Shown one piece after another: positions 1-35,238 of a DNA stretch of 35,238 bases. How positions within the stretch are numbered: position 1 is the first letter of the stretch; each line of letters starts with the position of its first letter. Both the position numbers and the translations under genes were made by a program. Location: positions 1 through 35,238 of the forward strand of contig JANWVQ010000144.1 in NCBI GenBank assembly GCA_025056745.1, in the 5' to 3' direction. The notes under the pieces were generated by a model, which worked only from the letters and a program-made list of their open reading frames with translations, did no database searches and was not told where the DNA came from. The DNA comes from Ignavibacterium sp. GTDB taxonomy: Bacteria; Bacteroidota; Ignavibacteria; Ignavibacteriales; Ignavibacteriaceae.

Positions 1-102
1 CAAACAATTTATTATCAAAATATTAGATAGATATATGGGATACTTATAAAAGATAACTAACTACCTCGTTTCTCCTAATAATGATTTTGTAATCTTTTAA
101 GT

Positions 103-130
103 GTAAAGACTTACCGCAGCAAGTCTCTAC
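103..130. repeat. Imperfect inverted repeat (10-bp arms)
   Basis: Arms GTAAAGACTT (103-112) and AAGTCTCTAC (121-130) are separated by 8 bases. Read on the minus strand the arms pair over all 10 positions with one G-U wobble. It lies downstream of apt, so it could be a 3' hairpin of the apt transcript, but no U-run follows it on the minus strand. The GTAGAGAC-type arm recalls short palindromic repeats seen in Bacteroidota genomes; that resemblance is from memory. The rest of 1-268 shows only AT-rich sequence with loose 'aatcatt' repetition and no supportable gene. Confidence 0.45.
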
Positions 131-268
131 TTTCATTCAAAAAATCATTAAATCATTCATTCTATTTGCAACCAATTTATTATTTACCATTACTTTCAAT
201 ATTCTTCGTGGGCAAATATTTTCTTTTCAAATATAACCTTGATAGACTTTGTTTAAGTTAAAAAATAC

Positions 269-793
269 TCAGTTCTCATCTTCATAAATAACTATTGAAC
301 GAACGTCGTATTTTGATAATTTTTCTCTGCCATTAAGAAAACTTAACTCGACGATAAAAGAAATCTGAACTACTTCCCCACCAAGTCTTTCTACTAATTT
401 GCAAACTGCTTCCATAGTTCCACCTGTTGCAAGTAAATCATCGTGGATTAAAACTCTATCACCTTTTTGAATTGCATCTGAATGAATTTCTAAAGTATCT
501 GTTCCATATTCAAGCTGATATGATTCTGAGATTTTATCTGCAGGTAACTTACCGGGTTTTCTCACAGGAACAAATCCTGCATTTAACATTTTTGAAAGAA
601 TTGCACCGAAGATAAATCCCCGTGATTCTATTCCTATTACTTTATTGATATTCTTATCTTTACAAAAATTATATAAAGTATCAGCCGTGAATTTCATCGC
701 ATCAGGATTTTTCAGCAAAGTTGTTATATCACGAAACATAATTCCGGGTTTTGGAAAATCTTTGACATTGCGGATATATTGCTTTAAGTCCAT
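269..793 (-). CDS. apt: Adenine phosphoribosyltransferase
   Basis: Cytoplasmic purine-salvage enzyme that makes AMP and pyrophosphate from adenine and PRPP. The 174-aa length is normal for the family. The N-terminus carries the Apt signature [15 protein letters not shown] (residues about 13-27). The PRPP-binding loop [14 protein letters not shown] lies at about 114-127, and the purine-site region IESRGFIFG at about 55-63. The ATG start is preceded by an AGGAAC-like ribosome site. It is the last gene of a minus-strand run and starts 11 bases after the stop of the enoyl-CoA hydratase gene. No odd features. Confidence 0.97.
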
Positions 794-804
794 TTAAGTT
801 CCTT

Positions 805-1551
805 TCACTTACTTAAAAATTTTAATAAACCATTTTTGAAATCATCTGTTGAGCGACTGATTGCATTTAATTCGAGCAGATATTTAATTGCATTATCAAC
901 TGAAGAAAATTCAAAATATCTTTTCATTGATTTTATAAACTTAATGCTTTCCTGAGAATTTGAATTTAATCTATCGGCATAATTTTTTGCTTCACTTAGA
1001 GAATTCTCACAAATAAAATCAACTATACCAAATTCTTTTGCAGCATTAGAATCAATAATATCACCACTGAGTAAAAGTTGAAATGCTTTTGATGAAGAAG
1101 TTCGCTTTAAAAGTAGTACAGAAACAATAGCGGGAACAAATCCAATTTTCACTTCAGAATAACCGAACTTAGCTTTTTCATTATCAGCGAAAACAAAGTC
1201 GCAAGCAGTAGCTAATCCACAACCGCCAGCAATTGCAGGTCCGTTTACAGCAGCTATAGTTGGTTTTGAACAGAAATAAATTTTCTCAAATAATTCAGCG
1301 AGATTTTTAGAGTCCTTCTCATTTTCTAATGAAGAAAAATCTTTTATTTGATTTAAGTATTCTAAGTCTGCACCAGCACAGAAAGCACTTCCCTCGCCTG
1401 TTATAATGATAGATTTTATTTCATCATTTGATTCAGAATTTGTTATAGTCTGCTTTAATTCATTAACAAGCTCAGGATTAAGTGCATTTCTTTTATCAGG
1501 ACGGTTCAAAGTAATTACTGCAGTGTTTGATGATATTTCATATTTAATCAT
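805..1551 (-). CDS. Enoyl-CoA hydratase/isomerase family protein
   Basis: A crotonase-fold protein of 248 aa, the usual size for single-domain members. Visible motifs are NRPDKRNALNPEL (about 16-28, CoA-binding start), GSAFCAGADLEYL (about 54-66, oxyanion hole) and AAVNGPAIAGGCGLATACD (about 100-118). Of the two catalytic glutamates of classical enoyl-CoA hydratase, the second is kept (E133 in YSEV) but the first is glycine (G112 in GGCGLA). That pattern is known in methylglutaconyl-CoA hydratase-like members, so a leucine-degradation role is possible but unproven. Its ATG lies one base after the TAG stop of the PAP2-like gene, so the two are probably translationally coupled. Confidence 0.9.
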   Translation of the reverse strand: MIKYEISSNTAVITLNRPDKRNALNPELVNELKQTITNSESNDEIKSIIITGEGSAFCAGADLEYLNQIKDFSSLENEKDSKNLAELFEKIYFCSKPTIAAVNGPAIAGGCGLATACDFVFADNEKAKFGYSEVKIGFVPAIVSVLLLKRTSSSKAFQLLLSGDIIDSNAAKEFGIVDFICENSLSEAKNYADRLNSNSQESIKFIKSMKRYFEFSSVDNAIKYLLELNAISRSTDDFKNGLLKFLSK

Positions 1552-1552
1552 A

Positions 1553-2146
1553 CTAAGAAAAATAATTTGTTAATAAATACATTTGAAAATAAACAGATAT
1601 AAAAGCCAATACAATTCCTGCTATTACTTGTGAGAAAGTATGACATTTAAGTTTAATTCTTGACCACCCAACTAAAATTACGATTATGATAAAAGGTAGA
1701 GCAACAATTCCAAAAGCAAACATTAAAGCCGCAAAACCACCGCTGGCTCCCATTGAGTGAATACTGATTTTCCAGTATTTGTTGATAATGATTGTAATTA
1801 TTGTGTTTGAAATAAAACAAATCCAAAAGGCAATTGATATTATACTTACATTAGAATAGATTAAGAAGAACAAGCCGACTAAATAAATACCAGTAGCAAT
1901 GATGAATGGTAAAGTTCTCTGCTCTTTTATCAATGCATCCTGGTCAGATACTAAATTCTTTTTTCTCATTATAACAAACATCAAAATCGGGAAAGCAAAT
2001 CCAAACAAAGTTGTGGTAATAAGTAGCGAAATTGAATTATTAAAAGTTTCTTCTATGTAGATTGAAAATAAAACATAAGTAATCAGCGAAAAGCTCGGTG
2101 GAACAAATAACGTTGAGATTATTCTTGCAAATTTCTGTGAATTCAT
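1553..2146 (-). CDS. PAP2-like integral membrane phosphatase
   Basis: A 197-aa membrane protein with about six hydrophobic segments. Motifs match the PAP2 lipid-phosphatase superfamily in degenerate form: a basic patch KEQRTLP (about 75-81), a histidine/serine loop HSMGASGG (about 130-137) and SRxxxxxHTFSQVIAG (about 161-176). The classical SRx5Hx3D motif has Gln in place of the Asp, which I believe is common in Bacteroidota members of this family. A likely role is dephosphorylating a lipid or polyprenyl diphosphate in the inner membrane. The substrate cannot be read from sequence. The ATG overlaps the TGA of an upstream 35-codon ORF (ATGA) and has no ribosome site of its own. Confidence 0.75.
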   Translation of the reverse strand: MNSQKFARIISTLFVPPSFSLITYVLFSIYIEETFNNSISLLITTTLFGFAFPILMFVIMRKKNLVSDQDALIKEQRTLPFIIATGIYLVGLFFLIYSNVSIISIAFWICFISNTIITIIINKYWKISIHSMGASGGFAALMFAFGIVALPFIIIVILVGWSRIKLKCHTFSQVIAGIVLAFISVYFQMYLLTNYFS

Positions 2147-2250
2147 AAAAAGTAATAGAACACTGATGACTTTGATTTTACTGATTTTCGAGGATTATAG
2201 TTATAAAGATTCCGTTCTTCTAAATTTTCTTCAATTAAATTTTCAATCAT
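2143..2250 (-). CDS. Small ORF (35 aa), doubly coupled between dus and the PAP2-like gene
   Basis: An uninterrupted 36-codon frame exactly fills the gap between dus and the PAP2-like gene. Its ATG shares the last A of the dus stop (TAATG) and its TGA overlaps the next ATG (ATGA). Such overlaps at both ends are the usual arrangement of genuine translationally coupled operon genes. The predicted peptide begins MIENLIEENLEERNL (acidic, helix-prone), has a basic middle NPRKSVKSKSS and ends in a short aromatic stretch VFYYFL. No membrane helix is long enough to call and no family is recognised. It may be a real small protein, or serve mainly to carry ribosomes to the PAP2-like start, which lacks a Shine-Dalgarno. 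Confidence 0.6.
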   Translation of the reverse strand: MIENLIEENLEERNLYNYNPRKSVKSKSSVFYYFL

Positions 2251-3245
2251 TAAATAAGACTTTTCAAATAATTATGAAATTTTAATTCTTCAAGATATTT
2301 CATCAAACAATTTTCAACGGAAGCATAGTCAGTATAATTCATCAACTCATTTCTAATTCTTGAAGAATGATGTAAGCCTTTCAGATAACCTGAATAAAAT
2401 TTTCTATGCTCAATCACAGCGCGTCTTTCACCCTTGATTTCAATTGCAATTTGAAGATGACGTAAAGCAGTTTTAATTCTTTTATCTTCATCAATTTGAG
2501 TTGTTATCAAGCCATTTGAAATTAGCTCTTTAGCTTCTGAAAAAATCCAGGGATTTCCAATAGCTCCTCTTGCAATCATAACTGCATCCGCATTAGTTTC
2601 ATCGAAAGCTCGTTTTGCATCCTCTGCAGTAAATACTCCACCGTTTAATACTATCGGAATTGAAACTTTCTCTTTTACTTTGTTAATCCAACTCCAATCA
2701 GGATCACCACGATGTCCCATCTTTCTTGTTCTGCAGTGAATTGTTAATGCTGCAACTCCAACATCTTGCAATCTTTCAGCAATCTCAACAATTCGCATAT
2801 CATTCTCATCCCAACCAATTCTTGTTTTTACAGTAACCGGAATTTTAACTGCTTTAACAATTTCACCAACCAAAGTCTGAAGATAAGGGGGATTTTTTAT
2901 CAAAGCACTTCCGGCACCACAGCCAACAACTTTTTTCACCCAGCAACCAGCATTGATATCAATTATGTCAGGATTTTCTGATTCAGCAATTTTGGCAGCT
3001 TCAATCATTGAATTAAGTTCACCACCATAAATCTGAATTCCAACTGGTCTTTCTTCATCTGATATTTTTAATTTCTTATGAGTTTTTTCGCTGCCTCGGA
3101 CTAATCCTTCTGAGTTTACGAATTCAGTGTAAACAACATCTGCTCCAAGTTCTTTGCAAACAAGACGGAATGATAAATCAGTTACATCCTCCATTGGAGC
3201 AAGTAAAAGTGCTTTTTCGATACTTATTTTTCCAACTTTGAACAT
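2250..3245 (-). CDS. dus: tRNA-dihydrouridine synthase (DusB-like)
   Basis: FMN-dependent enzyme reducing uridine to dihydrouridine in tRNA D-loops. The 331-aa protein has the N-terminal flavin-site motif LAPMEDVTDLSFR (about 15-27), the active-site loop NAGCWVKKVVGCGAGSAL (about 98-115) with catalytic Cys101, and KTRIGW and NGGV motifs further on. Most DusB proteins have GCP at the active site; here the proline is Trp and an extra Cys109 follows. It begins 5 bases after the stop of the MFS gene and its own stop overlaps the following small ORF. Confidence 0.93.
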   Translation of the reverse strand: MFKVGKISIEKALLLAPMEDVTDLSFRLVCKELGADVVYTEFVNSEGLVRGSEKTHKKLKISDEERPVGIQIYGGELNSMIEAAKIAESENPDIIDINAGCWVKKVVGCGAGSALIKNPPYLQTLVGEIVKAVKIPVTVKTRIGWDENDMRIVEIAERLQDVGVAALTIHCRTRKMGHRGDPDWSWINKVKEKVSIPIVLNGGVFTAEDAKRAFDETNADAVMIARGAIGNPWIFSEAKELISNGLITTQIDEDKRIKTALRHLQIAIEIKGERRAVIEHRKFYSGYLKGLHHSSRIRNELMNYTDYASVENCLMKYLEELKFHNYLKSLI

Positions 3246-3250
3246 CTTGA

Positions 3251-4450
3251 TTAATCGAGTTTAATTTTTTTTGGTAAATAAAAAATAGCAATCAAAAACA
3301 TTATTGCAGTAAAAAATGCACCAGTTAAAAATGGAAACGGATAACCGAGATATTCGAAAGCAAATCCACCCCAAAGAGGTCCAAGCATTCTTGCAAAAGC
3401 TGACATTGATTGATTTATTCCAAGAATTAAACCTTGCTCAGATTCTGATGTTACCTCTGAAATCAAACTTAATACAGTTGGCTGCAGAATTCCTGTTCCA
3501 ATTGATAAAAAGACAGACACTATTGCAAGTCCGAGAAAATTAACTGCATAAGGAATCAAAGCAAGATTTAAACTTACTAAAAGTGAACCAATTATTATTA
3601 TTTTTTTTCTACTAAGATATTTTGAAATTTTTCCAATGAAAACTCCCTGAACCAAAGCTGATACAATTCCTGTAATTCCAAACATATAACCATTTTGTTT
3701 ATCAGAAAATCCATAAACCTGAATTCCAAGCAAGGCAAAAGTGCCGTAGATATTCGCAAAAGAAAAAGTTAAAATAAAAAATAATGTGATCAGTAAACCT
3801 AAATCTGCTTTACTAAAAACATATTTGAAAGATTGAGTATTTATCAATCTGATTTTTCTATTTTCAGTTTTTGAGCTTTCATTTACTTTGGAAATCTTCA
3901 AAGATTCAGGCAACATAAATGAAGTCAATATTAAAGCAGCAAAAGAAAAACCTGCCGAGACAAATCCAACAATTTCGTATCCATATTCAGCAAGTATTCC
4001 ACCCAAAAGAGGACCGAAAACAAAACCCAATCCAAATGCACTTCCAATCAGTCCCATTCCTTTTGAACGATTTTCTGAAGTTGTTATATCTGCAATATAT
4101 GCTTGAGCAACAGAAATACTACTTCCTCCAATTCCTGCAATTATTCTTGAAACTAAAAGCATTATGTAATTATTTGTGAATGCAAAAATCAAATATCCAA
4201 GTGCATTCAAAAACAAACAAAAAAGAATAACTGGTTTTCGACCATTTTTATCAGATACTTTTCCAAAAATCGGATTAAATAAAAATTGAACAAATGAATA
4301 TATCGAGATTGCTATGCCAATGGAAAACTCATCAATGTTCAAAACATTTACTCCAAAAGAAGGCAATACAGGAATCAATAGACCAAATCCTAAAAGGTCA
4401 ATAAAAACCGTCAGGAAAATTAAAGTCAGAGCCGAAAAGTTCTTTTGCAT
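3251..4450 (-). CDS. MFS transporter, TetA/DHA1-like
   Basis: A 399-aa inner-membrane protein with about 12 hydrophobic helices. The N-terminus FIDLLGFGLLIPVLP resembles the DHA1/TetA drug:H+ antiporters, and the MFS loop motif GKVSDKNGRKPV follows helix 2 (about 63-74). Helix 5 has the antiporter-type glycine-rich run GLGFVFGPLLGG. The substrate is unknown; homologues are often annotated as multidrug or tetracycline exporters without proof. It is the first gene of the minus-strand operon ending at apt, and is divergent from the ATP-grasp gene with only 81 bases between. A TATTTTTG -7-like box lies in that gap on the minus strand, but no good TTG is spaced with it. Confidence 0.88.
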   Translation of the reverse strand: MQKNFSALTLIFLTVFIDLLGFGLLIPVLPSFGVNVLNIDEFSIGIAISIYSFVQFLFNPIFGKVSDKNGRKPVILFCLFLNALGYLIFAFTNNYIMLLVSRIIAGIGGSSISVAQAYIADITTSENRSKGMGLIGSAFGLGFVFGPLLGGILAEYGYEIVGFVSAGFSFAALILTSFMLPESLKISKVNESSKTENRKIRLINTQSFKYVFSKADLGLLITLFFILTFSFANIYGTFALLGIQVYGFSDKQNGYMFGITGIVSALVQGVFIGKISKYLSRKKIIIIGSLLVSLNLALIPYAVNFLGLAIVSVFLSIGTGILQPTVLSLISEVTSESEQGLILGINQSMSAFARMLGPLWGGFAFEYLGYPFPFLTGAFFTAIMFLIAIFYLPKKIKLD

Positions 4451-4531
4451 AAATTTTAGTAGTATGATATTAAATTTAACAAGTGCAAAAATAGAAATTC
4501 TTCAATCAGTATTAAAAGTAAACAAAACAAA

Positions 4532-5434
4532 ATGGAAAAATTCGATTTCGCAATCAGTTATGAATGGGAATATGATATAGACTTTGTCAATGAAGTGGAA
4601 AATATTCTTCAACAAAATGGAATTTCAACTTATAGAATATCCTATTATAACATCTATGATGTAACAGAAGATGTTAGAAATCGTAAACTCTTTTTTAACA
4701 CTTATTTAGACAGAGCTTCTGACGTTGATGAGGATTTCACAGAATTAGGAGAAATTTTACAAAGAAGAAAATGCAGAATTTTTAATCCTTATGACAGAGT
4801 TAAACACGCAACTGATAAGGCATCAATGCATTTAGAATTTATCTCTGGTGGAATACAGGTTCCATACTCAATAATAATTCCGCCGCATAAGAAAAATGAA
4901 ACCATAAAACTATCAATCGAAGAACTTGCTGTTTTAGGAAGACCATTCATTATCAAACCTTGTAACACAACTGGTGGTGGAATTGGTGTTGTTACTGGTG
5001 CAGAAACACTTAAAGAAGTTTTAGAAGAAAGAAAAAACTTAGAGGAAGATAAATACATCCTTCAAGAGAAGATTATCCCAAAATATTTTGAGAATAAAAG
5101 AGCTTGGTTTAGATGCTTTTGGGCTTTTGGAAAATCGTTCAGCTGTTGGTGGGATGATCAAACCCATCTTTACTCAGTTCTTAGAAGAGAAGAAATTGAA
5201 AAATTTAAGTTGAATAAATTATTTAGAATAACCTCACGAATCGCTAAAATAACTGGTTTAGATTTCTTTTCATCTGAAATTGCAGTTACAGATGATGAAA
5301 GATTTGTTGTAATTGATTATGTAAATGATCAATGTGATATGAGATTCCAATCCAAACATTACGATGGCGTTCCTGACGAAGTGATATTTCAAATAATTAA
5401 TCAATTAGCTAAGGCTGTTAAGAAGAGCTTGTAA
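4532..5434 (+). CDS. ATP-grasp domain protein of unknown substrate
   Basis: A 300-aa cytoplasmic protein. The N-terminal third (1-105) looks like a pre-ATP-grasp domain. The central region has the ATP-binding loop PFIIKPCNTTGGGIGV (about 141-156) and a YILQEKI hinge (about 176-182). The C-terminal FVVIDYVNDQCDMR (about 261-274) supplies the Asp/Asn metal ligands seen at the end of ATP-grasp folds. ATP-grasp enzymes ligate a carboxylate to an amine or thiol through an acyl-phosphate. The substrate here is not recognisable and there is no neighbouring biosynthetic gene, so it is an orphan. Trp/Cys content in WFRCFWAFGKSFSCWW is striking. No Shine-Dalgarno precedes the ATG. Confidence 0.75.
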   Translation: MEKFDFAISYEWEYDIDFVNEVENILQQNGISTYRISYYNIYDVTEDVRNRKLFFNTYLDRASDVDEDFTELGEILQRRKCRIFNPYDRVKHATDKASMHLEFISGGIQVPYSIIIPPHKKNETIKLSIEELAVLGRPFIIKPCNTTGGGIGVVTGAETLKEVLEERKNLEEDKYILQEKIIPKYFENKRAWFRCFWAFGKSFSCWWDDQTHLYSVLRREEIEKFKLNKLFRITSRIAKITGLDFFSSEIAVTDDERFVVIDYVNDQCDMRFQSKHYDGVPDEVIFQIINQLAKAVKKSL

Positions 5435-5520
5435 TTGACTTCACTCATAATTTCATTTAAACAAAAATTAATTTTAACTTAATTTTAATTGTTTATTTTT
5501 GAAATAAATGAGGGTGATAA

Positions 5521-7362
5521 ATGAGAAGAACAATCTTATTTTTATTATTAAATACAATTACAATAATGACTCAAGATAAATGTTTAAGATTTTTTGGAAA
5601 TGGTGTAAATGATATTGACAGAGTAAAAATTTTAATATCAAATCAGAATCAACCAATAAACTTAGCAAACTCATTTACAATAGAATTTGAGCTGAAAGCT
5701 GTATTATCAGAAAATCCATTAGGGAGCTCTGCAAGTCAGGGTGCAAATGATGATTGGACTCTAGGTCATATTATAATTGATAGAGACATTTTCGGCGCTG
5801 GAGATTATGGTGATTACGGAATATCTTTAGTTAATGGAAGAGTTGCTTTTGGAGTAAATAATGGTTCTCAGTCATTTACAATCATAACAAGCTCACAAAT
5901 TCCAAATAATCAATGGGTTCATATTGCAGTAACAAGAAATCACATCAACGGTCAAATGAGAATTTTTGTCAATGGAGTTCAGTCAGCAAATGGGACTGGT
6001 CCAACAGGAAACATATCTTATAGAGTTGGACGTTCAACAGTTTGGGCAAATGATCCTTATATTGTTTTTGGAGCTGAGAAACACGATTACGACCCCAATT
6101 CTTACCCTTCTTTTAGAGGTTTCATTGATAATGTAAGGTTTTCGAATATTGTGAGATATACAACTAATTTTACCCCTTCATCCTATTCAGTTGATGGTAA
6201 TACCGTTGCATTTTATAATTTTAATAGCGATGGAAGTAGTATTGTATATGATTTAAGCTCACAACCTTCAAATGGGGTAAGAAAATACGGAGGGACACCA
6301 TCTGGTCCTGTTTATGTTGGTAAAAATGATTCTGTCTTTGCAGTTCAAGGTACATCTAATAGTTTAAACCCAGGCACAAATAATAATCCTATAATTTGTC
6401 TTTATTACCTAAAGTCAAATTATAATCAAACTGTCAATGTCCAATCAATAACATTTACAACAAACGGTACATCAAATACAAATGATATAACTGCCGCAAG
6501 AGTTTATTACACAACTTCACCTGTTTTTTCAACAAACACACAGTTTGGTTCAAATGTATTAAATCCTTCAGGTACTTTTACGATTTCAGGTAATCAACAA
6601 TTAGTCAATGGTAGCAATTACTTCTGGTTAGTATATGATATTGCAAGTAATGCCAATACAAATAATAATATTGATGCAACTTGTATAGCAGTTACAATAA
6701 ATCAACCTCCATATAACGTTGTTCCATCAATAACAGACCCTGAGGGCACTATTCCCCTACCTGTCGAATTGATTTCTTTTCACTATAAAATTGTTGAAGG
6801 TAGAGTAAATCTTTATTGGGAAACAGCATCAGAGGTCAATACTTTAGGATTTGAAGTAGAAAGAAAAAATATCTCTAAGTTCAATCATACAGGGCAATGG
6901 GAAAGCTTAAGCTTTATTAATTCAAAAGGAAATTCAAATAAAGAACAGTCTTACAAATTCACTGATAATCATCTGTCAGCTGGAGAATATTTGTACAGGC
7001 TTAAAATGATTGATATAGATGGAAGTTACAGCTATAGTGATGAACTTTTTGTCAAGTTAGGAAATCCCTCTAAAACTTTATTGAAGCAAAACTATCCAAA
7101 TGCTTTCAATCCACAAACCGTAATTGAATTCCAAATAAAAGAAAATTCTAATGTAAAAATTGAAATTTTTGATATTAATGGAAATTTAATTCATACTCTA
7201 TTAAATAAGACTTTAGAGGCAGGTTATTATTCAGAGGTATTTAATATTAGTTATATTGATAATCCTATTTCATCTGGAGTTTATTTTATAAGATTAATTG
7301 CAAATGAAATTAATTCAAATCAAGTAATCATCGATACAAAAAAAATGATGCTTCTCAAGTAA
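5521..7362 (+). CDS. Secreted LamG-domain protein with T9SS C-terminal sorting domain
   Basis: A 613-aa exported protein. A hydrophobic N-terminus (about 1-18) is a probable signal peptide. Residues about 25-235 form a concanavalin-like LamG fold (NQWVHIAVTRN, GFIDNVRFSN). About 265-405 resembles the BNR-associated N-terminal domain of sialidase-like proteins (NYFWLVYDIASNA). A linker beginning PLPVELISFHYK then leads to the type IX secretion sorting domain (about 520-613), with NYPNAFNPQT, IEIFDINGNLIHTL and the terminal KKMMLLK. It is probably secreted by the Por system and surface-anchored, binding a glycan. No catalytic module is present. A strong ribosome site GAGGGTG sits just before the ATG. 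Monocistronic. Confidence 0.88.
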   Translation: MRRTILFLLLNTITIMTQDKCLRFFGNGVNDIDRVKILISNQNQPINLANSFTIEFELKAVLSENPLGSSASQGANDDWTLGHIIIDRDIFGAGDYGDYGISLVNGRVAFGVNNGSQSFTIITSSQIPNNQWVHIAVTRNHINGQMRIFVNGVQSANGTGPTGNISYRVGRSTVWANDPYIVFGAEKHDYDPNSYPSFRGFIDNVRFSNIVRYTTNFTPSSYSVDGNTVAFYNFNSDGSSIVYDLSSQPSNGVRKYGGTPSGPVYVGKNDSVFAVQGTSNSLNPGTNNNPIICLYYLKSNYNQTVNVQSITFTTNGTSNTNDITAARVYYTTSPVFSTNTQFGSNVLNPSGTFTISGNQQLVNGSNYFWLVYDIASNANTNNNIDATCIAVTINQPPYNVVPSITDPEGTIPLPVELISFHYKIVEGRVNLYWETASEVNTLGFEVERKNISKFNHTGQWESLSFINSKGNSNKEQSYKFTDNHLSAGEYLYRLKMIDIDGSYSYSDELFVKLGNPSKTLLKQNYPNAFNPQTVIEFQIKENSNVKIEIFDINGNLIHTLLNKTLEAGYYSEVFNISYIDNPISSGVYFIRLIANEINSNQVIIDTKKMMLLK

Positions 7363-7392
7363 TAAAAGCTTTAGTTAACAATCAATTAATTT

Positions 7393-8913
7393 TTATTTAA
7401 GATACAAATATCCATCTGGACCTAAAGGAATACCAAAAAGCATCCAGACAATTAACAATGCTGTCCAAAGAATTGTTAGTAAAACAGTATATGGTAACAT
7501 TGTCGATATGATTGTTCCAATTCCATATTTTTCATCATATTTTTGAGCAAATGCGACTATTAAAGCAAAATAACTCATCATTGGTGTAACTAAATTTGTA
7601 ACTGAGTCACCAATTCTGAAGGCAGCCTGAGTTAATGCAGGATGATAACCCAACAACATAAACATTGGCACAAAAACAGGAGCCATTATTGCCCACTTAG
7701 CTGAAGCACTTCCCATAAATAGGTTTATAAACGCTGAAACTAAAACAAAAGCTACTAAAAGAGGAATACCTGTTAGACCAATATTTTTTAGAAATTGAGC
7801 ACCATCAATAGCAATAATTAATCCGAGATTGCTGTATCTGAAAAAGTAAACAAATTGTGCCGCAAAGAAAACTAAAACAATATATGTCGATAAAGTTCCC
7901 ATCGATTTAATAATGTGCTTCATAAAATCTTTATCGTTTTTGATAGATTTTACTATCAATCCATAAACAAGTCCGGGGATTAGAAAGAATATTAGAATTC
8001 CTGTGATTATACCATCAAAAAATGGTGAATGAAGTATTTCTTTTGTTTTTGGGTTGCGAAATATTCCATCCTCGGGAATAATTGTGAATGCTAATATTAA
8101 AATAATAACTAGTAAACTTAATCCAGCCCACTTGAGACCTTTTTTTTCTTCTGATGTTAAGTCATCAACTGGAATTTTTTCAGCGTTGCCTTCATAATTT
8201 TTTAATCGAGGTTCTACTATTTTTTCAGTAATCCACGTTCCAGCGATTACTATTAAAATTGCTGAAACAAACATAAAATAGAAATTAACAGCAGCATTAA
8301 TTTTAATATCAGGATTAATAATATTCGCAGCAGATTGAGTTAGACCAGCTAGAACTGGATCAATTGAACCAATAAGAAAATTTGCACCAAATCCACCGCT
8401 TACACCACAAAATGCGGCAGCTAAACCTGCGATTGGATGACGACCCAAAGCATAAAATATCGTAGCGCCTAATGGTATCAATATAACATATCCAGCCTCT
8501 GATGCTATATGCGATAAAACCCCTGCAAAAACTATTGCTCCAGTGATCAATTTTCTTGGTGCTTTTAATACTAATGCTCTAATCATAGTATTAAACAATC
8601 CGGAGCCCTCTGCAACTCCAATCCCAACCATTACTGCTAAGACATATCCGAGCGGAGGGAAATTTACAAAGTTGTAAACTACATTAGTGTAGATCCATCT
8701 TATTCCATCTGCGGATAATAGATTTTTGACTCTAACTGTTGAATTGTCTGCAGGATGAATTGCACTCAAATTAAAAATATCACCAATATAAGATGCAATT
8801 GCGACTAATAAGGCTAATATTGCAAATAATGTGGCCGGATGTGGAAGTTTATTACCAATAATTTCAATTAAATCTAATGCTCTGTTGAAAACAGATGTTT
8901 TACTATTTGTCAT
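7393..8913 (-). CDS. AbgT family transporter
   Basis: A 506-aa inner-membrane protein with many hydrophobic helices and the AbgT-family N-terminus NKLPHPATLFAILALLV (about 21-37). Other conserved segments are HIASEAGYVILIPLGA (about 135-150), GGFGANFLIG and the C-terminal FRIGDSVTNLVTPMMSYF (about 432-449). Characterised members take up p-aminobenzoyl-glutamate or export sulfonamides by H+ antiport. Which applies here cannot be told. It is convergent with the LamG gene (30-base gap, no terminator hairpin seen) and divergent from the ArsB-like gene. The ATG is preceded by AAGG. Confidence 0.93.
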   Translation of the reverse strand: MTNSKTSVFNRALDLIEIIGNKLPHPATLFAILALLVAIASYIGDIFNLSAIHPADNSTVRVKNLLSADGIRWIYTNVVYNFVNFPPLGYVLAVMVGIGVAEGSGLFNTMIRALVLKAPRKLITGAIVFAGVLSHIASEAGYVILIPLGATIFYALGRHPIAGLAAAFCGVSGGFGANFLIGSIDPVLAGLTQSAANIINPDIKINAAVNFYFMFVSAILIVIAGTWITEKIVEPRLKNYEGNAEKIPVDDLTSEEKKGLKWAGLSLLVIILILAFTIIPEDGIFRNPKTKEILHSPFFDGIITGILIFFLIPGLVYGLIVKSIKNDKDFMKHIIKSMGTLSTYIVLVFFAAQFVYFFRYSNLGLIIAIDGAQFLKNIGLTGIPLLVAFVLVSAFINLFMGSASAKWAIMAPVFVPMFMLLGYHPALTQAAFRIGDSVTNLVTPMMSYFALIVAFAQKYDEKYGIGTIISTMLPYTVLLTILWTALLIVWMLFGIPLGPDGYLYLK

Positions 8914-8948
8914 AACTACCTTTTATTTAAAATTCAAATATGACTTTA

Positions 8949-8978
8949 CAAAGATATAATTGTAATTTTGTTCAACAA
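8949..8978 (-). promoter_or_regulatory. Candidate Bacteroidota-type promoter for the AbgT gene
   Basis: On the minus strand TTG (8978-8976) is followed after 19 bases by TATCTTTG (8956-8949), matching the TTG-N19/21-TAnnTTTG consensus of Bacteroidota primary-sigma promoters. It lies 36 bases before the AbgT start codon, in the divergent gap shared with the ArsB-like gene. Confidence 0.55.
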
Positions 8979-8997
8979 TTAAATTTTACTGATAAAT

Positions 8998-10215
8998 ATG
9001 CTCGAATACATAAACCTATTAATAATCATTTTAAGTTTATTTGGAATTGCGATCGGAAGTTTTCCAAAATTCAGAATGAACAGAGCAACGATATCTTTAG
9101 TTGGTGCTACTGTATTAATAATATTAAATCAAATGAGTTTGGAGAAGGCAGTCTCATTTATTGATATTGATACTATCGTTTTGATCTTTGCAATGATGAT
9201 TATAAATATCAATTTAAGATTAGCTGGTTTTTTTAATATTATCACAAATAAAGTTATTGCTTATGCGAAAACTCCGAAACAATTATTAGTCATAATAACT
9301 TTTAGTTCAGGCATATTATCAAGTTTGTTTCTAAACGACACCATAGTAATTATGTTCACTCCAATGATAATAGAAATCGCATTACATTTAAGAAGAAATC
9401 CGATTCCATATTTGATAGCTTTGGCGACCTCTGCAAATATTGGAAGTGCCGCAACAATAGTCGGTAATCCACAAAATATGATCATAGGAGTTCAATCAGG
9501 AATTTCATTCAGCAAATTTATTTTTTATATGTTTCCAATTTCTGTAATATGTTTATTGTTAGTTATTGTAGTAATTTCTTTTTTCTACAAAAATGAATTT
9601 GGAGATGAGAGATTTAATGAGACTTTAAATTCTGAACCAAGAATTTATAAGCCATTGTTCTTCAAAAGTACAATTGTATTGTTCTTTATGCTTATTGCTT
9701 TTTTAGTTGGGCTTCCAGTTGCACCTACTGCATTAGCGGCATCTGCAATTTTACTCATAACTCGAAGAATAAAACCGGAAAGAGTATTTCTCGAGATAGA
9801 TTTTTCTCTTTTGATTTTCTTTTCTTGTCTTTTTATAATTTCACATCTAACTAATCAAATGCTAATTTCAAAAGTAGAAATATCAGATTTGAAATTTTTT
9901 AGTGAAAATCGAATAATCAATATTTCAATAATAGCTTCGATATTAAGCAACTTAATCTCAAATGTTCCAGCAGTTTTGATGTTAAGTCCATTAGTTAAAC
10001 AAATGATTGATCCTGAAAAAGTTTGGTTAGCATTAGCACTATCTTCCACATTTGCCGGTAATTTAACTTTATTAGGTTCTGTTGCTAATCTAATAGTTGT
10101 TGAGATTTCGAGAAAAAGAAATATTAATGTAAGATTTCTCGAATATCTTAAATCTGGGGTTGTAATAACATTATTGAGTTTAATAATTGGTGTTCTTTGG
10201 TTAATTATCATATAA
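8998..10215 (+). CDS. ArsB/SLC13-like ion transporter (IT superfamily)
   Basis: A 405-aa inner-membrane protein with about 10-11 helices. It has the ion-transporter superfamily repeats: FLNDTIVIMFTPMIIEIA (about 117-134) and SANIGSAATIVGNPQNMIIG (about 144-163) in the first half, and NLISNVPAVLML with SSTFAGNLTLLGSVANLIV in the second. The NxxxT and GNPxN motifs are those of ArsB/YbiR/NhaD-type carriers. It could move an inorganic anion, a dicarboxylate or Na+; no ars genes are nearby, so arsenite is not favoured. Its stop codon overlaps the T-run of a minus-strand small-RNA terminator. Confidence 0.85.
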   Translation: MLEYINLLIIILSLFGIAIGSFPKFRMNRATISLVGATVLIILNQMSLEKAVSFIDIDTIVLIFAMMIININLRLAGFFNIITNKVIAYAKTPKQLLVIITFSSGILSSLFLNDTIVIMFTPMIIEIALHLRRNPIPYLIALATSANIGSAATIVGNPQNMIIGVQSGISFSKFIFYMFPISVICLLLVIVVISFFYKNEFGDERFNETLNSEPRIYKPLFFKSTIVLFFMLIAFLVGLPVAPTALAASAILLITRRIKPERVFLEIDFSLLIFFSCLFIISHLTNQMLISKVEISDLKFFSENRIINISIIASILSNLISNVPAVLMLSPLVKQMIDPEKVWLALALSSTFAGNLTLLGSVANLIVVEISRKRNINVRFLEYLKSGVVITLLSLIIGVLWLIII

Positions 10216-10241
10216 AAAACCCGATGACCAAAGCCATCGGG
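10214..10241 (-). terminator. Rho-independent terminator of the candidate small RNA
   Basis: Minus-strand arms CCCGATG (10241-10235, read from the complement) and CATCGGG (10226-10220) pair over 7 bp around loop GCTTTGGT. Six T residues follow (10219-10214). On the plus strand no T-run follows the hairpin, so it does not serve the upstream ArsB-like gene as a classical terminator. Confidence 0.8.
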
Positions 10242-10284
10242 CTGCCCATACAAAAGGTCTGGGGGTTAACCTCCTGTATAATGC
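10214..10284 (-). ncRNA. Candidate small RNA (two hairpins, own promoter and terminator)
   Basis: On the minus strand an 11-bp stem is formed by 10279-10269 (ATACAGGAGGT) and 10258-10248 (ACCTTTTGTAT), with two G-U pairs and a 10-base loop UAACCCCCAG. On the plus strand those two pairs would be A-C mismatches, so the minus strand is the RNA. A short spacer leads to a rho-independent terminator: CCCGATG/CATCGGG arms, 8-base loop, then six T. A TTG-N20-TAAATTTG promoter precedes it. Both neighbouring genes are on the plus strand, so neither explains a minus-strand terminator here. Expected transcript is about 70 nt, possibly a trans-acting regulator with a C-rich loop. The start is inferred from the promoter. 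Confidence 0.65.
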
Positions 10285-10288
10285 TTTG

Positions 10289-10319
10289 CAAATTTAACTC
10301 ATATCACTCAATAATTCAA
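10289..10319 (-). promoter_or_regulatory. Candidate Bacteroidota-type promoter for the small RNA
   Basis: Minus strand TTG (10319-10317), 20-base spacer, then TAAATTTG (10296-10289), an exact TAnnTTTG match. A start about 5-7 bases beyond the -7 box would place the RNA 5' end near 10284, just before the first stem. Confidence 0.65.
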
Positions 10320-10372
10320 TTATTTTATATAATTTTTTCTTAGTAGAATTGTATTTGAATAAGAGATATATA

Positions 10373-11380
10373 ATGAATACAAAGTCCAAAAAATTTAGAA
10401 AAATATCTTTATTAATCTTAATTCTTCAATTTTTCATTGTGGTCTATCTTAAGTATTACAATCAATTTTTATCAATAAAAAATTTCGATCCATTATTGTC
10501 AGGCAACATTATAACATTCATTATTTATTTTGTAATAATTATTCAATTTCTGTTATCAAAAAGAAGTATAAATCTCAATTATAAAATTGTCCTAACAATA
10601 ATTTTTTTCAGCTATTTATTCCTTGCTTTAGGATTTATTTCAACAGTTGTAAAATTACCTTTCAATAAATTTTATTTCTTCGGTCAATATGGTAATAAAC
10701 TTTTTACGGGAGGTTGTTTTACCTTATATCTTTTTTTTCTTATTTACTTATTTTTCTATTGTTATTTTTCAAAAAACAACAAAAAAATATTTGATAAAAA
10801 CTCATTCTTTGCAACAATTTTAGTTATGATTTTATTCTTAGTATTAGCTGGTTTGTTTATTTCTCTAAATGAAAGTGAAGCTAAAAATTATGTCTTATCC
10901 AATAAAGGGAAAAAAGTTCTTGTTGTGTTAGGAGCAGCAGTTTGGTCAGATAATAAACCCAGTCCAATTTTATCTGCAAGAGTATTAAAAGCAGCAGAGC
11001 TTTCAAATAAATTTACATTTGATAAAATTTATTTTACTGGTGGAAATGCTCCAGGAGAAATGACAGAGGCTGAAGTGGCTTTTGAATACTTTAAGTCATT
11101 AAATCCATATTTTGAAAATGTTGAACTTGAAAAAAATACTACTTCAACAAATGAACAAATTCAATTCATTAAAAATCAAATTATTCCAAAATATCCAGAC
11201 TACGAGATCATAGTTATTTCAGATTCTTTTCATCTTATTCGAATAAAGGAGATAAGCAAGTTTCATAAAATTGATATTAAAACAATTGCCTCCGATTTTT
11301 CTATGAAATTTGGCTCTAATCTTTATAATAGAATAAGAGAATCATTAGCTTTATCAGTTTTTTGGTTATTTTCAATATAG
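10373..11380 (+). CDS. YdcF/SanA-like membrane protein (DUF218)
   Basis: A 335-aa protein when started at ATG 10373. A TTG 24 bases upstream is in frame but has no better ribosome site. The N-terminal half has about five hydrophobic helices. The C-terminal part (from about 170) is a DUF218 domain with KVLVVLGAAVW, SPILSARVLKAAEL, IYFTGGNA and IIVISDSFHLIRI. Related proteins (ElyC, SanA, YdcF) are tied to envelope integrity and lipid-carrier or peptidoglycan metabolism, but their chemistry is poorly defined. It lies 7 bases before nusB and probably shares its transcript. Confidence 0.8.
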   Translation: MNTKSKKFRKISLLILILQFFIVVYLKYYNQFLSIKNFDPLLSGNIITFIIYFVIIIQFLLSKRSINLNYKIVLTIIFFSYLFLALGFISTVVKLPFNKFYFFGQYGNKLFTGGCFTLYLFFLIYLFFYCYFSKNNKKIFDKNSFFATILVMILFLVLAGLFISLNESEAKNYVLSNKGKKVLVVLGAAVWSDNKPSPILSARVLKAAELSNKFTFDKIYFTGGNAPGEMTEAEVAFEYFKSLNPYFENVELEKNTTSTNEQIQFIKNQIIPKYPDYEIIVISDSFHLIRIKEISKFHKIDIKTIASDFSMKFGSNLYNRIRESLALSVFWLFSI

Positions 11381-11387
11381 GTTAATT

Positions 11388-11864
11388 ATGAGTAAAATTT
11401 ATAAAAGAAGATTAGTAAGAGAGAAAGCACTTCAAGTTCTTTACGCATTTGAAATGAATAATGATCAAATTCAAAGACATATTGATGAAATTTTTACAGA
11501 AATTAAAGATGAAAACGATAAAGAATTCGGCTCAAAGTTAGTATTTAGAGTAATTTCAAATAAAGATGAATTTGATAAATTAATTGAAGGGAAGACAAAC
11601 AATTGGGAAATGGAAAGAATAGCATTAATTGATAAAATTCTATTACGAATGGGAATTTGTGAATTTTTATTTTTTGAAGATATCCCACCTAAAGTTACTA
11701 TTAATGAAATCATCGAAATTTCAAAAGTATTCAGTACCGAAGGCAGTGGAAAATTCATTAATGGAATTTTAGATTCAATTCTTTCTGATCTTAAAAAATC
11801 TGGTAAACTTAAAAAATCTGGAAGAGGTCTTCTCGATGACTCAATAAATAAAAAAAACTCTTAA
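11388..11864 (+). CDS. nusB: Transcription antitermination factor NusB
   Basis: A 158-aa all-helical RNA-binding protein that, with S10 (NusE), binds boxA RNA and promotes antitermination of rRNA operons. The N-terminus KRRLVREKALQVLYAFEMN is characteristic. The C-terminal region EIIEISKVFSTEGSGKFINGILDSI matches the conserved NusB end. It ends in a short lysine-rich tail beyond the domain (about 135-158). Ordinarily it neighbours ribH or other rib genes; here it sits between a YdcF-like gene and an MFS transporter. Confidence 0.95.
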   Translation: MSKIYKRRLVREKALQVLYAFEMNNDQIQRHIDEIFTEIKDENDKEFGSKLVFRVISNKDEFDKLIEGKTNNWEMERIALIDKILLRMGICEFLFFEDIPPKVTINEIIEISKVFSTEGSGKFINGILDSILSDLKKSGKLKKSGRGLLDDSINKKNS

Positions 11865-11871
11865 AATTTTA

Positions 11872-13092
11872 GTGAAAAAATATAAAAATATCTTAGTCTG
11901 GTCATTATTTGATTTTGCTAACACTTCTTTTGCAATTATCGTTGCAACCTTTCTTTACGCTGTTTATTTCAAAAAAGTTGTTGCATCAGGAGAACCTATA
12001 GGTGATTTGTATTGGTCTTATGCTACAAGCCTGTCAATGTTTATAACTGCTTTAATCTCACCAATATTAGGAGCTATTTCTGATTATTCAGCAGGTAAAA
12101 AAAGATTTTTACTATTCTTTACATTACTTTGCATCTTATCTACAGCCTCACTTTATTTTGTAGATGAAGGTGATATTTTTTATGGCATTATACTTTTTGT
12201 TTTAGCAAGCATTGGTTTTGAAGCTGGTTTAGTTTTTTACGACGCCTTTCTTCCTGAAATCACTGAACCTAAAAATTATGGAAGAGTAAGTGGTTATGGT
12301 TTTGCTGCAGGATATTTTGGATCATTAGCATCTTTAGGTTTAGTTTTTCCATTCATTAGTGATAATAAAATAAAAGAGACTTTCATAGTTGCTGCTTTAT
12401 TCTTTCTGATTTTTTCATTACCACTCTTTATTTACTTAAAAGACTCCAGAAAACAAGTCAATAAAACTGAAAGCTATTTTAAGATAGGATATAAAAGAGT
12501 CTGGGATACTATATCACACTTGAAGAACTACAAGAACTTGGCAATGTTCCTACTTTCATTTTTCTTTTACATAGAAGGTATAAATACAGTTATTTATTTT
12601 GCTGGAAACTATGCAAGTACAACAATGAAATTCAGTGAGATGGAACTTATTTACTTTTTCCTAACTGTGCAAACGACTGCTATAGTAGGTTCAATTATTT
12701 TTGGAATAATATCGGACTCGATTGGACAGAAAAAAACAATAATCATTACTCTTTTAATATGGATAATTACTGTCGTTCTCGCTTATCTAGTTCATACTAA
12801 AGAGGAATTTTATATCGTAGGTTTATTAGCTGGTTTAGCAATGGGTTCAAGTCAATCAACAAGTAGAAGTTTGATGTCTTTACTTACTCCTAATGAAAAA
12901 AGAACAGAATTCTTTGGTTTTTATTCTTTCTTTGGTAAAAGCTCTGCAATAGTTGGACCTCTTGTCTTTGGGTTTGTAAGTTATATCACTAATTCGCAGA
13001 GATTAGCAATTTTTTCAATAATATTTTTCTTCTTGATAGGATTATTTCTATTATTAAAAGTTAAAGAAGTAAAGGCTAATCCGAGCTTCTAA
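11872..13092 (+). CDS. MFS transporter, UMF1 (Atg22-like) family
   Basis: A 406-aa inner-membrane protein with about 12 helices, starting at GTG 7 bases after the nusB stop. The N-terminus VWSLFDFANTSFAIIVATFLYAVYF is the UMF1/Atg22-like signature. The segment GLAMGSSQSTSRSLMSLLTPNEKRTEFFGFYSFFGKSSA (about 322-360) is the strongly conserved loop of this family. Eukaryotic Atg22 exports amino acids from vacuoles, but the bacterial substrate is unknown. The last 17 bases overlap the convergent CDF gene, so no terminator separates them. Confidence 0.88.
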   Translation: MKKYKNILVWSLFDFANTSFAIIVATFLYAVYFKKVVASGEPIGDLYWSYATSLSMFITALISPILGAISDYSAGKKRFLLFFTLLCILSTASLYFVDEGDIFYGIILFVLASIGFEAGLVFYDAFLPEITEPKNYGRVSGYGFAAGYFGSLASLGLVFPFISDNKIKETFIVAALFFLIFSLPLFIYLKDSRKQVNKTESYFKIGYKRVWDTISHLKNYKNLAMFLLSFFFYIEGINTVIYFAGNYASTTMKFSEMELIYFFLTVQTTAIVGSIIFGIISDSIGQKKTIIITLLIWIITVVLAYLVHTKEEFYIVGLLAGLAMGSSQSTSRSLMSLLTPNEKRTEFFGFYSFFGKSSAIVGPLVFGFVSYITNSQRLAIFSIIFFFLIGLFLLLKVKEVKANPSF

Positions 13093-14068
13093 AAGGCACA
13101 ACTGATTTTCCAATTATTTTTTCTTTATTCCAGATAATATTTTCTTTTAAATCTTCTTTCCTGAATTCACAATTTTCTGTTAAACAAAATTTACATAAAT
13201 CAAACCAGCAATAATCAAAATGAATTTTAAGTTCAGCCTCAGGAAATCTATCTTTAATTGTTTTTGAAATATATTCTTCTTCAAAATGTGCTTCTTTTAT
13301 ATTGAAATAAAATGGTAAGACTAAATGAAAATCGATAAACAGTTTGTTTGCAGATTTCCAAAATCTTAGCTGATGGACATCTATCCAATAATTTCTTTTT
13401 GATTTAATAATCATTGCAACCAATTCATTTAAAATTTCTTTGTCTGTTTCATTCATCAATCCAGCTACCGATTCTTTTATGAGTTTAAAACCTGTAACTA
13501 AAATATTAGTAGCAATAATAATAGCTATAATTGGATCTAAAGCGAGTATGTCTGTCAATAACACTATTCCTAAACCTACTATGACACCTATGCTTGTAAT
13601 AGAGTCTGTAAGGACGTGTTTGCCATCAGCAACAAGAATAAGTGAATCAGTTTTCTTTCCAGTTCTTATTAAATATAATCCTAAAAATAAATTGACAATT
13701 CCGGCACCAGTGGTTATTAAAATTCCAATATCTAACTTTTGGATGGTAACACCAAATATTAAAGCGCTCACACTTTCATACATTATAGCAATTGCAGCAA
13801 CTATAATTAAAATTCCCTCAATACCAGCAGAGAAATATTCAATATTTCCGTGTCCATAAAAATGTGATTCATCAGCGGGTTTTGCACTTAAGTAAATACT
13901 AAAAAGAGCCATTCCAGTAGCGAAAATGTGAACAATTGATTCTAATGCATCAGAGAAAATTGCAGCAGAACCTGTAATGAAATATGCAGTGAGCTTTCCA
14001 CCAAACATTAAAAATCCGATAATCATAGAAAGAATGGCAGCTTTTTTCTTTTGAGAAATTTTATCCAT
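13076..14068 (-). CDS. Cation diffusion facilitator (CDF) with Cys-rich tail
   Basis: A 330-aa metal/H+ antiporter with six predicted helices (about 10-205) and a cytoplasmic C-terminal domain. In helix 5 the metal pair HxxxD is present (H151, D155). In helix 2 the usual second Asp is replaced: SDALES gives D40 but Ser44. A His-containing loop ESHFYGHG follows helix 2. The extreme C-terminus carries C-x4-C-x2-C-x4-C (C287, C292, C295, C300), a plausible extra metal site. The substrate may be Zn2+, Fe2+ or Mn2+. It is the last gene of the minus-strand run and starts one base after the aminotransferase stop. Confidence 0.88.
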   Translation of the reverse strand: MDKISQKKKAAILSMIIGFLMFGGKLTAYFITGSAAIFSDALESIVHIFATGMALFSIYLSAKPADESHFYGHGNIEYFSAGIEGILIIVAAIAIMYESVSALIFGVTIQKLDIGILITTGAGIVNLFLGLYLIRTGKKTDSLILVADGKHVLTDSITSIGVIVGLGIVLLTDILALDPIIAIIIATNILVTGFKLIKESVAGLMNETDKEILNELVAMIIKSKRNYWIDVHQLRFWKSANKLFIDFHLVLPFYFNIKEAHFEEEYISKTIKDRFPEAELKIHFDYCWFDLCKFCLTENCEFRKEDLKENIIWNKEKIIGKSVVPFRSSD

Positions 14069-14069
14069 A

Positions 14070-15212
14070 TTAAACTCGAGATAGTTTTTCAGCAGCTTGT
14101 TTTAAGATTTCATCTTTTTTTGCAAAACAAACTCTAATGATTTTTTTATCATACTGAGAATTATAAAATGAAGATAATGGAATTACAGCGACACCAATTT
14201 CTTTCGTTAAAAATTCTGAGAATTCATAATCATTTTTATTTGATATATTCGAATAATCCATAAGTTGGAAATAAGTTCCTTCTGTTTTCAATAATTTGAA
14301 TCTGGATTTTTCCATTAAATGTATGAAATAATCTCTTTTCTTCTGATAAAATTCACTAACTGTTAAATAATTGTTCTGATCCCTTAAAAAATCAACATAA
14401 GCATATTGAATCGGTGTGTTCACTGCAAAAACTATAAATTGATGGAGCTTTCTAAATTCCTTAGATAAATATTCAGGGGCATAGCAATAACCAATTTTCC
14501 AACCTGTTGTATGAAAAGTTTTTCCAAAAGATGATATGACAAAACTTTTATTGTATAAAATTTCCGACTCACAAACGCTAATATGTCTATTTGAGTCAAA
14601 TACTATATGCTCATAAACTTCATCACTAATTATAAATATATCTCTTTTTTTGACTATTTCTTCCAAATTTTTAATATCATCGTCAGATAAAATTTTTCCT
14701 GTAGGATTATGTGGAGAATTTATAATAATTGCTTTTGTATTATCACTTATCTTATTTTCAACTTCACTCCAAGGAATTGAAAAATCTTTTTCATTTAATT
14801 TTATAGAAACTGGTTTACCACCATTAGATACAACCGCAGGAGCATAAGAGTCATAAACAGGTTCGAACATAATAATTTCATCATTTGGATTAGTTATTAA
14901 AGAAATAGCTGTAAACAAAGCTTGAGTAGCGCCTGCAGTGATAGTAATTTCATTCTCAGCATCATAAAAGCGACCATAAAGTTCATTAATTTTTTTTGAC
15001 AAAATTTTTCTTAACTCAAGAACTCCGGGCATAGCTGCATATTGATTATATCCTTTGTTCATATAAAAGTTTACCAAATCAATTAACTGTGGATTTACAT
15101 TAAAATCCGGAAAGCCTTGAGAGAGATTAATTGCATTATACTTATTTGCCATCTCTGTCATAACGGCAAAAATACTCGTACCAACATTCGATAGTTTTGA
15201 TTTTATACTCAT
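14070..15212 (-). CDS. PLP aminotransferase class I (methionine/kynurenine aminotransferase-like)
   Basis: A 380-aa fold-type I PLP enzyme. Motifs are LSQGFPDF (substrate region), ITAGATQALFTAI, NSPHNPTGKI, ISDEVYEHIVF and SSFGKTFHTTGWKIGYCYAP, which contains the PLP-binding lysine. The combination resembles YbdL-type methionine aminotransferase and kynurenine aminotransferase. I place the start at ATG 15212, one base after the Sel1 gene stop; a TTG at 15221 would overlap that gene. The neighbours give no pathway context. Confidence 0.92.
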   Translation of the reverse strand: MSIKSKLSNVGTSIFAVMTEMANKYNAINLSQGFPDFNVNPQLIDLVNFYMNKGYNQYAAMPGVLELRKILSKKINELYGRFYDAENEITITAGATQALFTAISLITNPNDEIIMFEPVYDSYAPAVVSNGGKPVSIKLNEKDFSIPWSEVENKISDNTKAIIINSPHNPTGKILSDDDIKNLEEIVKKRDIFIISDEVYEHIVFDSNRHISVCESEILYNKSFVISSFGKTFHTTGWKIGYCYAPEYLSKEFRKLHQFIVFAVNTPIQYAYVDFLRDQNNYLTVSEFYQKKRDYFIHLMEKSRFKLLKTEGTYFQLMDYSNISNKNDYEFSEFLTKEIGVAVIPLSSFYNSQYDKKIIRVCFAKKDEILKQAAEKLSRV

Positions 15213-15213
15213 A

Positions 15214-16767
15214 TTATTCAACTTGAAATTCTTTTTTATTAGGTCTTATTGAATCATAAATTTTTCTTATTCGCTCATAAGCAAATCTACTTCCTCTTTG
15301 TGCTGCTTTAGTATAAAACCTTATTGCGTTTGATCTATTGTAATCTACACCTCTTCCCTTTTCGTAACAAAATCCTAATGCTACTTGAGATAAAATCGAA
15401 CCAATTTTTTGAAAATTAAAAATTGAATCTACAATATCTTTAGAAATATTTTTTTCTTCATCAAAAATAGTTGATAATATTATTCTAAGACCTGCCTCTT
15501 TACTACCTTTTTTTTCTGCAATTTTCCAGAGTTGAATTGCTTTATCTCTATCTTTTTGAAAATAATTTCCTATGTAATAATTCAATGCTAACTCATTAAT
15601 TGCATTTATGTAACCATCTTTTGCAGCATCTGAAAGTAAATCATAAGCATCTTTTATGAATATATCAGTAATGAAACCAAATCTTATTAATCCATACCAT
15701 ATAAATTTCACGGAATTATTTTTATTCTGCAGTTGTGACTTCAAAGAATTAATCACAGATTTATCTTTAATTGTTTCATAAATTAAAATGGGTGCTTTTG
15801 GAGAATCATATCTAGTTGCTCTCAATAAATATTCTAATGCTTTGTTTATATCTTTCTCTAGAATATTTCCTCTTAGATGTAAATAACCCAAAAATGTTAA
15901 AATCTCAGGAATATCATAGTTAGTAAGTTCTTGCAATTTTTCTAAACTTATAATCTTTAATAGTGCATCAATATTTGTAATGCCATCATAATTATTTGTA
16001 TCTCTGTCTAAAAATTTATTAACTATATCATCAATCAAATCACTTTCAGATACTATGAAATCGCTTTCAACTAAGTCGAAATTGATAAAACTGAGGTTGT
16101 TAATTTCTTTTCTTGAATTTGGCAATGTTTCATCATCAGAATAGTATGATGAACTTTTTTGAATATTTGAAAAATGTATTTGACTGTTTTTTACAGAGTC
16201 TATATATGAAGTTGGAAGTTTTTGATTAAAAAACTGAAAGATTTTTTCATCTACTTTGTATCCATTTTTATAAGATCTATAAATCCAATAAAATGCAGCT
16301 TTAAAGTTTCGAGGAACAATTAGATTTTCAATATGCATAATTCCAAAAATGTATTGTGCAGGAGCAAAATCTTGATATGCTGCATCTCTGAAAAATTCGA
16401 AAGCCTCAAAAGGATTCCATTCAACTCCAATCCCGTTCAATAGAATTATACCATAATTATATTTTGCAGCATTGAGATTTTGCATTGCAGCTTTTTTTAT
16501 CCAATAAATTCCTGATGAAGTATCTGCAGGAAAACCATCTCCCAACAATAATCTAAGACCAAGCTCGTGTTGAGCTAATGGATCTCCTGAATTAGCTTGT
16601 TGAATTAATCTAAATTGTTGAACAAGTTGATAAGATAAGTCAGGTCTTATAAAAATTGGATTTCGTTCAATCGTACGATTATTCTTGAAAGCAAGACTTT
16701 GAGTTGTATCTTGTGCGTAAAAAAAATTGACAAAAATCAGAAATTCTATGATTAATCTTTTGAACAA
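15214..16767 (-). CDS. Exported Sel1-repeat protein
   Basis: A 517-aa protein with a hydrophobic N-terminus ending FFYAQD (about 1-19, probable signal peptide). It carries Sel1/TPR-like helical repeats in two blocks: about 60-160 (AQHELGLRLLLGDGFPADT, AKYNYGIILLNGIGVEWNP, AQYIFGIMHIEN) and about 290-505 (DAAKDGYINAINELALNYYIG, LSQVALGFCYEKGRGVDYN). Such repeats mediate protein-protein contacts and are common in periplasmic or envelope-associated regulators. No enzyme domain is seen. The start is TTG, preceded by AAGAAGAG; no ATG is available nearby. Its stop is one base from the aminotransferase ATG. Confidence 0.82.
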   Translation of the reverse strand: MFKRLIIEFLIFVNFFYAQDTTQSLAFKNNRTIERNPIFIRPDLSYQLVQQFRLIQQANSGDPLAQHELGLRLLLGDGFPADTSSGIYWIKKAAMQNLNAAKYNYGIILLNGIGVEWNPFEAFEFFRDAAYQDFAPAQYIFGIMHIENLIVPRNFKAAFYWIYRSYKNGYKVDEKIFQFFNQKLPTSYIDSVKNSQIHFSNIQKSSSYYSDDETLPNSRKEINNLSFINFDLVESDFIVSESDLIDDIVNKFLDRDTNNYDGITNIDALLKIISLEKLQELTNYDIPEILTFLGYLHLRGNILEKDINKALEYLLRATRYDSPKAPILIYETIKDKSVINSLKSQLQNKNNSVKFIWYGLIRFGFITDIFIKDAYDLLSDAAKDGYINAINELALNYYIGNYFQKDRDKAIQLWKIAEKKGSKEAGLRIILSTIFDEEKNISKDIVDSIFNFQKIGSILSQVALGFCYEKGRGVDYNRSNAIRFYTKAAQRGSRFAYERIRKIYDSIRPNKKEFQVE

Positions 16768-16822
16768 AACTCTTCTTTTTTAATTAAATTAATCCAAAAT
16801 TCATTTTACAATTTAAGACAAC

Positions 16823-17995
16823 TTAAGAATTAATTTTTGATTTAAAATTTTTATCAATATCATTCAAAACATCACTGATGATTCTATTAAAATTATTAAA
16901 ATTATTTTTTTGACAATATTCTTCAATGTTCTTTTCAAAATCAATGTCTTTTCTCAACTCAAAAAATTGTTTTATTGCTTTACTTATTGAATCTGGTGTA
17001 GACTCATTTGCTATTATTCCAGTTCTATCTGGAATAACAAATTCAGCAAGTCCACCAACATTTGTAATAACAACTGGTTTACTGAAACCATAAGAAAGAT
17101 TCAAAATACCACTCTGAGTAGCACTTCTATAAGGTAATACAACTAAATCTGAAGCGATAAAAAAATCTTTTACTTTTTCATTGGGAATGTATTCATCGAA
17201 TATCAAAATACGATTTTTTAGGTTTAATCTTTCAATCAAATCTAAATAAAATTTTTTGTCTTCATAGAATTCTCCAGCAACCAACAATTTAATATTTAAT
17301 TGTGGTTGACTTTTCAGCAATAAACTTAGGCTTTCAATTAAAATATCAAGTCCCTTATATTTTCTTACATATCCGAAGAACAATATTACATTATCATTTT
17401 CATCTAAGTTAAATTTTTTTCTTGCTTCATTTTTTTGACTTAAATTTGTTTTCAGATGACTATAAATAGGTAATTCCGAACGATAAATTTTTCTATCTCT
17501 AAAAAATTTTCTTAATTCATTTTCAACTTGTTTGGATAGAACTATGAAATATTTTGAATTAAAAAGACCAATCTTTGTTAGAATATTTTCAAATAAATTT
17601 TTTTCGTGTGACACAATATTTTCAGTTATAAAAACAACCCTTTTTTTGAGTTCTTTTTTTAACAATGAGCTTATACCAAAATGACAAAATGAGAAGAACG
17701 GATGCCACCAATCGAAAATAATTAAATCAGGATTTTCTTTATTTATTTTTCTTGCAACTTTTACCCAACTGAAGGGATTAATTGAATTCAAGATTCTAAC
17801 ACTTTCAATCTTTTTTACATCCTGACTTAAGTCATATTGAGTCTTGCCGGGAAAAAGTATTTGAGGATAAAGTAGTTTGTAATTATAAATTTTTACTTCA
17901 TATTCTTTGTATAGTAATTCATAAAGAAATGACACGAAAAGAGAGTTTCCGCCACGATAAGGATAGGTTGGTCCAATGATAATTATTTTTTTCAT
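16823..17995 (-). CDS. Glycosyltransferase family 4
   Basis: A 390-aa GT-B fold enzyme. The N-terminal Rossmann half begins IIIIGPTYPYRGGNSLFVSFLYELL with a glycine-rich acceptor loop. The C-terminal half has LFFGYVRKYKGLDILIESL (about 210-228), VLPYRSATQSGILNLSYGFSKPVV (about 290-313) and a donor-site region ending GIIANESTPDSI. This is the GT4 pattern of retaining transferases using nucleotide sugars at the inner membrane. The acceptor is unknown and no polysaccharide cluster surrounds it. It starts 5 bases after the serine hydrolase stop. Confidence 0.9.
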   Translation of the reverse strand: MKKIIIIGPTYPYRGGNSLFVSFLYELLYKEYEVKIYNYKLLYPQILFPGKTQYDLSQDVKKIESVRILNSINPFSWVKVARKINKENPDLIIFDWWHPFFSFCHFGISSLLKKELKKRVVFITENIVSHEKNLFENILTKIGLFNSKYFIVLSKQVENELRKFFRDRKIYRSELPIYSHLKTNLSQKNEARKKFNLDENDNVILFFGYVRKYKGLDILIESLSLLLKSQPQLNIKLLVAGEFYEDKKFYLDLIERLNLKNRILIFDEYIPNEKVKDFFIASDLVVLPYRSATQSGILNLSYGFSKPVVITNVGGLAEFVIPDRTGIIANESTPDSISKAIKQFFELRKDIDFEKNIEEYCQKNNFNNFNRIISDVLNDIDKNFKSKINS

Positions 17996-18000
17996 TAAAA

Positions 18001-19461
18001 CTATCTTTTGCTTAATATATTTATCATTCGGTTCACATAAGAATCATCTGGCTTCAATTTTTTTGCCTCTAAAAAATATCTTAAAGCAAATCCATTATTT
18101 CCATCTTTGTAATATGCATTTCCCAAAGCCTTAAGTATTGGAAATGAATTAGGAATTTTTCTGTTCAACATTCTTAAATAACGGATTGCATCAACAATTG
18201 ATTTTATTTCAACTAATGCCTGACCAAATGAAGCACATTCCTCGTCAGATAAATTGTAATCTTCTTTGTTATTATCATAAATTAAGTTGAAAGTAGTTAT
18301 AACTGAATCAATACCACCATTGTAATATTTATCAAATAAAAAGTCTGATAAAGTTTTTTTGACAGTTATATTTGTGTATCCTTTTGAAATTAAAAGTAAG
18401 TCCCTCGCCGGGTCATCGAGATTAAAATCTCTAATATTAATCAGAGTTACAACTGCTGAGTTATTTGATTGGTCAATAATTAATTTAGTTGTAAATCCAG
18501 TTCCACGTCCATCGTGACCGAAAAAATTTATTGAATCTTTAGGATCTGAGAGAGAGAAACCTAATCCGTAATTTCGTCTTACGCCGTTTTTTAAGATTGT
18601 TGGTTGAATCATTAATTCTAAAGTTGATTTGGAAATTAATTTTCCCTCAAGCAAAGATTTTGCAAATAATAGAATGTCTTCAGCCGTGGAGATTAATCCA
18701 CCCCCTGCAACTTTAATACTTAAATCAGCAAGTGGAGAATTGATAAATTTTCTATCAGGTGATTTTTCATAACCCTTTACTCTTTCAGTGATAATTTCTC
18801 TTTGCTTATCCACTCTTGTTGATTTCATTCCCGCTATTTGAAAAATTTCTTTTCTCAGATACGATTCAAAGCTCATCTTTGTAACATTTTCTATGAGAGC
18901 AGCTAAAAGCGAATAACCTAAAGATGTGTAATTATAATTTGTTCCTGGTTCAAATAGTAGCTCATCATTTGCAAAAGTCATAACTGCATCTTTGGTTGAT
19001 GAGTAAAAGATTTTGCTATTGAATTCATCTTCGCTTTTATAGTTTCTAATGCCACTTGTATGATTTAACAAATTTCTGATAGTTATCTTCCATTTCTTTT
19101 TAGGGAAATAAGATACATACTTACTAATATCATCCTCTAAATCAATTAATCTTTTTTCATAAAGTTTCATAACTGCAACGGCAGTAATAGATTTTGTAAT
19201 CGAAGCAATTCTATAAAGAGAGGTTGTTTTTGCTGGAGCAAAAGTTTCTAAATCAATATTCCCTTTTGCCTCTAACCATTGAATATTCCCATCTTTTAAT
19301 ATCCCTGCGGAGATAGATGGCACTCTTTTATTTAGATAATATTTTTCTAAATAGTCTGAATACCTCTTAATTAATTCATTATCAGACCTTTGAGCAAAAA
19401 CTTTTAATTGAAGAGATAAAGAAAGGATTAAACAAAGGTAAAATATCCTTTTAATTATCAT
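18001..19461 (-). CDS. Exported serine hydrolase (class C beta-lactamase fold) with TPR-like tail
   Basis: A 486-aa protein with a signal peptide (about 1-23, ending VFAQ). The catalytic SxxK is S87-I-T-K90. The second motif is YTSLGYSLL (about 180), where family members more often have YxN, and the third is a HDGRGTGF loop (about 312-319). This matches the beta-lactamase/DD-peptidase/esterase family. The C-terminal third (about 380-486) contains TPR-like helices (FPILKALGNAYYKDGNNGFALRYFLEA), a combination common in Bacteroidota homologues. Substrate may be a peptidoglycan stem, D-amino acid peptide or ester. The gene follows clpP after 38 bases. Confidence 0.88.
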   Translation of the reverse strand: MIIKRIFYLCLILSLSLQLKVFAQRSDNELIKRYSDYLEKYYLNKRVPSISAGILKDGNIQWLEAKGNIDLETFAPAKTTSLYRIASITKSITAVAVMKLYEKRLIDLEDDISKYVSYFPKKKWKITIRNLLNHTSGIRNYKSEDEFNSKIFYSSTKDAVMTFANDELLFEPGTNYNYTSLGYSLLAALIENVTKMSFESYLRKEIFQIAGMKSTRVDKQREIITERVKGYEKSPDRKFINSPLADLSIKVAGGGLISTAEDILLFAKSLLEGKLISKSTLELMIQPTILKNGVRRNYGLGFSLSDPKDSINFFGHDGRGTGFTTKLIIDQSNNSAVVTLINIRDFNLDDPARDLLLISKGYTNITVKKTLSDFLFDKYYNGGIDSVITTFNLIYDNNKEDYNLSDEECASFGQALVEIKSIVDAIRYLRMLNRKIPNSFPILKALGNAYYKDGNNGFALRYFLEAKKLKPDDSYVNRMINILSKR

Positions 19462-19499
19462 AAATGGAGAGATAAAAAACTATTATTAAAAAAGTAAAA

Positions 19500-20120
19500 T
19501 TATTTTTTATTAGGTCTTTTATAAATTATATCATCAATTAGTTTATATTCTTTTGCTTCTGTCGCAGAGAGGAAATAATCTCTGTCACAATCTTTAGCTA
19601 TTTGCTCATAAGTTTTTTCTGTATGCTTAGCTAAAATATTATAAAGTGTCTCACGTGTTTTGATCATTTCTTTAGTATGAATTTCAACATCCGTAACTTG
19701 TCCACCTATTCCTTGAGTCCAAGGTTGATGTATCATAATTTTAGAGTGAGGAAGTGAAAACCTTTTTCCTTTTGTTCCTCCAGCTAATAATATTGCACCC
19801 ATTGAAGCGGCCATACCGACACAAATTGTTGAAATATCTGGTTTGATAAATTGCATTGTATCATAAATTGCTAAACCTGCAGTGACCGAGCCACCTGGAG
19901 AATTGATGTATAGATGAATATCTTTATCAGGATCTTCTGCTTCAAGAAAAATTAATTGAGCAATTGTCAAACTTGCTATATGATCGTCAATTGGAGTTCC
20001 AATAAAAACAATTCTTTCTCGTAAAAGACGAGAGTAGATATCCATTCCACGCTCGCCTCTTCCAGTTTGTTCAATTACATAAGGGACTAATTGATTTAGT
20101 ATTTCAATCTTGTTTTTCAT
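19500..20120 (-). CDS. clpP: ATP-dependent Clp protease proteolytic subunit
   Basis: A 206-aa serine peptidase that forms a tetradecamer fed by Clp ATPases. The catalytic triad is visible: S106 in GMAASMGA, H131 in MIHQPW and D181 in DRDYFLS. The oxyanion region [17 protein letters not shown] lies at about 71-87. The reading frame starts inside the 3' end of tig with a 17-base overlap, the classical tig-clpP order. clpX, which often follows, is absent here; a serine hydrolase gene comes next. Confidence 0.98.
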
Positions 20121-21423
20121 TTTTTTCTTCTCTCTTAAAATATGTTTCGGGACTAACTTTTTTTATTTTGTTTTTTTCAAAAAGTAAATCAAAAAGTTTT
20201 TTCTCTAAAATTTTCTCTTTCCTTTTTGATGAGGAATAATATTGTTTAATATTATCTATTGGTAAGCCAGACTTTTCAGATTCTAATTTAATTTCATTAT
20301 CAATCTCTTCATCAGTTACTGTAATATTTTCTTTTTTAATAATCTCATCTTGAATTAATAACCATTTAATATCATTTTCGGCTCTTTTACTAAGTCGTTG
20401 TGCAGCTTCATTTCTGTCAAAACTAATACGATTCCTTTTGAAATACTGCTCTTCTTCATCAACATAATCTTGAAGAAGTTTATCTACAAATGATTTTGGA
20501 GGAGTAAAATCATTCCTTTTAACAATTTCACTAATCAATTTAATTTTAGTTAATTCTTCATTTCTCGATTCATAATAATTTTTCAATTTTTCAGTTAAGT
20601 CTTTCTTGAATTCATCAACAGTTTTAATCTTTTCTTTAGTTATTTTTGAAACGAATTCATCAGTTAACTCCGGAGTAATGATTTTTTTAATTCCATTAAT
20701 TTTAATTAGATAATAATATTCTTCTTTCCTTGAATTTTGTTCTTCCTGATTTTCTTCTTTGTTTGTCTCTTCAATAAAATGAAAAGAAAAAGTATCTCCA
20801 ACATTTTTGTTCTTTGCTTTTTCTAAAATTTCTGGATGAACAGAATCTTTTGATAAATCGATTGAAAGTTTTTCTGTTTTTGTATTTTCTATTGGATTTC
20901 CATTTTCATCAGTACGAGTAACTTCAACATCAAGAAGATAGTTATTATCAATTACTTCTTCAGCATCGATGAATTCCCTATTTGCAAATAAAATTTCATT
21001 TATCTCTTGTTCAATTTCTTTATCAGTTATCTGATAATCTGGAATTTCAATTTCGATATCAGTATAATCTTTAACCTCAATTAACGGTAAAGTTTCAAAT
21101 TGAATCTTAAATTTAAGTTCTTCACCAATTTTGAGATTAATGTCTTTCAAAACTGGTTTGTCAATAACACGAATATTTTCTGAATCAACAAAATTCCAGA
21201 AATAATTATTGGCAACTTTTTCTGATGCTTCAATTTCAAACGCATCGCCAAACATTTTTTTTATGATATGTTGAGGGACTTTGCCTTTTCTAAAGCCATC
21301 AATTTGAATTTTCTGAGTTAATTTTTTAACCTCTTTATTTAGCTCGTCTTTAATTTCATCATAGGAAAGTTTGAACTCAATTTCTTTTAATGAATCAGAA
21401 ATTTGATGCAGATAATATTCCAA
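20104..21423 (-). CDS. tig: Trigger factor (ribosome-associated chaperone)
   Basis: A 439-aa chaperone and peptidyl-prolyl isomerase that binds ribosomal protein L23 at the exit tunnel. The N-terminal ribosome-binding domain contains the signature-like [18 protein letters not shown] (about 43-60). A degenerate FKBP-like domain (about 150-235) and a long helical C-terminal domain (about 260-430) follow. The start is TTG with a good GAGGT ribosome site 4-5 bases upstream; no ATG fits better. It lies 26 bases downstream of tRNA-Leu on the same strand with no terminator between, so it probably shares the tRNA promoter. Confidence 0.95.
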
Positions 21424-21449
21424 TTTTACCTCAATTTAATTATTTATTG

Positions 21450-21531
21450 TGCGAGAACGGGGACTCGAACCCCGACACCTTTCGGTACTAGATCCTAAGT
21501 CTAGCGCGTCTACCAATTCCGCCATTCTCGC
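21450..21531 (-). tRNA. tRNA-Leu(UAG)
   Basis: On the minus strand a 7-bp acceptor stem GCGAGAA/TTCTCGC encloses a D-arm and an anticodon stem CTAGA/TCTAG with loop CTTAGGA, giving anticodon UAG. A short class II variable arm and the T-arm (loop with GTTCGAGTCC) follow. The discriminator is A and CCA is not encoded. At 82 bases it fits a leucine tRNA. It is the promoter-proximal element of the tig-clpP transcription unit. Confidence 0.97.
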
Positions 21532-21553
21532 AAAAAGCTTTTAATCTATTTTT

Positions 21554-21585
21554 CAAATATAACCTGAAAGTCAGTGTTATTCAAA
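21554..21585 (-). promoter_or_regulatory. Promoter for tRNA-Leu/tig/clpP
   Basis: On the minus strand TTTG (21585-21582), exactly 20 bases of spacer, then TATATTTG (21561-21554). Both boxes match the Bacteroidota primary-sigma consensus (TTTG, TAnnTTTG). The -7 box ends 22 bases before the mature tRNA 5' end. Confidence 0.75.
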
Positions 21586-21693
21586 CTTTTGTTATTTAAC
21601 AGATTATGGTTATTCAATTATAATTCAATAATTAAAGCACATCAAATAAACATCTTTGTTAACTTATTGCTAATTTTTTGTTTATCAAAAATA

Positions 21694-21733
21694 GGAATTG
21701 ACAAAAAGACTATTTTTGGAATTAACAAAAAGA
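21694..21733 (+). repeat. Tandem 16-base direct repeat before the metallophosphoesterase start
   Basis: GGAATTgACAAAAAGA (21694-21709) is repeated as GGAATTaACAAAAAGA (21718-21733) with one difference. A third partial copy GGAATTAA begins at 21734. The period of 24 bases keeps the reading frame, so an upstream TTG at 21698 gives an N-terminal extension with LTKR repeated. The last copy holds the GAGG ribosome site for ATG 21743. Confidence 0.75.
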
Positions 21734-21742
21734 GGAATTAAT

Positions 21743-22648
21743 ATGAAAAGAATTAAAAGATTGTTTTTGTCTCTTATAATTTTACTAATCGCTTTTCAAA
21801 TAGCTGCCTACTCACAAAACCAGAATGATGAAGAAATATTTTTTGTTTTTCTGACAGATATACACGTTCAACCTGAAAGAAATGGTGTAGAGGGATTTGA
21901 CTTAGCTATTCAAAAAGTAAATGAATTAAATCCAGATTTTATTTTAACTGGAGGAGACCTTTTGTTTGATGTTTTAGCCGTTGGATATGAAAGAGCTGAC
22001 AGCCTTTTTAATATTTATTTAAATATGATAAAAAAATTCAAATCTCCTGTTTATAACACAATTGGCAATCACGATATTTTTGGTTGGTATGAGAAAAGTA
22101 AGGTACCTCGAGATCACTTAGAATTTGGTAAGAAAATGTATCAAAACAGAATTGGGAAAACTTACTATACATTTAATTTCAAAGGAGTAAAATTCTTTGT
22201 GCTTGACTCAATTGAAGAAGTTCCTGAAAAAGGAAAATACTATGGTTATATAAACCAAGAGCAAATTGATTGGATAAAGGATGAATTAAGTAAAACTGAT
22301 ACAAATACTATTATCATTATTTCAACCCATATTCCTATGATTACCACACTCAGTCAAATAAGAGGTGGTTCAATGGTTGCTAATGAGCGTGGTCTTGTGA
22401 TTGAAAATGCAAAAGAAGTTTTGGACTTGTTTAGTAAACATAAATTAAAGTTAGTTCTTCAAGGTCATTTACATTATTATGAAGATTTGAACGTTCAAAA
22501 TAAAGTCAGATTTATAACAGGAGGTGCGGTATCTGGCAGATGGTGGCTTGGTGATAATTATGGATTAGAAGAAGGATTTGTACTGATAAGAATTAAAAAT
22601 GGTAAAATTGAAGCTAACTATTTAGATTATGGTTGGCAAGTTAAATGA
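21743..22648 (+). CDS. Exported calcineurin-like metallophosphoesterase
   Basis: A 301-aa protein from ATG 21743, chosen over the in-frame TTG at 21698 because a GAGG site lies 6-8 bases upstream and a clean signal peptide follows (about 1-24, KRIKRLFLSLIILLIAFQIAAYSQ). The binuclear metal motifs are in order: FLTDIHVQP (DxH), GGDLLFD (GD), GNHD, THIPM and GHLHYY. These enzymes hydrolyse phosphomono- or diesters outside the cytoplasm, for example UDP-sugars, nucleotides or phospholipids. The substrate is not evident. It is a single-gene unit ended by a strong terminator. Confidence 0.88.
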   Translation: MKRIKRLFLSLIILLIAFQIAAYSQNQNDEEIFFVFLTDIHVQPERNGVEGFDLAIQKVNELNPDFILTGGDLLFDVLAVGYERADSLFNIYLNMIKKFKSPVYNTIGNHDIFGWYEKSKVPRDHLEFGKKMYQNRIGKTYYTFNFKGVKFFVLDSIEEVPEKGKYYGYINQEQIDWIKDELSKTDTNTIIIISTHIPMITTLSQIRGGSMVANERGLVIENAKEVLDLFSKHKLKLVLQGHLHYYEDLNVQNKVRFITGGAVSGRWWLGDNYGLEEGFVLIRIKNGKIEANYLDYGWQVK

Positions 22649-22654
22649 ATAAAT

Positions 22655-22719
22655 GGGTTGTCTTATAGAAATTTTATCAATTATAATATCGAATGTGAGA
22701 ATAAGACAACCCTTTTTTT
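22655..22719 (+). terminator. Rho-independent terminator after the metallophosphoesterase gene
   Basis: Arms GGGTTGTCTTAT (22655-22666) and ATAAGACAACCC (22701-22712) pair perfectly over 12 bp around a 34-base loop. Seven T residues follow (22713-22719). The long loop is unusual for an intrinsic terminator. On the minus strand no T-run follows the stem, so it acts mainly for the plus-strand gene. Confidence 0.85.
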
Positions 22720-22746
22720 GATTAATTAGTAATTAATAAAATTTTT

Positions 22747-23700
22747 TTAATTCACTTCTTGAGATTCTAACCATCGCTCTGCATCCAAAGCCGCCATACA
22801 ACCTGTTCCAGCTGCAGTTATGGCTTGACGATAAGTTTTATCTGCCACATCACCTGCTGCAAACACACCTTCGATGTTTGTATATGTTGTCCCTGGTTTA
22901 ACAATCAAATAACCATTCTCATCCATATCTAACCAATTTTTGAAAATATCAGTATTCGGTTTATGTCCAATTGCAATAAATAAACCATCTGCATCAATTT
23001 TAGTTTCTGTTTTGTCAATGACATTTTGGATAATTACACCTGTCATCCTCTTTTTACCATTCTCTTCAACACCTAAAACTTCTTTAATAACAGAGTTAGT
23101 AATGAATTTTATCTTAGGATTTTTTCTTGCTCTATCTAACATAATTTTTGAAGCACGAAATTCATCACGACGATGAATAATAGTAACTTCACTAGCAAAT
23201 TTGGTTAGAAAGTTTGCTTCTTCCATTGCAGTGTCACCACCACCAACAACAAGTACTTTTAAGCCTCTGAAAAAGAATCCATCACAAGTTGCGCAAGCCG
23301 AGACTCCGAACCCCATATATTTAGCTTCACTTTCGAGACCTAATAGTTTTGCAGAAGCTCCAGTTGATATAATAACAGCATCTGCAAAATATTCTTCACC
23401 ATAAGAGATTAGTTTGAATGGTCTCTTTGAAAAATCTACTTCTGTAATTTCTTTATAAATTGATTTGGCATTAAAGCGATGAGCTTGTTTTCTCATTATA
23501 TCCATCAATTCAGGACCCATAATTCCATTTTCAAAGCCAGGATAATTTTCGACTTCTGTTGTTATGGTAAGTTGTCCTCCAGGTTGCATTCCCTCAAATA
23601 TTACCGGATTAAGATTTGCTCTTGCTGCATAAATAGCTGCTGTTAATCCAGCAGGACCTGAACCAATTATTGCAACCCTGAAATGATTATTTTCTGCCAT
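22747..23700 (-). CDS. trxB: Thioredoxin-disulfide reductase
   Basis: A 317-aa FAD flavoprotein transferring electrons from NADPH to thioredoxin. The FAD-binding motif is IIGSGPAGLTAAIYAAR (about 11-27). The redox-active disulfide is C136-A-T-C139 in SACATCDGF. The NADPH-binding loop is VVGGGDTAMEEA and the second FAD motif is GVFAAGDVADKTYRQAITAAGTG (about 279-301). Strong ribosome site AAGGAAGG precedes the ATG. Monocistronic and convergent with the metallophosphoesterase gene. The 245-base gap upstream (23701-23945) is AT-rich with no supportable gene or clear promoter match. Confidence 0.98.
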   Translation of the reverse strand: MAENNHFRVAIIGSGPAGLTAAIYAARANLNPVIFEGMQPGGQLTITTEVENYPGFENGIMGPELMDIMRKQAHRFNAKSIYKEITEVDFSKRPFKLISYGEEYFADAVIISTGASAKLLGLESEAKYMGFGVSACATCDGFFFRGLKVLVVGGGDTAMEEANFLTKFASEVTIIHRRDEFRASKIMLDRARKNPKIKFITNSVIKEVLGVEENGKKRMTGVIIQNVIDKTETKIDADGLFIAIGHKPNTDIFKNWLDMDENGYLIVKPGTTYTNIEGVFAAGDVADKTYRQAITAAGTGCMAALDAERWLESQEVN

Positions 23701-23945
23701 ATTCCTTCCTTTATAATTTTTTTTCCATTTTAATTTGATTCATTATTTGCATATTCGTTTCAAAAAAACAGAGAATGAGATTGAGACTTTGTTAGATATA
23801 AGATTTGATAAAAATGCAAATTGTGAAAAGATATTTTGAATGTTCACGTAAAAACCAGTTAAACTTTCAGTGTAAATATTATTAAATGAAAATTTTGACT
23901 TTTATTATTTTGAAATATTATTACTGTACTTTAAAGAATTAAAAA

Positions 23946-25259
23946 TCAATTTGTAAACTTATCGGATACAACTACTTTCATTCCTTCTACTTTTATAACT
24001 TTAATTTTAGTGCCAGGTTGAATAAACTCGCCATCAGACACAACCTCCACTCTTTTCCCATCTATTTCAGCTATACCCACAGGTCTTAAAATAGAAACTG
24101 TTACGCCAATTTTACCAAGTAAACTTTGCTCTTCTGAAACTGACACATAACCTTCTTCAGCTTTCTCAGCTTCTGAAAGTACAAGTCGATTAAATAATTC
24201 AGATTTCGGTAGATATTTAGCTAATAAAAATAGTAATACTAGTGCTGCCACGACTGCAAAAGCCAGCTGAATTATTGCCAATGAAATAGCATCAAAGGTT
24301 AAGAATTGCTCACTTCCAATTAGTGATAAAAAAATTGATAAAAAAATCAGAACTATTCCTGAGATCCCTGCTATTCCAAAACCTGGAATCAGAAAAATTT
24401 CCAAAAGTATAAGAACCACCCCTGCAATGAACATCAAAATCTCAACAATAGTTGCGAGCTTTAATATGTATGATGACCCAAAAAATAATGCTAATGCAAT
24501 TAAACCAGCAGTTCCTGGCACACCCCAGCCCGGAGTTTTTATTTCAGATAGTAATCCAAAAAATCCAATCATAATTAGAATTGAGGATATAATTGGATTA
24601 TTCAAAAATCTTACTACATCTTCAGCCCAGTTTGTTGTTACTTTAACCAACTTAGCATCTTTTTGACCTATATATTCTAATACTTCTTCAATTTTTGTGA
24701 GTGTTGTGTCTGACATTTTATACTTCAGTGCTTCCTCTGAAGTTAAAGTTACTAATTGAGTACTATCTGTCAATCCTGGGATAACTATTCTTTCATCAAC
24801 CATAGCTTCGGCAATTTCGGGATTTCTTCCATTTTTTTCGGCTGTTGAACGCATTTCAGAGCGCATATAAGATTGATATTTTTCTGACACTTTTTCACCA
24901 GTTTGATCAACGACTGTTGCAGCACCAATGTTACTCCCAGGTGCCATCACTATTTTTTGACAAGAAAGTGCAATTAAAGCTCCTGCAGATATAGCTCTAT
25001 TATTTATAAAAGCTACTGTTTTTATTTTGCTTGCGAGAATTGCATCCTTGATTTGCGTGGCTGCATCAACTCTACCACCAAATGTATTTATCTTGAAGAT
25101 TATTGCTGAGGCGTTGTTTTCTTCAGCTTCGGAAATAACTCTTGAAACGTAGGGGGATAATCCTAAGTCAATATCACCTTCGATATAGCCGATGTAAACC
25201 TTACTTTGTTGAGCAAATAAGCAAACAGAAAAGATCCAAAATAAAATTGTCCTTTTCAT
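23946..25259 (-). CDS. NfeD-family membrane-bound ClpP-class serine protease
   Basis: A 437-aa protein of the long NfeD type. It has a signal peptide (about 1-17), then a ClpP-like serine protease domain (about 20-215) with INTFGGRVDAA and the nucleophile candidate S91 in RAISAGALIAL. About four hydrophobic helices follow (230-345), and a C-terminal NfeD OB-fold (about 375-437, GKIGVTVSILRPVGIAEIDGKRVEVVSDG). Such proteins often pair with stomatin/floA genes; none is adjacent. I start at ATG 25259 because GGAG lies just upstream, rather than the TTG at 25271. A TAGATTTG -7-like box overlaps the coaE stop, with TTG 18 bases upstream. Confidence 0.9.
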   Translation of the reverse strand: MKRTILFWIFSVCLFAQQSKVYIGYIEGDIDLGLSPYVSRVISEAEENNASAIIFKINTFGGRVDAATQIKDAILASKIKTVAFINNRAISAGALIALSCQKIVMAPGSNIGAATVVDQTGEKVSEKYQSYMRSEMRSTAEKNGRNPEIAEAMVDERIVIPGLTDSTQLVTLTSEEALKYKMSDTTLTKIEEVLEYIGQKDAKLVKVTTNWAEDVVRFLNNPIISSILIMIGFFGLLSEIKTPGWGVPGTAGLIALALFFGSSYILKLATIVEILMFIAGVVLILLEIFLIPGFGIAGISGIVLIFLSIFLSLIGSEQFLTFDAISLAIIQLAFAVVAALVLLFLLAKYLPKSELFNRLVLSEAEKAEEGYVSVSEEQSLLGKIGVTVSILRPVGIAEIDGKRVEVVSDGEFIQPGTKIKVIKVEGMKVVVSDKFTN

Positions 25260-25313
25260 ATCAAGCTCCAAGAAATTTTTTGAGGCAAAATTTTGAAGAA
25301 ATCTATCACAAAT

Positions 25314-25913
25314 CTAAATAGGAATATTCAAAGTCAAGCACAATATTTTGAAATATTGTTCTAATTCATTTACTGATTTATCATTGTTAAAAATAAAATC
25401 AGCTCTTTTCTTTTTTTCTTTTTCTGGAATTTGATTCTCTTCTCTTTTTATAAAATCCTCTTCACTTAATCCCGATTGTAATTTTCTTTGAAGACGAAGA
25501 TTTCTTGGAGCAACTATTAAAACAATATAATCGAATAAATCTTCAATATTAGCTTCAAAAACCAATGCACTTTCAATAAAAACTATATTGTGTTTTCTAA
25601 AAACTTCAGCAGTCATCAATGATATTTTTTGAATAACAACCGGATGTAAAATTGATTCAAGTATTCTAAGTTTTTCGGGATCAGAAAAAACGATTTTTGC
25701 TAAATAATTAAAATCTGGTTTTTCACCTTTGTAAGATTCTTTGCCAAAAGAATCAATAACTTTCCTTTTTATTTCTTGATCGTATAAAAGCAGTTCCTTT
25801 GAAATTTCATCAGATCGTAAAACAGGAAATCCATATCGCTCTGCTATTTTACAAAATTCAGATTTCCCTGATCCAATATTTCCTGTAACAGCAATTTTAA
25901 TTTTATTATTCAA
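25314..25913 (-). CDS. coaE: Dephospho-CoA kinase
   Basis: A 199-aa enzyme catalysing the last step of CoA synthesis, ATP-dependent phosphorylation of the ribose 3'-hydroxyl of dephospho-CoA. The P-loop GNIGSGKS lies at about 11-18. LRSDEIS follows (about 33-39), and a CoaE-type ILHPVV and lid region QRKLQSGLSEEDFIKREENQ are present. The start is TTG: no ATG is available, and this position puts the P-loop at the family's usual distance from the N-terminus. The gene begins 11 bases after rny and is probably co-transcribed. Confidence 0.95.
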   Translation of the reverse strand: MNNKIKIAVTGNIGSGKSEFCKIAERYGFPVLRSDEISKELLLYDQEIKRKVIDSFGKESYKGEKPDFNYLAKIVFSDPEKLRILESILHPVVIQKISLMTAEVFRKHNIVFIESALVFEANIEDLFDYIVLIVAPRNLRLQRKLQSGLSEEDFIKREENQIPEKEKKKRADFIFNNDKSVNELEQYFKILCLTLNIPI

Positions 25914-25924
25914 TTTGAATAAAA

Positions 25925-27490
25925 TTATTTTGCGAAAGCTACTTTTCTCACTTCACGAATCACTGTGACTTTAATTTGGCCTGGATATTCCATTTCTTCC
26001 TCAATTTTACTTGCGATATCCCGTGCAAGTTTTTCGGCTACAATATCATCAACTTTATCTTGCTCAACTACAACACGAACCTCTCTTCCAGCTTGAATTG
26101 CATAGGTTTTTGCAACTCCTTCAAAAGATTTAGCAAGATTCTCAAGATTTTCGAGACGTTTGACGTAATTTTCAATAGGTTCACGTCTTGCTCCTGGTCG
26201 AGCTCCGCTTATAGCATCTGCTGCCTGAACGAGTGCAGCTATCGGATGTTCCATTTCAATATCTTCGTGGTGAGACCCAACTGCATTTACAACAATTGGA
26301 TGTTCTCTGTATTTCTTCGTTAATTCATAACCAATCAGAGCGTGAGGACCTTCAATAGTTTTATCAACTGTTTTTCCTATGTCGTGAAGAAGCCCAGCTC
26401 TTTTAGCCAAAATCTGATCGAGACCTAATTCAGCTGCCATAATTCCAGTTAGAAAAGCAACTTCAATACTGTGTTGCAAAAGATTTTGTCCATAGCTTGA
26501 ACGGTATTTCATCTTACCAATATGTCTCACTAATTCAGGATGCATATTGTGTAAGCCTAATTGAAGAAGGGTATTCTCACCTTCTTTAAGAATTTCTTCT
26601 TCTAATTCATTTGTTGTTTTTTGAACTACTTCTTCTATTCTTGCAGGATGTATTCTACCATCAGCAATTAGTTTTTCAAGTGAAATACGAGCAATTTCTC
26701 TTCTGAACTGATCGAAGGACGATAGTATAACTGCTTCAGGAGTATCATCAACAATTACATCAACACCGGTGACTGACTCAAATGCTCTAATGTTACGTCC
26801 TTCTTTACCAATGATTCTACCTTTCATTTCGTCATTTTGGATCTGAACTACAGAGACAGTTGTTTCTATTGAATGATCAGCAGCAGTTCTTTGAATTGCC
26901 TGTACAATAATTTTTTGAGCTTCTTTTTTGGCATCATTTTTTGCTTTTTCATAAATCTCACGAATCATTTGGGCTGAGTCAGCTTTAGCTTCAGAAATCA
27001 TATTTTCAATTAAAAGATTTTTTGCCTCTTCAGAGGTCATTCCAGATATTTTTTCTAATCTTTCATTCTGCTCAGCTTCAAGTCTTTTAATTTCTTCTGC
27101 TCTTTTGTCAAGATTAGCTTTAAGTTCAGATAATTCTTTTTCAAGTTTTTTAATTTCTTTTTCTTTTTGAAGAATTAGGTCGTATTTTTTCTCAACGTTC
27201 TCTTCTCTGATTGAAAGTTGTTTTTCGAGGTTTGCAATTTTTTGTTTTTTCTGATTTACTTCATTATCAAATTCAATTTTTCTTTTATACCATTCATCTT
27301 TTACTTCAAGTAGTTTTTCTTTTTTAATTGCATTAGCTTCTTTTTGAGCATCAGCAATAATTTGTTCAGCTCTTTTTTCAGCGGATAAAATACTTTTCTT
27401 TCCAATTTTGGAATTGAAATACCAACCTAAGTAAAAGAATAGTGCAACTAGAATTGCATCGATTATAATTATTAGAACAATATTATCCAT
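25925..27490 (-). CDS. rny: Ribonuclease Y
   Basis: A 521-aa membrane-anchored endoribonuclease that starts mRNA decay. It has one N-terminal helix (about 4-24), a long coiled coil rich in Lys/Glu (about 35-165), a KH domain with GRIIGKEGRNIRAFE (about 221-235) and a metal-binding HD domain with LLHDIGKTVD (about 370-379). ATG 27490 is chosen because a perfect AGGAGG stands 5 bases upstream; an in-frame TTG at 27529 falls inside the 6S RNA 3' arm. The 6S RNA gene lies directly upstream, so the rny 5' leader is shared with it. Confidence 0.97.
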   Translation of the reverse strand: MDNIVLIIIIDAILVALFFYLGWYFNSKIGKKSILSAEKRAEQIIADAQKEANAIKKEKLLEVKDEWYKRKIEFDNEVNQKKQKIANLEKQLSIREENVEKKYDLILQKEKEIKKLEKELSELKANLDKRAEEIKRLEAEQNERLEKISGMTSEEAKNLLIENMISEAKADSAQMIREIYEKAKNDAKKEAQKIIVQAIQRTAADHSIETTVSVVQIQNDEMKGRIIGKEGRNIRAFESVTGVDVIVDDTPEAVILSSFDQFRREIARISLEKLIADGRIHPARIEEVVQKTTNELEEEILKEGENTLLQLGLHNMHPELVRHIGKMKYRSSYGQNLLQHSIEVAFLTGIMAAELGLDQILAKRAGLLHDIGKTVDKTIEGPHALIGYELTKKYREHPIVVNAVGSHHEDIEMEHPIAALVQAADAISGARPGARREPIENYVKRLENLENLAKSFEGVAKTYAIQAGREVRVVVEQDKVDDIVAEKLARDIASKIEEEMEYPGQIKVTVIREVRKVAFAK

Positions 27491-27523
27491 AATTCCTCCT
27501 AAAGTAAGATTAAACAACAAAAT

Positions 27524-27720
27524 CCGCAACTGCCGTGCGATAAATAGGGAAAACCCTATAAATCACGGTGGGTATGCTCTCGAACGCTTTTTACTTCCAC
27601 TGTTGTGTCTCAAAGGACACAATTTCTGGATTACCAGAATGAGGCCTGTAATACACGCCGAAGTCGCATTCCCTAATGGTATTACTTGTTAGTTTTCCAT
27701 TTATTTTTACGGCAGTGCGG
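27524..27720 (-). ncRNA. ssrS: 6S RNA
   Basis: The 197-base region between zapA and rny folds, on the minus strand, into a rod. The closing stem pairs 27720-27709 (CCGCACTGCCGT) with 27536-27524 (ACGGCAGTTGCGG, one bulged T) and continues with 27704-27692 (ATAAATGGAAAAC) against 27554-27540, with a 2-base bulge. A central bubble follows (27691-27674 and 27569-27555, 18 and 15 bases), closed by 27673-27666 with 27577-27570 (GGGAATGC/GCATACCC). A terminal arm ends in TTGTGTC/GACACAA. Size, rod shape, bubble and zapA linkage fit 6S RNA, which binds RNA polymerase holoenzyme in stationary phase. No promoter is seen, so processing from the zapA transcript is likely. Confidence 0.82.
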
Positions 27721-27725
27721 AAAAC

Positions 27726-28022
27726 TCAGGATGGTTTAGATACATCAGATTGACTTAAAAGAAGCTTTATTCTTTTTATTTTGTCTGAAGACTGAATTAA
27801 AAATTCTCTGTTTTTAGTTCTTTCAATAAAAAGATCATAAGCTATATTCAAAGCTGCGATAATCGCAATTGTTTGATAAGGTTGATCAGGCAATTCCTGT
27901 TTTGTCTCCTCTAAAATTCTATTTACATAAATTGCCAAATCCTTAGCAATTTCTTCATCATCAACAAGCAGAGAATATTCTTTATCTAATATTTTTATTT
28001 TCAGCTTCTTTTTTTCCGTCAT
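27726..28022 (-). CDS. zapA: Cell division protein ZapA
   Basis: A 98-aa FtsZ-ring stabiliser. The N-terminal beta region KKLKIKILDKEYSLLVDDEE and the middle LAIYVNRILEETKQ match ZapA. The family's helical segment, with TIAIIAALNIAYDLFIERT (about 55-73), forms the dimer and tetramer coiled coil. Length is normal. It follows a small coiled-coil gene by 27 bases and its stop lies 5 bases before the 6S RNA closing stem, the same zapA-6S linkage known from gamma-proteobacteria. Confidence 0.9.
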   Translation of the reverse strand: MTEKKKLKIKILDKEYSLLVDDEEIAKDLAIYVNRILEETKQELPDQPYQTIAIIAALNIAYDLFIERTKNREFLIQSSDKIKRIKLLLSQSDVSKPS

Positions 28023-28049
28023 ATTGTATCTAAATCATCCTCACATAAA

Positions 28050-28367
28050 TTACATAAAAGAACCTAAATGATAATCAATCTTTGATATAATATACTTAAT
28101 TTTTTGTTTAATTTCATCATTATCATATTCAGAAATTTTCGCACTTTGATCAAATTGTGAGTTAATTCGCAAATTATTCACTTCATACTCAAGTTCAGAG
28201 ATTTTTTTCTGTAGATTATGATTCTCCTGTCTCAACATTGCTATTTGCATTTCCTTTTCCTGAAGACTATCTTGAATCACTTTTAGTTTGTCGACTAAAA
28301 TGGCAATTTCAGATTCTATCTGCGTCAAGTCGTTTAATAATATTTCATATTTTGAAATTTCATTCAT
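28050..28367 (-). CDS. Small coiled-coil protein, candidate ZapB-like division partner
   Basis: A 105-aa acidic protein. Residues about 5-70 are a nearly continuous coiled coil with heptad leucine/isoleucine spacing (LIQIESEIAILVDKL-like and MAMLRQENHNLQKKISELEYEV-like stretches; EKEMQIAMLRQENHNLQKKI is exact). A short C-terminal helix follows (about 85-100). It starts 2 bases after the pheT stop and 27 bases before zapA, so it is certainly in the operon. Size, coiled coil and position next to zapA suggest an analogue of ZapB, the ZapA partner in E. coli. No sequence family is recognised, so this is inference from context. Confidence 0.7.
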   Translation of the reverse strand: MNEISKYEILLNDLTQIESEIAILVDKLKVIQDSLQEKEMQIAMLRQENHNLQKKISELEYEVNNLRINSQFDQSAKISEYDNDEIKQKIKYIISKIDYHLGSFM

Positions 28368-28369
28368 TT

Positions 28370-30775
28370 TTAAGAAGACCTTAATTTTGCATTGAAGTTA
28401 TTAGTTATTTTTTCAATCAGATAATTAAATTCAACTTCAACTTCTTCTTCTGTTAAAGTTCTAGTTTCATCATAAAATTCTAATCTAAAAGCCAAACTTC
28501 TTTTGCTTTCACCGATAAAATCACTTTCAAAGACATCAAATAACTCAACTTTTTTTAGCAACTTTAATTTCTGAGTTAGTATAAAATTTTCTATCTCTTC
28601 GTAAAAAATATTTTTATCGAAAATAAAAGCAAAATCTCTTATGATTTTCGGATATTTTAAAGGCTCAATGTATTTAACAACCGGTATATCAAATTTTTTT
28701 ATCTCACTTAAATCAAATTCAAATAAATAGACATCGCTACTAATGTCAAATAACTCTAAAACTTGCTTTTTAACTTTTCCACCAGAGCCAATTATTTTAT
28801 CATTTAATGTTTTTTGAAAATAATAAATAAAAATTTCATTTTCATTTGAATTATAAGAATCCTTAGTAAATTTTTCAAGAGAAATCTTTGAGAGAATTGC
28901 ATTTACATAAGACTTTAATGAAAAGAAATCAAAACTTTTTTCTGAATAATTCCAAGTCTTATTTTGTTCTTTACCAACTAATACAATAATTAGATTCTGT
29001 TTTTCTTGAAAATCATTAAAGTCATTAATCTCACTTTGAACACGTGAGTTGAAAACATTACCAATTTCAAACAACATTAAATCTTTATTTCCAAGATTCA
29101 GATTTCTTTTTACAGAGTTCAGTGCACCCGCAAACAAGGAAGTTCTCAAAGAGCTCATATCAACTGAGATCGGATTGGCTATTTTGATAGGATTACCTGT
29201 TAATAATGCTTCTTTCTCTGATACTAATGGATTATTTATCATTTCATAAAAACCTAATCCAATACAAATATCTCTAATTTTATCTTCAAATTTTTGATGA
29301 TCTTCTTTCTTTTCAAGAGTAACTGAAATCTTTGGAACAATTGGGATATTATCATAACCATTTATTCTTGCTACTTCTTCGATAAGGTCAATTTCTCTTT
29401 CAACATCAGGTCTAAAAGTTGGGACAGAAACTTTTACCTCGTCTGGTTGAACTTCATAAATATCAAAGCCTAAATTTTTTAGAATTATCAACACTTTTTC
29501 TTTTTCTATTTCAAAACCCAAGACTTTATTTAGTTTGCTAAATCTTAAAATTATTTCTTTAGGACTAATCTTTTTTGGATAAACGTCAATAGTACCTTTT
29601 AATACTTTTCCGCCAGCAATTTCTGCAATTAACTGAGCAGCACGTTCAGCAGCAAATTTGGTAATATTTGGATCAGTTCCTCTTTCAAATCTGTAAGATG
29701 AATCAGTTTGAAGTTGAAGAAGTTTGGAAGTTCTTCGGATTTTAGAAGGATTAAAGTAAGCACTTTCAATTAAGATGTTTTTTGTATTAAAATTTATTTC
29801 ACTGTTCTCACCACCCATAATTCCAGCTATTGCTACTTCTCTTTGCGAATCACAAATCATAAGTGTTCCGGCTGGTAGCTCTCTTTTTTTAGAGTCTAAT
29901 GTAACGAATTCAGTATTTTTTGAAATAATTCTAACGACAATCTTTTTGTCATTTAATAGGTCCAAATCAAAAGCGTGAAGGGGTTGACCAATTTCATAAA
30001 GAACAAAATTTGTAACATCAACGATGTTATTTATTGGTCTTAAACCTACAGCTTTTAATTTTTGCTGTAACCAACTTGGAGATTCTTTGACTTCAACATT
30101 TAAGATAACTTTTGCTGAGTATCTTGGACAGTTATTAATATCCTCGACTTCAACAGAAGCATAATCAAAAATAGATTTTTCATCTTCAACAAGACTTATA
30201 GAAGGAATTTTCAATTCACGATTAAAAATTGCTGACAAATCTCTTGCTACACCGATGTGAGATAATGCATCTGGACGATTTGGAGTTATTGATATTTCAA
30301 GGATTACATCATTAAGATTCAAGGATTCTGTGACTTTTGATCCAACAATTAAATCATCACTTAAGACTAAAATTCCAGAACTATCATTTCCTAATAGCAA
30401 TTCATCTTCTGAACATATCATCCCAAATGATTCGATTCCTCTTATCTTAGCTTTTTTGATTTCATAATTTCCATTAGGTATTATTGCTCCAATTGGAGCA
30501 AAAACTACTTTTTGATTTACCGCCACATTTGGTGCACCACAAACAACTTGAAGAATATTTTTTCCATCAAAGATTTTACAAATACTTAGTTTTTCTGCAT
30601 TAGGGTGTTTTATAACTTCTTTAACCTCAGCAACTAAAAAATCTTTATAAATATCATTTTGATTAATTATCTCTTCAACCTCAAGACCAGCCATAGTTAG
30701 CTTGTCAACTATCTCATTTAATGAGATTCCATCTAAATTAATGTATTCTTTAAGCCAATTGAGTGAAACTTTCAT
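28370..30775 (-). CDS. pheT: Phenylalanine--tRNA ligase beta subunit
   Basis: An 801-aa subunit of the alpha2-beta2 enzyme charging tRNA-Phe. Domains in order: the N-terminal start with an EMAP-like tRNA-binding domain (about 40-155, AEKLSICKIFDG, VVCGAPNV), B3/B4 editing domain (about 205-375, NNIVDVTNFVLYEIGQPLHAFD), B5 (about 400-470), the catalytic-like core (about 475-680) and the C-terminal ferredoxin-like anticodon-binding domain (about 705-800, YPKIIRDFAFIFD). Full length for the bacterial family. It starts 2 bases after the pheS stop. Confidence 0.98.
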   Translation of the reverse strand: MKVSLNWLKEYINLDGISLNEIVDKLTMAGLEVEEIINQNDIYKDFLVAEVKEVIKHPNAEKLSICKIFDGKNILQVVCGAPNVAVNQKVVFAPIGAIIPNGNYEIKKAKIRGIESFGMICSEDELLLGNDSSGILVLSDDLIVGSKVTESLNLNDVILEISITPNRPDALSHIGVARDLSAIFNRELKIPSISLVEDEKSIFDYASVEVEDINNCPRYSAKVILNVEVKESPSWLQQKLKAVGLRPINNIVDVTNFVLYEIGQPLHAFDLDLLNDKKIVVRIISKNTEFVTLDSKKRELPAGTLMICDSQREVAIAGIMGGENSEINFNTKNILIESAYFNPSKIRRTSKLLQLQTDSSYRFERGTDPNITKFAAERAAQLIAEIAGGKVLKGTIDVYPKKISPKEIILRFSKLNKVLGFEIEKEKVLIILKNLGFDIYEVQPDEVKVSVPTFRPDVEREIDLIEEVARINGYDNIPIVPKISVTLEKKEDHQKFEDKIRDICIGLGFYEMINNPLVSEKEALLTGNPIKIANPISVDMSSLRTSLFAGALNSVKRNLNLGNKDLMLFEIGNVFNSRVQSEINDFNDFQEKQNLIIVLVGKEQNKTWNYSEKSFDFFSLKSYVNAILSKISLEKFTKDSYNSNENEIFIYYFQKTLNDKIIGSGGKVKKQVLELFDISSDVYLFEFDLSEIKKFDIPVVKYIEPLKYPKIIRDFAFIFDKNIFYEEIENFILTQKLKLLKKVELFDVFESDFIGESKRSLAFRLEFYDETRTLTEEEVEVEFNYLIEKITNNFNAKLRSS

Positions 30776-30777
30776 AA

Positions 30778-31788
30778 TTAAAATTGCCTTAAAAATCTGA
30801 TATCATTTTCGAAGAATATTCTTATATCATTAATTCCATATTTCAAAAGTGCAATTCGTTCAATGCCCATTCCAAAAGCATAACCGAGATATTCTTCAGG
30901 ATCATAGTTTACATATTTGAAGACATTTGGGTCAACCATTCCACAACCTAAAATTTCTAACCATCCAGAATTTTTACAAACCTTGCATCCTTTTCCTTTG
31001 CATAGAAAACAAGTTATATCCATTTCTGCACTTGGTTCTGTAAAAGGGAAGAAACTTGGTCGGAAACGATACTTTAAATCATTACCATAAAATTGTTTTG
31101 CAAATGAAACAAGAGTTCCTTTAAGTTCAGAAAAGTTTACATCTTTATCAACATATAAACCCTCTACTTGCTGAAAAGTGCAATAACTTCTCGCATTTAT
31201 AGCTTCATTACGATAAACTCTTCCCGGCATAATTGCTCTGACAGGAGGTTTGTTTTTTTCCATTACTCTGATTTGAACAGGGGAAGTGTGAGTTCTTAAT
31301 AAAAATTTTTTGCTTATGAAAAAAGTATCTTGCATATCTCTGGCTGGATGGTCATCAGGAAAATTTAGTGCTTCAAAGTTGTAATAATCTGACTCTAGTT
31401 CAGGACCTTCAAAGACAGAGAAGCCAAGAGATTTAAATATTTCTTTTATTTCTTCAAGAGTTTGGGTTAAAATATGTTTAGAACCAATTTTAATTTGATT
31501 AGCTGGTAATGTTAAATCAATTTTACTTGATTCCTGAGAAGACTTACTTAAAATTTCTTTTTTCTTGATTTCATAAATGTTTGTTATATAATCTCTCAGT
31601 TCATTTACACTTTTGCCGAATTCTCGTTTATTTTCTTTAGGGATCTCTCTTAATTTGTCAAATAAATTAGAAATAATTCCATTACGTGAAAGATATTTTA
31701 TTCTGATTTGCTCAATATCATTTAGTGAGCTAACCTGAGAAATGTCTTTGTCAAATTCTTTTTGAATTTGGTTGAAGTTTTCCTGCAT
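30778..31788 (-). CDS. pheS: Phenylalanine--tRNA ligase alpha subunit
   Basis: A 336-aa class II catalytic subunit. It has an N-terminal coiled coil (about 1-85), motif 2 region MPGRVYRNEAINARSYCTFQQVEGLYVD (about 188-215) and the motif 3 region GYAFGMGIERIALLKYGI (about 305-322). A cysteine pair segment CFLCKGKGCKVCKNSGWLEI typical of bacterial PheS lies at about 260-279. The 74-base gap from rplT holds a strong hairpin that may control pheST expression separately from the upstream genes. Confidence 0.98.
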   Translation of the reverse strand: MQENFNQIQKEFDKDISQVSSLNDIEQIRIKYLSRNGIISNLFDKLREIPKENKREFGKSVNELRDYITNIYEIKKKEILSKSSQESSKIDLTLPANQIKIGSKHILTQTLEEIKEIFKSLGFSVFEGPELESDYYNFEALNFPDDHPARDMQDTFFISKKFLLRTHTSPVQIRVMEKNKPPVRAIMPGRVYRNEAINARSYCTFQQVEGLYVDKDVNFSELKGTLVSFAKQFYGNDLKYRFRPSFFPFTEPSAEMDITCFLCKGKGCKVCKNSGWLEILGCGMVDPNVFKYVNYDPEEYLGYAFGMGIERIALLKYGINDIRIFFENDIRFLRQF

Positions 31789-31818
31789 AATTTCAAATAA
31801 TAAAAAATTTAAAGTAAA

Positions 31819-31856
31819 CCCCTCAGAGAGCTAATATAAGAATATTCTCTGAGGGG
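31819..31856 (-). terminator. Hairpin between rplT and pheS (attenuator-like)
   Basis: Minus-strand arms CCCCTCAGAGA and TCTCTGAGGGG (31856-31846 with 31829-31819) pair over 11 bp. An inner AATAT/ATATT pairing extends the stem across a bulge. The downstream sequence TTTACTTTAAATTTTTT is U-rich but interrupted, so termination may be partial. It begins 6 bases after the rplT stop and precedes pheS by 30 bases, which fits a partial terminator or processing site tuning pheST. Confidence 0.7.
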
Positions 31857-31862
31857 GAAAAA

Positions 31863-32210
31863 TTAGTTTTGACTAAATTTAACTAATTCAGAAAAGGCTT
31901 GAGGATTTTCAACAGCTAAAGAAGCTAGAATTTTTCTGTTGATTTCAATGCCTTTCTTTTGAAGAGCTCCCATTAATTTGGAGTAAGTTGTTCCATTTTG
32001 CCTTGCTGCAGCATTAATACGAACGATCCAAAGGCTTCTGAATTCTCTTTTTTTTAGTTTTCTATCTCTGTATGCGTGAAGTAAAGCTTTTTCTACTGCG
32101 TTCTTAGCAATTGTGTAGACATTACCTCTCGCACCCCAGTAACCTTTGGCAAGTTTTAAGATTTTCTTTCTTCTTCTATGAGAAGCTACTTTGTTTTTAG
32201 ACCTTGGCAT
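31863..32210 (-). CDS. rplT: 50S ribosomal protein L20
   Basis: A 115-aa primary 23S rRNA-binding protein needed early in 50S assembly. The N-terminus has the conserved basic stretch [22 protein letters not shown]. The C-terminal domain follows with [23 protein letters not shown]. Normal family length. It lies 18 bases after rpmI in the infC-rpmI-rplT order; in several bacteria L20 represses this operon by binding its leader, but no L20-like target was identified here. Confidence 0.98.
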
Positions 32211-32228
32211 TTTCTACTAATCTCCTTC

Positions 32229-32420
32229 TTATTGAATCATTACTTTTACTCTCTTTTCATCTGGTTTTGAAACGAGAGTTGGTTTCCTAAGATTTCTTTT
32301 TCTCTTTCTTGATTTAGAAGTCAGAATGTGGCTTCTGTAAGCTTTTCTCCTTTTGAATCTTCCTGATGCTGTTTTTTTGAAAGTCTTTGCAGCACCTTTG
32401 TTAGTTTTCATCTTTGGCAT
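32229..32420 (-). CDS. rpmI: 50S ribosomal protein L35
   Basis: A 63-aa basic protein with the L35 signature [27 protein letters not shown] and [16 protein letters not shown]. Length and composition are typical. It starts 9 bases after the infC stop and is followed by rplT. Confidence 0.97.
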
Positions 32421-32429
32421 AGTTTAACC

Positions 32430-32966
32430 TTACTTTTGTTTTTTATTCTTTTTTGATAATGGGACTAAAATTGCCGACATACTTCTTCCTTCCATTTTAG
32501 GAGGAACTTCTAATTTTGCAATATCATTTAAATTTTCAACGAATCTTTTAATTAAATCTTCACCCTGCTCAGTATAAGCTAGCTCTCTACCTTTGAATAT
32601 CACCGTTACTTTAACTTTATTTCCTTCTTCTATAAAATTTGCAGCGTGTTTAATCTTAAAATTAAAATCGTGAATATCTGTATTGGGATGTAACCGAATT
32701 TCTTTTAATACAGATATTACTTGATTTTTCTTCTGAATTTTTTCACGCTTTTGTTGTTCATATTTATATTTTCCATAATCTATAATCTTGCAAACTGGAG
32801 GATCAGCTTGAGGAGCAATTTCAACTAAATCAAGCTGCCTTTCAGATGCAATTTTTAATGCGTCTTTAATTGGATAAATTCCAAGTTGTGTTCCATCAAA
32901 ATCAATTACTCTTACTTTGGGAGCAACTATTTCCTGATTTACGCGAACATTAATTTTATCTGAAAT
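32430..32966 (-). CDS. infC: Translation initiation factor IF-3 (AUU start)
   Basis: A 178-aa factor that prevents premature 30S-50S joining and checks the initiator tRNA-codon match. The frame has no ATG, GTG or TTG at its 5' end: an in-frame TAA is followed by GTT ATT, and the ATT at 32966-32964 sits 6 bases after AGAGG. Translated from there it reads ISDKINVRVNQEIVAPKVRV, then LDLVEIAPQADPPVCKIIDYGKYKYEQQK and KEIRLHPNTDIHDFNFKIKHAANFI, all IF-3 signatures, ending in PLSKKNKKQK. AUU is the known unusual start of E. coli infC, where it allows IF-3 autoregulation. It begins 18 bases after the thrS stop. Confidence 0.95.
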   Translation of the reverse strand: MSDKINVRVNQEIVAPKVRVIDFDGTQLGIYPIKDALKIASERQLDLVEIAPQADPPVCKIIDYGKYKYEQQKREKIQKKNQVISVLKEIRLHPNTDIHDFNFKIKHAANFIEEGNKVKVTVIFKGRELAYTEQGEDLIKRFVENLNDIAKLEVPPKMEGRSMSAILVPLSKKNKKQK

Positions 32967-32984
32967 AACTTACCTCTTAATTTG

Positions 32985-34922
32985 TTAAATCTTATTTTTA
33001 ATTTCATCTACAATTTTATCAATAAATTCTGATATTGCAAAAGAGCCTTTATCACCTTCTCTATGCTGTCTTAACGAAATTGTAGAATTAGATTTTTCTT
33101 TCTCTCCTACTATTGCCATATACTTAACTTTTTTTGTCTCCCAATCCCGAATCTTATAACCAACTTTCTCATTTCTATCATCCAACTCAACTCGAATATT
33201 TTTTTCTTTAAGAAGATTATATACTTCATTAGCATAGTCAAGATAATTCTGGGAAATAGGAATTACTACTACTTGAGTTGGTGCTAACCATAGAGGAAAT
33301 TCACCTGCGTAATGTTCAATTAAAACTCCAATAAACCTTTCTAAAGATCCAAAAGGTGCACGGTGAATTACAACCGGTCTGTGTTTTTGTCCATCACTAC
33401 CAATATATTCAAGATTAAATCTTTCAGGCATTACATAATCAATTTGGACAGTCCCCAACTGCCATTTTCTACCTAACGCATCTTTAACCATAAAGTCTAT
33501 TTTGGGGCCATAAAATGCGGCTTCACCTTCCTCAATTTTATAATCAAGTCCCATTGTATCAGCAGCTTCTTTGATTTCTGCTTGAGCTTTATCCCATAAT
33601 GAAATATCCCCACCGTATTTTTCTAAATTATCATCTCGAAAAGAAAGTTGAGTTGTAAATTCCTTAAAACCCATTTGATTGAAAACAACTTGAATTAACT
33701 CAATCACATTACAAACTTCATCTTTTAATTGATCTTGCCTAACGAAAATATGAGAATCATCTACTGAGAAACATCTGACTCTTGTTAATCCATTTAATTC
33801 TCCAGATTGCTCATATCTATAAACTGTTCCAAACTCAGCCAATCTAATTGGTAAATCTTTATAGCTTCTTGGTTTTGATGCATAAATAAAGAAATGATGA
33901 GGACAGTTCATTGGCTTTAATAAATATTCCTCTTTCCCTTCTTCTAATGATAATACTGGAAATTGACTATCTTTATAGTATGGATAGTGTCCGCTTGTTT
34001 TATATAAATTGATATTACCGATATGTGGTGTTACTACTGGAAGATAGCCCCTTTTTCTTTGTTCCTCCTTGAGATAATTTTCGAGTGTTTCGCGAATTAC
34101 AGCACCTTTTGGTAACCAAATTGGCAAACCGGAACCAATAGTATTACTTATCAAGAATATTTCAAGTTCTTTACCAAGTTTTCTGTGATCTCTTTTTTTA
34201 GCCTCTTCTAATTTTTGTAAATATTCATCAAGCAACTTCTTCTTAGGGAAAGAAATTCCGTAAATTCTTTGAAGTTGCTTATTCTTTTCATCGCCTCTCC
34301 AATATGAACCAGAAACAGATAGTAACTTTATATATTTAATTTTTGATGTATCTGGCAAATGAGGTCCAGTGCAAAGATCAGTGAAATCACCTTCATTATA
34401 AATGCTTATGGTTTCTAAATTTTCATCAATTTCACTTAAAATTTCAAGTTTATAAGGATCATTTTTCTTTTTGAATAAATCAATGGCTTCATTTTTTGAT
34501 AATTCAACTCTCTCAAACTTTTGTCCTTTCTGGGCAAGTTCAACCATTTTCTCTTCGATTTTCTTCAAGTCCTCTTCTGACAATTTTGTGTCAATATCAA
34601 AATCATAATAGAAGCCATTTTCGATTGCAGGACCTACACCAAATTTGGCTTCCGGGTGTAGAGATTGAATAGCGTGTGCCATTAAATGTGATGATGAATG
34701 CCAATACATTTCTCTGCCTTCATCATTCTCGAAGGTCACAATCTCTACAGAGGAATCTTCTGTAATTGGAGTATATAATTCTTTTAACACTCCATTAATT
34801 TTTATTCCGAGTGCATCTTCCAATAGTCGTTTTGAAATAGATTCAGCTATTTCAAAACCAGTAACTCCTTTATCAAATTCCTTTATACTTCCGTCAGGAA
34901 ATTTAATTTTTACCTTATCCAT
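32985..34922 (-). CDS. thrS: Threonine--tRNA ligase
   Basis: A 645-aa class II synthetase. Domains: TGS (about 1-62), the N2 editing domain (about 65-225, HSSSHLMAHAIQ with the HxxxH motif), catalytic core (about 240-535) and anticodon-binding domain (about 540-640). The zinc-binding cysteine is in MNCPHHFFIY. Motif 2 lies at AEFGTVYRYEQSGEL and motif 3 at VIHRAPFGSLERFIGVLIEHYAG. It is the first protein gene of the ribosomal/division block. No strong Shine-Dalgarno precedes the ATG; a GC-rich hairpin lies 20 bases upstream. Confidence 0.98.
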   Translation of the reverse strand: MDKVKIKFPDGSIKEFDKGVTGFEIAESISKRLLEDALGIKINGVLKELYTPITEDSSVEIVTFENDEGREMYWHSSSHLMAHAIQSLHPEAKFGVGPAIENGFYYDFDIDTKLSEEDLKKIEEKMVELAQKGQKFERVELSKNEAIDLFKKKNDPYKLEILSEIDENLETISIYNEGDFTDLCTGPHLPDTSKIKYIKLLSVSGSYWRGDEKNKQLQRIYGISFPKKKLLDEYLQKLEEAKKRDHRKLGKELEIFLISNTIGSGLPIWLPKGAVIRETLENYLKEEQRKRGYLPVVTPHIGNINLYKTSGHYPYYKDSQFPVLSLEEGKEEYLLKPMNCPHHFFIYASKPRSYKDLPIRLAEFGTVYRYEQSGELNGLTRVRCFSVDDSHIFVRQDQLKDEVCNVIELIQVVFNQMGFKEFTTQLSFRDDNLEKYGGDISLWDKAQAEIKEAADTMGLDYKIEEGEAAFYGPKIDFMVKDALGRKWQLGTVQIDYVMPERFNLEYIGSDGQKHRPVVIHRAPFGSLERFIGVLIEHYAGEFPLWLAPTQVVVIPISQNYLDYANEVYNLLKEKNIRVELDDRNEKVGYKIRDWETKKVKYMAIVGEKEKSNSTISLRQHREGDKGSFAISEFIDKIVDEIKNKI

Positions 34923-34935
34923 AATAATTTCAAAT

Positions 34936-34960
34936 AAAAATTTTCCCGCCTAAGCGGGAA
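34936..34960 (-). terminator. GC-rich hairpin in the thrS leader
   Basis: On the minus strand TTCCCGC (34960-34954) pairs with GCGGGAA (34949-34943) around TTAG, followed by AA and five T (34940-34936). It is the only GC-rich patch in the thrS leader. It could terminate the tRNA-Val transcript or act as a partial attenuator of thrS; its position only 20 bases before the start codon also allows a translational role. Confidence 0.6.
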
Positions 34961-35009
34961 TTAAATAGAAATATTTAAGTATTTAATAATAAAACCAATA
35001 TTTTTAAAG

Positions 35010-35082
35010 CCAAACATTCAATCACAAATTCATTCAATCAACAAATCAATCATCCATTCAACAAATCATCAATCTCTACTCT
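35010..35082. repeat. G-free low-complexity leader tract
   Basis: Seventy-three bases with no G on the plus strand (no C on the minus strand), built from loose repeats of caat/catt and two copies of tcaacaaatca. It separates tRNA-Val from the thrS hairpin and would be an unstructured, C-less leader in the thrS mRNA. No gene is seen in it. Confidence 0.6.
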
Positions 35083-35083
35083 G

Positions 35084-35157
35084 TGGGCTCTAAAGGACTC
35101 GAACCTTTGACCTTCTGCACGTCAAGCAGACGCTCTAACCAACTGAGCTAAGAGCCC
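35084..35157 (-). tRNA. tRNA-Val(GAC)
   Basis: On the minus strand the acceptor stem GGGCTCT/AGAGCCC encloses a D-arm GCTC/GAGC, an anticodon stem TCTGC/GCAGA with loop TTGACGT (anticodon GAC) and a T-arm AAAGG/CCTTT with TTCGAGT loop. Discriminator A; CCA is not encoded. The gene is upstream of thrS on the same strand. Confidence 0.95.
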
Positions 35158-35162
35158 TAAAC

Positions 35163-35194
35163 CAAAATTATTTTTAAGATTTTTTTTTCTCACA
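35163..35194 (-). promoter_or_regulatory. Candidate promoter for tRNA-Val
   Basis: Minus strand TGTG (35194-35191, one mismatch to TTTG), 20-base spacer containing an A9 run, then TAATTTTG (35170-35163), an exact TAnnTTTG match. The -7 box ends 5 bases before the tRNA 5' end. The -33 box lies in the end of the tRNA-derived repeat. Confidence 0.55.
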
Positions 35195-35238
35195 GACGCT
35201 CTAACCTCCGTTAGCTAACGGATGAGCTAAGAGCCCTA
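35193..35238 (-). pseudogene. tRNA-Val 5'-half copy with palindromic D-loop insertion (cut by window end)
   Basis: On the minus strand this repeats the first part of tRNA-Val: TAGGGCTCTTAGCTCA (35238-35223) and GGTTAGAGCGTCTG (35206-35193) match the true gene exactly. The three D-loop bases GTT between them are replaced by 16 bases (35222-35207) forming a perfect palindrome with half-site TCCGTTAG. The copy stops inside the anticodon stem and runs into an A9 tract, so it cannot make a tRNA. It may be a tRNA-derived repeat, an integration scar or an assembly artefact at a repeat boundary; whatever lies beyond 35238 is unseen. Confidence 0.75.

Follow-up and report, generated by a model that had tools for sequence, protein, structure and literature searches.

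We predict with high confidence that positions 10214–10284 of the minus strand form a stand-alone small RNA gene within the window, the whole 35,238-nucleotide stretch of Ignavibacterium sp. DNA analysed here. By sequence comparison, the RNA of ~70 nt belongs to a family that is conserved and uncatalogued. Its prediction draws on the fold and on covariance matches, the 5′ end being placed from the −10 box. We consider it probable that the RNA acts in trans, independently of Hfq, by pairing through a C-rich apical loop, and this is the best reading of the evidence laid out below.

A predicted small RNA gene between two plus-strand genes

According to the original prediction, the minus strand carries a self-contained small RNA gene between two plus-strand genes, and the anatomy of the locus largely agrees with it. 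A −35 element TTG (10317–10319) is followed, after the 20-base spacer that had been described, by the −10 element TAAATTTG (10289–10296), giving the full promoter score of 9 of 9; TTG-N20-TAnnTTTG is the consensus form for the housekeeping sigma factor of Bacteroidota. In all 12 copies of the closely related type A RNAs defined below, the TTG keeps the same register, 29 bases ahead of the model start, a count that does not represent 12 independent events because these copies are related. Scored against TTG-N-TAnnTTTG (maximum 9), seven type A copies reach 8 and five reach 9; a score of 8 is also reached by about 10% of base shuffles, which preserve base content only, and here too the copies are related.

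Downstream of the promoter, hairpin 1 (10248–10279) is built on an 11-pair stem (10279–10269 with 10258–10248) that includes two G-U pairs (10274 with 10253 and 10273 with 10254). Below the stem, 10280 and 10247 form a further U-G pair, and two outer pairs join 10284 to 10244 and 10283 to 10245; the hairpin is capped by the apical loop UAACCCCCAG (10259–10268), whose run of five cytosines (C5) occupies 10265–10261. An intrinsic terminator hairpin with its T6 tract follows (10214–10243, T6 at 10219–10214); the six T are as predicted, whereas the stem has 11 pairs rather than seven, closing on a four-base UUUG loop. A scan of 1 kb gave one terminator-like site, where 0.1 would be expected. Both flanking genes lie on the plus strand: a CitMHS family transporter gene (8998–10215; PF03600, 1.1e-61) convergent to the small RNA, and a gene for a DUF218 protein (10373–11380; PF02698, 6.8e-14) divergent from it.

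The minus strand folds with a minimum free energy of −35.8 kcal/mol (z −5.14), equalled by none of 200 shuffles, compared with a z of −0.63, equalled by 46 of 200 shuffles, for the plus strand. The structure is therefore specific to the minus strand, in keeping with the earlier claim that the stem with its two G-U pairs forms there. All five loop cytosines have a predicted unpaired probability of 1.0, which bears out the C5 loop, and the predicted loop and promoter together would place an exposed C-run in the apical loop of a putative stand-alone transcription unit.

Close relatives keep the loop on a covarying stem

A covariance search, which the original prediction had proposed, found relatives with compensatory stem changes around an invariant loop. 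We define type A as the close relatives of the window RNA that score at least 91 bits with covariance model R1, itself trained on type A only; the next score below is 66. By this measure type A is found in 11 of 80 family genomes, as 12 copies: in all six genomes of genus g1, in both of g12 (one with an extra phage copy) and in three of six of g26, the other three giving no type A match in the R1 search. When R1 was run on 294 class genomes, nothing outside the family exceeded 37.1 bits. Loss of both stem and loop with the flanking genes retained, named at the outset as the outcome that would count against the gene, was seen in none of the six genus genomes.

At the DNA level, nine of 59 genomes (own genome included) were matched, namely the own genome, five others of the genus, G016 (twice), G006 and G055, of which the G006 and G055 matches span only 24–26 bases and do not contain the RNA. 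A pattern scan of named genomes returned 13 stretches, 10 of them in Ignavibacterium, Ignavibacteriaceae or Ignavibacteriales assemblies; the other three (L113, L119 and L122, from a beta-proteobacterium, Citrobacter and a Porphyromonadaceae bin) were rejected, either for want of a two-hairpin structure or for scores no higher than 17.9 bits. Among the R1 and R2 matches beyond family f1 that were read, most were plain terminators, and L055, L056 and L067 are type B RNAs, described below.

All 12 type A copies carry the ACCCCCAGACC loop. In alignment A2 (seven sequences), 100% of 152 pair cells are paired and six of 22 pairs have changed on both sides. A search of 27 loci supplied the larger alignment A4, whose 25 matches (24 distinct) have E ≤ 1e-10; 96.9% of its 522 pair cells are paired, and changes on both sides occur in 16 of the 22 pairs, counts that lean to the structure in A4, as in A7, since both were fitted to models. 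None of 500 shuffles of A4 attains any of five measures, and structures slid along the alignment reach at most 48.6% paired and at most six pairs with both-side changes. Both-side changes affect 10 of 12 pairs in the hairpin 1 stem and six of 10 in the terminator; one outer pair covaries (columns 8–52) and the other is nearly constant. The loop contains C4 or longer in 25 of 25 A4 rows while the stem letters vary, with A4 biased to rows with a C5 loop because the model that gathered it already contains that loop. A C-run kept on a varying stem fits a loop that pairs or binds. Alignments A2 and A6 were made with MAFFT, with the structure written by hand; A7 includes two loci entered twice; A3 and A5 contained chance terminators and are excluded from the counts; and model R2 has one stem pair mis-registered (columns 11–51, not 11–50), the pair counts quoted here using the right columns.

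A broader group of C-rich-loop RNAs within the class

Type A appears to be one branch, restricted to its lineage, of a larger group of RNAs with C-rich loops found within this class. The own genome also encodes an RNA of type B (89 nt; G000:C37:53471–53559, equivalent to L072 1972–2060), flanked by a small-protein gene without a Pfam match and by a DUF3098-like gene (24.9 bits, cut-off 25), after which comes a dprA-like gene, named by eye. Type B often lies directly upstream of a DUF3098-like gene, the gap being 4 to 32 bases in many loci, and may function both as a leader and as a small RNA. Across 19 type B sequences, 98.8% of pair cells are paired and 15 of 22 pairs have changed on both sides.

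With an E-value limit of 1e-4, covariance model R3, which was built from type B sequences alone, has matches in 143 of the 391 class genomes, most of these matches being taken without letter-by-letter reading; among the genomes listed, 40 of family f1 have an R3 match and none is without one, 228 unmatched genomes standing outside that list. We compared 52 R3 matches (50 distinct sequences) from 53 sources picked for holding hits. Loop 1 contains CCCC in all 52. In the terminator loop, CCCC is present in 37 of the 43 distinct type B sequences, and all seven sequences of other types lack it there. The letters flanking the C-run vary by type (ACCCCCAG, CCUCCCCCAAG and CUCCCCU).

R1 finds the own-genome type B RNA at 38 bits (2.1e-9) and R3 finds the window RNA at 35.1 bits (5.2e-7), both E-values being rough. 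Because each model finds the other type, types A and B likely share ancestry, as far as sequence can tell; the alternative is a shared simple architecture. The g26 genomes carry several diverged copies, and G088 has 11 R2 matches; in eight of these the loop has a run of at least C4, and in the other three it does not. In genome G064, three type B copies stand in tandem (L180 1351–1759).

Putative pairing through the C-rich loop

In the reading that we favour, the RNA's own promoter and terminator would produce a stable two-hairpin transcript of ~70 nt, in which hairpin 1 would display the invariant, exposed ACCCCCA loop. The C5 loop would then start pairing with a G-rich (UGGGGGU-like) stretch in a few mRNAs and so alter their translation or stability, making the RNA a trans-acting antisense regulator that works without Hfq, possibly assisted by an RRM protein. 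The loop-pairing mechanism as such we regard as somewhat probable. With a profile model, no Hfq match was found in the own genome, a Bacteroides control being likewise missed; the RRM model gave two matches there (L155 and L156) and was also positive in the Bacteroides control.

The calculated pairing energy of the type A loop is −18.5 kcal/mol with a perfect CUGGGGGUUA, −6.5 kcal/mol with UAAGGAGGUU and −4.2 kcal/mol with AAGGAGG, while the CUCC-containing loops of types B and C reach −6.2 and −8.1 kcal/mol, respectively, with AAGGAGG. The sequences ahead of start codons were sampled in 435 kb with 294 genes (133 from G005 and 161 from G000), the starts being a noisy set of first ATGs of long frames. 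GGAG occurs at −20 to −3 in 30 of 133 and 17 of 161 genes, against four and six at −60 to −43, so sites of this kind are found in a minority of genes; their presence in this Ignavibacterium sample contrasts with the pattern lacking Shine–Dalgarno sites that is reported for Bacteroidetes and Chlorobi. GGGGG was found at −20 to −3 in none of the 294 sampled starts and GGGG in three. On these data, the suggestion that the C5 loop pairs with ribosome sites is therefore unsupported for type A, given the weak energy with AAGGAGG and the lack of G5 upstream of the sampled starts.

Sites outside this region were also considered. With at most one mismatch, CTGGGGGTTA has 248 sites in the six genus genomes against 181 for the reversed control. 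Sites exceed controls in five of the six (35/26 in G003, 62/29 in G005, 36/35 in G001, 42/24 in G004 and 38/25 in G002) and fall below them in the own genome (35 against 42); codon use could be behind the excess. TGGGGGT has 45 sites in the own genome, comprising the small RNA gene and 44 others, of which 29 are sense in frames, nine antisense in frames and six between frames, four of these six lying in tRNA or tmRNA genes. A reversed-pattern control is void for this 7-mer, which is identical backwards. Leaving aside three early-coding sites (L218, L249 and L252, each sense and at most 80 bases from the frame's first start), we found no conserved target and no start-proximal enrichment among these own-genome sites. 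A G5 upstream of dnaE was considered as a target and rejected as unconserved, being present in two of the five genomes (own included) in which the dnaE start was read. The sites in tRNA-Trp, tRNA-Tyr and tmRNA genes (L250, L253 and L244) are probably due to chance; the tRNA-Trp site lies 39 bases ahead of a small secE-looking frame, named by eye.

The lack of a conserved mRNA site in this search also gives weight to a different role for the loop, as a site for a protein, for instance an RRM protein, which the RNA would titrate as a decoy. A protein-binding role would keep the same loop, and the constancy of the loop on a freely varying stem speaks for it as much as for pairing; the two RRM matches in a genome without an Hfq match suit it as well, and the C-run repeated in the terminator loop of type B (37 of 43) is what a multivalent decoy might show. 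The differing flank letters of the three loop types, however, fit different pairing partners equally well, and we judge the decoy role unlikely, if the most serious of the alternatives to antisense pairing.

Genomic neighbourhood and a phage copy

Of the 11 chromosomal type A copies, 10 adjoin pdxJ, CitMHS or AbgT, and seven adjoin CitMHS itself. The exception, in G089, has none of the three and has two neighbours in common with G088, as judged by eye. No CitMHS was found in the stretch examined around the G016, G094, G091, G089 and phage copies, five places where the RNA is retained.

The frequent adjacency to CitMHS, whose stop codon in the window (10213–10215, plus) is overlapped by the T tract of the small RNA (10219–10214), raises the question of a cis element, in which the hairpins would act only on a neighbouring transcript, terminating or modulating it, and yield no RNA of their own; the leader-like position of type B, 4 to 32 bases ahead of DUF3098-like genes, could be read in the same way. 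Both window neighbours, however, are on the opposite strand, and the plus strand folds no better than its shuffles and has no T tract after the hairpin. Moreover, the RNA is retained at the five copies where no CitMHS was found nearby, and an element that served only as a terminator would have no need of an unchanging C5 loop or of a promoter at a constant distance. Together these points make a purely cis-acting element improbable. A small protein gene is more improbable by far: the ATG in GUAUGGG, 20 bases after AGGAGG, opens a 13-residue frame and recurs in eight of 12 type A copies, seven of which would encode similar peptides, but the ATG is missing in four copies, the window frame differs from the other seven, AGGAGG lies within the stem and is AGAAGG in the other 11 copies, and the frame traverses the terminator.

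One of the type A copies of G016 (L011, 1475–1553) is close to capsid genes. Viral contig L015 is identical to L011 over 2,394 bases around the RNA (its type A copy lying at ~12900–13000) and encodes portal, terminase, head maturation protease, major head and scaffolding proteins. Judged by this gene content, one type A copy is in a tailed phage, near the head genes. Of six stretches that matched the pattern in viral contigs, only that in L015 contains the full RNA, the other five lacking the second stem half, and the exact type B and type C patterns had no match in viral contigs. Searching a phage collection gave a single weak hit, which covers 25% of the query and lies in the record of a metagenomic phage.

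Relation to known RNAs and implications

The window RNA has no match in Rfam 15 at the gathering score or at E ≤ 5, the latter scan covering nine loci; with the relatives found by covariance search, this agrees with a gene outside the catalogued families. Two diverged copies have weak Rfam matches that fall well short of the cut-offs: L093 scores 22.1 bits with NsiR1 (cut-off 39), and L096 scores 17.5 bits with Rev39_5p_UTR (cut-off 88). Elsewhere in the window, Rfam places a 6S RNA at 27517–27726 on the minus strand (48.3 bits, cut-off 46.4).

C-rich loops are also found in 6C of Actinobacteria, which we take to be RF01066. B11 and 6C are one RNA, as the reference list of the B11 paper also suggests. 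The Rfam scans gave no match to 6C, and in contrast to 6C/B11 the window RNA has only one C-rich loop, its C5 loop, together with a UUUG terminator loop. In the excerpts used here, B11 is described with two C-rich loops, one of them in the terminator, and provides a precedent for pairing between a C-rich loop and a G tract (PMC12395582); type B usually follows this same two-C-loop plan. Excerpts of the report on sX13 of Xanthomonas describe an Hfq-independent RNA with apical 4C motifs and targets with 4G motifs, the latter occurring in 30.71% of the host's chromosomal genes (PMC3771888). From this partial account, the stable stem-loops with C-rich apical loops resemble those described here by description, not by sequence; sX13 differs in having three stem-loops, in its phylum and in its polA locus, and the wide occurrence of 4G motifs there contrasts with GGGG at −20 to −3 in three of 294 starts here.

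RbpB is an RRM protein. The FopS/GibS RNAs of Bacteroides, in the parts of the report used here, are a multicopy family that is bound by an RRM-type protein, has canonical sigma-ABfr promoters and includes a tailed-phage copy (PMC11697453). On that description they resemble the window RNA in being multicopy, in a Bacteroidota-type promoter and in a tailed-phage copy. FopS has a conserved single-stranded 5′ seed followed by one terminator hairpin; the window RNA lacks such a seed and has its conserved letters in a hairpin loop instead. LhrC and RsaE/RoxS carry C-rich motifs, are from another phylum and are alike by description alone. LhrC of Listeria is reported to be multicopy (PMC4132741). 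In the open-access papers searched, we found no report of small RNAs in Ignavibacteria.

A broader view, which we put forward tentatively and consider doubtful, is that the C-rich-loop RNAs form one ancient, class-wide riboregulatory system of the Ignavibacteria that is free of Hfq, perhaps works with RRM proteins, operates in bacteria with Shine–Dalgarno sites at only a minority of their genes, has paralogs with different loop seeds (as the eight G088 copies with C4 or more would illustrate) and has been acquired by a tailed phage. For a lineage in which Hfq gave no match, a conserved RNA family that is missing from the catalogues and has a seed-like loop would offer a handle on riboregulation, and the phage copy suggests that the RNA may be worth hijacking.
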